Shown: positions 1-64,000 of the stretch, piece after piece
Layout: each line of letters opens with the position of its first letter
Numbering within the stretch: position 1 is the stretch's first letter
Source of the DNA: Luminiphilus sp.
Lineage (GTDB): Bacteria > Pseudomonadota > Gammaproteobacteria > Pseudomonadales > Halieaceae
Assembly: GCA_029242325.1 (NCBI GenBank)
Contig: JAQWUD010000038.1
Span: forward strand, 1-64,000
Length of the DNA stretch: 64,000 bases
Direction of reading: 5' to 3'
Notes under the pieces: generated by a model
Told to the model about the DNA's origin: nothing
Databases searched by the model: none
What the model saw: only the letters and a program-made list of their open reading frames with translations
Translations under genes and position numbers: made by a program

Positions 1-235
1 TTTCTGGCACTACCAGAGGGTTACGATTAATCACTTCGGCCACGGAATCATCCATCGATAACCCCCGCAGCAACCCCCGCCGAAGGTCACCATCAGAAAT
101 CAAGCCAATCAAGCTGCCTTCGCCGTCGGTACAAATACACAATTTGATCGCGACATCATTCAGATTCTGAAATGCCTGCTGGAACGTCGCATGTTCTGAA
201 ATGACGGCTTTACGCCAGTTCACTGCTTCAATCAC
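1..235 (-). CDS. CBS-domain sugar nucleotidyltransferase, N-terminal part (partial)
   Basis: Only the first 78 or so residues lie in the window; the gene continues past the left edge. They read as a CBS domain (an ISEHATF-type start, then LIGLISDGDLRRGL and a run ending NRNPLVVPE). In legionaminic acid clusters a nucleotidyltransferase with N-terminal CBS domains (PtmE type) makes the GDP-glucosamine that feeds the pathway, which fits this position. The start is GTG at 235-233, overlapping the legG stop as GTGA, so translation is probably coupled. The nucleotidyltransferase domain itself is not visible, so the family call rests on the CBS domain plus context. Confidence 0.7.
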   Translation of the reverse strand, partial: MIEAVNWRKAVISEHATFQQAFQNLNDVAIKLCICTDGEGSLIGLISDGDLRRGLLRGLSMDDSVAEVINRNPLVVPE

Positions 236-1422
236 ACCGTTACCCTCCCTCTCTCATCTGAGATCATGTTGAGGTCGTAAAATATTTTGTTGGCGCTGGG
301 GCGCTCCCATTCATTGATCACAGCAACCGTTTGTTTTGCCGCACCGCCCTGACCGTAAGGGTTAAAGACTCCCGCACAATCGGATGCGCGAGTCTCGGGC
401 CGCAGGAGCAGGTCGATCGCGTCTAGAATGGCGCCTCGCTCAGGAACGCAATCGATCACGCTGGTGGCTTTGAGGCGGCCACTCTGCCGAGAACCAATAT
501 TGACTGTGCCCACACCAAATGCAGGGGCTTCTATCAATCCCGAAGAAGAATTGCCCACTACCCCCGCCGCCAAGGCCAATACAGATAGATACAAGCCCTG
601 ACCCAGCGAGATGTGAGCACACGCACGCGTCCGATTGTTTGCCACAAACTCGTGGATCAGCTCGAAAACGGCTCGACCACCCACGTCTGCATTCGGCATG
701 GTGAAGACCAACGTCGCGTCAGTTGCTTGCAATGCCGACAGTAACTCCAACATTTGAGATTGTGCAGTGGCGCCCACCCGCCCTGTCTCAGGATGAAATG
801 TGATCAAAAGCACCTCATCACTGAGCGTGAGGCCAAGCCGCTGCTCTACCTCAGCGCGTCCAAGCAAAGGCATATTTAGCGCCGCATCCACACCAAACCC
901 GCCGACATTCCAAACAGTATCAGGTGACTCACCCAACTGAATCACTCGCTGCCGATAAGCTTCAGCGGCAGTGAAATGCAGAGTGGACATCTTGGTGATC
1001 GCGTGTCGAAAAGTGTCATCCAAAGACCCCTCGGTAGTTTCGCCACCATGTAAATGGGCAATCGGGATTCCTGCAATCGCCGCACTGGAAGCCGTGGCAA
1101 AGATTTCAAACCTGTCACCAAGCAGTAGAACGAGGTCTGGTTGCAGCGCTGCGAACGCATCCGCAAATCCGGTTATCGCTAAGCCCACCGACTTTGTGAC
1201 CGCCACTTCAGTGTCAGCACCCAGGAGCATTTCGACCTTCCAGTCGATGTCGAACCCGTCGTCTTCTATGTTCTGCCACGTATAGCCAAATTCGCTAGCC
1301 AGATGCATGCCAGTAGCAATCACCTGCAAGTCACACTGTTGAGAATCGCGCAACCCGGACATCACGCACCGCAATAAGCCGTAATCTGCTCGCGAACCCG
1401 TAACAACGCAGACCTTTTTCAC
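232..1422 (-). CDS. legG: UDP/GDP-sugar 2-epimerase (hydrolysing), NeuC/LegG family
   Basis: Removes the nucleotide and inverts C2 of a nucleotide-activated 2,4-diacetamido hexose to give the free mannose-configured sugar used by the nonulosonate synthase. The 396 residues show the family pattern: TGSRADYG near residues 8-15, GDRFE at 102-106, HLHGGE at 123-128 with EGSLDDTFRH just after, and a GNSSSGLIEAPAFG segment near 294 that contacts the UDP/GDP phosphates. The length is normal. The start is GTG, overlapping the legI stop by 4 bases (GTGA). Context (legB, legC, legH, legI) favours the legionaminic acid enzyme LegG over sialic acid NeuC. Confidence 0.9.
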   Translation of the reverse strand: MKKVCVVTGSRADYGLLRCVMSGLRDSQQCDLQVIATGMHLASEFGYTWQNIEDDGFDIDWKVEMLLGADTEVAVTKSVGLAITGFADAFAALQPDLVLLLGDRFEIFATASSAAIAGIPIAHLHGGETTEGSLDDTFRHAITKMSTLHFTAAEAYRQRVIQLGESPDTVWNVGGFGVDAALNMPLLGRAEVEQRLGLTLSDEVLLITFHPETGRVGATAQSQMLELLSALQATDATLVFTMPNADVGGRAVFELIHEFVANNRTRACAHISLGQGLYLSVLALAAGVVGNSSSGLIEAPAFGVGTVNIGSRQSGRLKATSVIDCVPERGAILDAIDLLLRPETRASDCAGVFNPYGQGGAAKQTVAVINEWERPSANKIFYDLNMISDERGRVTV

Positions 1423-2453
1423 AGCTCTATCACTTCATCGGGCTTGAAGGATCGCGATGCTCTTTTCCCAATGACGTCATCCCACATCATCGGCGACAAG
1501 CCGGAGGCGGGGCGCTTGACCGTCAGGCTTTCCTCAGACAGCACCTCATCTTTCTGGATCGCCCTCGCTGCAACTATGGACTTGCGCACCAGCATGATAT
1601 TTTTACGCTCGCTGGCAGTGCACTGTTTATGCTCGCTACCTAATGCGGACTCTATTCTGCGGACGCTTCCAATCATCTCCTTCAGCGCTGAGGGCTCGAG
1701 ACTAGCCCTGTGATCAGGGCCGGGAAGATTTCTGTCCAGCGTAAAGTGCTTCTCAATCACAGAAGCCCCCATTGCCACTGCAGCAATGGCCACATCGATG
1801 CCATCGGTATGATCTGAATAGCCGACCGCCACACCAAAGGTGCCGCCCATAGCGGACATCGCGCGAAGGTTGACCTCTTCAATGGGGGCAGGATATTCCG
1901 TTGTGCAGTGTAATAACGTGATCTTGTCTTTCGGCAGGCCCGCTGCCTCGAGGCAACCAATTGCCTCACCAATCTCCTTCAGATCAGCCATACCCGTAGA
2001 CATGATGATCTCTTTTCGAAATGAAGCGATTCGCCTGAGATAGGGAAGATTGGTGATCTCTCCAGAGGGCACCTTGAATCGCTTAGCACCAATATCGGCG
2101 AGAAAGTCCAGGCTCCTCAAATCAAAAGCCGTCGAGAAAAACCCTATTCCTCGGTCTTCACAGTGCGCGATCAACTCAATGTGGTCCTGCTCGCTGAGTT
2201 GCAACTGCTTCAGCATCGCCAGTTGCCCAGCGGCATCGGCTTGGCTTGGGGCGCCAGACGCCTTCTCCTGATATTCCGCCAAAGCGGCATTGGCGGTTGC
2301 CAAAGCGCTGGCGTCAAATGTCTGGAATTTCACAAGATCGGCGCCAGCATCAGCAGCAACATCTACAAGCTTGAGTGCCTGCTCCATATTGCCGTCATGG
2401 TTTACGCCCGCTTCGGCGATGACCAGCACATTGTGGATCTTGGACTCAGGCAT
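1419..2453 (-). CDS. legI: Nonulosonate (legionaminic acid) synthase, NeuB/LegI family
   Basis: Condenses the six-carbon sugar from LegG with phosphoenolpyruvate to form a nine-carbon legionaminic-acid-type sugar. The 344-residue product starts with the NeuB-type IAEAGVNHDGN strand, then KFQTF, STGMAD, LHCTTEYPAP, GYSDHTDG and EKHFTLDRNLPGPDH, the TIM-barrel motifs of the family, and ends with a SAF/antifreeze-like domain (KSIVAARAIQKDEVL onwards). I chose ATG at 2453-2451 over the longer frame because the family begins close to this point and the upstream 15 residues are only overlap with legH; the overlap with legH is then 8 bases. Confidence 0.92.
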   Translation of the reverse strand: MPESKIHNVLVIAEAGVNHDGNMEQALKLVDVAADAGADLVKFQTFDASALATANAALAEYQEKASGAPSQADAAGQLAMLKQLQLSEQDHIELIAHCEDRGIGFFSTAFDLRSLDFLADIGAKRFKVPSGEITNLPYLRRIASFRKEIIMSTGMADLKEIGEAIGCLEAAGLPKDKITLLHCTTEYPAPIEEVNLRAMSAMGGTFGVAVGYSDHTDGIDVAIAAVAMGASVIEKHFTLDRNLPGPDHRASLEPSALKEMIGSVRRIESALGSEHKQCTASERKNIMLVRKSIVAARAIQKDEVLSEESLTVKRPASGLSPMMWDDVIGKRASRSFKPDEVIEL

Positions 2454-3081
2454 GCGCCTTACTCCGCTGATCGTCTTTGTAAAGGCAACGCGTCGCAACG
2501 CTGGACCTTACGATTGAGCCCGCACTAATGACAGCGCCTTCGCCAATTTCAATATCGTTGTGCAACACCGCACCCGATCCGATGAAACATCTTGGCCCAA
2601 TCTTCACCCCGCCGTTGACGCGGGCGCCTGTCGCAATATGGGTATGATCTCCTACCGATACGTCGTGCTCCAGCAGCGCCATGGAATTGACTATGCAGTT
2701 TTGGCCTATCTCACAGCCCGTGTTAATCACAGCACCGTGCATCACCATGGTGCCATCGCCGATGTGGGCGTGGCGCGAACAATAGGCCTTGGGGGATACA
2801 ATCACAGGCTGTGAGGCGCCTGCTTTTTTCGCCGCCGCAAAGGCGCGCTCCCTGACCTGCGACGTTTTAATTTGCCCTACCGTCACCATCACCGCTATTC
2901 CGTTCCCCATTAAGTGGGGCAGATTCTCATCAGTACCCAACACGGGATACCCCATCACCTCGGATGCCTCAAAAGACTGATCTTCAAGCACGCCGATGAT
3001 GCGGTGAATGCCCTCCACCTCGATCACATCGATAGCCGAACGACAATGTCCTCCGCCGCCCATCAAGATCAGTTCGCTCAT
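2446..3081 (-). CDS. legH: Sugar O/N-acetyltransferase, PglD/LegH family
   Basis: N-acetylates the C4 amine of the 4-amino sugar made by LegC, using acetyl-CoA. The 211-residue protein has the PglD-type N-terminal Rossmann-like nucleotide-sugar binding start (ILMGGGGHCRSAID) and a C-terminal left-handed beta-helix of imperfect hexapeptide repeats (IGDGTMVMHGAVINTGCEIGQN and so on in spaced I-G-x-x units). ATG at 3081-3079 overlaps the legC stop (ATGA), which fixes the start; the longer open frame is read-through of legC sequence. Context makes LegH more likely than a general serine or maltose acetyltransferase. Confidence 0.88.
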   Translation of the reverse strand: MSELILMGGGGHCRSAIDVIEVEGIHRIIGVLEDQSFEASEVMGYPVLGTDENLPHLMGNGIAVMVTVGQIKTSQVRERAFAAAKKAGASQPVIVSPKAYCSRHAHIGDGTMVMHGAVINTGCEIGQNCIVNSMALLEHDVSVGDHTHIATGARVNGGVKIGPRCFIGSGAVLHNDIEIGEGAVISAGSIVRSSVATRCLYKDDQRSKAHA

Positions 3082-4289
3082 GAGAGACACTCGGCGAGCT
3101 TGGCGGAGGATGGCAAGTTGATGAGCCTCTCCGCGAGCGCCTCGGTGTGGGGAAGCGACGCCCGCGGAGCGTCTGCATAAATATCCAAAGTATGCATTGG
3201 CTGCCAAACCGGCCGCGCCATAAAACCCGCGCTGTTAAGGTACTGCAGTATTACGTCACGGCTGTCAGTGGCGTGGGGCTCCAAAATCAGCGTGTTCAAC
3301 CAATAATTGGACATGGCGTGCTCTGACTCGCACAAGATCCGAAGATCAGGGTGGCCCGAGAACTGGTTGATGTAAGCCGCAGCAAGCCTTCGCTTCTTCG
3401 CAACACGATCAGGAAGCTCCTCTAGTTGCGATACCCCCAAAGCCGCATTGATATTCGGCATGCGATAGTTGTAACCAACCATGTCGTGAGCAAAAGCCCA
3501 GGCATGAGGTAGTTTAGCGGTGGTAGAGAGATGCCTCGCTGTTGCAGCCAGACCAGCGTCATCTGTTACGACGGCCCCGCCACCTCCCGTAGTGATAATC
3601 TTGTTTCCATTAAAGCTGATGGCACCCAACCGACCCAGGGTTGCACAGTGACGCCCTTTGTACCGGCTTCCCAGTGCCTCCGCGGCGTCTTCAACCACGG
3701 CCACTCCGAATGCACCCGCGGCGTCGAGGAGTTCATCCATTGCCGCGGGGTGTCCGAACACGTGCACTGGGACAATCGCTGAGATAATGCGGCCGGTTTT
3801 GCGGTTAAAGAGCTGGCCCGCTTTGAGCTCGCCAATCTGATCTAAATGCCGACGTAGCTCTTCGGGATCTATACCCAGGGTTTGCTCGTTAACATCGACA
3901 AAGTGCGGAACCGCATTCAGGTGGCTCACCGCATTGGGCGTGGCAACAAAGGTAAGACTAGGGAGCAGAACCTCTGTATTCGGCTCAACGCCTGCCACCC
4001 GCAATGCCACTTCCAAAGCGGCGGTGCCGTTAACCATGGCAACAGCGTGGGCGACACCGCAAATATGGGCCAGCTTCTCCTCAAACTCACTGACAAAAGC
4101 ACCGACCGAAGAGACAAAGGTTGACCGGATACACTCAACGACCTTTGCTTCAGCCTGTTCATTGAATTCAGGCTCATGAAGCGGCAATGGCCCCTCCCTA
4201 GACGGAAATAGGGCCTCCAGGCACGCAGTGACGTCGTTCGCCAGCTGCTCGGCACCGACAAAGGTTTTCTGTTCAGCGCGCGAGATCAT
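3078..4289 (-). CDS. legC: PLP-dependent sugar aminotransferase, LegC family
   Basis: Transfers an amino group to C4 of the 4-keto-6-deoxy sugar formed by LegB. It is a DegT/DnrJ/EryC1/StrS-fold aminotransferase of 403 residues with the substrate loop after EFEEKLA, the GTAALEVALRVAGV segment, the VEDAAEALGS strand that holds the PLP aspartate, and the SFNGNKIITTGGGG motif containing the Schiff-base lysine. The long N-terminal helix before PLHEPEF is typical of the LegC subgroup. ATG at 4289 overlaps the legB stop by 4 bases. Confidence 0.92.
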   Translation of the reverse strand: MISRAEQKTFVGAEQLANDVTACLEALFPSREGPLPLHEPEFNEQAEAKVVECIRSTFVSSVGAFVSEFEEKLAHICGVAHAVAMVNGTAALEVALRVAGVEPNTEVLLPSLTFVATPNAVSHLNAVPHFVDVNEQTLGIDPEELRRHLDQIGELKAGQLFNRKTGRIISAIVPVHVFGHPAAMDELLDAAGAFGVAVVEDAAEALGSRYKGRHCATLGRLGAISFNGNKIITTGGGGAVVTDDAGLAATARHLSTTAKLPHAWAFAHDMVGYNYRMPNINAALGVSQLEELPDRVAKKRRLAAAYINQFSGHPDLRILCESEHAMSNYWLNTLILEPHATDSRDVILQYLNSAGFMARPVWQPMHTLDIYADAPRASLPHTEALAERLINLPSSAKLAECLS

Positions 4290-5287
4290 ACGTTGTAAAC
4301 ACTTGTCTTATAGCGCGACAGGTTGGCAGGATCCTGAAACCATGAAGCGGTGTGTTGCAGACCTCGTCTCAAACCCTCGTGGCCTGAATATTCGGGGTTC
4401 CAACCGAACAAATCATGCGCCTTCTGGGTACACGCCACCAGACGCTCTACCTCTGAATTGGGGGGTCGTGCCCGTTCCTCTTGCTGTATCACTTCCACCG
4501 AGGTGCCCATCACCTCTGCAATAAGCGCCACGGTATCTCCGATCGAGATCTCACAACCCGTACCGATGTTGGTGACTTGCCCGATGCTGAGGTCACTGCT
4601 CATTACCTGCACAAACCCATTCGCAGTGTCAGTGACAAACGTGAAATCTCGGGTGGGATGCAGAGAGCCCAACTTAATCTGACGCTCGCCTGCGGCGATC
4701 TGACCAATCACTGTGGGAATAACTGCGCGCGCAGACTGCCGAGGCCCGAAAGTATTGAATGGCCGCAACACCGAAACGGGGAGGTCAAAAGATTTGTGGA
4801 ATGCCAGCGCCATCTGATCGGCCGCCACCTTTGTTGCGGCGTAGGGGGATTGCGCATTGAGAGGGTGGTCCTCAGTAATCGGTACGTGCTGCGCGGTCCC
4901 ATAAGTTTCTGAGGTAGAAGTACACACCAGGTGCTCGATATTGTGCCGGCGAGCGCTCTGGAGCACATTCAATGTACCTGTCACATTGGTTTGCACGTAG
5001 GCATCAGGGCTGTTGTAACTAAAAGGAATTGCAATGAGTGCCGCCAGATGTAATACGTGGCTACATCCAGCCATCGAAGCATCAACTCCACCCGAATCGC
5101 GGATGTCTCCCGACACCACCTCGACATTTTGCAGTACATCTGCGTCGGCGCTGTCTAACCAGCCCCACGAGTTAAAGGAGTTGTAGTACACAAACGCGCG
5201 CACATCATGGCCTGCTCTCACCAATTGCTCAGTGAGGTGCGAGCCAATAAAACCATCTGCGCCTGTTACCAATACTTTTTTTGCCAT
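4286..5287 (-). CDS. legB: NAD-dependent nucleotide-sugar 4,6-dehydratase LegB
   Basis: First committed step of the legionaminic acid branch: a short-chain dehydrogenase that converts GDP- or UDP-N-acetylglucosamine to the 4-keto-6-deoxy sugar. The 333 residues show the Rossmann start VTGADGFIGSHL, the FNSWGWLD segment typical of LegB, the TSTSETYGT catalytic stretch with YAATK carrying the Tyr-Lys pair, and LRPFNTFGPRQSARAVIP for substrate binding. It is the first leg gene, about 120 bases downstream of the fliD stop, so it may be read from its own promoter or by read-through from the flagellar operon. I could not identify a convincing promoter in 5288-5409. Confidence 0.93.
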   Translation of the reverse strand: MAKKVLVTGADGFIGSHLTEQLVRAGHDVRAFVYYNSFNSWGWLDSADADVLQNVEVVSGDIRDSGGVDASMAGCSHVLHLAALIAIPFSYNSPDAYVQTNVTGTLNVLQSARRHNIEHLVCTSTSETYGTAQHVPITEDHPLNAQSPYAATKVAADQMALAFHKSFDLPVSVLRPFNTFGPRQSARAVIPTVIGQIAAGERQIKLGSLHPTRDFTFVTDTANGFVQVMSSDLSIGQVTNIGTGCEISIGDTVALIAEVMGTSVEVIQQEERARPPNSEVERLVACTQKAHDLFGWNPEYSGHEGLRRGLQHTASWFQDPANLSRYKTSVYNV

Positions 5288-5409
5288 GATTTACTTGCCA
5301 TTAACCGCCTAACCATTTCTTACTTTTGAAGCGGCTTTCCAAAATGAGGCTTTCGACCATGTCAGAACCTCAGAGACGCAAATCAACTCATGCTTTTTAG
5401 AAACCCGCC

Positions 5410-6876
5410 TTACTTGTTGAAGTTGCCCATATTGCTCCACGTATCAGCCAGCGACTCCCGAGTGCTGTTCAACTGCTTCACCAGCGTTTCCATAACCGTA
5501 AATTGAGAGAGATATCGCTCGTACAGCGCTTCCATGCGCGCTTCGAGGTCAATTAAGTCTTGGCTATAGGCCGAGAGCTCTTTGGAGGTTGATTCAGTCC
5601 GCTGTGCAAAAATTCCACTAATGGAATCCGTTAAAACTTCTAGCTTCACAATCGCATCAATTGCCAAGCCCTGTGATTGCCCGTCATACCGAGATTGATT
5701 GTCTGTGCCAGCCGAAAGCATCGTTGATATGGCATCGTAACTGGTCGACGCTTTGGCATCATAGACAGTCTCACTAAATTCCAGCTTACCGTAGCCAGTC
5801 AGCGTTACGCCTATGTCTCTCAGGCCTGTGATACCACCCGATGGCGTTGAGGAATCTTGAGTGACCGCTGCATACACCGTGTCTCTAACGGTGCGGATGA
5901 CTGCAAGGTCCCTGGCCAGCGCCCCTCCCACTTCCTCCTCTTCCGAATCTGGATCGGAGAGTTCGCCGACTGCGAATTGAACGTCGTTGTAAGTAGTGAC
6001 CAGGTCCTGAAGCTTAGTCTTCAATGTAGATTGATCGCTAACCACATTGATAGATGTTGTGGCTCCACCAGTATGGGTGGAATTGAGAGAGAGCGTTACT
6101 CCAGCAATGGCATCATTAATGCTGTTGGTGGATCGCGTGATGGAAATGCCGTTATAAGTCAATGCTGCATCAGCTGGATTCTGCATCGATTTAGTGCCGG
6201 AATTATCGGTTGAGTTGCCGTTGTCCGTATCATGAAACCCCAGATCACTGTCTGACAGTGTCGAACTCACAACAAAGGAGTTGGCGGCACCTGTCGCGCC
6301 AGTGAGTACTATTCGATAGTTTGAGCCGCTGGCATCTTCTGCGAGCAGCATGGCAGTGACACCCGCGTCTGCCTTGTTAATCGCACTGACTATTCCAGCT
6401 GGCGTATCACTGCCGGCGGAAACCGAGACATTGGTTGCGCTGCCGGTTCCGGGAGTAATCGTCAAAGTGAAAGCACTCCCACTGTTTAAAGCCTGTGTGG
6501 TAGAGCTGTACTGATTAGATTTATTCCGCTGGGCGGCCGCCAGAGTGGTTACTGATATATCCGATATTCCAGTCAGTGCAGAACCGTCAGTTGCGGTGAC
6601 TGACACTTTTGTAGAATCGGAACTTGTCGCAGTAGGCGTTGCTAACTCAGCCGCATCATTGAGGCCGTTGAATTGATCAATGAGTGCTTGAACATTGAAT
6701 TTAAGGACTGCCAGAGCAGAAATCTTACCCTCCGCCGCCTCTTGACCCGCGGCGATTTTTTCCTCGGCAGGTAGTTTTTCGACATCGGTCAAGTCTCGGG
6801 CCAGCTTGACAATGTTGATGCCGGAGCCGCCTCCCAGAGTCTGCATAACCGATGATGCGATGTTGTCAGTGGACAT
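5410..6876 (-). CDS. fliD: Flagellar filament cap protein FliD (HAP2)
   Basis: Forms the pentamer or hexamer cap at the filament tip under which flagellin subunits fold. The 488-residue product has the FliD N-terminal region (SGINIVKLARDLTDVEK), a flagellin-hook IN-type domain at about residues 120-225, and the C-terminal coiled-coil region ending in a run with YERYLSQFTVMETLVKQLNSTRESLA, typical of FliD. Residues around 126-165 (TQALNSGSAF ... SDTPAGIVSAIN) closely match a segment inside FlgK of the same cluster. It is the last flagellar gene of this operon, 31 bases after flgL. No fliS chaperone or flagellin gene follows; the leg operon does. Confidence 0.93.
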   Translation of the reverse strand: MSTDNIASSVMQTLGGGSGINIVKLARDLTDVEKLPAEEKIAAGQEAAEGKISALAVLKFNVQALIDQFNGLNDAAELATPTATSSDSTKVSVTATDGSALTGISDISVTTLAAAQRNKSNQYSSTTQALNSGSAFTLTITPGTGSATNVSVSAGSDTPAGIVSAINKADAGVTAMLLAEDASGSNYRIVLTGATGAANSFVVSSTLSDSDLGFHDTDNGNSTDNSGTKSMQNPADAALTYNGISITRSTNSINDAIAGVTLSLNSTHTGGATTSINVVSDQSTLKTKLQDLVTTYNDVQFAVGELSDPDSEEEEVGGALARDLAVIRTVRDTVYAAVTQDSSTPSGGITGLRDIGVTLTGYGKLEFSETVYDAKASTSYDAISTMLSAGTDNQSRYDGQSQGLAIDAIVKLEVLTDSISGIFAQRTESTSKELSAYSQDLIDLEARMEALYERYLSQFTVMETLVKQLNSTRESLADTWSNMGNFNK

Positions 6877-6907
6877 TTCTATTTCGCCTATGCACTAATC
6901 GCGACAA

Positions 6908-7792
6908 TTAACGTATGTAGTTAAACAGGGTTAACTGGCTCAACTTAGCAAAGCTGGCCTGAAGCGCCTGTAACGCCACTGACTCTTGAGTGAGTTCAGT
7001 GACGGCGGTGGCATAATCGAGATCATCTTCGCGCTGCAACAAGGCATCCAACCGCAGTTCAGTGTCTTCGGTGACTGCGCGCTGGGTGTCTATTGCAACA
7101 ATTCTGCCCGCCATGGTGCCGTAAGAAGTGGTGAGTCTGTCGCTGATCGTATTGAGATTGGTGAGGGCCGATCGAATACCACTGCCATTGTCTGTAGTGA
7201 GCTTTGATACGAGATCGTCCAGCGTGGCAAAGTCGCCCGCTGAGAACAGCTCAGGGCCCAGCGTATTGATCGTCATACGTCGCACATCCGAAACGTTTAG
7301 CTCCAGCCTGCCATAGTCACCGTTGTAACTGACCGCTCCTAGGCCGTTCTCTACAAAAGCAGGACTCCCCACCTTGTTACCTGAAAAGATATAGTTGCCG
7401 TTTAAGTCTTGGGTGTTCGTCAGTCTAAGGAGTTCATCGCGCATCGCGCTGACTTCAGCGCCTATCACCGAGCGGTCAGCGGCGGCCAAAGTATCGTTAC
7501 CCGCCTGCACCGTGAGCTCAGTAATACGCTGCATAATGTGCGTCATTGACGTGAGCACCGTCTCTTCCGAAGTCAGCCTTGTCTCTGCCGCATCGATATT
7601 TTTGCCGTAAACTCCCTGCCGCTCCTTTGCACTTGCCAGCCTGGAGATAAGATCCGCCTTGGTTGGATCTTCACTGGGGCTCAAAATCTGTTTTCCTGAA
7701 CCGAGCTTGGCTTGCGACTCAGCGACCTTATTTTGCCGAGCTTGCATTTGCTCGGCGTTCACTCGGTAGTACTGTGCTGTTGAGATTCTCAT
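6908..7792 (-). CDS. flgL: Hook-filament junction protein FlgL (HAP3)
   Basis: Joins the hook side (via FlgK) to the flagellin filament. The 294-residue protein begins MRISTAQYYRVNAEQMQARQ and has the flagellin-like D0/D1 helices at both ends, including LGSGKQILSPSEDPTKA near residue 31 and DLDYATAVTELTQESVALQA close to the C-terminus. The length is normal for FlgL. It starts 7 bases after the flgK stop, so the two are cotranscribed. Flagellin itself is excluded because the C-terminus lacks the usual flagellin ending and the gene follows flgK directly. Confidence 0.95.
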   Translation of the reverse strand: MRISTAQYYRVNAEQMQARQNKVAESQAKLGSGKQILSPSEDPTKADLISRLASAKERQGVYGKNIDAAETRLTSEETVLTSMTHIMQRITELTVQAGNDTLAAADRSVIGAEVSAMRDELLRLTNTQDLNGNYIFSGNKVGSPAFVENGLGAVSYNGDYGRLELNVSDVRRMTINTLGPELFSAGDFATLDDLVSKLTTDNGSGIRSALTNLNTISDRLTTSYGTMAGRIVAIDTQRAVTEDTELRLDALLQREDDLDYATAVTELTQESVALQALQASFAKLSQLTLFNYIR

Positions 7793-7799
7793 CGCTCAA

Positions 7800-10700
7800 T
7801 CAACTCGCTTGAATTAAGGTTTCGAAAAGCCGCTGGGACATTTGGATCACTTGGGCCGCAGCCTGGTAAGCCTGTTGGAAGCGGATGAGATTTGCAGCCT
7901 CCTCATCCAGATTCACGCCAACCGCCGACTCCCGACTGGCTTGCGCCTGGTCGCGCACCACCAGCATCGCCTCTCTGCCAAGCTCGGCCAATTGAGAGCG
8001 CGATCCAGCACCAGAAACTAAATCTCTATACGCCGCAGAGAAGGTCTGCCCAGAGATTACTGGCGCCTTACCAAGTTCGATAAGTCTGCGGACATTTTTG
8101 TTGCTGCCCAGTCCATCTGTATTGTTCTCAACGAAGTAGCTGTCGCCAGATTTAGGGATGTTATCGAACTGGACCTTAATACCTTGATAATCAATATCAG
8201 AACCAGCGGTATACAATCTGGTCGCCACCACAGTACTCGTCGCTGTATCCGTTATTGTATAAACAGTGTCTGAGGTAAAATTAACTTTAAACGGGGACGC
8301 CGGATAAGTTGAAACCGCTGCTGTCGCAGCATCCGCCCGCAATGCAGTTTTTACAGTACCAGAGCCTGTTACAAAAATTGCCAAGTCATCCGGTACCTTC
8401 CCGTCAATGAGCACACCAGTATTGAGCGCCATCCTGCCAAGATTGGCTGGTGTACCTGAGCCAGAAAGCGTGAGTGATATCTCGATGGGCTTATTCAATC
8501 CAATGTTTCTATTATTCTTGTCGTTAAATCCAAAATCTGTGTCGGCAAGCGCAGTCGCGCTGGAAGAGGCCGGATCGTTCGTCGCTCTCTCTAGCGGTAT
8601 CCCTTGGGCGTCAACTGGTTTGTAATTCACGACTGTAGATGCAACGGAAAAATCTCTTCCCGCGGCAGTAGTATCGCGCAGTGAAATCCGATAATTAGAA
8701 CCATCAGCTAGCAAGACCGCGCTGATTCCGGAAATACCATTTATCGCGCTAACAATACCCTGTGGTGTATCGCTACCCGCTGCAACTGTGACTGTGCTGG
8801 CGCTACCTCCTTCGGGTGTGACGGTTATATTAAAAGCGCTTCCTGAGTTCAGTGACTGAGTAGCAGAAGTAAATGTATTTGAGAGAACCTCCTCCCCTAC
8901 CGCTGCTATCTGGTAGTTGCCTTCATATGTGCCGGTAACCAGACCGAGAGCAGTTATACCGGTACCGCCTCCTGAGAGCCCCAACACTATATTTTCACCC
9001 TCATGACCTGAAGCATTGGAGAGAGTGATACCGCTTTCAGCAAGCCAGTCAGCGCGGACATGAGTCAGTGCCGATTTCTCGTTAATAGCCTGAATCATGC
9101 CACCAATATTGGCGCTCGCAGTGTAGGTGATCGCCTGACCATTAATTAGCAACCCAGATACCGACGCATCGAAATTCTGTGTTTGAATCTGGTTAGAGGC
9201 GGTTGCATGAACGTTGACCGAGCTGAGCTTCTTAAACTCGGTATTGAAGTAAGTTGCCATCTTGGCAGCAGACAGTGTTCCACCCTCGGTGAGAGCGCCT
9301 AAAGCGATCGTCTGGCTGACGTTGCCATCCGCGTCTGCGGATCCGTTGCTGGGATCGTAATATTTCGTCGTAAAATTCAACGCGTTTGCTGCCACCAGCG
9401 TGCCGGTGCCTGAGGCTGATATCTTTTTTGAGGTAATAAGTGCTGGTTCCGTAATGCTCTGTGTGGTCCGCAGTCCAGTGTCAGGATTCACTACGGGAAC
9501 ACTTACAGTCTCGGCTTTACCAGATACGCCGAACTGTACTGTTGTATCGAGATAGGCTGACGTTCCCGTTTGATTGAGATAGGTAGTAGTGTAAGAACCG
9601 GATCCAAAACCTGTGTCCAGTGATATGAGGGCATTGCCTTCAGATGTAGTAAGTGTGGCCGTTCCAGCCACGTGCACACCCTCTTTTGTCAGCACTTGAA
9701 TGTGCTGGTCTCCATCTTTTGCGATGTCAAAAAGGATTTCTGACCCGACCGTGCCTTTAGCTACTTGGACTGCGGGTCTGAGACCATCTGCCTTCACGGT
9801 TAGGTCATATCTCGATTCAGTTTCGCCTTTATTGCTCAGCGAATATCCATATTGAAAACCTGTGGGTCGATCCTTTTCTGCGATTATTTCAAGCGCCGCT
9901 TCGGCCCCTGATGTATTGCTTGCTCCGGGTATCTGGCGCATAGCTGCTGCAGTGGCTATCCTGTCGATATCCTTAACCATCAGCGCAAAGGTTGACGCTG
10001 GTCGATCTTTTGGATGAAGAATTACAACATCTCCATTCTTCGGCTCTCCAACAAGCGAAAAACTCATACCTAGCGCACTCTGTTTTTCGCCACCCGATAC
10101 CTCCGCTAATCGCTCTCTCGTCAGCAGATTTAGAATATCCCAGCTATTAGTTGTCTCGCGGTAAATTAACTCTAGGGCCTCGGTTGGAGCCTTGAGCGGA
10201 TCTGTCACAGTTGTACTGACAGACAATGCGCCGTTAACGGTATTTAAAGATGCCTCGAAAGTTGTCGTTGTTTGAAACAGATCCCCTCCAAAGGCACCAT
10301 TGGCGTCAAGCCCTTGCCGGTGAATTTTATTGGCTTCATCCGCCAACGTTCTGGCCAGGTAATCTAAACCTATGCGAACAGGCCTCAAGACCTCTGCCCG
10401 AAATTCTAATGCGCCACCGATAGCACCACTTGGAGCACTTGGTAAGGGCCGCTTGGCCCCGTAAGGATCCAAAATCAGGCGCAGATCCGTGCCTGCCGTC
10501 TTGTCGCTCGAGAAAAGGCCGATATCTCGCGACTCGGTCGGCGTGACGATCTCAAACCCACGCCCCGGCCCGCCAAAATTCACCACCACCTGGCCACTCG
10601 GTAGCTCGGTCACACCGAGCTTCACCAACGCGGACATATCTCGAAGAATCGCGTCGCGTTGATCCAATATACTGGGAGGCTGTTCGAGGATGCTGGTTTT

Positions 10701-11255
10701 TCGTTGCAGCTGTTGATTAACCTTCATCAGTTGAACAGACAGTGCGTTCAATTCATCTACCGATCGTCTGAATGAAACTTCGGACTCTTTGGCGATGTTA
10801 TCGACCTGCAGTGCGATGTCGTTAAAGCGCACGGCTACCACTTCACCGCTGTTCAGGAACTCGGTGCGCAAAGGCCCTGACTTGGGGTCGGTACTGAGCT
10901 GCTCAGCCGCATTAAAAAAATCATCCATCGCATTGGCAAGGCTGACGCTCTCGGTCCCCATAATGTCGACAATGCGATTGGTATACTCGATCACCGGCTC
11001 ATTGACTTCGAGCTCACTGGTAGCATCCCGCAGTGCGCGCTCAATAAATTCGTCGTAAGCGCGCCCAACGGCCTCAGCCTGAGCGCCCGAACCGAAGCTG
11101 AACACGCCCTCTTCTACCGGAAAACTCTCTCCGATTTGGAGTTCACGCCGGGAATAACCGGGCGTATTGACGTTGGCAATATTGTTACTGGTCGTCGACA
11201 AGGCCTGTCGATAGGCATTTACTGCGCCGCTGCCGATGGAGAGGAGATCAACCAT
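7800..11255 (-). CDS. flgK: Hook-filament junction protein FlgK (HAP1), unusually long
   Basis: First junction protein between hook and filament. The ends are classical: N-terminal AYRQALSTTSNNIANVNTPGYSRRE and C-terminal NLDEEAANLIRFQQAYQAAAQVIQM. At 1151 residues it is about twice the usual 450-680. The extra length lies between roughly residues 450 and 1040 and includes several beta-rich segments; one at about residues 790-905 closely resembles the FliD domain of this cluster (TQSLNSGSAF, AGSDTPQGIVSAIN, GSNYRI). The insert probably projects from the junction surface. By eye the inserted part is poorer in G+C than the flanks. It lies 16 bases after flgJ. Confidence 0.93.
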   Translation of the reverse strand: MVDLLSIGSGAVNAYRQALSTTSNNIANVNTPGYSRRELQIGESFPVEEGVFSFGSGAQAEAVGRAYDEFIERALRDATSELEVNEPVIEYTNRIVDIMGTESVSLANAMDDFFNAAEQLSTDPKSGPLRTEFLNSGEVVAVRFNDIALQVDNIAKESEVSFRRSVDELNALSVQLMKVNQQLQRKTSILEQPPSILDQRDAILRDMSALVKLGVTELPSGQVVVNFGGPGRGFEIVTPTESRDIGLFSSDKTAGTDLRLILDPYGAKRPLPSAPSGAIGGALEFRAEVLRPVRIGLDYLARTLADEANKIHRQGLDANGAFGGDLFQTTTTFEASLNTVNGALSVSTTVTDPLKAPTEALELIYRETTNSWDILNLLTRERLAEVSGGEKQSALGMSFSLVGEPKNGDVVILHPKDRPASTFALMVKDIDRIATAAAMRQIPGASNTSGAEAALEIIAEKDRPTGFQYGYSLSNKGETESRYDLTVKADGLRPAVQVAKGTVGSEILFDIAKDGDQHIQVLTKEGVHVAGTATLTTSEGNALISLDTGFGSGSYTTTYLNQTGTSAYLDTTVQFGVSGKAETVSVPVVNPDTGLRTTQSITEPALITSKKISASGTGTLVAANALNFTTKYYDPSNGSADADGNVSQTIALGALTEGGTLSAAKMATYFNTEFKKLSSVNVHATASNQIQTQNFDASVSGLLINGQAITYTASANIGGMIQAINEKSALTHVRADWLAESGITLSNASGHEGENIVLGLSGGGTGITALGLVTGTYEGNYQIAAVGEEVLSNTFTSATQSLNSGSAFNITVTPEGGSASTVTVAAGSDTPQGIVSAINGISGISAVLLADGSNYRISLRDTTAAGRDFSVASTVVNYKPVDAQGIPLERATNDPASSSATALADTDFGFNDKNNRNIGLNKPIEISLTLSGSGTPANLGRMALNTGVLIDGKVPDDLAIFVTGSGTVKTALRADAATAAVSTYPASPFKVNFTSDTVYTITDTATSTVVATRLYTAGSDIDYQGIKVQFDNIPKSGDSYFVENNTDGLGSNKNVRRLIELGKAPVISGQTFSAAYRDLVSGAGSRSQLAELGREAMLVVRDQAQASRESAVGVNLDEEAANLIRFQQAYQAAAQVIQMSQRLFETLIQAS

Positions 11256-11271
11256 CTCTCATTGCCCTCGG

Positions 11272-11637
11272 CTACTGCACAGAGGCAAGCGACTGATAAG
11301 CACTCACCCCCATACCTTTGCGTGCTGTTGCCAGACCGCCGGGATTTTCGAGCTGCTGCACCAACCAGTTGGTAATGCCGAAACCCTCTGTCTTGGCGAG
11401 CGAGGTAGACAGCTCTGCGTCGAACATTTCCTCGTAGCTGTCGGCGGTGGATGAATCCCACAGACCACTCTTTAACTCTGCGGTGGCATCACGCATGGAC
11501 TTCAGCATCATCTGGATGAAGAACGCCTCAAACTGCTGGCCCACTTCCTTGGCAGCGGCCATCTCATCCTTCTGCGCCTTCGCTCTCAGTTTGGCGAGAC
11601 CCTCGAAGTCGTTGTAACTGGCAACAACACCCTCCAT
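11272..11637 (-). CDS. flgJ: Rod-assembly protein FlgJ, rod-binding domain only
   Basis: Caps the growing rod. The 121-residue product has only the FlgJ N-terminal domain (KEVGQQFEAFFIQMMLKSMRDA, SYEEMFDAELSTSLAKTEGFGITNWL). The glucosaminidase or muramidase domain present in FlgJ of most Gammaproteobacteria, which are about 300 residues, is absent, and flgK starts 16 bases later, so the domain has not simply been split off next door. ATG overlaps the flgI stop as TGATG. A separate peptidoglycan hydrolase must clear the cell wall for the rod. Confidence 0.92.
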   Translation of the reverse strand: MEGVVASYNDFEGLAKLRAKAQKDEMAAAKEVGQQFEAFFIQMMLKSMRDATAELKSGLWDSSTADSYEEMFDAELSTSLAKTEGFGITNWLVQQLENPGGLATARKGMGVSAYQSLASVQ

Positions 11638-12785
11638 CAGATCACCACCAGCTCTGCTTTCAAGCTGCCCGCACTCTTGAGTGCCTCGAGAATTGCGATC
11701 AGGGAGGTCGTGGAGGCGCCACTTTGGTTAATAGCGTCCACGATGTCGCGCAGATCCACGGTATCGTCGATCATGCCCGTGCCACCCGCGCCTTCATTCA
11801 CCTCAATAGTGGAGTTGGCTACGTCGCGAGTTTCAACGCCGCGCCCCTCGGTGAAGGGGCCGGGTTGAGAAACCTCATTGAGCGTTGAGACGCTCACACT
11901 GACTGTGCCATGGGAGACGGCAGCCGCCGAAATTTTTACCTGTTGATTGATCACAACAGTGCCGGTGCGCGAGTTGACTACGACCTTGGCTGAGGGGATG
12001 CCGGGCTCAACGTCCAAGTTTTCGATCATGCCCACAAAGCTCACACGCTCAGAGAGCCCGACTGGCGCACGCACTGCAAGCGATACGCCGTCCAGTGCGA
12101 AAGCGGTGCCGTCACCAAAGACCTCATTAATTTTTTCGGTGATCGCCGCTGTGGTCGAGAAATCGCTAACGTTGACGTTAAAAACCAGATGATCACTTTT
12201 GTCAAAGGAGTTATCGACCTGCCTCTCGACGGTCGCGCCGTCAGGGATCCGCCCGGAGGTCGGGATGCCAATTTGTATGCTGGTGCCGTTCTGCTCTTCC
12301 ATGAGGCCCGTGACCGTCAGGGAACCTTGGGCTACCGCGTAAGTTTGGCCGTCGATCCCGCGGAGCTCGGTCATCACCAGATTGCCACCGCGCAGGCTGG
12401 TAGCGGTGCCGAGCGCCGCCACATTGACATCAACCACCTGCCCTGGCTTGGCGAAAGGTGGCAACGTGGCGGTGACCATTACGGCTGCTACGTTATCAAC
12501 CTGAATGGGCCGGCCGCGAGACTGGGCAAGGTCGTAATCATCATAAGGGTTGGTGGTGACGCCGAGGCTTTCGAGAATGGCCTTCAGGCTCTGCCCGGTA
12601 AAAGTCGGGTCCTTACCATCGCCAGTACCCGCAAGACCGACCACCAAACCGTAGCCCACTAACTGGTTGCCGCGCACACCACCCACATTGGTGAGGTCTT
12701 TCACACGGTCTGCCTGAGCGGTGTTCACTATCAGGCTCAACATCAAAATGCTGGCCCAGAGAAATGGTTGTGTTATCCGATCCAT
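11637..12785 (-). CDS. flgI: Flagellar P-ring protein FlgI
   Basis: Forms the periplasmic ring of the bushing around the rod. It has a signal peptide (hydrophobic FLWASILMLSLIV, cleavage after AQA) and the FlgI body beginning DRVKDLTNVGGVRGNQLVGYGLVVGLAGTGD in two segments, of normal length at 382 residues. Either GTG at 12788 or ATG at 12785 could start it; GGAG upstream fits both and I chose the ATG. It follows flgH by about 15 bases and overlaps flgJ by one base. Confidence 0.96.
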   Translation of the reverse strand: MDRITQPFLWASILMLSLIVNTAQADRVKDLTNVGGVRGNQLVGYGLVVGLAGTGDGKDPTFTGQSLKAILESLGVTTNPYDDYDLAQSRGRPIQVDNVAAVMVTATLPPFAKPGQVVDVNVAALGTATSLRGGNLVMTELRGIDGQTYAVAQGSLTVTGLMEEQNGTSIQIGIPTSGRIPDGATVERQVDNSFDKSDHLVFNVNVSDFSTTAAITEKINEVFGDGTAFALDGVSLAVRAPVGLSERVSFVGMIENLDVEPGIPSAKVVVNSRTGTVVINQQVKISAAAVSHGTVSVSVSTLNEVSQPGPFTEGRGVETRDVANSTIEVNEGAGGTGMIDDTVDLRDIVDAINQSGASTTSLIAILEALKSAGSLKAELVVI

Positions 12786-12800
12786 CACGCAGTACTCCGA

Positions 12801-13484
12801 TTACAGCGGCCAATACTTAAATAACAACTGGGTAATCCAACCCGGCTGCGTGGACTCAGCAAGGTTGCCCGTGCCGCGATAAGAAATCTGTGCCTGCGCC
12901 ATTCGAATCGACGAAATGGTGTTGTCTGGCTGAATATCGCGGGTGCGAACCACGCCGCGCACCTGAATAAACTCGGCGCCTTCGGTGAGCGACAACTGCT
13001 TACGCCCCTCAACTACGAGATTGCCGTTGGGCATGACCTCGGCCACCATCGCGGTGATCACACCCGAGAGCGCATTAGCCTGCGCGGCAGTACCAGTACC
13101 CTCGGAGGCGATCTCAGCTGCGCTGAGATCAATAGACCCGCGCACATCACCCCAAAACCCGTTAGGCGATAGGAGGGAGTCGGTCCAGGCGCTGCTCAGC
13201 GCATCGTTGGAGGCCTTGCGCTCAGTGATCAGCGATGTATTCCTTGAGGCTTGCGTGGATTCGGCGAGCACTATGGTCACGATGTCGCCCACTCGCCACT
13301 GGCGTTGCCCCTGAAACAGCGACATGTGCATGCTGTTACCCAGAATCGAGCCGGTGGGCAGGGCATCTGCCTGTGGCTCAAGGGGTCGAATCGGCGCAAA
13401 ATCCATATTCTCCTCGAGCGGCGGCTTGGTCGCGCAAGCCGCGCAGCTACCAACCACCAATAATATGCACAACAAACGGATCAT
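12801..13484 (-). CDS. flgH: Flagellar L-ring lipoprotein FlgH
   Basis: Outer-membrane lipoprotein that forms the L-ring. The 227-residue precursor starts MIRLLCILLVVGSCAACATK; the lipid-bearing cysteine is either Cys14 (VGSC) or Cys17 (CAAC). The body contains GSILGNSMHMSLFQGQRQWRVGDIVTIVL and the NLVVEGRKQLSLTEGAEFIQVRG segment diagnostic for FlgH, with an SYRGTGNLAES tail. It is located between flgG and flgI as in other gammaproteobacterial clusters. Confidence 0.96.
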   Translation of the reverse strand: MIRLLCILLVVGSCAACATKPPLEENMDFAPIRPLEPQADALPTGSILGNSMHMSLFQGQRQWRVGDIVTIVLAESTQASRNTSLITERKASNDALSSAWTDSLLSPNGFWGDVRGSIDLSAAEIASEGTGTAAQANALSGVITAMVAEVMPNGNLVVEGRKQLSLTEGAEFIQVRGVVRTRDIQPDNTISSIRMAQAQISYRGTGNLAESTQPGWITQLLFKYWPL

Positions 13485-13496
13485 GAGATCAACTCA

Positions 13497-14282
13497 CTAT
13501 AGGTTCTGGTTCAGGAAGCGGAGCATGCCGTCTGCAGCGGCAATCGCCTTGGAGTTCACCTCATAGGCACGCTGCGTCTCGATCATGTTCACCATTTCTT
13601 CGACCACGTTCACATTCGACGCCTCAAGCGAGCCCTGCGCCAACTCACCAAATCCGGCGAGCCCCGGCGTGCCGGTCTCAACCGGCCCACTAGCTGTAGT
13701 CTGGCGATACAAGTTGCGACCCGCGGGCTGCAGTCCAGCATCGTTGATAAAGCGTGAAACCTGAATCGTGCCAATCTGGCTGCTGCCACCGCCATTCGCT
13801 AACTCGACACTCACGGTGCCGTCTCGCCCGATGGTGACCGCCGCCGCATTCGCGGGAATATTGACGGCTGGCACCAGCTGTTGACCATTGGCCGTTACCA
13901 TCTGGCCCTGGTCATTGAGTTTGAATGAACCATCCCGGGTATAGGCGAAGGTGCCGTCAGCCTGCAAAATCTGAAACATGCCCTTTCCCAGAATAGCGAG
14001 ATCCAGCGCGTTCTCAGTGGCCACCATATTGCCCTGCTGATGCAGTTTTTCCGTCGCAATAATGCGGGAACCCGTACCCATCATCAGACCCGTTGGCGCA
14101 ATGGTTTGCGCATCGGCCGAAGCACCGGGTTGGCGAATATTCTGGTAGAGCAGATCCTCAAACACCGCTCGATCTTTTTTGTAGCCCACTGTATTGACGT
14201 TGGCCAGGTTGTTGGCGATAACCGTCATACGCCGCTGCTGCGCGGTAAGTCCTGTCTTTGCTACCCAAACTGAGGCGTCCAT
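13497..14282 (-). CDS. flgG: Distal rod protein FlgG
   Basis: Builds the distal rod. The 261 residues carry the rod/hook N-terminal motif (NNLANVNTVGYKKDRAVFEDLLYQ), the FlgG hallmark DLAILGKGMFQILQADG with TFAYTRDGSF, and the C-terminal ASNVNVVEEMVNMIETQRAYE helix. A strong ribosome binding site (GAGGAGA) lies about 8 bases upstream of the ATG. The length is typical. Confidence 0.97.
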   Translation of the reverse strand: MDASVWVAKTGLTAQQRRMTVIANNLANVNTVGYKKDRAVFEDLLYQNIRQPGASADAQTIAPTGLMMGTGSRIIATEKLHQQGNMVATENALDLAILGKGMFQILQADGTFAYTRDGSFKLNDQGQMVTANGQQLVPAVNIPANAAAVTIGRDGTVSVELANGGGSSQIGTIQVSRFINDAGLQPAGRNLYRQTTASGPVETGTPGLAGFGELAQGSLEASNVNVVEEMVNMIETQRAYEVNSKAIAAADGMLRFLNQNL

Positions 14283-14300
14283 CTCACATTCTCCTCGCGG

Positions 14301-15065
14301 TTACACGAACCGCATCATGGAGGTCCCGGAGTCATCCAGTTCCTTCATTTCAGTAATCATTTTGATCTTGATCTCGAACGAACGAGACATGTCCATAAAC
14401 TGCACCAGAGACTCGGCAACATTGATCGAGCTGCCCTCCAATGCGCCAGGCTGAACTGCCGGCGGCGTGGCGCCACTTTCAAAATCTCCGCCCTGGCCTT
14501 TCGCCACCATCGGCTCATAAAGGCCATCATCCCTGCGAACCATCCGCGTACCATCGGAGTCCCGCAGCATCAATACACCCACCTGAGCGGGCGGCGCATC
14601 GGGCTGGGCAGGGTCTGTGGCCGTTACCGTGCCATCGGCGGTAATGGCCAATTCAACGCCTACCGGTGCTGTAATGGGCGCACCACCGTCGTCCAGGACC
14701 ATTCGGCCATTGGCGGTGGAAATAAACCCCCCCTGATCTACTGTTAAATCACCTCGTCGGGTAAAAGCAATCTGCCCATTCGGGGCCTGCACCCCTAGTA
14801 CAGTTCCGTTTTTCATGTAAATGTCTAACTTTCTGCCCGTCGAGATGAGCGGGCCCTGCTTGATCACGAGCTCGTCGTTGGATCGATTCATTGGCACATA
14901 GCGAGAGCCATAGCCCGCGCCCTCCACCTTCGAGCTCTGTGTCGCAAACTGGTAGGTTTGCTTAAAACCGATAGTGGAGGCGTTGGCCAAGGCATTGGCG
15001 TTCTTCAGCTTCATATTATTCAGCTGCTTCAGTGATGCCATTGCGGTGAAAATTAAGCGATCCAT
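14301..15065 (-). CDS. flgF: Proximal rod protein FlgF
   Basis: One of the proximal rod subunits. It is 254 residues with an N-terminal helix (AMASLKQLNNMKLKNANALANAS region), the central LGVQAPNGQIAFTRRGDLTVDQGG block and a C-terminal EGSSINVAESLVQFMDMSRSFEIKIK helix. It is slightly divergent from FlgG, as expected for FlgF, and has the usual place between flgE and flgG. A ribosome binding site AAGGAGTA precedes the ATG. Confidence 0.95.
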   Translation of the reverse strand: MDRLIFTAMASLKQLNNMKLKNANALANASTIGFKQTYQFATQSSKVEGAGYGSRYVPMNRSNDELVIKQGPLISTGRKLDIYMKNGTVLGVQAPNGQIAFTRRGDLTVDQGGFISTANGRMVLDDGGAPITAPVGVELAITADGTVTATDPAQPDAPPAQVGVLMLRDSDGTRMVRRDDGLYEPMVAKGQGGDFESGATPPAVQPGALEGSSINVAESLVQFMDMSRSFEIKIKMITEMKELDDSGTSMMRFV

Positions 15066-15084
15066 TTAAAAATACTCCTTACTC

Positions 15085-18000
15085 TTAACCGCGCATATTG
15101 ATGATGGTTTGAGTCAGCGTAGAACTAGTCTCAATCGCTTTTGCGTTGGCCTGGAAGTTTCTTTGAGCGGTAATCAGCGCGACCAATTCGGCCGTCAAAT
15201 CCACGTTAGATCGTTCCGTTGCACCAGCTCGTATTGTTCCAAAGCCTGCAGCACCGGGCTCACCAAGCTTGGCCTCACCAGACTGTGATGTGGCGGTAAA
15301 ACCACTGTTACCTACCTGGCGCAGGCCCTTTGGTGTTGCGAAGTTAGCAAGGATGATCTTTCCAAGTGATTTCTGAGACCCGTTGGAATAGCTCGCAACC
15401 ACCAAGCCATCCTCACCGATATTAACTCCCACCAAATCCCCTTCCGGCGCGCCGTTCTGAGACTGGTTCAGTACGGCGAATGGGCTGTTAAACTGAGTAC
15501 TGCCCTCGTATGCGACATTAATGTCGTTACCGATAATGGTTGCAGACTCAAGCTTGGTTATTCCTACTGGCGATACCAACGTACCACTTGTGTCGAAAGT
15601 CAGCTCACCTCTATCCAAAAAGATAGGGCTCCAGTTTGGAATATCATTCTCATCGAAGGTTCCCTTATCTGTCGTCTCTTGCCACTCACCATCTCGATCC
15701 TGAAGCACATAGAGCGGCGTAGACGCGCCCTGCGTGTCAGCTTTAAGGGTGATATAGGTCGACGTAGTACCAAACGCCGGCTCCACATCCTCTAGGCCAA
15801 AATCGGCTGACCCCGCCACCTGTAGAAAAGAGTCATCGGTGGCTGTAGAGCCTGTGAACTTAAGTGAACTACTTGTCGAATCAAATTCGACCGTCACACC
15901 AGACACTTGGTTGCCAAGCTTGTCTGCCATGAGGTTGATCTTCGTCTGAATTTCTTTAACAAAGTCCCCTATCGAATACTGTTGTGGGGTCAGCGTGATC
16001 TGAGCCGAAATGTTATCCACAATCACGGTGACCGATTGATTAGCTGCAGTCACTTCAAAGGGTTTCGTTGGATCAATACCCATTTGGTTTGCTGTGACGA
16101 TGGCCGGGGTGGAGGCCTGTCCACGAACCGCGGGCCTATTTGCTACGTTGGATAAAGCCTGTGCAACCTGACTAGTATTGTCTATCTCAGGTGTACCAGC
16201 AGTGACGTCCAAGCCAAAAAGTCGCTTACCAACCGCGTTAGCAGTCGCAGCATTTCCGCTTGCATCCAGTGTGAGGACATTACGAATGGCAATACTTGAA
16301 CCATCACCGGTCGTACCAGAGGACACTACGAATGAACCGTCAGTAAAGTTGACTTCGATCCCGTACCGCTGGTTTCGAGTTTCCTGCATGGCATCACCAC
16401 CCGGGACCATCGCTCTGGTGAGCACTATCGCATTGTCGCCGTCGGCAGAGCCCAGCACAGCCTGAGCACTCACTGCTGTAATTGCCGTTGCACGGGCTTG
16501 TCGGTCACTAAAGGCACTGCCAGTAGCCAGATTTAGTGCACCGAATATCTCTCCTGTTATTGCTGTATCACTTGTCAAGTGAATAGTGTCGTCCCCAGTT
16601 TGAGTTATGCGCATAGCTTGTCGCGCAAAGTCGTATTCGAACTTGAGATCATCAAACGTTCTCGTTGTGTCTGCGCCGGCGATAAGGTTGCCGACGTCAC
16701 CAGCACCGACTGGATGATCAGCTGCATCGACTCCGCTCGGGGCACCCATGTCATAGTCGCCAGCGAAATATTTGTTCATCGCAAATGCGAGCTCTTCTGG
16801 CGAAAGCATTGTGTTGGCGCTGCCAGTGAAGACTATGTCGCCTGCCTTCGCAGCAGCAATAAGTACGGCGCCAACATTAACCTGCAGCTCACTCTGATTC
16901 GATTGGCCCAGATCGCGAGTGATATCAAGTGTTTTACCGGTGGTCACCCCGTAAAGTACGCTGTCAGCCCCCGAGGCCGCTGTGGGATCAGTTGCACCCG
17001 TCAGATAACCTGCTACGTCAAACTTTTTGCCGTCTCCAAATCGTTCCTGTATGACTTTTGTCAGCTCAGCCGCGACCTGCTGCCCAGAGAGTTTATTGGT
17101 GCCAGTCTTGTCAACTAAATGCTCGAGGCCAATCTTTGTGTAGTCTGATCCATCCACACTAATTTGAAATAAGTTGCGTAAATTCGTCCGAGTGGAACTG
17201 GATAAATCTAGTCCATTCGAGCCCCCCGCCAAGGACAGCGCAGATACGTCAGTTGCATCTCCCGCCCTAAGATTTAATGCCGCTGGTGTAGATTTAATGG
17301 GATCAGACAACATATCGTAAGAGAACTTTCGATAAACTGTTCCCTGCGTGACCAAGTACTCTGAACTGTTTGCGGCAGTCTTTTGGAGATACTCTAGCTC
17401 GGACTTCGTTTTAATCTCGCCATATTTGTTGACAAAGAATTTGTCTGCTCCGGTATCAGACGCCTGAATCAGCCCAGGATTAATTAACTCGCCATCAATA
17501 TAAACGTGGGTTTGCCACTTGTTCAGTGGATCCTCAGAAGTCGCCGCCTGAGTCTTGACGTAGTAAACGGTTGCAAGGTGCTGCGAACCAGATGCGCCAA
17601 ACACAGTTAAAGAAGTTGTCCTGTGATAGGTTTCAGGTTTATTTGGATTAAAGTCGTCGGTGATCGGCTCGACATTTGACGGCAGGTTCAAACCCAATTC
17701 TACTTCGGTACTCGCTCGAAACTCCGATACCGTCTGGCGAGGAATCGCCAAGGCAGTGGGTGGTTGGCTGAAATCTGCTTTGTTGGTGGAGTCCACCGGT
17801 AATGAGAGCAGTGCCTGACCCGCCGAATTGACCATCTGGTTCTGCTCATTGAGCATAAACTGGCCATTTCGAGTAAAGGTCCGAGACCCGTCCGAGGACT
17901 GCAACGGAAAGAAACCATCACCGGTAATCGCCAGGTCAAGCGAGTTGGCAGAGAACTGAACAAATCCCTGACTAAACTCCTGTGCCACTTCTTTAAGGGC

Positions 18001-18177
18001 AACACCCTGACCAACAACTGCCGCTGCACGCTGCAGAGGGGAGGTAGCGAAAATGTCACCGAAACTAGCGGTGGAACGCTTGAAGCCCGCCGTCGCCGAG
18101 TTCGCGATGTTGTTGGACGTAACGGCCAGTTCAGTAGTGGCTGCGTTCAGTCCGGTAAGTGAAGTATAAAACGACAT
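15085..18177 (-). CDS. flgE: Flagellar hook protein FlgE, unusually long
   Basis: Polymerises into the hook. The conserved ends are clear: TSNNIANSATAGFKRS, then FVQFSANSLDLAITGDGFF and FTRNGQF near the N-terminus, and ERSNVDLTAELVALITAQRNFQANAKAIE at the C-terminus. The protein has 1030 residues against about 400-500 in most Gammaproteobacteria, so the surface domains between the conserved ends are expanded by some 550 residues rich in Thr, Ser, Asp and Gly. This suggests a thicker or decorated hook. No frameshift or internal stop is seen. Confidence 0.94.
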   Translation of the reverse strand: MSFYTSLTGLNAATTELAVTSNNIANSATAGFKRSTASFGDIFATSPLQRAAAVVGQGVALKEVAQEFSQGFVQFSANSLDLAITGDGFFPLQSSDGSRTFTRNGQFMLNEQNQMVNSAGQALLSLPVDSTNKADFSQPPTALAIPRQTVSEFRASTEVELGLNLPSNVEPITDDFNPNKPETYHRTTSLTVFGASGSQHLATVYYVKTQAATSEDPLNKWQTHVYIDGELINPGLIQASDTGADKFFVNKYGEIKTKSELEYLQKTAANSSEYLVTQGTVYRKFSYDMLSDPIKSTPAALNLRAGDATDVSALSLAGGSNGLDLSSSTRTNLRNLFQISVDGSDYTKIGLEHLVDKTGTNKLSGQQVAAELTKVIQERFGDGKKFDVAGYLTGATDPTAASGADSVLYGVTTGKTLDITRDLGQSNQSELQVNVGAVLIAAAKAGDIVFTGSANTMLSPEELAFAMNKYFAGDYDMGAPSGVDAADHPVGAGDVGNLIAGADTTRTFDDLKFEYDFARQAMRITQTGDDTIHLTSDTAITGEIFGALNLATGSAFSDRQARATAITAVSAQAVLGSADGDNAIVLTRAMVPGGDAMQETRNQRYGIEVNFTDGSFVVSSGTTGDGSSIAIRNVLTLDASGNAATANAVGKRLFGLDVTAGTPEIDNTSQVAQALSNVANRPAVRGQASTPAIVTANQMGIDPTKPFEVTAANQSVTVIVDNISAQITLTPQQYSIGDFVKEIQTKINLMADKLGNQVSGVTVEFDSTSSSLKFTGSTATDDSFLQVAGSADFGLEDVEPAFGTTSTYITLKADTQGASTPLYVLQDRDGEWQETTDKGTFDENDIPNWSPIFLDRGELTFDTSGTLVSPVGITKLESATIIGNDINVAYEGSTQFNSPFAVLNQSQNGAPEGDLVGVNIGEDGLVVASYSNGSQKSLGKIILANFATPKGLRQVGNSGFTATSQSGEAKLGEPGAAGFGTIRAGATERSNVDLTAELVALITAQRNFQANAKAIETSSTLTQTIINMRG

Positions 18178-18195
18178 GTTCCAGCTCCTGCGAGA

Positions 18196-18882
18196 TTATT
18201 CTGCGATTGTTTGAATTTCAGCGAGAGAGACCGTGTTGCCGCCCAGCAGCTGTAAATCGAGCTGCTGGCCTGCGGGGTTCCATGAAACACTGCTCACGGT
18301 CTCCAGAATCGATACCGGCGCAATTTGCATTCGTCCATCAACGATTGCGCTGGCAGTAACTTGATAGGTGTCGACGGGTAATTGATTACCGTTGGAATCC
18401 TGGCCCGACCAAGCGAATCGATGCTCGCCAGGCTCGAGTTCTCCAACATTCTGCCGGAAAACGAGCTCACCGCTGTCGTTGTAGACGCTCATGGTCAGCA
18501 TGTCGGCACCGTCTTGCAGGCTAACCAAGGTCTGGGTTGGCTTGGCGCCACCGCCCTGGCCAAAACCACCGGCGATAGCCACCCGCTTCCCGACCAACTC
18601 CGAGCCCGTCAGCAACGACTGCTCGCGAAGATTGCCAACCAATGTTTCGAGGGACGACTGCATCCCTTTAATGCCCTCGACAGACGAGAACTGTGCCAGC
18701 TGGGCAACAAATGCCTCATTTTCCATCGGGTCCAATGGGTTCTGGTTTTTAAGTTGAGCGGTGAATAACTGCAAAAACGCGTCGCGACCCAGCATGTCAT
18801 CGTCGTCGCCGTTCTTGAACATCGCGTTGGCTTGCTGTGTCTGGTACTGGTCGGTTGTCAGTATTGAATCTATGCCGGCCAC
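18196..18882 (-). CDS. flgD: Hook capping/scaffold protein FlgD
   Basis: Caps the growing hook and is discarded afterwards. The 228-residue product has the N-terminal export and cap region LGRDAFLQLFTAQLKNQNPLDPMENEAFVAQLAQFSSVEG in adjacent segments, typical for FlgD, then FlgD Ig-like and tudor-like parts (ELEPGEHRFAWSGQDSNG). It is flanked by flgC and flgE as usual. Confidence 0.96.
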   Translation of the reverse strand: MAGIDSILTTDQYQTQQANAMFKNGDDDDMLGRDAFLQLFTAQLKNQNPLDPMENEAFVAQLAQFSSVEGIKGMQSSLETLVGNLREQSLLTGSELVGKRVAIAGGFGQGGGAKPTQTLVSLQDGADMLTMSVYNDSGELVFRQNVGELEPGEHRFAWSGQDSNGNQLPVDTYQVTASAIVDGRMQIAPVSILETVSSVSWNPAGQQLDLQLLGGNTVSLAEIQTIAE

Positions 18883-18914
18883 AAGTGTCTCCTTGAATTC
18901 AGTTGATCAGCCAC

Positions 18915-19340
18915 TCAGGACTTCATCACTTCCAGTGTTCGCATGATCATCTGCTTGGCAGTGTTGATCACTTCGATGTTGTTGCGGTACGACCTTGCAG
19001 CGGCCGTCATTTCGACCATCTCTGATACTTCGTTCACATTGCTCTGATACACGTAGCCATCCGCATCGGCAGAGGGATTGCCGGGGTCATAAGAGCGGGG
19101 GGATGGGGTGGGGTCATCAACGACGTTGCCCACTTGGATAGAGCCCGCGTAACGCATTTGACCGCTAACTTGCTCGTCGCTTATGAGCGTTCTAAAGGTC
19201 ACGCGCTTGGCCCGATACGCCTCCTCGGCGGTGGTTGCAGTGTTAGACGCGTTCGCGAGATTCGAGGCAGTGGTATTCATCCTGACCAACTGTGCTGCCA
19301 AAGCACTCCCCGCCACCTGAAAAACCTGATCCATTGACAT
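18915..19340 (-). CDS. flgC: Proximal rod protein FlgC
   Basis: Rod subunit of 141 residues. The N-terminal helix with MNTTASNLANASNTATT and the C-terminal SNVNEVSEMVEMTAAARSYRNN motif identify the FlgC family. The start is 3 bases after the flgB stop, so translation is probably coupled. The length is normal. Confidence 0.96.
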   Translation of the reverse strand: MSMDQVFQVAGSALAAQLVRMNTTASNLANASNTATTAEEAYRAKRVTFRTLISDEQVSGQMRYAGSIQVGNVVDDPTPSPRSYDPGNPSADADGYVYQSNVNEVSEMVEMTAAARSYRNNIEVINTAKQMIMRTLEVMKS

Positions 19341-19343
19341 GAT

Positions 19344-19721
19344 TTACTCTCCTTTCAGCGCGCGCTTGTAGGCACTCACGCGGCCCTGCAAAAAGTCCAG
19401 CGTTGCTTGATATTCGATGCTGGCTTTACCGAACTTGGCTTGCTCTAACCCGATCTCAACGGTGTTGCCATCGACTGCCGGGTTGTAGGGGATGCTGAAC
19501 ACCTCTCCGCCCGTCACGGCATACTCAGTATCCCAGTGGCGCTCGTGAGTGGTATTTAATGTGCCCTCGCCAAGAAGCCCTGAGAGCACCTTGCGAAACG
19601 CTACGTCTTTTGCCTTAAAACCGGGTGTGTCGGCGTTGGCGATGTTGGTAGACAGGATTTCCATGCGGCGCGACTTCAATTGGAGCGCGTCTTCGTGTAT
19701 CCCGTACAAGTTCTCTAACAT
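19344..19721 (-). CDS. flgB: Proximal rod protein FlgB
   Basis: Innermost rod subunit in contact with FliE and the MS ring. It is 125 residues with LSTNIANADTPGFKAKDVAF near residue 24 and a C-terminal YQATLDFLQGRVSAYKRALKGE helix. It is the first gene of the flgB-fliD operon; a sigma54-type promoter sits about 36-52 bases upstream of its start codon. Confidence 0.96.
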   Translation of the reverse strand: MLENLYGIHEDALQLKSRRMEILSTNIANADTPGFKAKDVAFRKVLSGLLGEGTLNTTHERHWDTEYAVTGGEVFSIPYNPAVDGNTVEIGLEQAKFGKASIEYQATLDFLQGRVSAYKRALKGE

Positions 19722-19756
19722 GTGTTGGCCGTCGTAAAAACCTTTGTTCCCTGTAA

Positions 19757-19773
19757 CAGCAGGATCCGTGCCA
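19757..19773 (-). promoter_or_regulatory. Sigma54 (RpoN) promoter of the flgB operon
   Basis: On the minus strand the sequence TGGCACGGATCCTGCTG fits the -24/-12 consensus TGGCAC-N5-TTGC with the invariant GG and GC exactly 10 bases apart. The predicted transcription start is near 19747, about 26 bases before the flgB ATG. Sigma54 control of hook and rod genes is normal in Vibrio and Pseudomonas, and both sigma54 activators are encoded in this window. Confidence 0.82.
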
Positions 19774-19845
19774 ATAACTACAAGCTATTGTTTTTTATAC
19801 TTTTTTATTATTTTTCTGCCCCGCAGTGCGGCTGCCTATCCCGCA

Positions 19846-19865
19846 AGCGGCATGGTTTTGCCGCT
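19846..19865. other. Perfect 7-bp inverted repeat between flgB and flgA
   Basis: AGCGGCA and TGCCGCT are separated by TGGTTT, flanked further out by GCAA and TTGC. It lies upstream of both divergent genes. It could be an operator or an RNA hairpin in the flgA leader. There is no T-run on either side, so a terminator is unlikely. Confidence 0.4.
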
Positions 19866-19945
19866 GGTTGCAGGTCACGTTCTTGGTCATACTGAAAGGA
19901 GGCGGTCGCGCCTGCACCGCACAGGCGAGGAACAGCACAAGCGAG

Positions 19946-19966
19946 GATGAGGGATGAGGGATGAGG
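19946..19966 (+). repeat. Three tandem GATGAGG heptamers just before flgA
   Basis: Three perfect copies of GATGAGG end 10 bases before the flgA TTG. Each copy holds an ATG, and each offers a GAGG Shine-Dalgarno-like core. The second ATG opens an 8-codon frame whose TGA overlaps the flgA start as TTGA. Confidence 0.6.
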
Positions 19967-19976
19967 TTAACTACTG

Positions 19977-20903
19977 TTGAGTTTGCTTAAGCGTCTTTGC
20001 AACCTTGCGGGAGCGATAGCGCTATCGATGAGCGCCTCCTCCTCGTCAGACACCACCCAGAGGGATCAGGACGAGCTCAAACGCGCAGCTAGCGAGCTCA
20101 TTGCCAGCGCTGCCGCCACCGCGTACGACACCGAAGCAGGGCTGGTTGAGGTACGACTGGGCGATCGCAGGCTGGTGTTACCTGATTGCGGGGAGGCGTT
20201 TCTCGTCTCGTTCCCCTTTAACGATCGCGCCACAGCACAACTGGATTGCTCTGAGCCTGCCTGGAGGGCCTTTGTGCAGATACGGCTGACCGCCGGCACG
20301 CCTATTTTCGTTTTTCAGCGCGCGCTTCCCGCAGGTCACACCCTGATGCGCGGTGATGTTAAGCGGGCGTATCTCTCGACAGAGGCCGTGCCCACCGAGG
20401 TGGTAAAGATGCTTGAAGATGTACTAGATAAGCCACTATTAACTGCGGTCATCACGGGAGAACCTGTTCGAGACCACCATTTTGGAGCCAGGCCCCAGAT
20501 CGCCAATGCTGCCGTTCAGGGTCAGGTCCAATATGGGTGGGTCGCCACCGTTTTAATTCCCAGGGGGAATAGGTTGTCGGTAAAGTCATTCCATAAAGAA
20601 CTAATGGAAGGGCGCATCCCGACCGACCTGATCCCCATGGAAGTAGATTTTGAGCTTCTGGAAACCACTCGGAACATCATGCCTGGCGAAATTTTGCGCC
20701 AATCGACGGTAAAATTAGCACCGGCGGTAAGGAAAGGGCAGGAACTGCCGATAACTATCATACGAGGCGCGCTAAAAGTCACCAATACGGTCAGAATGAT
20801 GCAAGACGCCGCCGTTGGTGATGCCATTGACGCGATCAACATCGAGTCGGGGCGTAACCTTAGAGTCAGAGTAGTGGGAATTGGGCAAGTAGAATTAATG
20901 TAG
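19977..20903 (+). CDS. flgA: P-ring assembly chaperone FlgA
   Basis: Periplasmic chaperone for FlgI polymerisation. The 308-residue precursor has an N-terminal signal-like stretch (LCNLAGAIALSMSASS) and the SAF domain plus C-terminal FlgA region (LPAGHTLMRGDVKRAYL, RNIMPGEILRQSTVKLAPAVRKG, TNTVRMMQDAAVGDAIDAIN). It is longer than the usual 220-250 residues because of the N-terminal part. TTG is the only start that gives a signal peptide; it is preceded by GAGG. It is divergent from flgB, as in Vibrio and Pseudomonas. Confidence 0.9.
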   Translation: MSLLKRLCNLAGAIALSMSASSSSDTTQRDQDELKRAASELIASAAATAYDTEAGLVEVRLGDRRLVLPDCGEAFLVSFPFNDRATAQLDCSEPAWRAFVQIRLTAGTPIFVFQRALPAGHTLMRGDVKRAYLSTEAVPTEVVKMLEDVLDKPLLTAVITGEPVRDHHFGARPQIANAAVQGQVQYGWVATVLIPRGNRLSVKSFHKELMEGRIPTDLIPMEVDFELLETTRNIMPGEILRQSTVKLAPAVRKGQELPITIIRGALKVTNTVRMMQDAAVGDAIDAINIESGRNLRVRVVGIGQVELM

Positions 20904-20912
20904 TGGGGGTGC

Positions 20913-20939
20913 TAAAGTTTTCATGGAAAAGGTCGATAT
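20913..20939 (+). promoter_or_regulatory. Sigma28 (FliA) promoter of flgM-flgN
   Basis: TAAAGTTT at 20913-20920 is a perfect match to the FliA -35 element; after 11 bases comes GTCGATAT at 20932-20939, which matches 6 of 8 positions of GCCGATAA. The spacing is ideal. It lies about 65 bases upstream of the flgM ATG, so FlgM would be made when FliA is active, closing the usual feedback loop. Confidence 0.85.
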
Positions 20940-21003
20940 TTAAACTGGAAGAGGAAAAGTCTCGCTAATTTGTGACCAAAGCGGGCTAATGAGGAGGGCA
21001 ACC

Positions 21004-21312
21004 ATGCCAAGTGTAACCGAGACAATGCGAAGTGCTGTGCCCGAGAGTACAGTTAAGAAAGACGTGCGCTCGGACAAGGCAGTGTCGTCTGATCAAAGTA
21101 CTGCGAAGGCTCCCCAAGATGTGGCGCCCGAAGCTACGGCCCCTGAAAGTGCAGTGGCCCTTAGCGAATCGGTCACCGAGACAATTGAACTGGCTGAATT
21201 TGATGCGGAAAAGGTCGAAGCCTTACGGCTGGCCATCATGGAGGGGAATTACCCTCTTGACGCTAAGCGCATTGCTGAAAATATGATTAGTCTGGAGCGC
21301 ATGATCGGCTAA
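21004..21312 (+). CDS. flgM: Anti-sigma28 factor FlgM
   Basis: Binds and inhibits FliA until it is exported through the completed hook. The 102-residue product has a disordered Ala/Ser/Thr/Glu-rich N-terminal half and the conserved sigma-binding helices FDAEKVEALRLAIMEGNYPL followed by DAKRIAENMISLE. I set the start at ATG 21004 because an AGGAGG Shine-Dalgarno core lies just upstream; the longer frame starting at 20989 would contain that site within the coding sequence. Confidence 0.93.
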   Translation: MPSVTETMRSAVPESTVKKDVRSDKAVSSDQSTAKAPQDVAPEATAPESAVALSESVTETIELAEFDAEKVEALRLAIMEGNYPLDAKRIAENMISLERMIG

Positions 21313-21350
21313 GGCCGCTATGCGCTAACCCTGACTGCATCCCCCGCACA

Positions 21351-21818
21351 ATGAGCTCATCCGAGCCAGCTCCCGGTGGCATCGACCTGAATGACGGGTT
21401 ACGTCACGCTCAGGCGTTGGGCGCGTTGCTGGAACGTGAATTCGAATTTCTCAAAGCGGGTAATCTAGACGGCTTTGAGCAGCTCCAGGCACAAAAAACG
21501 GACACGCTTGAGCAACTCTCTGCACTGGTCCCTCTTCTGACCCCGGCCTCCCAGACAGAACAAACCGAAGAAGAGGGGGAGCAAGAGGCCCGCGCGAACG
21601 AAGAGGCTTCAGCCTTACTTGAACAAATCGAAGACATGCTGGCGGGTTGCCGGGACGCACATCTGCGTAACGCGATGTTGATTGACCGCAAGATAGAATC
21701 CACCCGCTCCGCTTTAGACGTGTTGCGTTCCAGTCGCTCGGTAGAGACCGGTGAGACCTATGACAAGCTGGGCAAAATGAGGCGGGGCTACAGCAAAGGT
21801 CGCCAAGCAGACGTCTAG
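21351..21818 (+). CDS. flgN: Export chaperone FlgN
   Basis: Cytoplasmic chaperone for FlgK and FlgL before export. The 155 residues are almost entirely helical, with the FlgN pattern ALGALLEREFEFLKAGNLDGFEQL near the start, an acidic linker of Glu residues, and a C-terminal DKLGKMRRGYSKGR. It follows flgM by 38 bases, the usual flgM-flgN pairing. Confidence 0.88.
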   Translation: MSSSEPAPGGIDLNDGLRHAQALGALLEREFEFLKAGNLDGFEQLQAQKTDTLEQLSALVPLLTPASQTEQTEEEGEQEARANEEASALLEQIEDMLAGCRDAHLRNAMLIDRKIESTRSALDVLRSSRSVETGETYDKLGKMRRGYSKGRQADV

Positions 21819-21949
21819 TCTCTGTCGGTCTTTTAAGCGAGGATACAGGTCAGTAACGCTCGTGAGAGCGACAACCCATGCGACTTGAGATAAGCGTGGC
21901 TGTAATGATACGGGAGGTGGCAATCGCGTGGGCCAGACTTCGCGATCGC

Positions 21950-22222
21950 TTAGGACCCACCCGGCTCATCACCTCGAAGCCAGAACACCCAGGCGAGAAT
22001 GACCGCTACGGCGCGATACAGTGATTCGGGAATTTCATCGCCGATTTCCACGCCCATCAAGAGCCTTTGCAGCGCTTCATCCTCGATGACAGGGAGACCA
22101 AGATCAAACGCAGCATCGATAATTGACATTGCCGTCTCACCCTCCCCCTTAGCAACGATACTGGGCGCTTCTCGTTGCCCATACTCAAGGGCTATGGCTT
22201 TGATTTCATCAAGGTCTTTCAT
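21950..22222 (-). CDS. Free FlhB C-terminal domain protein
   Basis: A 90-residue soluble protein that lines up with the part of FlhB after its autocleavage site: AIALEYGQREAPSIVAKGEGETA, LGLPVIEDEALQRLL and IPESLYRAVAVILAWVF match AVALAYDPSSDDPPRVVAKGSD, GVPLFQSPILARAIF and IPESLFEAVAQVIAYIF of the FlhB at 33312-34478. It has no membrane segments and no NPTH/NPEH cleavage motif. Such FlhB-related proteins occur in several flagellated genera and can partly stand in for the FlhB cleavage fragment. It overlaps the preceding FliK-like gene by 4 bases. Confidence 0.87.
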   Translation of the reverse strand: MKDLDEIKAIALEYGQREAPSIVAKGEGETAMSIIDAAFDLGLPVIEDEALQRLLMGVEIGDEIPESLYRAVAVILAWVFWLRGDEPGGS

Positions 22223-23298
22223 ACCGAGGAGTCCAGGCGTTCCCCGATCCGGATGGAGGCCGCAGTGGCCGCTCCAGATCGCGCCGTGTCTCTGGGCTGG
22301 TTAAATACGGCAAAGTGTTCTAGCTGAAGCCCGAATTCGGCGACTTCGGCAACTAACTCAGCGCGGGAATCTCTGGCCCTCATAAACACATCAGCGTCCG
22401 TAAGCCACGCGTCCAGGCGCACTTTTGAGACGGGCTGATGCTCCACCCGCAACCACACGTCAGAGCCCTCTCCAAACTGGGTATACAAATTAATAATCCA
22501 GGGTTGTGCTGCTGGCGGATTCTGCCTGCGTCCCCGCTGCAAATTGAGCTCCACTGGTGCGCCGTTCACCCAAGCCAGAATTTCAGCATTCATAATATCC
22601 GACCGTAAGCCAGTGATCACGCGCTCCTGTCGCGCTTCGATCTCCCCCAAAAGTCCCCTTGCCCGATTCTTGACCGGCGGGTCGCCCGCCAATCCCAAGA
22701 GCCTCATTAAAAGGGACGGCAGCGTAGCCTCCCGAGGCCCGTCCACAACAGAGCTCAGCTGCAAAATGCCTGAACGAGCAAAAAGCTCTCTTGCCCTCGC
22801 AACCTGAGCCTCAATCGCCATAGCGGGATTTAAGGTGATTCCCAGGCTGGCCAATGCAACTGCAATGGGCGCGGGCAGGGTGCGCATCGTCTCAGGAGAC
22901 ATGAGCTGCTGCAGAACCGAGACTGGCGTACCGGACAACTGCACGCTCGGGCTTTGGGTTCCTGGCGCTCCACTGGTCTGCGGCTGGATTGCGGGAGGAG
23001 AAGATGCTGCAACAAGCGGCTTGAGGATCGCGGCGCCGTCAGGCGCGATATGCACTCGGAACGAAACATTTTGACCCAAGTAGCGCTTGAGAATATCAGG
23101 TGCATAAATGGAATGATTCGAGCCGTGAAGGCTGAGATAAAGCTGGCCTCGCTCCATCGAAACAAGGCCCTGAACAACCTGAAAGTTAGTGAGACCAAGC
23201 TGCCTCGGACCCGGCTCGTCTATACGAATTGCCGCCGTCCCCTCAAGAAAAATAGGCGTGGGCCGTACGGAGAGATTCAGTAGCTCAGGACCCAGCAT
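22219..23298 (-). CDS. FliK-like hook-length-control-type protein (second copy)
   Basis: A 359-residue protein with an N-terminal beta-rich part, a Pro/Ala-rich linker (about residues 95-130) and a C-terminal block resembling the FliK substrate-specificity-switch domain (VWLRVEHQPVSKVRLDAWL, then RAELVAEVAEFGLQLEHFAVF). FliK proper is at 38656-40908. The neighbouring free FlhB C-domain makes a FliK/FlhB-like pair. The role could be regulation of the export switch, but this is inferred from domain resemblance. Confidence 0.6.
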   Translation of the reverse strand: MLGPELLNLSVRPTPIFLEGTAAIRIDEPGPRQLGLTNFQVVQGLVSMERGQLYLSLHGSNHSIYAPDILKRYLGQNVSFRVHIAPDGAAILKPLVAASSPPAIQPQTSGAPGTQSPSVQLSGTPVSVLQQLMSPETMRTLPAPIAVALASLGITLNPAMAIEAQVARARELFARSGILQLSSVVDGPREATLPSLLMRLLGLAGDPPVKNRARGLLGEIEARQERVITGLRSDIMNAEILAWVNGAPVELNLQRGRRQNPPAAQPWIINLYTQFGEGSDVWLRVEHQPVSKVRLDAWLTDADVFMRARDSRAELVAEVAEFGLQLEHFAVFNQPRDTARSGAATAASIRIGERLDSSV

Positions 23299-23331
23299 TG
23301 GGGCAATTCTCGGATGTGGTGGTTGCGATTC

Positions 23332-23811
23332 CTAGGGAAACTTTACCCAGTCATTTGCCGCTACCATCCGTTTTCTATCACCTTGTCCTGGAGCCACATA
23401 GTCCATCACGTCATCGGCTGTTGGCATGCGCAGCGAGGCCCCCGCCATCAGCCAATGGGGGTTACCGCGCCGAAACGCCCGCTTGTTGCTATTGACGATT
23501 ACCTGCTGCAGCACGCGCTCGTTAAACCCCGTGTCCCCGAGGTATTCAGACATGATTTCGCTAAGCGTGTCACCCGATTTCACAACATAAACGCCGTTGA
23601 CCACTCCAGCGCTAGACGAGGTCGAGCGCGAGCTTGCAGAGCCCGAACTGCTGGTGGCCGCGCCAAGCTCACTGTTACCAATGAACGCTCTGAGCTTCTG
23701 TACGTCGCTACTGGAGATGACCCTGTCGCCCTGCGCAAAAGTCTGCGGAGAAAGCAATATCAGTAGCGAGAAAGTGACCCATATCGCAGATGTGTGCGGC
23801 ATATTTTTCAT
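23332..23811 (-). CDS. Secreted LysM-type protein, FimV-like
   Basis: A 159-residue precursor with a signal peptide (HTSAIWVTFSLLILL, cleavage after FAQ), a Ser-rich linker and a LysM-like motif: YVVKSGDTLSEIMSEYLGD then VIVNSNKRAFRRGNPHWLMAG, like the periplasmic part of FimV. LysM domains bind peptidoglycan. Position after flgP-flgT suggests a periplasmic partner of the outer flagellar ring. The start at 23811 (MKNMPH) gives a proper signal peptide; the longer frame is read-through of the flgT end. Confidence 0.75.
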   Translation of the reverse strand: MKNMPHTSAIWVTFSLLILLSPQTFAQGDRVISSSDVQKLRAFIGNSELGAATSSSGSASSRSTSSSAGVVNGVYVVKSGDTLSEIMSEYLGDTGFNERVLQQVIVNSNKRAFRRGNPHWLMAGASLRMPTADDVMDYVAPGQGDRKRMVAANDWVKFP

Positions 23812-23821
23812 ATCATGATCC

Positions 23822-24997
23822 TCAGGGCAATGTGCCCAATAATTCACCTTGCGACACCAAAGCGCCCTCGCCCGATGGCAGGGGTTCCGCCTGTGCACGG
23901 TATTGGTTGGCCCGGGTCACCTTTAGCATCAGCAGCGAATCCAGCGTCATGTCACTCACAATATTCTCCACCATGAGCGCCCTGTCTCCGACCAGCATCC
24001 AGCTACCCTCTGTCACACCCCGTGATGCACCTGCATCAACGCTATATTTCTGTGGGCCGTCTCGCGTTATTCTGAATACTCGGGGCAGACACTGGGTGGT
24101 GGAGACAAATTCTTCTGTAATCTCAGACACCCAATCGTTCAGATCGTCTTCGTCCTGGTCCAGCACCCACTCCCCGGTTTCGAGCGCGCGGAACGCGCCG
24201 GTCTCAATAATCGCGCGGTAATCGCCCATATCACTCTGCGATGCAGGCTGTGAGAACGATACCGAGACGTTGAAATCAACCGATTTTGACGTCGATGAAT
24301 AAGCGTAAAACAGGGACGCCAGCCCCGGGTGGTTGATGTAGAGCGTTTTCTTCTGCCGGTCATCGGGTACGCGCGTGACCCTCACCGCGACGGCAAAATC
24401 TGCAGCCGGCCCGTCTGACCAGTCACCGACCAGTGCCCGCGCGTACGTCGTATCCTGGTAGCTTTCCGGTTTCGGTCCGATCGGTTTCAGCACACGAAAC
24501 CCGCTATTGCCGAGCGATGTCACGAGCGCTGTCGATAACAGGCGCTCCTGCTCCTGAGCGATTGCGCGTTCAGACACCTCAGCCGCAGGGCCTGAGTCGA
24601 TTGTCACCGAGACCAGACCCGAATTGCTGCCCGACCCAGTCCAAAGCTGACACCGGGCTTCGTCAGAGACTCTCACCGCGTCGAGGGATTTTTCTCCCCC
24701 CATCGCGTCGAGGTAACTCTCAATCTGCACGCCACGGACATCCGCTTCACTGGAGAACATGGCACGCTCATGCAGTCGCCCTTCGTTATCAATATACGAC
24801 ACACCTTTAACGCGTGCGCCCGACTCAAAAGCGGCATCGAGGGCGCGCTGTTTGAATGCCTTGAGATACTGATCCGCTTCCTGCTGACCGGTCAGCGCAG
24901 GGCGCGCAGCCGAAGCGACACTCTCCACTTGGGCCATGGCCGACAGCCCCTGGCACCCCAAAATTACTAACGCTAATCGAATCAGATACCGCGCCAC
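23822..24997 (-). CDS. flgT: Flagellar H-ring-type protein FlgT
   Basis: FlgT builds the H ring around the LP rings in Vibrio, stabilising the sodium-driven motor and letting MotX/MotY (T ring) assemble. The 391-residue precursor has a signal peptide (LIRLALVILGCQGLSAMA) and an N-terminal domain with DAAFESGARVKGVSYIDNEG; length and position next to an FlgP-type gene and flgMN match Vibrio flgT. The start is GTG at 24997 with GAGGTGAAG upstream. Sequence divergence from Vibrio leaves some uncertainty. Confidence 0.78.
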   Translation of the reverse strand: MARYLIRLALVILGCQGLSAMAQVESVASAARPALTGQQEADQYLKAFKQRALDAAFESGARVKGVSYIDNEGRLHERAMFSSEADVRGVQIESYLDAMGGEKSLDAVRVSDEARCQLWTGSGSNSGLVSVTIDSGPAAEVSERAIAQEQERLLSTALVTSLGNSGFRVLKPIGPKPESYQDTTYARALVGDWSDGPAADFAVAVRVTRVPDDRQKKTLYINHPGLASLFYAYSSTSKSVDFNVSVSFSQPASQSDMGDYRAIIETGAFRALETGEWVLDQDEDDLNDWVSEITEEFVSTTQCLPRVFRITRDGPQKYSVDAGASRGVTEGSWMLVGDRALMVENIVSDMTLDSLLMLKVTRANQYRAQAEPLPSGEGALVSQGELLGTLP

Positions 24998-25017
24998 ACT
25001 TCACCTCGCCAAAGAGT

Positions 25018-25491
25018 TTAAGACCTCGAAGCCAGCACCGCCCGTTCCAGATAAAGCACTCTCAGATCATTGACGATGCTCTTGTCCAGTGACAGGGTGA
25101 CCTCGTAGGTGTCGCCGCCTCGTGGTTCAATCTGAACCAAATTGGCACCGTAGACAACACCCTCCACCCTGGCGCGAAAACTGTCGCTGCGGATGACCAT
25201 ATCAGCCACCGTAGTGGTGGCGTCGAGATACTGGCCGTAGACCTGCTCGGTCAGCCCTCGATACGCGTCAAGCTTGGCAGCCCTGATGGCCAATAACCGG
25301 CGCTGAGCGGCATTGTCACTGGGCTGCACGTCGATCACAGCGTAACCGGTCGCGGTCAAGGTATCCCTGCGCTCCACCATGGGCTCCACAAATGACGCAT
25401 CGGGCTCGGAAGAGAAAAAATCCGTCGATCCACACCCGTGCATCAGCCCCAAAAGAGCCATCAATATCCAACCCGCCCATGTGCTCCGCAT
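25018..25491 (-). CDS. flgP: Outer-membrane flagellar lipoprotein FlgP (LPP20 family)
   Basis: A 157-residue lipoprotein precursor with a hydrophobic segment ILMALLGLMHGC, where Cys20 would be acylated, and an LPP20-type body (ATGYAVIDVQPSDNAAQRRLLA, IRAAKLDAYRGLTEQVYGQYL). FlgP is needed for motility and outer-ring stability in Vibrio and forms the basal disk in Campylobacter. I chose ATG 25491, with GGGAG 7 bases upstream, rather than ATG 25497. The usual partner flgO is not seen here. First gene of a five-gene operon under a sigma28 promoter. Confidence 0.83.
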   Translation of the reverse strand: MRSTWAGWILMALLGLMHGCGSTDFFSSEPDASFVEPMVERRDTLTATGYAVIDVQPSDNAAQRRLLAIRAAKLDAYRGLTEQVYGQYLDATTTVADMVIRSDSFRARVEGVVYGANLVQIEPRGGDTYEVTLSLDKSIVNDLRVLYLERAVLASRS

Positions 25492-25554
25492 GTCCATTCT
25501 CCCGACCGAGGTCATTACGCTAATCACTGAGGGCAAATCCCTCCTATAAAGTGA

Positions 25555-25581
25555 TTATCGGCCAAAAGCCTACGGACTTTA
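25555..25581 (-). promoter_or_regulatory. Sigma28 (FliA) promoter of the flgP operon
   Basis: On the minus strand TAAAGTCC (25581-25574) is followed after exactly 11 bases by GCCGATAA (25562-25555), a perfect -10 match and 6 of 8 at -35. The predicted start is near 25548, about 57 bases before the flgP ATG at 25491. Confidence 0.88.
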
Positions 25582-25675
25582 CCCGAAAGCGCCCTGATTA
25601 AGGGGAGAGACAGACGACCGCGTGTCATGGCAGTACACGCGCTTTCAGGCAGTTTTCACCATATCCGAACAAGAG

Positions 25676-25692
25676 TTGGTACGGATATTGCT
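25676..25692 (+). promoter_or_regulatory. Sigma54 (RpoN) promoter of the flhA operon
   Basis: TTGGTACGGATATTGCT matches TGGCAC-N5-TTGCT with GG and GC 10 bases apart. Transcription should start near 25703, about 30-45 bases before the possible flhA starts. It drives flhA, the flhF remnant, flhG, fliA and the two following genes. Confidence 0.87.
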
Positions 25693-25731
25693 CCTTTCAC
25701 TTGGCTAGGCCACTCATGGCCCACATAAACG

Positions 25732-27867
25732 ATGAGGAGCGTCATTTTGGAGGCATTACTGTCAAATTTCCGACAGGTTTATGGCCGCTTTACGGTTCCC
25801 GACATAAAAAGTGTCGGCGCGCCGACACTCGTCCTTCTCATTCTGGCTCTGCTGGTAGTGCCGTTACCGGCATTCCTGCTCGATATTTTGTTTACTTTCA
25901 ATATCATGCTCGGTCTGTTGATGGTAATGATCACCCTCAACACCCGGATGCCGCTTGAGTTTTCGGCCTTCCCCTCCGTATTGCTGATCGGCACATTATT
26001 ACGGCTGGGACTCAACGTGGCCTCGACGCGAGTCGTGCTGGTGGAAGGGCACACGGGAACCGATGCAGCCGGTAAAGTGATCGAGTCATTCGGTGAATTT
26101 GTTATTGCCGGCAACTATGTTGTCGGCTTCATCATTTTTATGATTCTGATGATCATCAACTTTATCGTGGTGACAAAAGGCGCTGGCCGCGTATCTGAAG
26201 TGATTGCCCGCTTTACCCTCGATGCCATGCCCGGCAAGCAGATGGCAATCGATGCCGATCTCAATGCGGGCACCATTGATCAGGAGGCCGCGAAGAAGCG
26301 CCGCTTGGAGCTGACCCAAGAATCCGATTTCTATGGATCAATGGACGGTGCGTCCAAGTTTGTTCGCGGCGACGCCATCGCCGGCATTCTGATCCTCGTC
26401 ATCAATATTGTGGGGGGACTAGTTGTCGGCACAACGCAACATGAACTCTCCCTGACCGAGGCAGGCCGAATTTATGTCTTGCTGACGATTGGAGATGGCT
26501 TGGTCGCGCAGATCCCCTCACTGCTACTGTCCCTCGCCACGGCCATTTTGGTGACCAGAGTCACCACGGAAGAGAGCATGGCGGAGCAGGCTTCCCGCCA
26601 GATAGCCGATCCAAATGGCATATTCATCTCCTCAGGAATAGTGACTGTGCTTGGCCTGATTCCGGGCATGCCACACTTTGTCTTTCTTCCCTTGGGCGCT
26701 GCAGGTATCGGATTGGGGTTTCATCTTCGCCGTGTCGCGGAGGAAGAACGCGCAGAAAGCGCGACGGCACAAGCCGTTGCTGAAGTAGAACCTGCCGCGC
26801 GGGATCTCGGTTGGGACGATATTGACCAAGTCGAAGTAATCGCGCTTGATATCGGGTACGGCCTGGTGCCACTCGCCAATACTCAATCTGGGGGGCAGTT
26901 GCTTACTCGGATAAGGGGGATTCGCAAGAAACTGTCTGCCGAGATGGGGTTCCTGATCCAACCTATTCGCATCAGAGATAACCTAGATCTGAAACCAGAG
27001 GTCTACCAGATTTCACTGCATGGTGTTGTCCGCGGGACCGGGGACGTCCGCGTGGGCAAGTTGCTCGCCATCAACGGTTCGGATGTGCCTGCACCGATCG
27101 ACGGTGAGCCGACCAAGGAACCTGCTTTTGGCCTCGATGCTATATGGATCGACTCCTCTCAGGCCGAGCTGGCCAGGGGCCTGGGCTATACGGTGGTCGA
27201 TGCTCCGACTGCCATCGCGACACATATCAACGCCGTTATACGAGACAACGCGAGCGAACTGCTGGGTCAGGATGAAACCCAGCAACTGCTGGACAAAGTC
27301 GCCACTCGCTACCCGAAACTGGTCAGTAATCTAGTGCCCGACCTGTTGCCACTGTCGACTATGACGCAAGTGCTGCAAAACCTGCTTACGGAGGGCGTGC
27401 CAGTCAAAGACATGCGAAACATCATTGACGCATTGACCGCCCATGCCAAGGAAAACCAAGATTCGAGCCACCTCACCGCACTGGTGCGCCCGAAACTGGG
27501 AAGGCTGATTGTGCAGCCCCTCTTAGATGCTACCGGCTCCCTCACCGTGATCACACTGGCTCCCGATCTCGAGAAATTACTCGAATCCTCCCGAGGGGCG
27601 GGCGATGGGGAGCACATTACGCTCGACCCAACGCTGGCTAACTCCATGATAGAGAGCCTGAAAAACGAGGCCGAAAAAATACAGCGCACCGGCCAAGTGG
27701 CAACCTTGGTTGTATCACCCACGCTTCGGAGCTGGATGTCGCGCTTTATAAGAGTGCGCGTCCCTGACCTGAGTGTGTTGTCTTATACGGAAATTCCGGA
27801 CGATCAAAGAATTAATGTGCAATCCAGCATTGGCGGCGAAGCGGCTATAGAGAATGAAACGGAGTAA
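25732..27867 (+). CDS. flhA: Flagellar export gate protein FlhA
   Basis: Large inner-membrane component of the flagellar type III export gate, driving proton-coupled export and docking chaperones. The 711 residues show the FHIPEP-family pattern: eight membrane segments in the first 330 residues (LVLLILALLVVPLPAFLLDIL, LLRLGLNVASTRVVL, GAGRVSEVIARFTLDAMPGKQ) and the cytoplasmic domain from about 350 with LDIGYGLVPLAN. ATG 25732 has no clear ribosome site; an in-frame TTG at 25747 has GAGGAGC 6 bases upstream and may be the true start. Confidence 0.96.
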   Translation: MRSVILEALLSNFRQVYGRFTVPDIKSVGAPTLVLLILALLVVPLPAFLLDILFTFNIMLGLLMVMITLNTRMPLEFSAFPSVLLIGTLLRLGLNVASTRVVLVEGHTGTDAAGKVIESFGEFVIAGNYVVGFIIFMILMIINFIVVTKGAGRVSEVIARFTLDAMPGKQMAIDADLNAGTIDQEAAKKRRLELTQESDFYGSMDGASKFVRGDAIAGILILVINIVGGLVVGTTQHELSLTEAGRIYVLLTIGDGLVAQIPSLLLSLATAILVTRVTTEESMAEQASRQIADPNGIFISSGIVTVLGLIPGMPHFVFLPLGAAGIGLGFHLRRVAEEERAESATAQAVAEVEPAARDLGWDDIDQVEVIALDIGYGLVPLANTQSGGQLLTRIRGIRKKLSAEMGFLIQPIRIRDNLDLKPEVYQISLHGVVRGTGDVRVGKLLAINGSDVPAPIDGEPTKEPAFGLDAIWIDSSQAELARGLGYTVVDAPTAIATHINAVIRDNASELLGQDETQQLLDKVATRYPKLVSNLVPDLLPLSTMTQVLQNLLTEGVPVKDMRNIIDALTAHAKENQDSSHLTALVRPKLGRLIVQPLLDATGSLTVITLAPDLEKLLESSRGAGDGEHITLDPTLANSMIESLKNEAEKIQRTGQVATLVVSPTLRSWMSRFIRVRVPDLSVLSYTEIPDDQRINVQSSIGGEAAIENETE

Positions 27868-27873
27868 AGCAAC

Positions 27874-28746
27874 ATGCGACTGGTCATAGAAGAAGCCAAA
27901 GATCATACCGAGTGCATGGATAATCTCAGGGCGCGTTATGGCGCCGATTGTGTCGTTGTCCACAGCTTTAAAACGGATGATCGCTATCGCGTCATCATCG
28001 CGCTGGAGGCCCCCTCGTCGCTCAGATCGCCGGCACCGAGAGATCTGCCGATGACGAATATGATGACCCAGCCCAAGAGTTTAAGGTCGACATTCTGGCT
28101 GGAAGATGACCATGACGGCCCAACCCCTGCTAAGAGCGAGGCATTCCGATCCGCATCGCCCGCCGATACGTTTTGGGAAACCGCTCACAGCACCCTCAAC
28201 AACACTCTCAACAATGCCACCCCCAACACCGGCAGCCTCGACAGCAACGCCCTAAAAAGTGATTCGATTCCTGCAGAGATTACAGCGGAGCTGCTGGCGC
28301 TGGCCGCACGCGTCAAGGCGTTGGAATCGGCACAAATCTCCCAAAATTTAGCACCAGAGCCACAAGCCGCCCAATCGATGCTCTTTTCGGATGTTCTGAA
28401 AGACACGGTGGGTGAAGGTGAAAAGGCAAATTCTACTCACACCTCCTTAAGTGCCGGCGTCCCCACTCGCTCAAAAGACGCTCTTAATACCGCAACTTCG
28501 AGCCCGTTCGCGGCCTCGGAAGGAGAAGCAAACCAAAAGATACAGCGCGCGCTAGGAGCGACGAGTTCTGGTAATAAACACTTACCTCTGCCATTAAGCA
28601 ATGTATCATTGGCGGACGAGGCAAGAAGCTTTAACAGTGCCTCCCAAGGCGCTTCTTCGTTTGTCGCCTTGCTGACAGACCACTTAGCGTCGTCGCAGAG
28701 TCGGCATTTCACGCCGCAGCTCGAGATGACCGCAGGGGATCACTGA
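27874..28746 (+). CDS. Truncated FlhF-like protein lacking the GTPase domain
   Basis: It sits exactly where flhF normally sits, between flhA and flhG. Residues 1-47 (MRLVIEEAKDHTECMDNLRA, RYGADCVVVHSFKT, DDRYRVIIALEA) resemble the FlhF B domain. The remaining 240 residues are low-complexity Ser/Thr/Asn/Ala-rich sequence with one helical patch (EITAELLALAARVKALESAQ). No P-loop, DTAG or other SRP-type NG-domain motif follows, and flhG starts 64 bases after the stop. So the polar-placement GTPase activity is absent from this gene. A GGAG ribosome site precedes the ATG. The product could be an adaptor or a relic. Confidence 0.7.
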   Translation: MRLVIEEAKDHTECMDNLRARYGADCVVVHSFKTDDRYRVIIALEAPSSLRSPAPRDLPMTNMMTQPKSLRSTFWLEDDHDGPTPAKSEAFRSASPADTFWETAHSTLNNTLNNATPNTGSLDSNALKSDSIPAEITAELLALAARVKALESAQISQNLAPEPQAAQSMLFSDVLKDTVGEGEKANSTHTSLSAGVPTRSKDALNTATSSPFAASEGEANQKIQRALGATSSGNKHLPLPLSNVSLADEARSFNSASQGASSFVALLTDHLASSQSRHFTPQLEMTAGDH

Positions 28747-28810
28747 GTGACGCGACTCACTGTCGCGCCGTAGCCGCTTTTGCAGAACCAGCGGAGAGAC
28801 AGACAGAAAG

Positions 28811-29596
28811 ATGCGCGTAATCGGAGTGACAAGTGGCAAAGGGGGCGTCGGCAAGACGACCGTCTCTGTCAATTTGGCTGTTGAGCTCGCAAAGCGTGGG
28901 CACAAGGTTGTGCTCCTCGATGGCGATCTGGGTCTTAGCAATGCGCAGATTCTGCTTAACGCTCGGGTCGAATATAGCTATGGCCACGTGCTATCTGGTC
29001 AGAAGTCGCTTGAAGAAATTATGGTGCACTCCGAATACGGTGTGACGCTCGTACCTGGCTCAAGTGGCTCTTCCGCGCTGGCGAGGCTGACACGCCTGCA
29101 ATTGCTCGGTTTAATTCACGCGCTCTCGGCACTGGAAGACTGCGATTTCCTGGTGGTTGATACCGCGGCGGGGATCAGCGATAACGTGACTGTTCTTTTT
29201 GGCGCGTGTGACATCAAACTGCTGCTCATCCAAAACGAGCCTTCATCGATCGCGGATGCCTATGCGACGGTAAAAGTGCTGCAACAGGAATTCAATCTGT
29301 CAGACATCATGCTGACGCCAGTACAGGTGAGTAGCGAGCGAGAGGCTGAGAACATTCACAAGCGTATCAATAAAGTCACGGCGCAGTTTCTTGGATTATC
29401 TCTCGATTATTCAGCCGGCATCCGCAAGGATCCTGCCGTACTCAACTCGGCTCGACTGGGTCAACCAGCTATTTTGCACGCCCCCGAAAGTGATATTGCC
29501 GTTGATATTCGCCGACTGGTCGATGTCATCACTGATGAGCCGAAACGACCCATCGGGTCCAGTGATTTGCGCATTTCAGTGGGCGGCAAGGCTTAA
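28811..29596 (+). CDS. flhG: Flagellar number regulator FlhG (FleN), MinD-like ATPase
   Basis: MinD-family ATPase that limits flagellar number and antagonises FleQ in Pseudomonas. The 261 residues start [20 protein letters not shown] with the deviant Walker A, then [15 protein letters not shown] and [14 protein letters not shown]. There is no N-terminal extension: the only in-frame sequence upstream before a stop has no ATG, GTG or TTG, so the DQAxxLR segment that activates FlhF in other species is missing. This matches the missing GTPase domain in the neighbouring gene. Confidence 0.93.
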
Positions 29597-29598
29597 AG

Positions 29599-30318
29599 AT
29601 GGCTAAGGGCTATCAGGCTTATAACGAAGCGCTGGCGACCTCTCAAGATGGTGGTGCAAGTGCCGACGTTCTGCAGCACATTGGTCTTGTCCATAAGACG
29701 GCGATGCACATCAAGGCTCGACTCCCTGATCATGTGGAGTTGGAGGAATTAGTGCAGATTGGCATGGTAGGGCTACTGGAGGCGGCCAAATCCTACGACG
29801 CGTCTTTGGGAGCAGACCTCAGCACATTCGCCAGTAAAAGGATCCGTGGAGCCATTTTGGACGAGGTGCGAAAGCGCTCCCCCCTATCCAGAACAGACAG
29901 CTCCCATGTAAAAGCCGAAGAACGGATAATAGATCAGTTCCAGGCCGAGACAGGCAGGGTGCCCACGTCGGCGGAGATAGCGAAAAAGCTGGACATCACT
30001 GTCGAGGAGTACCAGCGGCAACGCTCGCGCTCACAGAAATTCCGCACTCAGTCGATTGAAGAGCTCGAAGACAGCGGGCAGGTGCCCGTGTCACCTGATG
30101 CCGGTCCAGAGGTGGAGGTAGCCTCTGGCGAAGCGAGCAAATGGTTGGCAGAAGAGATTACACAGCTACCCGAAAGAGAGCAGCTCGTACTCTCGCTTTA
30201 CTATAACGATGAGATGAATCTTAAAGAAATTGGCGCGATTATAGGCGTGAGCGAATCCCGTGTGAGTCAGATACTGACGAAAGTCGTGACGAAGCTCCGG
30301 GGGCGCGTGTCGTTTTAA
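29599..30318 (+). CDS. fliA: Flagellar sigma factor 28, FliA
   Basis: Directs transcription of late flagellar genes; two matching promoters are visible in this window (flgM and flgP). The 239-residue protein has region 2 (HVELEELVQIGMVGLLEAAK, STFASKRIRGAILDEVRKRS), region 3 (GRVPTSAEIAKKLDI) and region 4 (LPEREQLVLSLYYNDEMNLK, SESRVSQI) in order. ATG follows the flhG stop by 2 bases. Confidence 0.96.
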   Translation: MAKGYQAYNEALATSQDGGASADVLQHIGLVHKTAMHIKARLPDHVELEELVQIGMVGLLEAAKSYDASLGADLSTFASKRIRGAILDEVRKRSPLSRTDSSHVKAEERIIDQFQAETGRVPTSAEIAKKLDITVEEYQRQRSRSQKFRTQSIEELEDSGQVPVSPDAGPEVEVASGEASKWLAEEITQLPEREQLVLSLYYNDEMNLKEIGAIIGVSESRVSQILTKVVTKLRGRVSF

Positions 30319-30334
30319 AGAATAGTGAGTAGCC

Positions 30335-30820
30335 ATGTTTGGGAAAAAATCAAAACTAGAGCGTGTTAAGGCAGATGCAAAGGCTGACTACCTTAAGTGC
30401 GCGTCTCTGAATCCAGAGGATCGACTTCACCGGGTCTTTTCATCACGCATCGCCCAGCGTGCAAGACTGAATCTCGACAAAATTTTTGTACAGGGCGCAA
30501 AAGCCGAGGAGAAGCGTCAGCTGGAGCTCGCTGCTGCGCTAAAAGCGGGGAAGGAATTACTACCGCGCATTGCACACGAGGGCTACAACGAGCTTACTGG
30601 CGTTTCAGGTCGAGTGATTTCGTGGGTGCCGGAAGAACTCGCCAATAAGATGTTTAACCTTGGAGCGGATTATCAAATTCTTGAGATCAGCGCCCTTGAA
30701 GCATTAACGTACGCCGACCAAATTGCAGAACAAGTTGTGGAAGACCTGCAAACCGCACAAACAATTCAACTGCTTAATCTTTTGCGCGAGGTCGATGGCG
30801 AATCAGACAGCTCGGACTGA
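30335..30820 (+). CDS. Uncharacterised soluble helical protein in the flhA-fliA operon
   Basis: I do not recognise this 161-residue protein. It begins with a Lys-rich segment (MFGKKSKLERVKADAKADYL), is predicted to be helical and charged throughout, has no signal peptide or membrane segment, and ends in an acidic DGESDSSD tail. It follows fliA by 16 bases, so it is almost certainly cotranscribed with flhA and fliA. In many polar flagellates chemotaxis genes (cheY, cheZ) follow fliA; this sequence has neither the receiver nor the CheZ signature. A role in flagellar placement or chemotaxis is only an inference from position. Confidence 0.8.
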   Translation: MFGKKSKLERVKADAKADYLKCASLNPEDRLHRVFSSRIAQRARLNLDKIFVQGAKAEEKRQLELAAALKAGKELLPRIAHEGYNELTGVSGRVISWVPEELANKMFNLGADYQILEISALEALTYADQIAEQVVEDLQTAQTIQLLNLLREVDGESDSSD

Positions 30821-30858
30821 CAGCCGAGTTGACACATTAGCACGGAAGAGGAGCATTC

Positions 30859-31476
30859 ATGTCTCTAGAAACCGCGGTGATAACCATGTCGCTCATGCTT
30901 GGTCTGGTCCTGATGATTCTGATTATCTACCTGATCAGCCGGGTCAATGACCTCGAGAGCCGCACCTTCGCCGCACTGTCCCAAACGTCGATGCAGGAAA
31001 CGAAGCAGGAACCCGCCGCCAAAGCGGTCTTTGCCGGTCTTTCCGGGCGCGAACTGTGGGACGAGTGGGTGTCGATTGCCAATGATGGAGACGATCAATA
31101 CTCAATAGCGGGGGACAAAGACCGTTTTCTCGCTTTACTTGAGCTCCATGTTCGCTCCCTCATTAAAACAGGCCGGGAGCATGGGGCCGCGGGCATCTCA
31201 GAACCACCCTCCAACCCGCTCAAAATCAAGATGCTCCGGGGAGAATTTGAGTCCTACCTACCAGGATCACAGGCGGAGCGCCTCTATCAGCTGGGCAAGG
31301 AGTATGGCGCCTCACCCGATGGCGCGAACAACAACGCACTTGCCGCGAGCATTGAAGAGTCGGTTGACAGCGTTGCCATGAGCGTGGATGCGGGCTCGTC
31401 TTTCGTCGAACAAATCATGCGGGACCTGCCCAGCCACCAGGCTCCGGTTACCGAAGCGCTACCAGAGCCTGATTAG
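30859..31476 (+). CDS. Uncharacterised single-pass membrane protein
   Basis: Unrecognised 205-residue protein. One N-terminal membrane segment (about residues 7-27, ITMSLMLGLVLMILIIYLI) is followed by a cytoplasmic part with a DKDRFLALLELHVRSLIKTG helix and a second partly similar helix AERLYQLGKEYGAS. The C-terminal tail is Pro/Glu-rich. A clear AGAGGAG ribosome site lies before the ATG. Last gene of the flhA operon; its stop is only 14 bases from the converging gene at 31491, with no hairpin between them. Confidence 0.8.
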   Translation: MSLETAVITMSLMLGLVLMILIIYLISRVNDLESRTFAALSQTSMQETKQEPAAKAVFAGLSGRELWDEWVSIANDGDDQYSIAGDKDRFLALLELHVRSLIKTGREHGAAGISEPPSNPLKIKMLRGEFESYLPGSQAERLYQLGKEYGASPDGANNNALAASIEESVDSVAMSVDAGSSFVEQIMRDLPSHQAPVTEALPEPD

Positions 31477-31490
31477 CGGGCGAATACTTC

Positions 31491-32300
31491 TTATCGACGC
31501 TTCGCGGGGGGCGGAAAGACGATGGCGTCATCAGGGTAAACCGGCTCAGGCTCAAGCACCACCGGCACATCACCCGACTGACTCAATTGTGCTTGCTCGA
31601 GCGCCAACTGCGCTTCAAACAACTCCGTCAGGTTGTCTCGCTCGATCTGCACCAAGGTCGTCACCTCGGACCGCAACGCGCGGACATCGCCGAGATCTCC
31701 CTCCAAACCCGACACGCGTCTGGCCAGCGCATCCAACTTTTCAGATTGCCCCTCTAGCGTCGCCGCCATGAAGCGCGTTGACTCCGCTCCACTTCTCGTG
31801 ACTTCACTGGCATCATCGATTGTCGTTTGAACCCCCGTCATGGATGACTCAATAGCCAACGCAAGTGTCTTGCCATCCTCGTCCAGCTGGCCGATGGCGG
31901 TCACCAGTTCAGCATGACCTTCATCCAGTGTGCCGAGCTTCTGCTCAAGAATAACCATACGCTCCAGCGCGGAATTCATATTCACAATACGTTTGGTCAT
32001 CGAGAGTGTCGCCGCCTGCAGTGCGTCTACCTGCCCTGCCAACCTGCCGCCAGCAACCAGTAGCAGCACGGCGCAGAGGAACACAACAAATGCTGCTCCA
32101 CCCGCGAGACGCTTGCTGTACAGCTCCATATTCCGGTTGGCTTGACTGGCGGACTGTAACGCCCGCTCGAGCCGGACCTGGTCGTCCGAGCCCAAATTAA
32201 TCAGCGAGGTGACGGCCGCACCCGCGTCAATGGGGTCCGATGCCTGGGCGACCTCAGCCTCCCCTTCCAACGTCTGATCTGGATTGTCTTCTTCTGCCAT
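31491..32300 (-). CDS. Uncharacterised coiled-coil membrane protein at the end of the fli operon
   Basis: Unrecognised 269-residue protein: an acidic N-terminal cytoplasmic part, one membrane helix (about residues 64-88, AGGAAFVVFLCAVLLLVAGG), a long helical, probably coiled-coil, region rich in Leu, Glu and Ala to about residue 240, and a Pro-rich, basic end (PPPAKRR). The architecture recalls periplasmic coiled-coil anchors. I set the start at MAEEDN; the longer frame adds only MRWI. It lies 51 bases downstream of the 306-residue gene and probably belongs to the same operon as flhB. Confidence 0.78.
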   Translation of the reverse strand: MAEEDNPDQTLEGEAEVAQASDPIDAGAAVTSLINLGSDDQVRLERALQSASQANRNMELYSKRLAGGAAFVVFLCAVLLLVAGGRLAGQVDALQAATLSMTKRIVNMNSALERMVILEQKLGTLDEGHAELVTAIGQLDEDGKTLALAIESSMTGVQTTIDDASEVTRSGAESTRFMAATLEGQSEKLDALARRVSGLEGDLGDVRALRSEVTTLVQIERDNLTELFEAQLALEQAQLSQSGDVPVVLEPEPVYPDDAIVFPPPAKRR

Positions 32301-32351
32301 GATCCACCTCACTTGCTCATGGGGTAAATATCGGCACGAGTGCCATTTTGT

Positions 32352-33272
32352 TTAGCGGCTGATTACGCTCATCAAACGGTCATATAGCGGCACCAGAGCA
32401 GCCTCGAGGCTCTCCCACAATGGTGGGTGCAGCGCCCCGGCTACCGCGAGCACGACCAAACCTGCAGTCAACGCAATAAAGACTGCCACCATCGTTGATT
32501 TGATGACGGGCCACCATACCCTGGTCTCGCGCTGAACCACCTCTGACTCTGTCGGCACGGCGGCCGCATCCGCAACAGGCGCCTCCTCCGCTTCCGCTGC
32601 AGCAACGACCTTTTCCTGATAAGCCGAAACACTTTGCACCAGCTCACCCTCTGCCAGCTGCCCGCTGATCTCCATCGCCATCTCGGACCAGCCCGCCTCC
32701 TGCAGCGCAGGTAGCAATGGCGCCAGCTCACCGCGGTGGTGGCACTCAGACAAGTAGACTCTCATGGCCTGTTCGTCCATGAGCCCCAGATGAAGCACTT
32801 TGCTGCGAGACTTGAGGGAGATCTGGCGCAACACCTCTGGATCATGCCCCCCCATAGTGGAGAAGGCTAGGAGCCTCGCATTCGCGCCTGGAAAGGTATT
32901 CACGAGTGATTCACAGGCCACCCATTCCTTGCCGGCACTGGGCCCGAAATCGGGCATCACGATAACGTGCCGCTCATCCGACATTTGGTTGCGCGCCTCC
33001 TCGATACTGAGATCCCCCAAAATGCCATTAAACAGTTCGACTATTTCGTCTGCTTTGGGAGACATCATCCGGTGTAGCGTGAGCCTGGGGTCCTGCTTGA
33101 GCTGCTGGTAAAAAGCCAAAAAACAGGCGTCAAGATGGAAATCCTCATCCGCGAGAATAAATACGTTAACGGCATCAGTGAGCAACGCCTCCCGCGCTAT
33201 TGCCAGCACCTTTTCGTCATCCGGGTGCGGCAATGAGTTCAGATGTGAGTAATCGGAATGTTCCGCACTCAT
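32352..33272 (-). CDS. Uncharacterised protein with C-terminal membrane anchor, downstream of flhB
   Basis: Unrecognised 306-residue protein. Residues 30-200 look like an alpha/beta fold (VNVFILADEDFHLDACFLAF, then HVIVMPDFGP, a hydrophobic strand ending in Asp as in a Walker B), but no Walker A P-loop is present. An Ala/Glu-rich linker (about 225-250) is followed by one membrane helix (STMVAVFIALTAGLVVLAVA) near the C-terminus. It starts 39 bases after the flhB stop. The layout loosely recalls DamX/ExeA-type proteins in reverse polarity; I do not assign a function. Confidence 0.78.
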   Translation of the reverse strand: MSAEHSDYSHLNSLPHPDDEKVLAIAREALLTDAVNVFILADEDFHLDACFLAFYQQLKQDPRLTLHRMMSPKADEIVELFNGILGDLSIEEARNQMSDERHVIVMPDFGPSAGKEWVACESLVNTFPGANARLLAFSTMGGHDPEVLRQISLKSRSKVLHLGLMDEQAMRVYLSECHHRGELAPLLPALQEAGWSEMAMEISGQLAEGELVQSVSAYQEKVVAAAEAEEAPVADAAAVPTESEVVQRETRVWWPVIKSTMVAVFIALTAGLVVLAVAGALHPPLWESLEAALVPLYDRLMSVISR

Positions 33273-33311
33273 GACAGCCTCTCAAATTGCAATGTCAGCG
33301 ATCTGTTTACG

Positions 33312-34478
33312 CTATTGGTCATCAAAAATCATCGTTCTACGACCGTCTGAATCAAAAATCATGTCATCCGGGACTCTGGGATCCGGTTTGGATCGGTTGA
33401 TATGGGCGCGGTTGATGCTGTTGATATTAAAGATGTAAGCGATTACCTGTGCTACCGCCTCAAACAGGGACTCCGGGATGAAGCCCTCCAACTCGGTCGT
33501 AAAGAAGATCGCCCTCGCCAAAATGGGCGACTGGAAGAGCGGCACGCCTTCCTCCGCCGCTCGTTCTCTGATCCGCTCAGCCATAAAGTCGGAGCCCTTC
33601 GCCACCACTCTGGGGGGATCATCCGAAGAGGGATCATAAGCCAGCGCGACTGCGAAGTGCTCGGGGTTAGTGATGACCACGTCCGCCTCGGATATCGCCT
33701 CAAGCATTCTGCCCGCAGATAACTCGCGCTGCTTTTGACGAATACGCTGCTTGATCTCAGGCGACCCGTCCGTCTCCTTGCGTTCGTCTTTCACTTCCTT
33801 GAGAGACATTTTCATTTTTTTATTGTGCGTATAAATCTGATAAGGCGCGTCAATCAGCGCAATTAAAATCAATGTGGCCGAGGCGACTAAAAAAGCGGTG
33901 GTAAGCAATGAGGCAGACGCCGTCAGGCCCGGCTCTAGAGACATCAGTGCGATTTCTCCAAACTCCGGCACTGAAGCCTGTATGAGAAAGAAGGCCACGC
34001 CGCCCACTAGGATAAACTTCACAATCGCTTTCGCGAGCTCTACCAGGCTATTCATCCCGAAAATGCGTTTCAAGCCTGCTATGGGGCTGAGCTTCGAAGC
34101 CTTGGGCTGAATCGCCTTCCAACTAAAATTGTAACCGCCAATCAGCCCGGAACTGATCAACACGACCACCGCCGCCAAAATCAGGATGGGCAAAATTGCA
34201 AACAGCGCCTCGGCCGATGCGTCGCCGAGGCGCGCGACGACGACTTGAGGCTCGGCGACCGCGAGCGGGTCAAAAACAAAACCTCGCGCAAATATATTGG
34301 AGACATTGCCCAGGAGGGAGGCCCCAAATAGGTAGATATAAAGCGCAACACAAATCACTGAGGCTGCAATGGTGATCTCTCTCGAGCGCGCAATTTGACC
34401 CTCTTCCCGCGACTTACTCAGTTTCCGAGCAGTAGGCTCTTCGGTTTTTTCCTGACTGTCGTCCTGTTGATCAGCCAT
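33312..34478 (-). CDS. flhB: Export switch protein FlhB
   Basis: Inner-membrane protein that switches export from hook to filament substrates after autocleavage. The 388 residues start with KTEEPTARKLSKSREEGQIARS and have four membrane segments. The cleavage motif is NPEH (ITNPEHFAVAL) in place of the common NPTH, followed by the C-terminal domain ending IPESLFEAVAQVIAYIF. ATG at 34478-34476 overlaps the fliR stop as TAATG; the longer frame is fliR read-through. NPEH keeps the Asn-Pro cleavage bond and His. Confidence 0.96.
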   Translation of the reverse strand: MADQQDDSQEKTEEPTARKLSKSREEGQIARSREITIAASVICVALYIYLFGASLLGNVSNIFARGFVFDPLAVAEPQVVVARLGDASAEALFAILPILILAAVVVLISSGLIGGYNFSWKAIQPKASKLSPIAGLKRIFGMNSLVELAKAIVKFILVGGVAFFLIQASVPEFGEIALMSLEPGLTASASLLTTAFLVASATLILIALIDAPYQIYTHNKKMKMSLKEVKDERKETDGSPEIKQRIRQKQRELSAGRMLEAISEADVVITNPEHFAVALAYDPSSDDPPRVVAKGSDFMAERIRERAAEEGVPLFQSPILARAIFFTTELEGFIPESLFEAVAQVIAYIFNINSINRAHINRSKPDPRVPDDMIFDSDGRRTMIFDDQ

Positions 34479-35248
34479 TAGGGCACCATCCACATTGATT
34501 GGGCTGTATCGAACGCCTCCAACCATATCCATTCAATGCGATGACCAATATTTGCCATGTAGACAACAATAAGGATCATCCCCGTGAGCACCATAGCGGG
34601 AAAGCCGACCGCAAAAATGTTGAGTGCAGGAGCTGCTCTGGTCACAATTCCGATACAAAGATTAATCAACATCATCGTAAGCATGATGGGTAGCGCCACC
34701 AGCACCGCACCCAAAAAAGCCATTGCTGTCCAGTCAATGACGTTGGCAATCGTCTCCTTCACGAGAATGGCTCCGCCGATGGGGAGCACCTCAAAGCTCT
34801 GAAGAATCAACTTGATCATGATCAAGTGTCCGCCCACAGAGAGAAAAATGAGTGTGGATAACACCACGAGAAAAGACGAGATAACAGGCACCTGCGCCGC
34901 GTTAGGATCAATGGTTTGTGCCATCCCCAACGACATACTCATGGACATTGTCTGTCCAGCTATTACCATGGCCGCATTCACCACCTGAAGTACGACCGCA
35001 AATAGGATCCCAATAAACAACTCCCAGGTAATCAGGCGAATCCCTGCTGCACTCGCAGCATCGATGACAGGTAAATCCAGCGTCGGGTAGATAAAGATAG
35101 TGAGCACTAGGGCGAGAGCAATACGGATACGGACCGACACCACTCTCAGCGACACTAGCGGTGCAGCCATTAAAAGCGCAGAAATCCTGAGAAAAGGGAT
35201 CAACCCGGTGATGAGGATCTGTAAAAGATCATCAAGAATTAGGTTCAT
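34478..35248 (-). CDS. fliR: Export gate protein FliR
   Basis: Component of the FliP5-FliQ4-FliR1 export channel. It is 256 residues and very hydrophobic, with several membrane segments and the FliR pattern FLRISALLMAAPLVSLRVVSVRIR near the start (read as two segments), and TMSMSMSLGMAQTIDPNAA near residue 110. It overlaps fliQ by 4 bases at its start and flhB by 1 base at its end. Confidence 0.95.
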   Translation of the reverse strand: MNLILDDLLQILITGLIPFLRISALLMAAPLVSLRVVSVRIRIALALVLTIFIYPTLDLPVIDAASAAGIRLITWELFIGILFAVVLQVVNAAMVIAGQTMSMSMSLGMAQTIDPNAAQVPVISSFLVVLSTLIFLSVGGHLIMIKLILQSFEVLPIGGAILVKETIANVIDWTAMAFLGAVLVALPIMLTMMLINLCIGIVTRAAPALNIFAVGFPAMVLTGMILIVVYMANIGHRIEWIWLEAFDTAQSMWMVP

Positions 35249-35517
35249 CGCGTAAAGACTTGAGGTATCAGATCAAAGACCGAGATAAAAAATTCACTTA
35301 AGACGGTCAGCTGCCAATCTCCCAGAACTAAGAGCGTCACCACCATTGCTGCGAGCTTGGGAATAAAGCTCAAGGTCATCTCTTGGATAGATGTGGCCGC
35401 CTGGATCACACCGATTAGCAGGCCCACCGACAGCGCGATAATCAACACCGGACCGGCAACGTAAATCACCGTCCAAATCGCCTCTCTTCCGATACCGATG
35501 ATTTCAGTAGTTTCCAT
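35245..35517 (-). CDS. fliQ: Export gate protein FliQ
   Basis: Small channel subunit of 90 residues with two membrane helices (WTVIYVAGPVLIIALSVGLLI and LAAMVVTLLVLGDWQL) around the conserved GVIQAATSIQEMTLSFIPKL loop. It lies 10 bases after fliP. Confidence 0.96.
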   Translation of the reverse strand: METTEIIGIGREAIWTVIYVAGPVLIIALSVGLLIGVIQAATSIQEMTLSFIPKLAAMVVTLLVLGDWQLTVLSEFFISVFDLIPQVFTR

Positions 35518-35527
35518 TCACCCAGCC

Positions 35528-36259
35528 CTATACATAGCTGCCAGTCAGAGAGATCATCAGAAGCGTCCAGCCGTCGACCATGACAAACAGCAGTAATTTA
35601 AACGGCATCGAGATGATCATGGGAGAGAGCATCATCATCCCCATCGACATCAGCACGCTGGCGACCACCATGTCGATAATGATGAAGGGTATATACAGCA
35701 TGAATCCAATAGTAAACGCGCTCTTTAACTCCGACGTAATGAACGCAGGTACCAGAACCGTGAGCGGTGTTTCCATTGGCTCATTGATATCGGGGTTCTG
35801 GGAAATGCTGACAAAAGTTTGCAGATCCTTGTCTCGCGTTTGTCTCAGCATAAATCCTTTGAGCGGGATCTGCGCCGCCTCAACCGCAGCTTCGAGGTTG
35901 ATCTCGTCATCAGAGTAGGGCGCGAGCGCATCCTCATAGACATCCGTAAACACCGGGGTCATGATAAAGATCGTGAGAAACAGCGCGATGCCCAGCAGGA
36001 TCTGATTTGGCGGCGTCTGCGCCGTACCCATGGCCTGACGCAACAAAGAGAGCACAATAATGACCCGCGTAAAGCTGGTCATCATCAGTAAGATGGAGGG
36101 TAGCAACGTGAGGACCGTCATCAGTCCAAGCAGCTGCAAGGTCACCGAGTATTCCGTTTCCCCCGCCGCACCCTCGACTGCGCTCAGGATAGGAATAGCG
36201 CCCTGAGCCGAAACGTCGGTCGCTATAAAAAAAAGTGCCAATAAAAGCGCTGTGCGCAT
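35528..36259 (-). CDS. fliP: Export gate protein FliP
   Basis: Main subunit of the flagellar export channel. It has a cleavable-type signal sequence (ALLLALFFIATDVSA), a periplasmic loop, and the FliP signature blocks SILLMMTSFTRVIIVLSLLR and PPNQILLGIALFLTIFIM. The 243 residues are the usual length. It is preceded by fliO with a 40-base gap. Confidence 0.97.
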   Translation of the reverse strand: MRTALLLALFFIATDVSAQGAIPILSAVEGAAGETEYSVTLQLLGLMTVLTLLPSILLMMTSFTRVIIVLSLLRQAMGTAQTPPNQILLGIALFLTIFIMTPVFTDVYEDALAPYSDDEINLEAAVEAAQIPLKGFMLRQTRDKDLQTFVSISQNPDINEPMETPLTVLVPAFITSELKSAFTIGFMLYIPFIIIDMVVASVLMSMGMMMLSPMIISMPFKLLLFVMVDGWTLLMISLTGSYV

Positions 36260-36299
36260 GCCTCCCCCATCACTCGTCTGCCCGCGACGCCGAGGAAAC

Positions 36300-36596
36300 C
36301 TAGCTCGAGCGCTCGACTTCTTCCTGGAATGAGCGCTCTATGGGAGCCTGATCTGACAACGTCGCTACTTTGCTGATGTTACCGGCAGTTGCGCCGATTA
36401 AGAACCTTTGATTGTCTACTTCTACCAGCATTAATTCGGCAGTGCGGTTCAACCGAACCCGACCGGTGATACGAATTGGCATCCACAATTTATTGTTGTC
36501 GCGAAGTCGTCGTAGCGCATAAAAACTGGCTGCCATCGCCAGTGACACAACAAATAAGGCCAGGACCCATCGAACCCAGCTCAGTTCTTCAGCCAT
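36300..36596 (-). CDS. fliO: Flagellar biosynthesis protein FliO
   Basis: Helps FliP assemble. It is a 98-residue protein with one N-terminal membrane helix (WVLALFVVSLAMAASFYALR) and a cytoplasmic tail with the MLVEVDNQRFLIGATAGNIS segment found in FliO. The small size is normal for FliO; position between fliN and fliP supports the call. Confidence 0.9.
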   Translation of the reverse strand: MAEELSWVRWVLALFVVSLAMAASFYALRRLRDNNKLWMPIRITGRVRLNRTAELMLVEVDNQRFLIGATAGNISKVATLSDQAPIERSFQEEVERSS

Positions 36597-36611
36597 GAGA
36601 GGTTATCAGCG

Positions 36612-36962
36612 CTAGAGTTTTTCGACGCGGTCTTCTGAGGGCAAAATTCGGGTCAACCGGACGCCGTACCGGTCATTCACCAAAACAACTTCGCCCTGGG
36701 CCACAACGGTATTGTTCACCAACAGATCCAGCGGCTCGCCAGCGTTTCGCTCAAGCTCTATCACACTACCTTGCTTTAAGCGCAGCAGATCCCGAATCTT
36801 CAAGCGCGTTCGGCCTACCTCCACCGAGAGAGTAACAGGCACGCTCTGAAGCACATCCGCTGACACCATGGTCATCGCGTCGAAAGCCGCTTCTCCCATG
36901 CCATCATCATCAGTCAGTTGATCAAGTGTGACGTCTGCAGTGCCTTCTTCTTCTTCACTCAT
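36612..36962 (-). CDS. fliN: Motor switch protein FliN
   Basis: C-ring subunit needed for switching and for docking of the export ATPase complex. It is 116 residues with an acidic N-terminus and the SpoA domain (VPVTLSVEVGRTRLKIRDLL, GSVIELERNAGEPLDLLVN, VRLTRI). Starts 29 bases after the fliM stop. Confidence 0.96.
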   Translation of the reverse strand: MSEEEEGTADVTLDQLTDDDGMGEAAFDAMTMVSADVLQSVPVTLSVEVGRTRLKIRDLLRLKQGSVIELERNAGEPLDLLVNNTVVAQGEVVLVNDRYGVRLTRILPSEDRVEKL

Positions 36963-36991
36963 GTCTGTCTCCTTAAACCCGCCACACAGTG

Positions 36992-37996
36992 TCAGGCCTC
37001 TGACAATTCAATTGCCTTCAGCAGTCGGGCTGCGGCACATCCATTGACAGTGCCGACCTCTGCATCGAATAGAGGAATATCATCGATCAGGACCCTGGCG
37101 AGATCAAACTTCCTCAGATCCAGCACGTCACCCTGCTTCATTTTATTGAAGTCTCCGAGCGTAAGCTCTATTTCACCCAGTAATACTCTGTGCTCCAGCT
37201 CTGCGTCAGACGCCGCGCTAGCGAGCTCCCTCGCCCAAATATCGTGATCCACTGAAGGATCCTCAGAATCCTGTACCCGGCCTCGCAGAACATCCCTTAT
37301 GGGCTTTAAGGTCGAGAACGGATAGACGATCTCTATCGACCCACGCTCTTTGCCCAGTAGCTCAACCTCAAGGTGACACACAATCACCAAATCGTTTTCA
37401 TCAACGAGCTGAACGAACTGCGGATTAATTTCAGACGCGACATGCTCGCACTGGACATCCATAATGGGTGACCAGGCCTCATGGATAGAGGCAAAAATCA
37501 CCTCCAGCATAATATTGATAATGCGGGTCTCGGTCGGCGTGAACATGCGTCCTGGAGGCAACCCTTCGATGCCGCGTCCAAAACCTCCAAAAAAGTTGTC
37601 CAGCGCAGCGAAAACGACACTGGGGTCAATCACCACCATCGAGGTCCCACGCAGGCCGCTCAAGCGCACCGTGTTGACCGAGAGCGGGGGTTTCAGATCC
37701 AAGAGATAGTCCGAGTACGTCATGGTTCTCACTCGGTTGGCCGTGATTCTGGGACTGGTTCGCAATACTTCCAGCAGCCCAAGCCTTACATGGCGAGTAA
37801 ACCGCTCGGTAATCATGTCCACGGCGGCGAGGTTGATACCAATGGTCGTATCTTCCGTCACTAGATTGTGCGGACGGACTGACGCGTTGGAGACCTGGGA
37901 GGGATCTAACAGGGAACCCAGGTCCTCATCAAAGCCGTCATCGGAAGCGAGCGCACTGAGCTCCTCTTCTGAAAGTCTGCTACTGTCTTCAACCAT
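36992..37996 (-). CDS. fliM: Motor switch protein FliM
   Basis: C-ring protein that binds phospho-CheY. The 334 residues begin with the CheY-binding motif (RLSEEELSALAS, compare LSQxEIDALL), then the middle domain (SGLRGTSMVVIDPSVVFAAL, FFGGFGRG) and a C-terminal SpoA domain. Retention of the N-terminal motif says the motor is still under chemotaxis control even though no che gene lies in the window. Confidence 0.96.
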   Translation of the reverse strand: MVEDSSRLSEEELSALASDDGFDEDLGSLLDPSQVSNASVRPHNLVTEDTTIGINLAAVDMITERFTRHVRLGLLEVLRTSPRITANRVRTMTYSDYLLDLKPPLSVNTVRLSGLRGTSMVVIDPSVVFAALDNFFGGFGRGIEGLPPGRMFTPTETRIINIMLEVIFASIHEAWSPIMDVQCEHVASEINPQFVQLVDENDLVIVCHLEVELLGKERGSIEIVYPFSTLKPIRDVLRGRVQDSEDPSVDHDIWARELASAASDAELEHRVLLGEIELTLGDFNKMKQGDVLDLRKFDLARVLIDDIPLFDAEVGTVNGCAAARLLKAIELSEA

Positions 37997-38032
37997 TATA
38001 CGTTCCTAGCCCTTGTGCGAGACCGCGATGCC

Positions 38033-38620
38033 TTACTGCACCACAAACTCTGTAAAGAGAACCGCTTCCACGCCACCAAAATCTTCGTAGTTTTCCAGCA
38101 CAGCGTTCATCGCCGTCTTCATCCTCTCTGCCAAATCCTTTCTAAAATTCGGCGCTGATAATGTTGTCTCATCGACTCTGCGCATCACGTCAAGCAACGC
38201 GGACCGAATTGCAAACTCGTGCTTCTCCATATTAGCCACAACGCGGTCGTCATAATGCGTCATGATTGCTACCTTGATCTGCATGACTTTTCGCGAGTTG
38301 ACGATATTGGCAACCAGCGGCCGCTCTATTTCCATATAGGTATTTTCGAAGCGCGTCAGCTCAGGAGAGTCAAGCTTTTCCTTGTCGGGGCCCCGCGCCA
38401 ACTCCTCCGCCTTCTCACGCGCGCTGGCAGCATCAAGCTCTAATTGCTGCACGGTCTGCTCGATTCGCTCCGCAGAATCCGGATCGAAATACCCCACAAA
38501 ATACATGGTGGCTAATATCGTCACCGCGAGCGTAATCAGCGCACCCACCCCTATCAGGATGTATGTCACGATCGGTGATTTCGCCTTTCCTTCACCCGCT
38601 TCTATTTCTTCATCGGCCAT
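38033..38620 (-). CDS. fliL: Flagellar basal-body-associated protein FliL
   Basis: Single-pass inner membrane protein next to the stators. It is 195 residues with one membrane helix (TYILIGVGALITLAVTILAT, about 17-40), a long linker with a helical segment and the periplasmic FliL domain (KVAIMTHYDDRVVANMEKHE, IRSALLDVMRRVDETTL). It begins the fliLMNOPQR-flhB stretch. Confidence 0.93.
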   Translation of the reverse strand: MADEEIEAGEGKAKSPIVTYILIGVGALITLAVTILATMYFVGYFDPDSAERIEQTVQQLELDAASAREKAEELARGPDKEKLDSPELTRFENTYMEIERPLVANIVNSRKVMQIKVAIMTHYDDRVVANMEKHEFAIRSALLDVMRRVDETTLSAPNFRKDLAERMKTAMNAVLENYEDFGGVEAVLFTEFVVQ

Positions 38621-38655
38621 GAGCCTCTCCCTTCCTCAATCCCGTGCGCTCAGTC

Positions 38656-40908
38656 TCAAGCCCAAAAGTCTATCGTATCCAGATCGAGATCTAGATCCAG
38701 ATCTTCCAGTATATTTTCCGACGCATCAGCCACCAGCTGATCCACCGCACCGCCCTCATCATTGACACCTGATTGGGCACCGCGGCCGCGCTCACCGCCC
38801 TGCTGCGAGTCTTGTCCTACAGCCAGTTGAGCCAGCTGAATACCGTTTTGCTGCAGTGCATCTCGCAATCTGGGCAAGGAATCACCCAGTAATTCGCGGG
38901 TAACAGCATTGGCTGAACTGATTTGCGCGTCCAGCTTGCCATCCCGCATCTCCATCACTACATCAATGGCACCCAATTCCTTGGGATGCACGTTCAGTGT
39001 CAGGCGGTAGTGACCGGCCGCAATATTGGCCGCCAGTCGATGCCCAAGCGCCTCGGAAAGCTGCCGTCCTGCCGCCTCTCTGGCGAGCAACTGATTGCCA
39101 GGTGACGGATAAGCGGGCTTGGAACTATCGCTCTGAGCAATACGGTCTGAGCCCGACAGAATATTCTGTCGCGCGAATCCCGCCTCAGCCTGCGCGACGA
39201 GTTTGGGCGTAGCAGGATCAACTGAGTCGCCCGCTAAAAAGGCATTTGTCGTGGGAAGAGGCTTTTGAGGGGTAGTCGCGCCCGTCACCCTGCTGATCAC
39301 CAGATCACGCAAGACGGTCGCGGTCTCGACACTAGGCTTGACCACATCAGTCACCTTCACGGCGCCGTCAATTTTTGCATCAGCCTTAAGCTGGTTAGCG
39401 CTCACTGACACTCCCCGCATCGCAAATCGATCCATCGTCGCCTGCCGCGCTTTGGGCGCTTGAACGGTATCAGTCATTGCCATGGCTTGCATATAACCGG
39501 GGTCTGCCGATGGCTGCACTTGTGCCAAAGTTGCGGTGGCTGCCTGAGTCAGGCTAGCGCCCGCTGGCACAGCTGTGCCAGCTACAGAGACCTGAAGTGG
39601 CAGCGGCTGTGCAACGGCCGCCGACCGGGCCAGCCTCAATTCAGCGTCAGACACTGCCGAAGGCTGCATCGCAGCGACAGCCTGTGGTAAGGCATTCGTG
39701 CGCAGCCACTGTGTCACCTCAGGCGCAATCGCCAGTGACAAAGCTTTAGGTTGTATGGCTTTAGGTTGTATGGCGCCATCTTGTAAAGCATCTGAAATAC
39801 GTCCTTGCACGGCGGGCTGACCCAGCCAGCCTTGCACAAGGGGCGCCAGGCGCTCTGCCGAAACTGGCTGAGCAGAGGCAACCAAGTTACCCGTTACAGG
39901 GGTTACCTCGGGGGCAATCACACGCGCCAGGCTCGTGGCCAGTTCTTTAGCGACTGCCTGAATATCTTTGCCGGACTGAAACCCGGTATTGGCTGACGCA
40001 CCGGCGCTGCTTCCTGCATCACCAAGAAGGGAGGCAGCGATAGCGCTTTCAAGTTGTAATCCGAGGGCTTCAGCAGATTTGTTGAGAGAGGGGCCTTGAC
40101 CCTGTGCTGCAAGCATCGGGCTAACAGAAGCTTCACTCAGCAGCGCCGCGACAGAAGGAGCCACCACTGATGCAATCGATGCGCTGAGCTGGGTATCGCT
40201 TGCATCAGCCGATGCACCCAAAAGGGCCGTCAGATCAGTCATCGTGCCGGCTGCAGCATTACCAAGCTGCGGCTCAATCTCGGCCGCAAGCTGGGTTTGC
40301 CACTGATTGGGCAATGCTTCACGGCCTTTGAGCATACGCTCCAGTGCAGGTGCTGTGAGTTGCGCCAGTTGTGCTGCTGCATCATCGGTCAATGCCGCGG
40401 CGACATCTGCGCGCAACTTCTCAAGGAGTCCCAGCGACTCAAGCTTGCTGAAAAGCGTCGCACCCTGATTTGCCTGGGCGGAAAGACCCGCTTCAATTCG
40501 GTTAGCACTCTGGCCAGACACCGCAAACAGCTGCGCCAGCGCATCGGCCGACATACCAGATTGTTGCGCAAAAGAGAGCACAGCGGCTTCTTCCGTTTGG
40601 TCGCCTACCAATACCAGGTCAAAATCGCGAAGCGTGTGCTTTTCAGTTTGCGCTTCACCGGTAACGAGATCACGCGAAGCCTGCCGAACGGCAGGTGCAA
40701 TGCGCCGCGTAGCGGTTTGGAGAGGCTCCGAAACCGGCAAACGCTTGCCGTCTCCAGCGGCCAGATGCGCGCTTTCCGACGCCACCAATGCCTGCTTGAA
40801 GGAGGCACCTTCACCACCGTTAGCTGTTGATTTTGAAGCAGAATCCTTGGCCTGCGCATTCAGCGTGCCAAGTAACTTTGCTATGTCTGATCCAATCTTA
40901 GAGTCCAC
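38656..40908 (-). CDS. fliK: Flagellar hook-length control protein FliK
   Basis: Exported molecular ruler that triggers the FlhB switch. About 750 residues, mostly Ala/Gln/Ser-rich, with the FliK C-terminal domain at about residues 600-700 (YRLTLNVHPKELGAIDVVME, AVTRELLGDSLPRLRDALQQ). This is long for FliK (commonly 400-600), in line with a large FlgE. I set the start at GTG 40908, 25 bases after fliJ; ATG 41007 would overlap fliJ by 74 bases. The very end is Asp/Leu-rich. Confidence 0.88.
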   Translation of the reverse strand: MDSKIGSDIAKLLGTLNAQAKDSASKSTANGGEGASFKQALVASESAHLAAGDGKRLPVSEPLQTATRRIAPAVRQASRDLVTGEAQTEKHTLRDFDLVLVGDQTEEAAVLSFAQQSGMSADALAQLFAVSGQSANRIEAGLSAQANQGATLFSKLESLGLLEKLRADVAAALTDDAAAQLAQLTAPALERMLKGREALPNQWQTQLAAEIEPQLGNAAAGTMTDLTALLGASADASDTQLSASIASVVAPSVAALLSEASVSPMLAAQGQGPSLNKSAEALGLQLESAIAASLLGDAGSSAGASANTGFQSGKDIQAVAKELATSLARVIAPEVTPVTGNLVASAQPVSAERLAPLVQGWLGQPAVQGRISDALQDGAIQPKAIQPKALSLAIAPEVTQWLRTNALPQAVAAMQPSAVSDAELRLARSAAVAQPLPLQVSVAGTAVPAGASLTQAATATLAQVQPSADPGYMQAMAMTDTVQAPKARQATMDRFAMRGVSVSANQLKADAKIDGAVKVTDVVKPSVETATVLRDLVISRVTGATTPQKPLPTTNAFLAGDSVDPATPKLVAQAEAGFARQNILSGSDRIAQSDSSKPAYPSPGNQLLAREAAGRQLSEALGHRLAANIAAGHYRLTLNVHPKELGAIDVVMEMRDGKLDAQISSANAVTRELLGDSLPRLRDALQQNGIQLAQLAVGQDSQQGGERGRGAQSGVNDEGGAVDQLVADASENILEDLDLDLDLDTIDFWA
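39743..39772 (-). repeat. Perfect 15-bp tandem duplication inside fliK
   Basis: GCTTTAGGTTGTATG occurs twice head to tail, encoding the repeated peptide AIQPK. It keeps the reading frame and suggests recent slippage in the ruler region of FliK. Confidence 0.85.
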
Positions 40909-40933
40909 TGTCCGACCACTTATGTCATTGCCG

Positions 40934-41389
40934 CTACGTAGAATTATGCAAGTCTCGTGCCAAAACTGCTCTGGAGTGACTTTGCACGGCCCATTCGTCC
41001 AGTGCATCGGTCTCCAGTCGCTCGCGATCGCGGCGGACTTTGTCTACGCTTTGACTCTGCAGGTGTTCATATTTCTGAACCAGAGCATCTGTTTTGGCAT
41101 GCGCTGCCAAAGCCATTCGAACCCCGTCTTTCAGTTCGAAAATACGCCCTTCACATTGGTTTCGTAACGTATCGAGATCAGACAGAAAAGCTTTTAACAC
41201 CCGCCAGTCACCAATATCACAGGTATTGTGAGCGGTCAGCTGGGCGCGCAAATTGTGCTGCCGCTCCATAACCTTCTCTCGATTCTGCTCGGTTTCAGAC
41301 AGCAAGCGACGCAAATTTGCTATCGCCGCCAATTCCTGCTGTGAGCGCCGCTGGTATTTGAGCACTAGCGGGTCCCATTTAGTGGTCAT
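40934..41389 (-). CDS. fliJ: Export chaperone-escort protein FliJ
   Basis: Coiled-coil protein of the export ATPase complex. It is 151 residues, nearly all helical and charged, with two long helices (LVLKYQRRSQQELAAIANLR; VQKYEHLQSQSVDKVRRDRE). I chose ATG 41389 (MTTKWDP), which overlaps the fliI end by 11 bases; the longer frame is fliI read-through. Sequence in this family is poorly conserved, so position carries much of the call. Confidence 0.87.
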   Translation of the reverse strand: MTTKWDPLVLKYQRRSQQELAAIANLRRLLSETEQNREKVMERQHNLRAQLTAHNTCDIGDWRVLKAFLSDLDTLRNQCEGRIFELKDGVRMALAAHAKTDALVQKYEHLQSQSVDKVRRDRERLETDALDEWAVQSHSRAVLARDLHNST

Positions 41390-42731
41390 GCTGGCCCCTT
41401 GCAACGATTTGAGCCATTGCCGCATTGGCCTGGTTGATGTCACAGCTTTCATCTGCGCCTTGGCGCAGGAAATCAAGCATCAAGGGCCTGATGGCTATCG
41501 CCCGATCAAGCTCTGGATCCGTCCCTTTTTCATAGGCGCCCACCATGATGAGATCGCGATTTGCCTCATACAGCGACCATAACCTCCGGAAGTCGGTCGC
41601 TCGACTGAGCTCAGGAGCACCCAATACTTTGGTTGCCAACCTGGAAATAGAACCACGTAAATTGATGGCGGGGTAAATCCCGGTATCGGCCAACTCTCTC
41701 GACAACATAATTTGCCCATCCAGCGACGCTCTCGCCACCTCGACGATAGGATCCATGCCCTCGTCGTGCTCCGACAACACGGTATACACGCTAGTAATGG
41801 TGCCTCCGTTGTCGCCCGGACCTCCACGTTCGATCATCTTCGGCAGATCACTGAAAACCGAGGGCGGATAACCTTTATTGGTGGGCGGCTCCCCCGTCGC
41901 CAGGCCAATCTCTCTTTGGGCGTGGGCAATCCGCGTCAGGCTGTCACACAACAAGAGGACGTCGTTTCCCTGATCTCGGAAGTATTCTGCAACCAGGTGC
42001 GCCACTTCAGCAGCCTGACGGCGCATGACAGATGCACAGTCAGATGTGGCAAGGATCACGACAGCCTTCTTCAGGCCTTCAGGGCCCAAGCTCTCTGCCA
42101 GAAATTCCCCCGCCTCACGGCCGCGCTCTCCAATGAGCGCCAGCACAACAACATCAGCCCGAGTATGACGCGTCATCATCCCCAACAGGGTACTCTTGCC
42201 AACGCCGGATCCTGCAATCAATCCAACACGCTGACCTTTGGCTAGCGTCAGCACGCCGTTGATCGCTCGGACCCCCACATCCAGTGGTTCCGAAACCGGT
42301 TTCCTGCGCAAGGCGGGGACAGAGCGGCCGAAAAAATTTGCCGCAAAGCGTGGCGGCACCAAGGGTTTAGCGTCAAGCGGATTACCGAGAGGGTCTATCA
42401 CCCGGCCCAGCAAATAATCTCCAACAGGTAAGCCGATTCGCTTGTGGACCAGCCGTATCCTGCTATCACGTGAGATACCAACGGTATCTGAAAAAGGGAT
42501 CAGCTTCAGTGAGTCGTCTGAAAACGCAACCACCTCAGCAGCGACATTAGGTGTATCAGACGCATCCGTTTCGATTTCGCACATGGCACCCAGCGGCGCC
42601 TGAAGGCCATCGCACTCCACAACATGGCCCGATACTTGCCGTATTTTGGCCCAAGTCCGGGCGTCTGGTGGCGACAGCGCCGGCCACTCCGGTCTGATAT
42701 CGGTCGTCTCTTGATCCAGTATCGGCTCCAT
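41379..42731 (-). CDS. fliI: Flagellar export ATPase FliI
   Basis: F1-beta-like ATPase that unfolds and delivers export substrates. The 450 residues hold Walker A GLIAGSGVGKSTLLGM near residue 170, Walker B DVLLLCDSLTRIAHAQREIG and the FliI C-terminal region. It starts with a 1-base overlap to fliH. Normal length. Confidence 0.97.
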   Translation of the reverse strand: MEPILDQETTDIRPEWPALSPPDARTWAKIRQVSGHVVECDGLQAPLGAMCEIETDASDTPNVAAEVVAFSDDSLKLIPFSDTVGISRDSRIRLVHKRIGLPVGDYLLGRVIDPLGNPLDAKPLVPPRFAANFFGRSVPALRRKPVSEPLDVGVRAINGVLTLAKGQRVGLIAGSGVGKSTLLGMMTRHTRADVVVLALIGERGREAGEFLAESLGPEGLKKAVVILATSDCASVMRRQAAEVAHLVAEYFRDQGNDVLLLCDSLTRIAHAQREIGLATGEPPTNKGYPPSVFSDLPKMIERGGPGDNGGTITSVYTVLSEHDEGMDPIVEVARASLDGQIMLSRELADTGIYPAINLRGSISRLATKVLGAPELSRATDFRRLWSLYEANRDLIMVGAYEKGTDPELDRAIAIRPLMLDFLRQGADESCDINQANAAMAQIVARGQHDH

Positions 42732-43513
42732 CAGGCGGGTCCATTCTGATCTGGGAATTGCGCAATGAGTTGCTCTCGCAGCTGCTCAAATTCACGCTCC
42801 AGCAAGCGGTCAACCGTCACCTGATCGTAGGCGACAGTGATGTCACCATCAACAAGTGCCGTGTCAACAACAATTGAGAAGTGCTGCTCCGGGAATTTAG
42901 CGGCAAGCGTATCCTGATCAACCAACAACGCAGTAGCCTCGGATAACCTAATCTCCACGGGCAGGTCGTTGGGCAATTCCGCATCTTCCAGCGCACGCGC
43001 GACATAATCTCTGAAAACACCGGGATCCAACGTCAGAGATTGCAGACAAACCGTCTTGGCAATGTCCAGAGAAAGATCCGTAACAATGGGCCATACTGCC
43101 GGCAGTGAACCGAAGTGTTGTGCTAGCGCCTCCAATAAGCGCTCGTGCGTTTCTTGCTGTGAGCCCTGTGCAGCCTCGGCGAGGCGCTTACCTTCCTCGA
43201 CGCCCTCCTCAAAGCGGGCCTGCAGTTCGGCCTCGACATCAAAAGGCGCCGTCTCATCCGCCACTTCATCATCGCCTACTTCAGCTGAATCGGCAGTTTC
43301 AGCAGCGGCCTCCCGAGCTTCCCGCTCCAAGCGCAGCGCTTCTTCCAGCGCCTTCTTGCCGATTTGTTCCCAGTGCATAGTTTCAAAACCCGGACTCCCG
43401 CCACTGTCACTGCCCTCAACGGTTGCCTCATTAAACGCTCGCGCACGGCGATCCGCGGCCAGCAGCTCGTTTAGCTCCCAGGCAACATTTCCTTTGGATT
43501 TAGACAAAGTCAT
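42731..43513 (-). CDS. fliH: Flagellar export ATPase regulator FliH
   Basis: Stator-like regulator that links FliI to FliN. The 260 residues include a long Glu/Ala-rich coiled-coil (about residues 45-125, with ALRLEREAREAAAETADSAE) and a C-terminal FliH domain (DLSLDIAKTVCLQSLTLDPG, AALVDGDITVAYDQ-like end). ATG 43513 is preferred to GTG 43516; it overlaps fliG by 14 bases. Confidence 0.92.
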   Translation of the reverse strand: MTLSKSKGNVAWELNELLAADRRARAFNEATVEGSDSGGSPGFETMHWEQIGKKALEEALRLEREAREAAAETADSAEVGDDEVADETAPFDVEAELQARFEEGVEEGKRLAEAAQGSQQETHERLLEALAQHFGSLPAVWPIVTDLSLDIAKTVCLQSLTLDPGVFRDYVARALEDAELPNDLPVEIRLSEATALLVDQDTLAAKFPEQHFSIVVDTALVDGDITVAYDQVTVDRLLEREFEQLREQLIAQFPDQNGPA

Positions 43514-44564
43514 CACCCCGGCCGGCCAGCACTAACTCACCTGAGTCAGACAGCTTTCGGGCAATACGCATAATATTTTTCTGTGCCTCCTCGACGTCAG
43601 AGATACGCATAGGGCCCTTCGATTCCATATCGTCAATAAACATGGCTTTCGCGCGCTGCGACATATTGTCAAAGAACTTGTCGCGCGTTTCCTCGCTCGC
43701 GCCCTTCAGCGCCACCATGAGCAAGTCTGATTCGATATTTCGCATCATCACCTGAATAGCGCGGTTATCCACCATGGAAAGATTCTCGAAGGTGAACATG
43801 CTGTCCTGAATCTGCAGTGTGAGATCTTCGTCCAATTCGGTCAGGGACTGCATGACCGATGTCTCCATATCTACCTTGACGAAATTCATGATCTTCGCCG
43901 CCGTCTTGACACCGCCGAAACTGGAGGATTGGGCCGACGAATTGCTCGAGAACTGCTGCGTCATAATCCGTTCCAGTTCCTCCATCGCTGACGGCTGAAC
44001 CGTCTCGAGGCTGGCAACCCGCTGCATCACTTCGGCACGATTTTCCGGCTGAAGAAAAGCCAGTACATCGGCCGCGACGTCGTATTCCAGCACCGACAAA
44101 ATGATGGCAATCACCTGCGGATGCTCATTGATAATCATGTCCGATATCGCGCGCGCATCCATCCAACGAAGGATCTCCAATCCCTTGGTTGAGCCACCCG
44201 GCAAGATGCGACTCAAAACCGTGCTGGCCTTGTCATCACCCAAGGCGCGCTTTAACACAGACTCAACATAATCCGTGGTGCCCAGCCCAAGATTGGTTTG
44301 TTGCTTGATCGTGACAACAAAGTCGTCCAGTACCGCACTCACTGCTTCCTGTGAGAGATCCACTACGCCAACCATTGAAGAGCCCAGCGCCTGAACCTCT
44401 CGTGGATTCATGTAGCGAATCACGTTCGCCGCTTGGGTTTCACCCATCAGCAGCATGATCACTGCCGCACGCTCAGTCGATGTCATGGTTTCCAGTTCCG
44501 CGCGCACGGATTCTGGCATTTCCTTTTCTTCGACCGGGTTATCTTTTCTCGCCGCTTCAGCCAT
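43500..44564 (-). CDS. fliG: Motor switch protein FliG
   Basis: Rotor protein that meets the stator. The 354 residues are a run of armadillo-type helices with STERAAVIMLLMGETQAANV, the EHPQVIAIILSVL block, MFTFENLSMVDNRAIQVMMR and a C-terminal KGPMRISDVEEAQKNIMRIA that holds the charged torque helix. Normal length and position after fliF. Confidence 0.97.
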   Translation of the reverse strand: MAEAARKDNPVEEKEMPESVRAELETMTSTERAAVIMLLMGETQAANVIRYMNPREVQALGSSMVGVVDLSQEAVSAVLDDFVVTIKQQTNLGLGTTDYVESVLKRALGDDKASTVLSRILPGGSTKGLEILRWMDARAISDMIINEHPQVIAIILSVLEYDVAADVLAFLQPENRAEVMQRVASLETVQPSAMEELERIMTQQFSSNSSAQSSSFGGVKTAAKIMNFVKVDMETSVMQSLTELDEDLTLQIQDSMFTFENLSMVDNRAIQVMMRNIESDLLMVALKGASEETRDKFFDNMSQRAKAMFIDDMESKGPMRISDVEEAQKNIMRIARKLSDSGELVLAGRGDDFV

Positions 44565-44579
44565 TTTTATACACCCCCG

Positions 44580-46505
44580 TTAAACGGGCTTAATCATCTT
44601 TTTCAGGACGTTTGCCACTCTGCCGGCATCTTCAGCCACCAGCAGTCGTACAATGGCGACTTTGTCATCATAACTGTTCGCCGTATCCAGCATGTCTGCT
44701 GAAATCGCCGACTTCTTGGGTTTGAGCTTCGCTTTAATTTCATCAAGCGACTCGCCTTCCTCCAGAGCCTGCCGGTCAGCGGCACTCAATTCACCATCAA
44801 TCAGCTGCTCAGCCAGCAACATCTCACTGTCTTCAATCTTGGGCAGGTACACCCTGAGTACCGGCGCAATGACCAGCAAGAAAAAGGCAATCAATCCGAT
44901 TGAGGTCATACCGTGACGACCCCACTCAATCACTGCAGGATCTTTAAACCAAGGCAGCAAGTACTCTTGGGGCGGATCTACAAAGAACGGTACTGAGGAG
45001 ATCGCTACACTATCGCCCCGTGCGGCGTTGTAGGGCAGCGCGGTCAAGATCAAGGATCTGAAATTCTCGATTTCTTCGCCCATGAGCCGCTGTAGTTCTG
45101 CGCTTGGAATAGGCGCGAGGGTGGCGGCACTCACTTCCAGTCCCTCGTCGGTAGCCTCACCGTCTTCAGCAAGATCCTGAAGACCGTCAGCAACAGGCTG
45201 GTCCAAGGACGCGTAGTAGCGTTTTTCCGCCAGCTCTCTCAGCGCATCTTCGTTAATGATGACGCTAGCAGTCATGGCCGTTACGCTACCCGCCTGCTCT
45301 TTGATGTATCGAATTTCCTTGTCGAGCTCGTAGTTACGTGTCGTCTGCTCACGCGACGTGGTCGCTGTCTCCGTATTCACTGGATTTTCAGCGACCTCTC
45401 CCTCGGGCACGATTTCCGGCTGGTCTGGGGGAATATTGGTTGTGCCACCGGGCACACCCGAGGCGGCGATACCGGTTTGTGTATCCGACGTAACGACCTC
45501 GGAACGAATCTCAGGGCTGTCGGGCTCGAGGTCCAAGTACTGCTCACGTGTCGTTTCCACCTGCGTGAAATCCATTTCCAGATTCACCACGGTGCGCACA
45601 TTGCCGCCACCCAGCGCCGGAATCAGCAGCTCCCTGATCCGCTCTGACAGGGCCGTCTCCCGCTCCGCCTCAAAGCGGGCGTTATTCAGCGCGGGCGTTC
45701 CATCTTTATCAGCATTGCTACCCGTGAGCAGGTTGCCATAGTTATCGACAACCGTTACGTCCTGGGTAGCGAGGTAGGGTACGCTGGCGCTGACCAGATG
45801 AACGACTGAGAGCACCTGTGCCGGGTCTACTACACGTCCACGAAAGGGCTTCACCACGACCGAGGCTTTGGCTGGCTGGCGATCACGCACAAACACGCTC
45901 TGTTTGGGTGCAGCAATATGAACCCGGGCACTCTCGATCGTGCTGATCTCGGTAATGGTCCGCGCCAGCTCCACCTCCACGGCGTTGTTGTATTGCACCT
46001 GCTCCATAAACTGACTGGTGGTCATTGAGCTACCGTCGGCCAATGAGCCCATGCCGCCCTGTACCGCCGCACGGGGAATTCCCTGGGAAGCGAGAAAGAT
46101 TCTGGCTGATTGAAAATCGTTGCTGGGGACTTCTAAGCGTCCCGTGGACTCATTGATCCGCACGTCATAATTGGACGTTTTCAGTGCCTCGAAGGCCAGT
46201 TGCACATCGGCCGATTCCATGCCGTCGGACACGCTGCGGTAGGGTGTGCTGGTCATGGTGGACCAAAAGATCAGCACAAGAATCAGCGACACCACACCAA
46301 TGACGGCCGGCATGGCGCGCTTTACAGCGGGCTGGGACATCACATCCTTTACAACGGGCAAGGCGCCCTGAGGAGTAGCGGGCACATTCCCGGCCTCGCC
46401 CGCCGATACGGCCACATTTTTGGCGTCCGACGGCGCGGGAGCCTGGTCTGACACCTCGGTGGCGGACCCTTCAATAAGCGGCCTTTGTTCGAGCGCTGCT
46501 TCCAT
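44580..46505 (-). CDS. fliF: MS-ring protein FliF
   Basis: Forms the MS ring, the base of the rotor. The 641-residue protein has a first membrane helix near residues 68-88 (AVIGVVSLILVLIFW), YscJ/FliF domains (GIPRAAVQGGMGSLADGSSM, SARVHIAAPKQSVFVRDRQP), a second membrane helix near 545-560 (TSIGLIAFFLLVIAPVL) and a C-terminal tail ending in helix that binds FliG. Somewhat longer than the enteric form (about 560). Confidence 0.97.
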   Translation of the reverse strand: MEAALEQRPLIEGSATEVSDQAPAPSDAKNVAVSAGEAGNVPATPQGALPVVKDVMSQPAVKRAMPAVIGVVSLILVLIFWSTMTSTPYRSVSDGMESADVQLAFEALKTSNYDVRINESTGRLEVPSNDFQSARIFLASQGIPRAAVQGGMGSLADGSSMTTSQFMEQVQYNNAVEVELARTITEISTIESARVHIAAPKQSVFVRDRQPAKASVVVKPFRGRVVDPAQVLSVVHLVSASVPYLATQDVTVVDNYGNLLTGSNADKDGTPALNNARFEAERETALSERIRELLIPALGGGNVRTVVNLEMDFTQVETTREQYLDLEPDSPEIRSEVVTSDTQTGIAASGVPGGTTNIPPDQPEIVPEGEVAENPVNTETATTSREQTTRNYELDKEIRYIKEQAGSVTAMTASVIINEDALRELAEKRYYASLDQPVADGLQDLAEDGEATDEGLEVSAATLAPIPSAELQRLMGEEIENFRSLILTALPYNAARGDSVAISSVPFFVDPPQEYLLPWFKDPAVIEWGRHGMTSIGLIAFFLLVIAPVLRVYLPKIEDSEMLLAEQLIDGELSAADRQALEEGESLDEIKAKLKPKKSAISADMLDTANSYDDKVAIVRLLVAEDAGRVANVLKKMIKPV

Positions 46506-46539
46506 GATCAGTTTCTCCTAGTCGAGCAATGCGGTGTCA

Positions 46540-46869
46540 TTACACCGGCATGCTCATTACATCCTGATAAGCTTTTAGAATCTTGTTTCTCACCTGAAGC
46601 GTTGCCTCAAAGGCGACCGACGCACGCTGCGAATCAACCAGCACGTCTGTAACGCTGATGTCGCCGTTCACCTCGTATTGCGCTTTTGTATCGGCTGCCC
46701 TCATCTGGGTGTCGTTCACTGAACGTATTGCCGCGAGCAGATCCGACGCAAAGCGACCCTGCGGCTGCTCATTGCTGATTGCGAGCGACGACTCGCTGAA
46801 TTTGCTGTTGGCCATCTCGGCCTGGCGAATCACATTCATTACGCCCTGCATGCTTGTCTTATCGATCAT
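46540..46869 (-). CDS. fliE: MS-ring/rod junction protein FliE
   Basis: Connects FliF to the rod. It is 109 residues, all helical, with the conserved C-terminal half (SFASDLLAAIRSVNDTQMRA with slight variation, DVLVDSQRASVAFEATLQVR). Its ATG overlaps the stop of the FlrC-like gene by 4 bases (ATGA), so fliE is translated in the same transcript as its activator. Confidence 0.95.
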   Translation of the reverse strand: MIDKTSMQGVMNVIRQAEMANSKFSESSLAISNEQPQGRFASDLLAAIRSVNDTQMRAADTKAQYEVNGDISVTDVLVDSQRASVAFEATLQVRNKILKAYQDVMSMPV

Positions 46870-48344
46870 GAGTTACCCACCGATTGATAGGCTTCTTCTT
46901 CAGAGGCCTTCCATTTCTGCAATTTGTGTCGGAGCGTTCTCGGGCTGATACCCAGACGCTCAGCCGCTTCTTTCTTTGAGGTGCTTTCCTCCAGCGCCGC
47001 GCGAATGAGCTGCCACTCTGCCTGTTCCTTGACGGACATGAGGTCTTGCTCCACTGCGCCGCCCTTGGCAGGCACGGCCTGAGCAAAAGGCGACGGTGCG
47101 GGTGCCTGATCAGCGGCGCTACCCGGCCGCGTTTCGATCTGCAACGCGTCGAGAAATATATGCTCCGCACCGATTACGCCATCTGCGGCCAGCACTTTTG
47201 CTCGGCAGATGACATTGTCGAGCTCCCTTACGTTGCCAGGCCAGTTATGAAGACGGAGCTGCTGTATGGCATCCTCGCGAATCTTCATGGCGACACCGGC
47301 GACCTGATCGGATTCTGCGAAGGCAATTGCCAGCTGCTCAATATCGCCGGGACGATCGCACAGTCGCGGTATGCCAATGTGAAACGCATTGAGGCGGTAG
47401 AGGAGATCCTCACGGAACTGACCGCGCGCGACCATATCGACCAAGTCACGGTTGGTCGCTGCGACCAACCGCACATCAAAACTCACTTCGCGGGTGCTCC
47501 CAATGCGAGCCGCTTTGCGCTCCTGAATGACCCTCAGCAACTTCGGCTGAACGTGCAGCGGCAATTCACCCACCTCGTCGAGGAACAGCGTGCCCTGATT
47601 GGCATCCTCAAAAATACCGGGTTGGTCCTTGATCGCGCCAGTGAAGGAACCTTTCACATGTCCAAATAAAATGCTTTCGACCAGATGCTCAGGCATCGCC
47701 GAGCAATTCAGCGCGATAAAAGGGCCTGAAGACCGGGGCGATGCGTTGTGGAGAATCTGCGCAACCACCTCTTTGCCCACGCCCGAAGGTCCGGAAAGGA
47801 GTGCCGTTACATCAACCTGTGCAACCCGCTCGACCAATGACAGCATCGCCTTACTCGCGGGATCAGCAAACACTACCGTGCGCCGAGCAGGCTTTCGCTT
47901 GGCTGACCGGCCCTTGGATGATTCATTCGCAGGGGTATTCATCGCCGCGATACTGTGCCAAGCATCGATAGCGGCAGCGAAAGCAATACACCAATCTTCG
48001 CCGGTGGCACTGGTATAGGTCTGCACTGCCGGTGTGCCCATTCGGCCGAGGAAGTGCCCAAGAGCGACGTCACCCTCGGGAACGAGCGCGACAAAGGGCC
48101 CGCTAATGGCTTCCACGCTTTGCTGCAAATGTTGTGCGACGGGCTGCCAATCAGCGCCGACCACCAGACACGACACCGCTTCGGGCACCATGCGCTCGGC
48201 AAAGGATTCGGGAGCTTGGGTAATCGTTACAGGCACATCCAGCGCCAGCCGAGACAGTGCCTGTTCAGGAACGCCGCTCTCACGAACGACCATAATATTG
48301 AGGTGCACTTCCGCCACAGAACTTGCCACAAACACTGCCCGCAT
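46866..48344 (-). CDS. FlrC/FleR-like sigma54 activator with atypical N-terminus
   Basis: AAA+ sigma54 activator of the class that turns on hook and basal-body genes. The central domain shows Walker A GPSGVGKEV, the sigma54 loop as GSFTGA in place of GAFTGA, Walker B TLFLDEVGEL and the arginine-finger region FREDLLYRLNAFHIGIPRL; a Fis-type helix-turn-helix follows at the end (KKEAAERLGISPRTLRHKLQ). The N-terminal 140 residues are not a clear receiver: I find no conserved phospho-acceptor Asp in a D-x-x-M/L-P context. Start ATG 48344 fits the predicted sigma54 transcript; ATG 48359 would lie upstream of it. Confidence 0.88.
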   Translation of the reverse strand: MRAVFVASSVAEVHLNIMVVRESGVPEQALSRLALDVPVTITQAPESFAERMVPEAVSCLVVGADWQPVAQHLQQSVEAISGPFVALVPEGDVALGHFLGRMGTPAVQTYTSATGEDWCIAFAAAIDAWHSIAAMNTPANESSKGRSAKRKPARRTVVFADPASKAMLSLVERVAQVDVTALLSGPSGVGKEVVAQILHNASPRSSGPFIALNCSAMPEHLVESILFGHVKGSFTGAIKDQPGIFEDANQGTLFLDEVGELPLHVQPKLLRVIQERKAARIGSTREVSFDVRLVAATNRDLVDMVARGQFREDLLYRLNAFHIGIPRLCDRPGDIEQLAIAFAESDQVAGVAMKIREDAIQQLRLHNWPGNVRELDNVICRAKVLAADGVIGAEHIFLDALQIETRPGSAADQAPAPSPFAQAVPAKGGAVEQDLMSVKEQAEWQLIRAALEESTSKKEAAERLGISPRTLRHKLQKWKASEEEAYQSVGNS

Positions 48345-48364
48345 TACTTTAGGTCTCAAACAGT

Positions 48365-48381
48365 ATGCAAACGTGAGGCCA
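48365..48381 (-). promoter_or_regulatory. Sigma54 (RpoN) promoter of the FlrC-like gene and fliE operon
   Basis: On the minus strand TGGCCTCACGTTTGCAT has GG and GC 10 bases apart and the TTGCA -12 half perfect. Predicted start near 48355, about 11 bases before ATG 48344. Two FleQ-box-like sites lie 55-115 bases upstream. Confidence 0.78.
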
Positions 48382-48435
48382 GCACAGAAATATACATTAA
48401 ATTCAATTACTTGCTGAATTTCATCCTGTCAGATA

Positions 48436-48449
48436 GTCAAATTTCCGAC
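48436..48449. promoter_or_regulatory. FleQ-box-like site 1 (GTCA-N6-CGAC)
   Basis: GTCAAATTTCCGAC matches the Pseudomonas FleQ box GTCaNTAAAtTGAC in length and in one half exactly, with one mismatch in the other half. Its centre is 20 bases, about two helical turns, from site 2. Confidence 0.55.
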
Positions 48450-48455
48450 ACTTTT

Positions 48456-48469
48456 GTCAGAATTCTGAC
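48456..48469. promoter_or_regulatory. FleQ-box-like site 2, perfect palindrome
   Basis: GTCAGAATTCTGAC is a perfect 14-bp palindrome with the GTCA-N6-TGAC arms of the FleQ box. It lies between the FleQ-like gene's end and the FlrC-like gene's sigma54 promoter. Confidence 0.7.
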
Positions 48470-48479
48470 TGCGGCAACC

Positions 48480-49580
48480 TCAGGTTTTTGTGATCTTCAG
48501 ACGGCCCATTTTTTCAATCAGAGTAGTACGTTTCACACTCAGAGTTCTGGCTGCCTCGGAAATATTGCCATTGGCGTCAGCCAGTGCCTTCTCTATCAAT
48601 TCTCTCTCGAAGTGGGCCAACCGGGCCTTTAAGGTGGCCTCAGTCAGCTCGATGTGGGGGGGCGCCTCTGCTGAGGTAATGCCCAACACACGGCCAATGC
48701 CGTCCTCGTCGTCATCATCTGGAGCAAGCAGGGCGTCTGTTGCATCCATTTGAAAAGAGGTTGGCAACGTGTCGCTGACCTGAGATGCGGCATCCTCAGC
48801 GAGCATGCGGGCCATTTGCGGCGGCAGGAAAGCCTGAGGCAAGGCATACAGATCGATCTTTTCGCCCGGAAACAGCGCGGTAAGGCGACGGCAAAAGTTT
48901 TCCACCTCACGCACATTACCGGGCCATCGATAGGCTTGAAGCAGGCTCACCGATTTTGCGTTGAGCTTGACCGGATCGCCTTGCACGGCATAACCATCGG
49001 AAAAATAATCAAAGAGCTCAATAATCTCTTCGGGGCGCTCTCTCAGAGGGGGGATGGTAATTGGAATAACATTCAGCCGAAAAAACAGATCCTCCCTGAA
49101 CTTTCCTGAATCAATCAACGCTTCCAGCGGCTTATGGGTCGCAGAAATGACCCGTACATCAACGTCAACTTCTTCCACTGCGCCTACGGGGGTGACCACG
49201 CCCTCCTGAATCGCTCTCAGCAGCTTTGCCTGAAGCTCCGAGGGCATGTCACCAATCTCATCGAGCAACAATGAGCCGCCATCGGCCAGTCGCATTCTCC
49301 CGGGATAGCTGGTTACTGCACCCGAGAAAGCCCCTTTCTCATGCCCAAATAGCTCACTTTCCAGCAATTCAGTGGGAATCGCGCTGCAATTGACCGCTAC
49401 AAACTTGCCTGCATTGTCCCGACCCGACAAGCGGTGAATCTCGCGCGCGATCACTTCTTTACCCACCCCGGTAGCACCACGAATCAGGATAGGTGCATCC
49501 GAGGGCGCCACCCTCTCAATGTAAGAAAGCAACTCCTGCGTGACGGCGCTGCCGCCCACAAAACGTTGGTGGCCTTTCAT
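48480..49580 (-). CDS. FleQ/FlrA-like sigma54 activator lacking the N-terminal domain
   Basis: Likely master activator of the flagellar cascade. The 366 residues begin almost at the AAA+ domain: RFVGGSAVTQELLSYIERVA, Walker A GATGVGKEVIA, loop GAFSGA (canonical GAFTGA), Walker B SLLLDEIGDMP, FREDLFFRLNVIPITIPPLR, and a C-terminal FleQ-like helix-turn-helix (NISEAARTLSVKRTTLIEKM). The FleQ N-terminal receiver-like domain is missing, and an in-frame TGA ten codons upstream rules out a missed start. It follows the 121-residue gene by 20 bases. Confidence 0.87.
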   Translation of the reverse strand: MKGHQRFVGGSAVTQELLSYIERVAPSDAPILIRGATGVGKEVIAREIHRLSGRDNAGKFVAVNCSAIPTELLESELFGHEKGAFSGAVTSYPGRMRLADGGSLLLDEIGDMPSELQAKLLRAIQEGVVTPVGAVEEVDVDVRVISATHKPLEALIDSGKFREDLFFRLNVIPITIPPLRERPEEIIELFDYFSDGYAVQGDPVKLNAKSVSLLQAYRWPGNVREVENFCRRLTALFPGEKIDLYALPQAFLPPQMARMLAEDAASQVSDTLPTSFQMDATDALLAPDDDDEDGIGRVLGITSAEAPPHIELTEATLKARLAHFERELIEKALADANGNISEAARTLSVKRTTLIEKMGRLKITKT

Positions 49581-49600
49581 ATCAACGTCATCTGCGGGCT

Positions 49601-49966
49601 TTAATCACAGGCTGAGGAGCGTTCAGTTTGTGGGGTGGTCACGTTACTAGGGTGGCTAGTATCAGTGCGGGTGGTGGTGGCAATTTTGTTTAAATCAGCG
49701 CTCACGAGAATCTCAGAATTCGATACGGTTTGGCTGCGCCTGCCGCCGCTGCGATGGCCGGCTCCCACTACGATCAATGCAGTTCCCAGCGCTTCCTCAC
49801 CCATCTCCGACGCAAGCTCACCGGTCTGAGTGCGACTGGTCACGCCCTCTTTTTCCAATTTGTCGCATACATCTTGATAAGAAGCGCGCCCGAGCTGCTC
49901 GGCAAACCCTGCTGCCGCTGGCAACATGGCGGTGACCGCAATGAAAAACATAACAGCGTGACTCAT
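49601..49966 (-). CDS. Small secreted protein of unknown function upstream of the FleQ-like gene
   Basis: Unrecognised 121-residue precursor. A signal peptide (MFFIAVTAMLPAAAGFA) is followed by a short mature part with CDKLEKEG near the N-terminus and a Thr/Ser-rich end with CD as the last residues. A ribosome site AGGTGAG precedes the ATG. It is likely cotranscribed with the FleQ-like gene 20 bases downstream. Nothing in it points to a known family. Confidence 0.6.
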   Translation of the reverse strand: MSHAVMFFIAVTAMLPAAAGFAEQLGRASYQDVCDKLEKEGVTSRTQTGELASEMGEEALGTALIVVGAGHRSGGRRSQTVSNSEILVSADLNKIATTTRTDTSHPSNVTTPQTERSSACD

Positions 49967-50138
49967 GGCTCACCTCTACACACTCACTGCAGCCTGCGCG
50001 CCTGACATTGTGGTTTCATCAACCTTGTCGTGCGCCTTGGGCGACAGAAAAATAGCCACCGGACGGCCCCATACCCCCTTACGCTGAAGGAGGCTTGGTG
50101 GCAACATACTTCATGCTCGAAAGAGCGGCAACCGCACA

Positions 50139-51083
50139 TTGCCTTTATTCACAAGCCATAGGTACCCCACATTGAATAGCCGCCAGTACATTGGTTCACT
50201 TTTCGAGAGATCATCAGAACATAAAGTCGCTGCCCGCAGGCTCAACACGTTTCTGTTCTTTCTGATCATCCTGAGTCTTGCGGCGATTACGCTGGAGTCC
50301 GTTGCCTCCATCGAGGCCGAGTGGTCTTCAGAGCTGCTGATATTCGAGTTCATCTCTGTAATCTTCTTCTCGATCGAATACGGTTTGAGGATTTGGTCTG
50401 CGCCCGACAATGGTGATCTGCCGGGAAACACCGCGCTGCGAAAGCGACTCAACTATATTTTCAGCTTCACTGGGCTAATCGATCTGATTGCTATACTGCC
50501 CACACTGCTTCAATTCATATGGGTCGGTGCAGACCTGAGGCTACTTCGCGTCATGCGGCTGGCGCGGCTGCTGAAGCTGAGCCACTTCACCACAGCGCTG
50601 GAGGATCTAGTCTCGGCCGTACACTCGGAGCGGCAAGCCTTCGGGGCCGCACTCTATCTCATGGTCGTCGCGCTATTTTTATCGAGCTCTCTAATTTACG
50701 TCGCGGAAAGAGACGCACAACCCGAGGCTTTCCCATCGATTCCTGAGACGATGTGGTGGGCGATCGTGACCCTCACGACTGTCGGTTATGGAGATGTATC
50801 TCCCGTCACAGCGGGAGGCAAAATCATTGGCGCGATGACCGCCATGATGGGCGTCTGTACCGTGGCACTGCTGACAGGCATTGTCGGGGCCGGATTTTCG
50901 AAGCAAATGTCAAAGCAATACGCAGAATTTGAGGCAAAAGTCCGCGATGCTTTGGAGGATGGCATCATCTCAAACGACGAAGCAAAAGAACTCGAAGCCT
51001 TGCGAGAACGGCTAGGGCTGTCTAAAACCCAGGCAGACGAGCTGGCTCATCATCTGATAGAAACCCGACGCGCCAAGCTGTAA
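50139..51083 (+). CDS. Voltage-gated-type potassium channel
   Basis: Six-helix ion channel of 314 residues. S1-S4 lie in the first 170 residues; S4 carries the spaced arginines DLRLLRVMRLARLLKL. The pore helix and selectivity filter read TMWWAIVTLTTVGYGDVSPV, which makes it K+ selective. A cytoplasmic helical tail follows the last membrane helix (KVRDALEDGIISNDEAKELE). The start at TTG 50139 is uncertain; another TTG lies 11 codons on. Not obviously connected to the flagellar genes. Confidence 0.9.
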   Translation: MPLFTSHRYPTLNSRQYIGSLFERSSEHKVAARRLNTFLFFLIILSLAAITLESVASIEAEWSSELLIFEFISVIFFSIEYGLRIWSAPDNGDLPGNTALRKRLNYIFSFTGLIDLIAILPTLLQFIWVGADLRLLRVMRLARLLKLSHFTTALEDLVSAVHSERQAFGAALYLMVVALFLSSSLIYVAERDAQPEAFPSIPETMWWAIVTLTTVGYGDVSPVTAGGKIIGAMTAMMGVCTVALLTGIVGAGFSKQMSKQYAEFEAKVRDALEDGIISNDEAKELEALRERLGLSKTQADELAHHLIETRRAKL

Positions 51084-51112
51084 CGTTACGCACAGGCTAT
51101 TACGCCAAATGG

Positions 51113-51418
51113 TCAGTGGTCCCTGAAGCGGAACATGACGGGCATGAGCTTATATTCGGGCTCATCTTGCAGATACTTCTGCTCCATCTCTGTCCACCGG
51201 CTCGTGCCAATCCGCCATCTCAGATGGTCATCGAAGCCTGCTTCGGACTGCCAGTAGGACATGGCAACGACCGTATCCTCGTCAAGGTCCTCAGCAACAT
51301 AGATCCAGTCGCAAGCGGGCGCTGCCATCGTCGCCTGGGCGACGACCGAAAAATCTGCGAGAAAGGAGGCCTTGTCGCTTTCTCGCACCTTGTAGGTTGT
51401 CTTAACAATTAGTGACAT
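51113..51418 (-). CDS. Small ABM-type (dimeric alpha-beta barrel) protein
   Basis: A 101-residue protein with the layout of antibiotic biosynthesis monooxygenase/NIPSNAP-like domains: SLIVKTTYKVRESDKASFLA, a central WIYVAEDLDEDTVVAMSYWQ and EAGFDDHLRWRIGTSRWTEM. Such proteins are stress- or quinone-related oxygenases or binding proteins; the substrate cannot be told. It stands alone, pointing toward the potassium channel. Confidence 0.65.
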   Translation of the reverse strand: MSLIVKTTYKVRESDKASFLADFSVVAQATMAAPACDWIYVAEDLDEDTVVAMSYWQSEAGFDDHLRWRIGTSRWTEMEQKYLQDEPEYKLMPVMFRFRDH

Positions 51419-51520
51419 ATTCGGAAATTCCCGTGGTAATCAGTTAAAAGTGTAGCCTTGGAGACTCCTCGCCTCAAGCTGAGGAGACAACGCAAAAAGT
51501 GCTGAGCAGACCGTGACTTT

Positions 51521-51931
51521 TTATGCTCCGCCTGAGGCACTGGTCTTCATAGCCTCAAGCATGGCCATCATACGTTCGTGGACTTTGTATACCGCTTTCA
51601 AGGGGCGAACCATCACCTTGAAGTCAACAATCTGCTCTTCTTTGATTTCGATGATATCGACGCCATTCACCTTGATATCGTCCATCAAACACTCAAATTC
51701 CAACACTGCCAGTCCGTCGGCCATGACTTCCCGAACGTAGCGAAAATCATCGCCAAAAACCTGACCCGCAGCGCTCAGATACATAAAAGTTATCTCTCTG
51801 CCTTTTTGCGGGGTGTGCACAACCGGAGACCAGAAAACACAATCCGGCGCGAGCAGATCGTATAACCCTTCGCTAGCCTGGTTCTCCATAATCAAATGCC
51901 ACTGCTCTATCACCTTCTCTGTTTGGTTCAT
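51521..51931 (-). CDS. NTF2/SnoaL-like protein
   Basis: A 136-residue single-domain protein of the NTF2-like superfamily: an N-terminal helix (KVIEQWHLIMENQASEGLYD), then CVFWSPVVHTPQKGREITFM and a sheet with VLEFECLMDDIKVNGVDIIE. These folds include isomerases, dehydratases and ligand-binding proteins. No catalytic residues are obvious, so no substrate is assigned. Confidence 0.75.
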   Translation of the reverse strand: MNQTEKVIEQWHLIMENQASEGLYDLLAPDCVFWSPVVHTPQKGREITFMYLSAAGQVFGDDFRYVREVMADGLAVLEFECLMDDIKVNGVDIIEIKEEQIVDFKVMVRPLKAVYKVHERMMAMLEAMKTSASGGA

Positions 51932-51968
51932 CGTTCACCACAGCCTTGTTTTACATGGATATAAGCGC

Positions 51969-52307
51969 TTACTCAAAGGAAGCGCCTCTGCTCAGGTCCT
52001 GCTGAGCAGCAACCCTCATCTCATAAGCTCGCTGTCCTTTCATGCTCTCGGCACGTCGGAGTTGAGCCTGATATTTCCGTTGACGGTGACGGGTCATCAG
52101 CTGACGAAAATGCTCGCCGTCCTGTTCCCCAGACACCCATGCCTCCACTCGAGCAATGTCGATACCGAGCCTGAAAGCAATGCGGGAAGGCCTGATATGG
52201 TGAACATGAAATTCCGCCACTAGCGTCATTTGCTGCGAGCGCGACAGGTTACAGTCGCAGGCATACCCCATGGGAGGGTTGGGGCTTCTTGTATCTAGAA
52301 TCGACAT
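51969..52307 (-). CDS. Small uncharacterised basic protein with HTH-like segment
   Basis: Unrecognised 112-residue protein. The centre (RPSRIAFRLGIDIARVEAWV) resembles a helix-turn-helix and is followed by basic helices (RQLMTRHRQRKYQAQLRRAE). It contains CDCN near the N-terminus. MSILDTR at 52307 is the likely start; the longer frame adds an atypical Met-rich leader. It diverges from pyk. Confidence 0.55.
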   Translation of the reverse strand: MSILDTRSPNPPMGYACDCNLSRSQQMTLVAEFHVHHIRPSRIAFRLGIDIARVEAWVSGEQDGEHFRQLMTRHRQRKYQAQLRRAESMKGQRAYEMRVAAQQDLSRGASFE

Positions 52308-52471
52308 AGCAGGTTTTCTGGGTTCGTCAGACGGGAAAACCATCACGAAGCACCGTTGCAATATTCAATTCGGTATTGTGACATAGCCCCGCCCGCCGCG
52401 GTCCTGCCATACTTCGATTCTGAACAAAACAGTTTGGGTATCCGGCATTGAGTATCAGGGGGGAAGGGCGC

Positions 52472-52547
52472 ATCCTTCGCACCTACAACGCGTCTCTGCC
52501 AGAATAGAAATGGCCTCCCACGGGGAAGTGAGTCACTCCGAAGGATG
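52472..52547. repeat. Inverted repeat upstream of pyruvate kinase
   Basis: ATCCTTCG (52472-52479) and CGAAGGAT (52539-52546) pair perfectly, extended by one further C-G pair (52471/52547), with about 59 bases between. It ends about 36 bases before the pyk start and could be an operator or a leader structure. Function unknown. Confidence 0.35.
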
Positions 52548-52582
52548 TAACCAAACTCGGGCAGCAGGAGATTTTTGATCCC

Positions 52583-54049
52583 GTGACCAATACTTCCAAC
52601 ACGCCATCCGCAACGCTGCGGCGAACCAAGATTGTTGCGACGATCGGACCGGGTAGTAGCAGTCAGGACATGATCGGGCGATTGCTCGCAGCGGGTGTGG
52701 ATGTTTTTCGACTGAATTTCAGCCACGGATTACAGTCAGATCATGCGCAGGTGGCACAGTTCATCCGTAAACAAGCGCGCCATCAGGGTCGATATGTCGG
52801 TATATTGGCGGATCTACAGGGCCCAAAGATACGGATCGGCGGATTCGCAGCAGGCTCCGTAATGTTGCAGGCAGGGGATCCCTTCCAGCTAAGCCTCTCC
52901 ATAAACCCTGACGCCGGAGACCAACGCGGGGTGTGTGTCGAGTACGAGGCGCTGCCCAATAGCGTCGCGCAGGACGATGTCCTGTTGCTGGATGATGGCA
53001 AGTTACGGTTGCGTGTGGATGATGTGAGTGCAGAAACAGTCGATTGCACGGTTGTGATAGGCGGCCGCCTGAGCTCACGAAAGGGCGTCAACAAATTGGG
53101 GGGCGGACTCGCCGCGCCCGCACTCACCGAGAAAGATCTGGACGATATCAAGGCAATGCCGGACATCCAGCCAGACTTCGTCGCAGTGTCGTTTGTCTCG
53201 AGCGCCGAAGATATTGCAATGGCCAGACAACTGCTGAGTGAGCAGGGGCTGAATCCGGCAATCATCGCAAAAATCGAGCGCGCGGAGGTGGTAGCTGATA
53301 CGGATCTACTGGACAGCATCATCGATGCCAGCGATGGCGTCATGGTGGCGCGCGGAGATCTCGGGGTAGAGGTCGGCGACGCCCAGTTAATCGGTATCCA
53401 AAAAAATCTCATCTCCACTACGCGAAAGCGGGACCGAATGGTCATTACAGCAACACAAATGATGGAATCGATGATCAGCAACTCGATGCCGACCCGGGCC
53501 GAGGTCTTCGATGTGGCGAATGCTGTATTGGATGGCACAGACGCTGTCATGCTCTCAGCCGAGACAGCAGTGGGTGAGTTTCCAGTGGAAGTGGTAACCG
53601 CCATGGCGGACGCGGCACTGGGTGCAGAGCAGCACCCGGTGGCGCGCACCTCCCGTTATCGACTTGATCGAGAGTTTTCCAGCGCTCAGGAAACCATTGC
53701 ACTGTCTGCAATGTATGGAGCGAACCACTTCCCGGGTATGAGAGGTATCGCCTGCCTCACAGAACGTGGAACTACGCCGACCATGATGTCGCGGCTTTCT
53801 TCCGGGCTACCTATCTTTGCGCTTAGCCGGCAGCCGGAAACCTTACAGCGGTTGGCACTGTGTCGTGGGGTCATTCCTCTGTTTTTCGATTTCACCGCCT
53901 TCGCCCCGCGCGACCTCGAGTCGCGCACTATAGAATTTTTGATCGACGGTGGCTTTTTATCCCGAGGCGACTTTATTCTCATCACGATGGGCAGCGCTCA
54001 GAGCGAGGTAGGCAAAACCGACATGATGAAGATTTTGCCCGTGGCATAA
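52583..54049 (+). CDS. pyk: Pyruvate kinase
   Basis: Converts phosphoenolpyruvate and ADP to pyruvate and ATP. The 488 residues show TKIVATIGPGSSSQDMIGRL, FRLNFSHG, AIIAKIERAEVVADTD with the catalytic Lys, GVMVARGDLGVEVG and VITATQMMESMISNSMPTRA, the pyruvate kinase signature blocks. The start is GTG with CAGGAG upstream. The C-terminal domain is somewhat divergent, as in type II enzymes. Confidence 0.97.
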   Translation: MTNTSNTPSATLRRTKIVATIGPGSSSQDMIGRLLAAGVDVFRLNFSHGLQSDHAQVAQFIRKQARHQGRYVGILADLQGPKIRIGGFAAGSVMLQAGDPFQLSLSINPDAGDQRGVCVEYEALPNSVAQDDVLLLDDGKLRLRVDDVSAETVDCTVVIGGRLSSRKGVNKLGGGLAAPALTEKDLDDIKAMPDIQPDFVAVSFVSSAEDIAMARQLLSEQGLNPAIIAKIERAEVVADTDLLDSIIDASDGVMVARGDLGVEVGDAQLIGIQKNLISTTRKRDRMVITATQMMESMISNSMPTRAEVFDVANAVLDGTDAVMLSAETAVGEFPVEVVTAMADAALGAEQHPVARTSRYRLDREFSSAQETIALSAMYGANHFPGMRGIACLTERGTTPTMMSRLSSGLPIFALSRQPETLQRLALCRGVIPLFFDFTAFAPRDLESRTIEFLIDGGFLSRGDFILITMGSAQSEVGKTDMMKILPVA

Positions 54050-54120
54050 AGCTACAACCCAACCTTATAAACACTCCAAACTGACAAAAAAAATTCACCT
54101 GCATAAGCGGAGCAGAGTGC

Positions 54121-54126
54121 TACACT
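54121..54126 (+). promoter_or_regulatory. Possible extended -10 promoter of the cold-shock gene
   Basis: TGC followed by TACACT is an extended -10 like motif. It would give a leader of about 120 bases before the ATG at 54254, as is usual for cold-shock mRNAs. No good -35 box is seen. Confidence 0.35.
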
Positions 54127-54253
54127 GCGCCTGCTGGAGTTCCAGCCCGCTTTTTGCTGAGCCACTGCAGTCTTCGGTCTTCGGTTGTGTTCCCATCAAG
54201 CGCAACGGCCCGCAAGGGCACAAGAAAAATTGTCAATACAGGTAGTTAAAAAC

Positions 54254-54460
54254 ATGTCAACAGTAACGGGTACCGTGAAGTGGTTTAACGAAACCAAAGG
54301 CTACGGATTTATCGCACAGGAAGATGGGCCGGATGTCTTTGTACACTTCAGCGCTATTCAGGGTGATGGCTTCAAAACGCTGACCGATGGTCAAAAAGTC
54401 GAATTTACCGTAACAGATGGCCAGAAAGGCCCTCAGGCGGAAAACGTCCTTCCTCAGTAA
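54254..54460 (+). CDS. Cold-shock protein, CspA family
   Basis: RNA chaperone of 68 residues with both RNP motifs: KGYGFIAQ (RNP1) and DVFVHFSAI (RNP2), starting [13 protein letters not shown]. The longer open frame before 54254 is untranslated leader. It binds single-stranded RNA and DNA; whether it is cold-induced cannot be told from sequence, though the long leader fits that. Confidence 0.95.
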
Positions 54461-54466
54461 GCCTAG

Positions 54467-54491
54467 ATACGGGATGCGTCGCATCCCGTAT
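54467..54491. terminator. Perfect hairpin after the cold-shock gene
   Basis: ATACGGGATGCG and CGCATCCCGTAT are perfect inverted repeats around a single T, starting 6 bases after the stop codon. There is no T-run, so it is either a stabilising 3' hairpin or a factor-dependent terminator. Confidence 0.55.
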
Positions 54492-54818
54492 ACAGCGATT
54501 GCGCTTATGCTCTCGAACGGCTCATGTCGTTCGGGGCATTTCTTCACTGACGTAGAGCAGTGTTGCGAGAGCCGGTAGCATTGTCTTCACCGGCCAGCTG
54601 TATGGTATTTTTCTAAGTCTGGCGCTAATGGGGTGCGGGTAGTGTGATCGCGTCCAGATATCGCTCGTATAAGTTCATAAGGTTCACCAATAGTCAGCAC
54701 TCGGGTGTTGCGAGAGAGCGTTGATGCGTTTGACTCTTGTCGAGTCGCCGCGCCCTCAGCTCAACACTATCAAACCAAAGCTGAAGCGCCAAAACTGAAG
54801 TGTCAAATCTCGAGCACT
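54492..54818. other. Stretch without a recognisable gene
   Basis: Between the cold-shock hairpin and the terminator of the TPR gene I find no open frame with a credible start, no tRNA T-loop motif and no obvious promoter. It may hold a small RNA, but nothing in the sequence shows it. Confidence 0.6.
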
Positions 54819-54842
54819 AAAAAAGGGGCGCGCGGCCCCTTT
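54819..54842 (-). terminator. Rho-independent terminator of the TonB2-like operon
   Basis: On the minus strand AAAGGGGC pairs with GCCCCTTT around a 5-base loop and is followed by a run of T's (six in all counting the stem end). It lies 22 bases after the stop of the TPR gene at 54865. Confidence 0.88.
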
Positions 54843-54864
54843 ATCTTCTGGTTCAGAGTGACCG

Positions 54865-56229
54865 TCAGAATAGGTCCTTTTCCAGCTCACGCTGACGATC
54901 CTCTTCGCTGGTCACGTACGCAATCCACTGCCGAGCCATCTCCTGTGAGCGCTGCCATTCTTTGCGGCGGGCGCCTTCCTTGCCGGCTGCCCTGAATGCC
55001 TTGCGAGCCTCGTCGTAATCCCCCAAATTAAAATAAGCCATGCCTAGAGCCAAGCGCGCCTGGTCTGGGCGTTTTACACCACCCTTATTAAGACCTTTAA
55101 TGATCGAGTCAGCAGATTTACTGAACTGATCTCCGTCTAGGTAAACATTTCCTAAGCGCACATACAGCTCGCCCTCTTCAGACTTGGCAGCAGCTTTTTC
55201 CATCATGGGAATTGATTTCGCCACCTCACGTGCCTGCGCCCAAGCACTGCCTGCCAGCTCGAAATTCTTGGACTTGTCTTCCACGAGTTCGTCAGCGAAA
55301 CCTTTCTGCATCACGGCGCCCGCGTAATACGGCGTCTCGGCATTGAGATACAGGTAAGACATGGTGACCAACTCGCTGGAGCGATCCAGAAAACCTTGCT
55401 CGTAAGCCGCCTCCATTAGCGCCAGCTGTGTCGGTTCGTCTTTCTTCTCACCGTAAAGGTGAGAAGCCTGCACCCAATACTGCTTCTTGGGGTAATAAAT
55501 AATGAGCGTGTTCAAGACATCCAATGCGGAATCAAAATCCTCTTTGTCGAAATACAGAAACCGTGCGAGGTTGTACCACTGCTCCCTTGGCAGCTTTCCT
55601 TCTACCTCGTGCATTGAGATCGCGGTCTCTACATTCTCAAGCGCCAGACCGTATTCTTTAATCTGGTAATAACCCTGCGCTAACAAAACGTAAGCCGTCG
55701 CGTTAGGCTTTTCATTCATGTCAAACCAACCAAGCAGCGCATCAATACCCTGTTGCCACTTCTCCTGCACAAAGTACAACTGCGCAACGGTAAAGCGCGT
55801 GTTGATCTCCATCGCCAAGGGAATATCAGGCTGCGAAATCACGAGGTTGTAATACCGCAGTGAGCCTGCATAGTCTTCTTTGGAGTAGCTTAAGAATGCG
55901 TGTAGGTTGTACACATTGGCGAGTTCGTAGCTGTTCAGCGCGCGCTTGCCGTCCTCAGAAATCATGTCGTTCAGTATCTGTGCTGAACCCGCGTAGTCCT
56001 TAGCCTCGGCCAGCACCTGCGCTTCTGCTAACCGCTCGTATACCTTATTGCGCAGTGCAGGGGTACGTCGCGTCTCTCGCTCCTTTTTGGGCTTATCGTC
56101 TTGAGCCACCGCCTCGGACAACAAGATGCCCGGCGCCGCACGATCCAGCGCAAGGCCCGCACACACAACAAGTATCGATAAGGCACAGAGGCGCAAAGCA
56201 GGAATCATTGAGGTCAACGCCTGTGTCAT
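54865..56229 (-). CDS. Periplasmic TPR-repeat protein of the TonB2-like system
   Basis: Last gene of the energy-transduction operon. The 454-residue precursor has a signal sequence (LRLCALSILVVCAGLALDRA) and about eight helical TPR-like repeats (for example YAGSLRYYNLVISQP, GLALENVETAISMHE, YDEARKAFRAAG). In Vibrio a TPR protein (TtpB-like) also sits after tonB2. It probably acts in the periplasm as a scaffold for TonB or its receptor. Start at 56229 (MTQAL), one base after the tonB stop. Confidence 0.85.
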   Translation of the reverse strand: MTQALTSMIPALRLCALSILVVCAGLALDRAAPGILLSEAVAQDDKPKKERETRRTPALRNKVYERLAEAQVLAEAKDYAGSAQILNDMISEDGKRALNSYELANVYNLHAFLSYSKEDYAGSLRYYNLVISQPDIPLAMEINTRFTVAQLYFVQEKWQQGIDALLGWFDMNEKPNATAYVLLAQGYYQIKEYGLALENVETAISMHEVEGKLPREQWYNLARFLYFDKEDFDSALDVLNTLIIYYPKKQYWVQASHLYGEKKDEPTQLALMEAAYEQGFLDRSSELVTMSYLYLNAETPYYAGAVMQKGFADELVEDKSKNFELAGSAWAQAREVAKSIPMMEKAAAKSEEGELYVRLGNVYLDGDQFSKSADSIIKGLNKGGVKRPDQARLALGMAYFNLGDYDEARKAFRAAGKEGARRKEWQRSQEMARQWIAYVTSEEDRQRELEKDLF

Positions 56230-56230
56230 C

Positions 56231-56833
56231 TTAGTTCTCCAACTCGTAGGTGAACTTATTCTGCACGCCAGCCACCTCAATAGGCTCGCCATCAACGACC
56301 CGAGGCTTGTACTTAAATTTGAGCGAGGCCTTTACGGATGCACGCTCAAAAATCCCCTTTGGATCGCAATCCACCGCAAACGGTTCGCGAATAGACCCCG
56401 TTTTGGTCACCGTATATTCAACAATGCAGTAGCCTGATATGCCTCTGGTCTGGGCACGACGAGGATAGATAGGCGCCACTTTGACAATGGGCAGGTACTC
56501 ACCATCACCGGAGGACATGCCCGATGTGTTCAAATTTAAATTGATCCCAGTCGTGGGCGCCATATTGGCTACATTCATATCCAACTGCGTATCAAACTGT
56601 ATCGGTTCGAGGTCAGGCGGTGGCTCTTCGGGGTCTTCCACTTTCTCGGGTTTCACTTCGTTGAGATTGGTCTCAATCGTCTTATCTGGCACCACGATGT
56701 CAGCAATTTTTCGCGCTTTCACGTCTTCCTGCTGAAAATCTCGGCTCACCAAGCTGTGCATGATGAAAAACAGGGCAATGGCAACCGGGACCGCTAACGC
56801 GGCGCTGGCTGCAACTCGAGCTGACCTACCCAT
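56231..56833 (-). CDS. tonB: TonB2-type energy transducer
   Basis: Carries proton-motive force to outer-membrane receptors. It is 200 residues: N-terminal membrane anchor (AALAVPVAIALFFIMHSLV), a short Pro/Glu-rich spacer (PEKVEDPEEPPPDLEP) and the C-terminal TonB domain (IVKVAPIYPRRAQTRGISG, CIVEYTVTKTGSIREPFA). The short spacer is typical of TonB2 systems rather than of E. coli TonB. Confidence 0.94.
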   Translation of the reverse strand: MGRSARVAASAALAVPVAIALFFIMHSLVSRDFQQEDVKARKIADIVVPDKTIETNLNEVKPEKVEDPEEPPPDLEPIQFDTQLDMNVANMAPTTGINLNLNTSGMSSGDGEYLPIVKVAPIYPRRAQTRGISGYCIVEYTVTKTGSIREPFAVDCDPKGIFERASVKASLKFKYKPRVVDGEPIEVAGVQNKFTYELEN

Positions 56834-56838
56834 AACAA

Positions 56839-57255
56839 TTAGGCCTCTTCATCAGTAGAAATACACGGTGGCGCAGTCAAGATCGGCCGCACAACGTCGA
56901 TCAGGTCCTCTACCACATATGCAGGGGTTTCCCGATCCACCTGCACCACAAAATTCGCTTGCGGAGCCTCTTCCTTCGCCGCCTCGGCAGTGCGCATCAC
57001 GCGATCCAGCGGCACCTTATTCTTGTTATAAAAAATGTCGCCGTTGGCATCAACTGCAAAAATGATGGTCCCGCGCTCACAGGCCTCCTGAGTTGACGCC
57101 TGTGGCTTGAACAACTCCACGCCCGGCTCTTTGACAAATGAAGAGGTAACGATAAAAAAGATCAACATGATGAACACAACGTCCAGCATGGGCGTCAGGT
57201 CGATCTGATTATCAGACTCTTGCGATGATCTCCTAGCCTGGCCTCGCATACTCAT
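56839..57255 (-). CDS. exbD: Biopolymer transport protein ExbD (first copy)
   Basis: Inner-membrane stator-like partner of ExbB and TonB. The 138-residue protein has one N-terminal membrane helix with the key Asp (IDLTPMLDVVFIMLIFFIVT) and a periplasmic domain (ETPAYVVEDLIDVVRPILTA). It lies 5 bases before tonB in transcription order, after a second exbD gene. Confidence 0.94.
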   Translation of the reverse strand: MSMRGQARRSSQESDNQIDLTPMLDVVFIMLIFFIVTSSFVKEPGVELFKPQASTQEACERGTIIFAVDANGDIFYNKNKVPLDRVMRTAEAAKEEAPQANFVVQVDRETPAYVVEDLIDVVRPILTAPPCISTDEEA

Positions 57256-57266
57256 AACACTACCCT

Positions 57267-57668
57267 TTAACGATCCGAGGCCCAGTTGACGGCACCCACT
57301 CCAGACTCTCGTGCCGCGTCGGCTATATCAATCACGATCCCAGCTTCCGCACCCTTCTCCACTTTAATGGTGACCGGCGCCTCGGGATCTTCCGCAAGAA
57401 GCCTCTGGATATTGGCGCGGACCGCGCGAATATCCACACGGCGATTTTCCATCCAGATCTGATTATCAGACGCGATCTCAACCACTATGCTGGTGGAATC
57501 TTCGGGATTTTCGGGCTGATTGTCGTCGGGCCGATTGACTTCGACTCCCGCCTCTTTGATGAAAGAAGCGACCACAATAAAAAAGATCAGCATGATGAAC
57601 ACAACGTCCAACATGGGCGTGAGATCTATCTCGGCACCCTGATCCTGTTCTTTCGCTATTTTTCGCAT
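57267..57668 (-). CDS. exbD: Biopolymer transport protein ExbD (second copy)
   Basis: A 133-residue relative of the preceding ExbD; the membrane helix is nearly identical (LTPMLDVVFIMLIFFIVVAS) with the proton-carrying Asp, but the periplasmic parts differ. The two are probably tandem duplicates that diverged, and they may form a mixed dimer as ExbD/TolR proteins do. Confidence 0.93.
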   Translation of the reverse strand: MRKIAKEQDQGAEIDLTPMLDVVFIMLIFFIVVASFIKEAGVEVNRPDDNQPENPEDSTSIVVEIASDNQIWMENRRVDIRAVRANIQRLLAEDPEAPVTIKVEKGAEAGIVIDIADAARESGVGAVNWASDR

Positions 57669-57692
57669 AGCATCCTCAACCAGAAGGCCGAA

Positions 57693-58208
57693 TCAGTGAT
57701 CCGACGTCAGCTGATCATTAAGGAGCTGTTGCTCCCGTGATGTGATTCGCTGCAGGTACGTATTGGCAAACAACCCTGACAAGGCAGCAACCATCCCTGC
57801 CATGGTTGGGATAGTCGACCGCTCGACGCCCCCCGCCATGGACTTAGCATCACCTCCGCCCGTTACTGCCATCACGTTAAACACCTCAATCATGCCCGTC
57901 ACGGTGCCCAGGAGACCAAGCAAGGGGCACAGCGCCACGCAGGTAGCGATAACGTTCATGTTGTCGTTGATAAGTTCGCGGCTCTCGGAGAGCAGCCGCT
58001 CGCGTATTTTCTTGGCGTTCCAAGATTTTCGCTCGCTCCGGCTCTCCCACGAAGCCAATACGGCACCGCGATCTTGTTTCCATACTGAAGAGAAGTACCA
58101 GACCCGCTCAAAGATTAATGTCCACATAAAAAAAACAAGTGCTGCGATGAGCCACAGCACGTTCCCGCCCTTCTCCATAAAGGCAAGTATCACCTCGAAG
58201 ATACCCAT
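57693..58208 (-). CDS. exbB: MotA/TolQ/ExbB proton channel protein (short)
   Basis: Three-helix stator channel protein of 171 residues. A first membrane helix (VLWLIAALVFFMWTLIFERV), then a cytoplasmic loop and the C-terminal pair with CPLLGLLGTVTGMIEVFNVM and TIPTMAGMVAALSGLFANTY. Follows the long ExbB-like gene by 24 bases. Confidence 0.95.
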   Translation of the reverse strand: MGIFEVILAFMEKGGNVLWLIAALVFFMWTLIFERVWYFSSVWKQDRGAVLASWESRSERKSWNAKKIRERLLSESRELINDNMNVIATCVALCPLLGLLGTVTGMIEVFNVMAVTGGGDAKSMAGGVERSTIPTMAGMVAALSGLFANTYLQRITSREQQLLNDQLTSDH

Positions 58209-58231
58209 CGACAGCTAGCCTCCCCGAGGAA

Positions 58232-59650
58232 TCAGTTGTGAGCGCGCTCGGAATGCTCAGCCACGATGCCCGTCGCTTGTTCATTGAGCAAGTGGATAAT
58301 GCGCTGCGCGCGTCCATTTACCACGGTGTGCAACAAAACGGTCGGAATCGCAACCAGTAGGCCCAGTACCGTAGTCACGAGCGCTGACGAAATGCCGCCC
58401 GCCATGGCCTTAGGATCACCCGCTCCGAAGATCGTGATCGCCTGAAAGGTAATAATCATGCCTGTTACCGTTCCCAACAGACCCATCAGCGGGGCAACGG
58501 CAGCAATGATCTTAAGTAAGGTGAGGCCCTGCTCAAGCTTGGGCGTCTCACTCAGCACCGCCTCAGCCATTTTGAGCTCTAGCGTCTCTGGATCCATATT
58601 TGGATAGTCATCATGGACTTTTAAGACGCGACCCAAGGGATTGTCATCGCGCGCAGCGCTGGACTTCAGTTGAGCGGACACTTTGCCACCAACCAGCGTG
58701 AGCACCAGCAGTCGATATATCGCTAGCACAAAGGCAAAAGCGCCTACCGCAGTAATAGCATAGCCAACATATCCGCCCTGGTGCCAACGCTCTGATATGG
58801 TTGGGCTATCGATAATCGCCGCCAAAAAAGAGCCGCCGGTGGGGCCGGTGGGGTCTATCCCGAACTGCGTCAGGCCGCCCTGGGACGATGCCAGATCCTG
58901 TGCCTGCGAGTTGAAGCCACCGCCGGGCTGGCGTGGAAGCTCAGCCAATTGATCAATGTTGAACGAAAGATAATTGCCGTCTGTGTCGATGATGTTGAAA
59001 GCACCCACACGCACGACTTCTCGCTGGCTCAGCTCACCGGAAGGTGTCGCAACCTGTGCGGTATAGCGGCTCACCTCTCCCTGCTCGCGAATTTCCCGCA
59101 AGAGCTCGAACCAAACCCGCTCGATTTCCTCAATCTTGGGAAGCTGGTCAGAACCCGTCATCTTGCCAATCAGCGTTTTGAGGAAACCTTCACGGCCCGC
59201 AAACTCAGAGCTCACCAAGGACACTTCGATATTAGACGCTAAATCGCCTGAGGCAGCGGTGAGGTGGCCAAACAACTCAGACAACGTACCGAGGCGCTCC
59301 TTCAACTGCTCTTGCTTGGCAGCAATCAGCAGCTCGTTTTCTTCGAACTTCTTCTCGAGCCTGGCAGAGCGCCGCTCCTCACGTGTGCGCTCATCTTCAG
59401 CCCGCTTCAATGCCGCCGCCTGATTGGCCTTGTCACGGCTGAAGCGGGCTTCCCTGGCCTGATTCTCGGCAGAAGCTCGCACTTGGCCTTGCTTGACAAG
59501 CTCTAAGAGCTGGTCAAGATTTTCAGCAGCGATTTCCTGCGGTGTGGGGGGCGGTGGCGCCTCGACTTCAGCCTCCTGGCTGAGCGCAAACGGAGCAAAT
59601 ACAACGCTGGCAAGCGTCAAGGCAGATACTTTCAGAAATTGAGAACGCAT
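58232..59650 (-). CDS. Long MotA/TolQ/ExbB-type protein, TtpC-like
   Basis: A 472-residue fusion: signal peptide (FLKVSALTLASVVFAPFALS), a periplasmic coiled-coil region (about residues 30-160, Glu/Arg-rich), then the ExbB-type channel domain (AVAPLMGLLGTVTGMIITFQ, GGISSALVTTVLGLLVAIPT). This is the architecture of TtpC of Vibrio, which works with ExbB2, ExbD2 and TonB2. Second gene of the operon after DUF3450. Confidence 0.9.
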   Translation of the reverse strand: MRSQFLKVSALTLASVVFAPFALSQEAEVEAPPPPTPQEIAAENLDQLLELVKQGQVRASAENQAREARFSRDKANQAAALKRAEDERTREERRSARLEKKFEENELLIAAKQEQLKERLGTLSELFGHLTAASGDLASNIEVSLVSSEFAGREGFLKTLIGKMTGSDQLPKIEEIERVWFELLREIREQGEVSRYTAQVATPSGELSQREVVRVGAFNIIDTDGNYLSFNIDQLAELPRQPGGGFNSQAQDLASSQGGLTQFGIDPTGPTGGSFLAAIIDSPTISERWHQGGYVGYAITAVGAFAFVLAIYRLLVLTLVGGKVSAQLKSSAARDDNPLGRVLKVHDDYPNMDPETLELKMAEAVLSETPKLEQGLTLLKIIAAVAPLMGLLGTVTGMIITFQAITIFGAGDPKAMAGGISSALVTTVLGLLVAIPTVLLHTVVNGRAQRIIHLLNEQATGIVAEHSERAHN

Positions 59651-59651
59651 T

Positions 59652-60422
59652 TCAGTTGGCCTCCGGCGCGGATACGGGCATATTTAAGAGTTCAATCGTC
59701 GCCTGCTTCTTGGCTATGCGAACCCCTTTGCGCACTACGGTGGCGTAATCACCAGAAGACAGAGCTTCCCAGCTCTGGCTCTCGCGATTCCACGCGCCGG
59801 TCTCTGCGCCGTCAGTGCTCTGATAAACCAGGGCGATGCGACCGATACGCAAAATATCCACTTCTCGCTCGGAACCATTGAGCTCGATTGTGTCCGTATA
59901 AGACTCGATGCCACGGCCGTACTGCAACTCGATTGAGTGAAGCTCCAGCACCTGCCGGAAAGCTTCTGCAGAGGTCACGTCAGATCGGTCCATGTTGGTG
60001 CGGACCGCATTGATGTTGCCAAGGCGGGTATTGAGCTCAAAAGGCATGTCAAAGTTGATGAATTGCTCAAGGCCGTCGAGCATTCGGGTAACCAGCGGTG
60101 GAATCTGACGTTGGATGATAGAGGCTTCTGCAATCGACTGATCAATGTCCCTGATCCGACGCTCCTGATTCGCGATCTGCCGCTCCAGGCGCGCGTTATA
60201 TACCTTGAGTCCGTCAACCTGCTTCATCACTGTTTTGTAATTGGACAGCAGGCTGGCGGCCTCATCGGCTAGGCGATCGATCTTAGCTTGAGAGGCTTTG
60301 GCCGCCTCTGTTCTCTGTTTACCCACTTCAACGATCGGGTCGATGGTCTGTGCACCGGCAATGGATGCGCTCCCGCCGACACAGATGGCCAACAGCAAAC
60401 TTTTTAGTCGAGTCGTAGTCAT
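59652..60422 (-). CDS. Periplasmic DUF3450 protein of the TonB2-like operon
   Basis: A 256-residue precursor: signal peptide (LKSLLLAICVGGSASIAGA), then a long coiled-coil part (DRLADEAASLLSNYKTVMKQ, RQIANQERRIRDIDQSIAEA) and a conserved C-terminal globular part. DUF3450 proteins are consistently linked to TtpC/ExbB2/ExbD2/TonB2 operons; biochemical function unknown. Start ATG 60422 with GGAAG upstream; the longer frame adds 63 residues of non-signal sequence and is rejected. Confidence 0.88.
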   Translation of the reverse strand: MTTTRLKSLLLAICVGGSASIAGAQTIDPIVEVGKQRTEAAKASQAKIDRLADEAASLLSNYKTVMKQVDGLKVYNARLERQIANQERRIRDIDQSIAEASIIQRQIPPLVTRMLDGLEQFINFDMPFELNTRLGNINAVRTNMDRSDVTSAEAFRQVLELHSIELQYGRGIESYTDTIELNGSEREVDILRIGRIALVYQSTDGAETGAWNRESQSWEALSSGDYATVVRKGVRIAKKQATIELLNMPVSAPEAN

Positions 60423-60610
60423 TAGGTCGCAGCTTCCTTTCATGAGCAGATACGGGATGAAAAATTGGTTACACCAGCCCCTAACTAGAGGCTGTCTCGG
60501 CGGCGTTTTATTTCTGTAATTAATCGTCAGCCAGCGTCGGGGAGGGAATTTAACCTTTACGTATAAGCAACGCAAATGGTTTGACACGGGTTTTAGCGCC
60601 GTCGACCACA

Positions 60611-61156
60611 CTATTTATCACCCGCTTCCGCTGGCTCAAGCGTCTCCACTGTGAAAGCGTGGCTGTTTCTGCCCGCCGCTTCAAATCGCTCGCTGGATAT
60701 CTCGCGCCATCTGGCGAACAAATCAAGATCGAAGAACACATCCCCTTGGACCTCGCCATGGACGCGTGTCAGGATCACCTTGTCCGTGCGCCTTAGCGCA
60801 AGACGATAAATCTCGGCCCCACCCACCACCATCACTGCATCCGCACCATCAATGAGCGCCTGATCAAATGCGCTCTGCAGCGCCACGTCGAGGGTATGGC
60901 AACTCAGCACGCCCGCGTGCGCCCAGTCCTGGTCCCGCGTCATCACAATATTGCGCCGGCCGGGAAGCGGGAAGCCCACGCTGTCAAAGGTCTTACGACC
61001 CATAATCACCGGGCGCCCCATGGTCGTCCGTTTAAAATGCTGCAGATCGTCGGGCAGCTCCCATGGCAGCGCATCGCCTCTCCCGATCACGCCGTTTTCT
61101 GCCGCCGCCAGCACGAGCACGACTGGCACCTCGTTGTCAGAGCGGCTGAGCACCAT
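60611..61156 (-). CDS. folA: Dihydrofolate reductase
   Basis: Reduces dihydrofolate with NADPH. The 181 residues show VLAAAENGVIGRGDALPWELPDDL (in two segments), MGRPVIMGRKTFDSVG with the NADPH-binding Arg/Lys and VVGGAEIYRLAL with the glycine pair. ATG 61156 overlaps the thyA stop (TGATG), the usual pairing of thymidylate and folate enzymes; TTG 61159 is the alternative. Confidence 0.96.
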   Translation of the reverse strand: MVLSRSDNEVPVVLVLAAAENGVIGRGDALPWELPDDLQHFKRTTMGRPVIMGRKTFDSVGFPLPGRRNIVMTRDQDWAHAGVLSCHTLDVALQSAFDQALIDGADAVMVVGGAEIYRLALRRTDKVILTRVHGEVQGDVFFDLDLFARWREISSERFEAAGRNSHAFTVETLEPAEAGDK

Positions 61157-61989
61157 CAAATTGCCACCGGAGCGGAGATATGCGGCGCGGGGTCGTAACC
61201 CTGCAGCGCGAAATCTTCAAATCGATAGTCATAAATGGAATCAGGTCGACGCAGGATCTCGAGTTGCGGCAGGGCGCGCGGCACCCGCTGAAGCTGCTCA
61301 CTCACCTGCTCCCCGTGGTTGCTGTATAGATGAGCATCACCCAGCGTGACCACCACTTCCCCGGGGACCAACTCACACTGCTGTGCCAGCAGATGAACCA
61401 AGAGGGCTACGGAGGCAATGTTAAAAGGCAGGCCAAGGAACACGTCGCTGGACCGAATGTAGAGTTGCGCCGATAGCTCGTCCGCGCCGACATAAAATTG
61501 ATAGAGCAAGTGGCAGGGCGGCAACGCCATTTTCCCGGCCAGAACATTCTCCTGCGGGCTCACCGTTTCGTCAGGAAGGTATTCAACATTCCAGGCATGA
61601 AAAAGAATGCGGCGGCTCTCGGGGCGGTGCCGCAAACAATCCACGACGTAATCGATCTGATTGATGCTGCCCCCATCCTGCGTAGGCCACGCATGCCACT
61701 GTGCGCCGTACAAGGGGCCTAATTCGCCCTCTTCCGTGGCCCATTCGTCCCAAATGCTGACACCATTTTCTCGCAGCCACCGCGTATTCGTGTCGCCACT
61801 CAGGAACCAGATCAGTTCGTTTACAACGCTTTTGAAGTGCACGCGCTTCGTCGTCAAAATAGGGAATCCCTGTCGCAAATCAAAGCGCAGCTGGCGGCCA
61901 AATACCGATCGCGTTCCGGTCCCGGTTCGATCACCCCGATCGATCCCCCGCTCTCGGATATCTCTCAGTAAGTCGAGATATGTTTGCAT
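61156..61989 (-). CDS. thyA: Thymidylate synthase
   Basis: Makes dTMP from dUMP with methylene-tetrahydrofolate, which it oxidises to dihydrofolate for FolA. The 277-residue protein shows [39 protein letters not shown], the active-site region [14 protein letters not shown] with the catalytic Cys, and [10 protein letters not shown]. Start ATG 61989, 7 bases after lgt; the longer frame overlaps lgt and is rejected. Confidence 0.97.
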
Positions 61990-61996
61990 AAGTCCC

Positions 61997-62785
61997 TCAT
62001 CGCGCACGCGGGCGATACGCCCGGTGTAAGAGTACTGCGCCTGCCAACAACATCGGCAGGCACAACATCTGACCTCTGGTGAGCCACCCCAGCGCATCAA
62101 AACCAATGTGCGCATCGGGCTCACGAAAGAACTCCGCGGCAAAACGCAGCGCCCCATAACCGAGAAGAAAAACTCCCGATATGGCCCAAGGCGGCCTCTG
62201 GCTGCGGCTAAACCACAACAATATTAAAAATAGCAGGCAGCCCTCCAGGGCAAACTGGTAAAGCTGGGAGGGATGGCGGGCCAGACCAAGCGGGTCCCGT
62301 GGAAACACCATGGCCCAGGGCACCTCGCTGGCTCGGCCCCATAATTCCTGACCGATAAAGTTGCCCAGACGCCCCAGCGCCAGGCCAACCGGGGCCAAGG
62401 GAGCAACAAAATCCATCAATCGGCCCCACTGTATGTTTCGCTGTTGCGCAAACAGCGCCATCGCCATAAGCACCCCAAGCAAGCCGCCATGAAATGCCAT
62501 GCCGCCCTCCCAAACCCGGAACAACCACAAGGGATCAGCCGCCAGACGATCCAGGCCATAAAAGAAGGCATAACCCATCCGCCCCCCCACAATGATGCCG
62601 ATAGCCGCATAGAAAATCAGGTCATCCACCTGCTCACGTTGCAGCGGCGCATGCGTCTGGGCCGCTGTCCTTCTCGCCAGCCACCAAGCGAAGGCCAGAC
62701 CGCCAATGTACGTCAGCCCATACCAATGAATCTTGACAGGGCCAAGCGCAATGGCAACGGGATCAATGTCGGGATAAGGCAACAT
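61997..62785 (-). CDS. lgt: Prolipoprotein diacylglyceryl transferase
   Basis: Adds the diacylglyceryl group to the lipobox Cys of lipoproteins (including FlgH and FlgP here). The 262 residues are mostly membrane helices with the signature [20 protein letters not shown] and HPSQLYQF. The start abuts the ptsP stop directly (TAGATG). Confidence 0.97.
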
Positions 62786-64000
62786 CTATGGCGCACCGCC
62801 CCGGCGGAGAAAACGGTCCAAGCCACGTTCGGCCAATGCAGTGTCGAGCGTTTGAGACACGTCCTGAGCGGAACGTAGCGCCGACAAAGACGACATCAAT
62901 TCACTCAACTCGCCGCGACTAAACGCGCTCAAAACCCGCTTGATCATCAACAGGCTGCCCGCATTCATCGACAAATGATCGAACCCCATGGCCACAAGGA
63001 GCGGCGCGGCGCGGGGATCTCCCGCAAGCTCGCCACAAATGCTAACCGCCTTGTTCTGCCCATGCGCCGCCTTGACAATATGAGCAAGCGCCGCCAATAC
63101 AGCGGGATGCAAAGCCTGATAGAGCTCCGCCACTCGCGCGTTCCCACGATCAACCGCCAGCAGATACTGTGTCAGGTCATTAGAGCCAACAGACAAAAAG
63201 TCTGCCTCCTCTGCCAGGGGCGCCGAGAGGTAAACTGCAGCGGGCACCTCGATCATCACGCCCACATCGGGCGAGGAAGATGAGAAACCCTCTGTGATCA
63301 CTTCCTCATGACAGCGTTGAATCAACACTCTCGCCGCCCTCAGTTCGTCTATCGAGGTAACCATGGGCAGCAAAATGCGAAGGTTATTCAAGCCTTCATT
63401 TGCCTTGAGCATCGCACGTACCTGCGTGAGAAAGATCTCGGGATGATCCAGCGTGACGCGAATACCGCGCCAACCCAGAAAAGGATTCGACTCCTCAATC
63501 GGGAAATAGGGCAGGGCTTTATCACCGCCGATGTCCAGCGTGCGCATGGTGACAGGGGCAGGATGAAAAGCTTCGAGTTGCTCTCGGTAAAGCAGCCGCT
63601 GCTCCTCCTCACTGGGAAAGCGATCGCGAAGCAAAAAACTGACTTCGGTGCGATAAAGCCCCACTCCCTCGGCCCCGAACTCCTTCCCCCTCTGCACGTC
63701 TGCGGCGACACCTGTGTTGACCCAGAGCGAGACAGCCTCACCATCTGAAGTCGTCGCGGCCTCGTTGGCCAATGGCGCCAACTCCTCAAGGAGCACGGCA
63801 TCCTCCGCCAACAGCAGCTCGAAACGCGCCAGCAGATCGGCATGTGGATTGACATAAATACGGCCGTTATAACCATCGACCACCAGCTGCTGGTCCGGAA
63901 GCCGCTTCAGCGGCAAATCCTCTACCCCCACCACCGCGGGTATGCCCATGGCCCGCGCGAGAATGGCAGTATGGCTGTTCGCGCTACCGCGCATGGAAAC
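62786..64000 (-). CDS. ptsP: PEP-protein phosphotransferase PtsP (EI-Ntr), 3' part
   Basis: Nitrogen-PTS enzyme I: phosphorylates NPr with PEP. Only the C-terminal 404 codons lie in the window. They start in the phospho-histidine domain (GSANSHTAILARAMGIPAVV with the active His) and run through the PEP-binding barrel (GVGLYRTEVSFLLRDRFPSE, LDIGGDKALPYFP, NPFLGWRGIRV, ADFLSVGSNDLTQY, CGELAGDP). The N-terminal GAF domain, typical of PtsP, must lie beyond the right edge, so EI-Ntr versus the sugar EI is inferred from the gene order with lgt-thyA. Confidence 0.9.
   Translation of the reverse strand, partial: VSMRGSANSHTAILARAMGIPAVVGVEDLPLKRLPDQQLVVDGYNGRIYVNPHADLLARFELLLAEDAVLLEELAPLANEAATTSDGEAVSLWVNTGVAADVQRGKEFGAEGVGLYRTEVSFLLRDRFPSEEEQRLLYREQLEAFHPAPVTMRTLDIGGDKALPYFPIEESNPFLGWRGIRVTLDHPEIFLTQVRAMLKANEGLNNLRILLPMVTSIDELRAARVLIQRCHEEVITEGFSSSSPDVGVMIEVPAAVYLSAPLAEEADFLSVGSNDLTQYLLAVDRGNARVAELYQALHPAVLAALAHIVKAAHGQNKAVSICGELAGDPRAAPLLVAMGFDHLSMNAGSLLMIKRVLSAFSRGELSELMSSLSALRSAQDVSQTLDTALAERGLDRFLRRGGAP

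Follow-up and report, generated by a model that had tools for sequence, protein, structure and literature searches.

Four open reading frames, X1 to X4, lie between the two main flagellar operons in the window, the whole stretch of 64,000 nucleotides from Luminiphilus sp., one of a group of marine bacteria, that was analysed. The plus strand carries, in this order, flhA, a short flhF, flhG, fliA, X1 and X2. On the minus strand, X4 is preceded by flhB and more flagellar genes as far as fliF, and fliR, fliQ, fliP, fliO, fliN, fliM, fliL and others were named from their appearance and gene order. The features of the locus are as follows.

flhA, 25732-27867, plus strand: above the TIGR01398 cut-off; module-bearing FlhA lineage in the tree
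short flhF, 27874-28746, plus strand: 290 aa; FliG-interaction-type N-terminus, variable linker, no GTPase
flhG, 28811-29596, plus strand: MinD/ParA type, beginning at the P-loop
fliA, 29599-30318, plus strand: above the NF005413 and TIGR02479 cut-offs
X1, 30335-30820, plus strand: 161 aa, soluble; predicted helix, long helix, beta hairpin and two helices
X2, 30859-31476, plus strand: 205 aa; N-terminal membrane anchor, then an X1-like domain
X3, 31491-32300, minus strand: 269 aa from ATG; one membrane segment followed by a conserved part of helical, coiled-coil-like character
X4, 32352-33272, minus strand: 306 aa; AAA+-like domain lacking Walker A, followed by a membrane segment
flhB, 33312-34532, minus strand: above the TIGR00328 cut-off

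The gap between fliA and X1 is 16 bases and that between flhB and X4 is 39 bases, while 14 bases (31477-31490) separate the converging stops of X2 and X3. The positions, the sizes and the 14-base gap given in a preliminary description of this DNA were borne out by the open reading frame check; for X3, a GTG at 32312 is an alternative start and would give 273 aa. Terminator and promoter scans of 30200-33500 gave nothing above chance, and no tRNA was found within the 64-kb window.

Using a hydropathy scan, one clear membrane segment each was detected in X2 (residues 8-26), X3 (65-83) and X4 (261-279) and none in X1, in agreement with the single anchors described earlier for three of the four proteins; a marginal peak of X4 (22-40) lies within its predicted folded domain. 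As to the long helical or coiled-coil parts ascribed to two of the proteins, a long helix is predicted in X1 (30-71), and X3 gave only weak coiled-coil matches (SpiroCoCo, E = 0.0011; SMC, E = 0.0055). X1, X2 and X3 had no believable match in Pfam and NCBIfam. In an alignment of 18 X3 sequences, the part that follows the membrane segment is helical and conserved. None of the four proteins reached a Pfam or NCBIfam cut-off, consistent with their description as uncharacterised, and nothing on them was recognised in titles and abstracts of a literature coverage without most subscription journals. By sequence there was no strong match to a characterised family; at the level of structure and of relatives, X4 has an AAA+-like fold and its relatives carry a SPOR domain. 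The dN/dS values of X1-X4 ranged from 0.035 to 0.267 (three pairs per gene), indicating purifying selection. Since the genes also recur at the same site in relatives, they are more than chance reading frames.

Profile comparison identified X1 and X2 as paralogues, X2 having a membrane anchor in addition. The hhalign probability was 95.4 with wide alignments (E = 1.7e-8, 112 columns) and 78.7 with narrower ones (E = 1.7e-5). The AF2 model of X1 (pLDDT 89.6, pTM 0.84) consists of a helix, the long helix, a hairpin and two helices, and in a fold search it matched no PDB fold at E ≤ 0.001. Comparison of X1 and X2 with PDB sequence profiles likewise gave nothing believable. X1/X2 appears to be a new protein family, with a confidently predicted fold to which a single fold search matched no solved structure. 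An assignment of X1 to the peridinin-chlorophyll protein was rejected, since the whole-sequence E of 1e-4 is the sum of two repeats with per-domain E of 0.41 and 5.6; this protein was also absent among the best 50 X1 fold matches listed.

The AF2 model of X4 had a pLDDT of 76.0 and a pTM of 0.58. Its N-terminal domain is AAA+-like by Foldseek (best E = 5.1e-5), the matches listed being mostly AAA+ with at least 42 at E ≤ 0.001, and the query TM-scores were modest (0.27-0.41 in the best 50 matches listed). Walker A was present in none of the 18 rows of the X4 alignment. A SPOR domain was found at the C-terminus of each of the ten f15 and f41 X4 proteins scanned (E from 1.9e-5 to 0.14; four at or above the Pfam cut-off), and in none of the eight X4 proteins of the window's Halieaceae group.

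The distribution of the genes was determined in 390 sampled genomes of the order; f1, f15, f40, f41 and f44 are family labels. X1 was present in 26 genomes and FlhA in 287. Among the matches listed, 24 of the 26 genomes with an FlhA at least 56% identical to that of the window carried X1, this threshold having been chosen after the list was seen. The two exceptions are G236, where the contig stops about 200 bases past fliA, and G418, which is without X1 and X2 jointly and retains X3, X4, flagellar genes and a full-length FlhF of 408 aa. Two X1 carriers outside this set (G322 and G357) have flhA split into two frames or absent on a short contig. X4 was found in 19 of the 390 genomes, in f1, f15 and f41 only. 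Among 58 relatives, the own genome included, X4 was found in eight, X2 in nine and FlhA in 38; the ninth X2 is a weak match in G016 (E = 4.8e-4), which covers 79 residues of a frame of 805 codons. A wide X1 profile matched one of 369 genomes in a class-wide sample, the window's own.

The site between the flhB and flhA operons is common to f1, f15 and f41 and partly to f44. The families f15 (OM252/Litorivicinus type) and f41 share the arrangement flhB-X4-Y-X3 facing X2-X1-fliA-flhG-flhF-flhA, where Y is a small extra gene whose products are alike by BLAST within f15; f41 has a small open reading frame in the same slot, corresponding by position, and Y was not found in the window's lineage. In f44, three of four clusters have X1, X2 and X3 and the fourth (in G388) has X1 and X2; X4 was not matched in these four clusters, one of which (L146) ends inside X3. 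In f40, X1 alone was recognised (3/3). A tree of 46 FlhA proteins separated 24 module clusters by a 100/100 branch from eight module-free congeners and 14 others; the program warned that long branches meet in this tree. The module is co-inherited with one flagellar type, and X1 follows one FlhA lineage rather than occurring mainly in genomes without flagella, so that the tie to flagella proposed earlier stands. Because the genus of the window contains two distinct flagellar types, a transfer or replacement of the whole cluster probably took place.

The window FlhF (290 aa) matched TIGR03499 over model positions 1-144 only (E = 3.4e-5) and did not match PF00448, the SRP-type GTPase. With 2.76 Mb in 51 contigs, the assembly is 96.5% complete. 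Its two matches to the SRP GTPase lie in frames of 359 and of 555 codons, which have the sizes of FtsY and Ffh, and neither is at flhF; this confirms that the FlhF GTPase is missing, as had been stated. Ten short FlhFs of the group, the window's included, are 216-290 aa long, and their better conserved stretches are residues 1-45 (the longest), about 136-180 and about 256-285 in window numbering. The N-terminal part corresponds to the 44-residue FliG-binding domain. In Shewanella FlhF, FliG is reported to be bound by the first 44 residues and HubP by the NG domain (PMC11236974); for P. aeruginosa, the GTPase domain is reported to be of importance for the polar localisation of FlhF (PMC12713375). 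The short FlhF had dN/dS values of 0.36, 0.21 and 0.22 (three pairs) and is under purifying selection, and is therefore not a decaying remnant. Of 23 module genomes, 22 contain the FimV C-terminal domain, which is still encoded in the genome of the window.

In other families the module stands beside a full-length FlhF, of 411-434 aa in f15, f41 and f44; in the three f40 clusters, FlhF has 416, 425 and 295 aa. Hence the module predates the FlhF truncation and did not arise as a GTPase replacement. The idea that it arose with the truncation was rejected on the same lengths. The earlier proposal of an alternative placement or control module is thus kept in part: the genes are tied to flagella and are reasonable candidates, and a replacement of the FlhF GTPase is not supported. 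In the FlhF alignment, a TKxD-type motif was kept in 5/6 proteins of f15 and altered in 6/6 of f41, 3/3 of f44 with the module and 3/3 of f40. A lysine-to-arginine form of it occurs in f44 and part of f40, and also in one of the six conventional FlhFs included. The P-loop lysine is lost in three of the five module-free congeners included (G006, G017 and G030), so the erosion of the FlhF GTPase is not peculiar to module carriers. Inspection by eye of FlhG in the 30 module clusters listed revealed no DQAxxLR motif, which we take to be that of the FlhG activator N-terminus; it is absent with short and long FlhF alike, and a loss of this N-terminus together with the FlhF truncation was rejected.

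FipA is described as having a short N-terminus, one transmembrane segment and a cytoplasmic domain, with its gene downstream of the flhA-flhF-flhG-fliA operon (PMC11620751). DUF2802 (PF10975) was found in one of 23 module genomes and in 9/13 flagellated genomes of other families. The one module genome is G388, which has two flagellar clusters: the module stretch is without FipA, and in the other cluster FipA comes immediately after fliA and the module genes are absent. DUF2802 was also absent from all nine module-free flagellated congeners, so the absence of FipA does not require the module. X2 did not match PF10975 at E ≤ 1. A homology to FipA was rejected for both X1 and X2, with hhalign probabilities of 0.3-6.9 in four comparisons; X3, used as a control against the FipA alignment, gave 1.1, and X1 and X2 were no better except for a match of the transmembrane segment only.

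We tentatively propose, with a confidence somewhat short of even, that X1-X4 form a lineage-specific module which helps to fix where or when the basal body starts and which works like FipA without being homologous to it. X2 would be anchored in the inner membrane, expose its X1-like domain to the cytoplasm and pair with soluble X1; both might fill the role of FipA by keeping FliG, bound to FlhF, at the site of assembly. X4 and X3 would cross the membrane, the AAA+-like domain of X4 serving as a scaffold independent of the Walker A motif. In an ancestral X4, the periplasmic SPOR domain may have recognised division-derived peptidoglycan at the new pole. The lineage of the window would then have a reduced system, in which X4 lacks SPOR, Y is not found and FlhF is reduced to short linker motifs and the part that binds FliG; other proteins (X1-X4, FimV or the two together) would thus have to supply the end of the tether at the pole. 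A stronger form of this proposal appears improbable in full, namely a second, non-FipA route of pole recruitment in which X1/X2 and a SPOR-bearing AAA+ pseudo-ATPase X4 would read new-pole peptidoglycan and capture FliG via FlhF, thereby allowing FlhF in the window's lineage to shrink to a GTPase-free FliG tether and placement to proceed without the FlhF GTPase.

Several observations count for a role in placement. X1 follows one FlhA lineage and the module keeps a common site; X1 and X2 are paralogous and jointly absent in G418; X2 has a probably FipA-like layout and the slot after fliA, the slot of FipA itself in G388; and DUF2802 is rare in module genomes compared with other families. SPOR in the X4 of f15 and f41, the FliG-binding part retained under selection in the short FlhF and the wide occurrence of the FimV C-terminus point in the same direction. 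So does the cultured strain LSUCC0096, a module carrier for which evidence of a polar flagellum is reported (PMC8269220), which makes the question testable. Against such a role count that X1 and X2 have no profile similarity to FipA and that module-free congeners also lack DUF2802; that G418 has flagellar genes and a full FlhF without X1 and X2; that f40 has X1 only and f44 no X4 match; that SPOR, the best link to the pole, is missing in the window's own lineage; and that FlhF erosion also occurs without the module.

Two other readings fit much of the same anatomy, and placement is the best supported. The module might be a motor accessory, with X3/X4 as a periplasmic scaffold (disc or stator support), X1-X2 on the cytoplasmic face of the motor and the position set elsewhere. 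The membrane-anchored X3 with its long conserved helical part, the membrane segment of X4 with a peptidoglycan-type SPOR in relatives, and the strict tie to a single flagellar type agree with this. However, the folded part of two of the four proteins is presumed to be cytoplasmic, the neighbours are flhF, flhG and fliA rather than stator or ring genes, and the X4 of f1 has lost the periplasmic domain; we consider this reading unlikely, though worth weighing. A checkpoint of export or expression, with FliA, FlhA or FlhB as the target of X1-X2 (serving, for instance, as a chaperone, an export gate partner or a sigma-factor control) and X4-X3 working on the FlhB side, is rather improbable: SPOR and membrane anchors would be unexpected for such control and no resemblance to FlgM or export chaperones was found in Pfam and NCBIfam, although X1 is small, soluble and helical, X1 and X4 closely follow fliA and flhB, and in f40 X1 stays after fliA where X2-X4 are unrecognised. 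That the four are passenger genes merely occupying the gap between two flagellar operons is scarcely credible, since order and orientation are unchanged down to 17-32% identity, none was found outside this flagellar lineage in the sampled genomes and the genes are under purifying selection, even though the gap admits others (a nitronate monooxygenase or exonuclease VII after X1 in f40, an RTX-repeat protein beyond X3 in f44).

The lineage of the window offers a natural experiment on flagellar siting without the FlhF GTPase: FlhF is conserved only in its FliG-binding part and linker motifs, and FimV is present. In the same lineage FipA was not found, and four co-inherited genes occupy operon slots typical of placement genes. 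A review calls for new factors that give FlhF its spatial specificity where known landmarks are lacking (PMC12826062).

Among known systems, FipA is approached in gene position, since X1 and then X2 come directly after fliA, an arrangement kept in f15, f41 and f44. The layout may be similar too: X2 has a transmembrane segment at the N-terminus (8-26), and the domain that follows would lie on the cytoplasmic side. X2 differs from FipA in having a soluble paralogue, X1, and the companions X3/X4, and neither its sequence nor its profile resembles FipA. The likeness concerns position and layout rather than ancestry, and the congeners that have neither FipA nor the module show it to be incomplete. 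DamX is built of an AAA-like domain, a transmembrane segment and SPOR. The X4 of f15 and f41 has the same order, with an AAA+-like domain without Walker A, a likeness to the general layout of DamX only; X4 differs in being encoded in a flagellar cluster, and in the window it is without SPOR. Compared with conventional FlhF, the short FlhF retains the N-terminal FliG-interaction part and the operon position and differs in having no NG/GTPase domain, and hence no HubP/FimV-binding half. MotV and MotW, reported as HubP-dependent polar motility proteins of Vibrio (PMC8789113), are likewise membrane proteins that occur in only some bacteria with polar flagella; the likeness is one of description, and no relation is claimed.

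In an alignment of FlhF, the SRP-type GTPase of polar flagella, the P-loop lysine was gone from the proteins of three flagellated congeners without the module genes X1-X4 (G006, G017 and G030, on L088, L089 and L091), which suggests that loss of the FlhF GTPase may be common among these marine bacteria.

G388 carries two flagellar clusters (L148, L188), with X1 and its membrane-anchored paralogue X2 in one and FipA, the DUF2802 membrane partner of FlhF, directly after fliA in the other. In G418 (L186 10030-13472), X1 and X2 are absent while X3 and X4 are retained, and 38 bases separate the end of X3 from fliA.

An additional X1 paralogue, located away from the flhA operon, was observed in OM252-type genomes; a search of 390 genomes of the order with X1 gave a second match in 7 genomes of the OM252/Litorivicinus-type family. 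Its region was read in four stretches:

L158 9544-10959
L159 9598-10964
L160 9789-11177
L161 9344-10688

A gene of 271-290 aa adjoins the paralogue in all four, and a Pfam scan of three of these neighbours returned no match.

Other genes around the flagellar cluster of the window were as follows:

21950-23298, minus, 90 aa ORF and 359 aa ORF beside the flhA operon
46869-48359, minus, sigma-54 activator, upstream end of the fli genes
48483-49580, minus, sigma-54 activator, upstream end of the fli genes
50139-51080, plus, ion-channel gene (Ion_trans, E 6.9e-31), adjoining the flagellar cluster

The two activators adjoin each other. The 90 aa ORF resembles a C-terminal fragment of FlhB, the 359 aa ORF had no Pfam match, and many clusters with the module have this pair next to their flhA operon.

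The profile of the soluble X1 (30335-30820, plus) resembles the peridinin-chlorophyll protein of dinoflagellates, both halves of which match at the same place, with per-domain E-values of 0.41 and 5.6; this likeness is probably due to chance.
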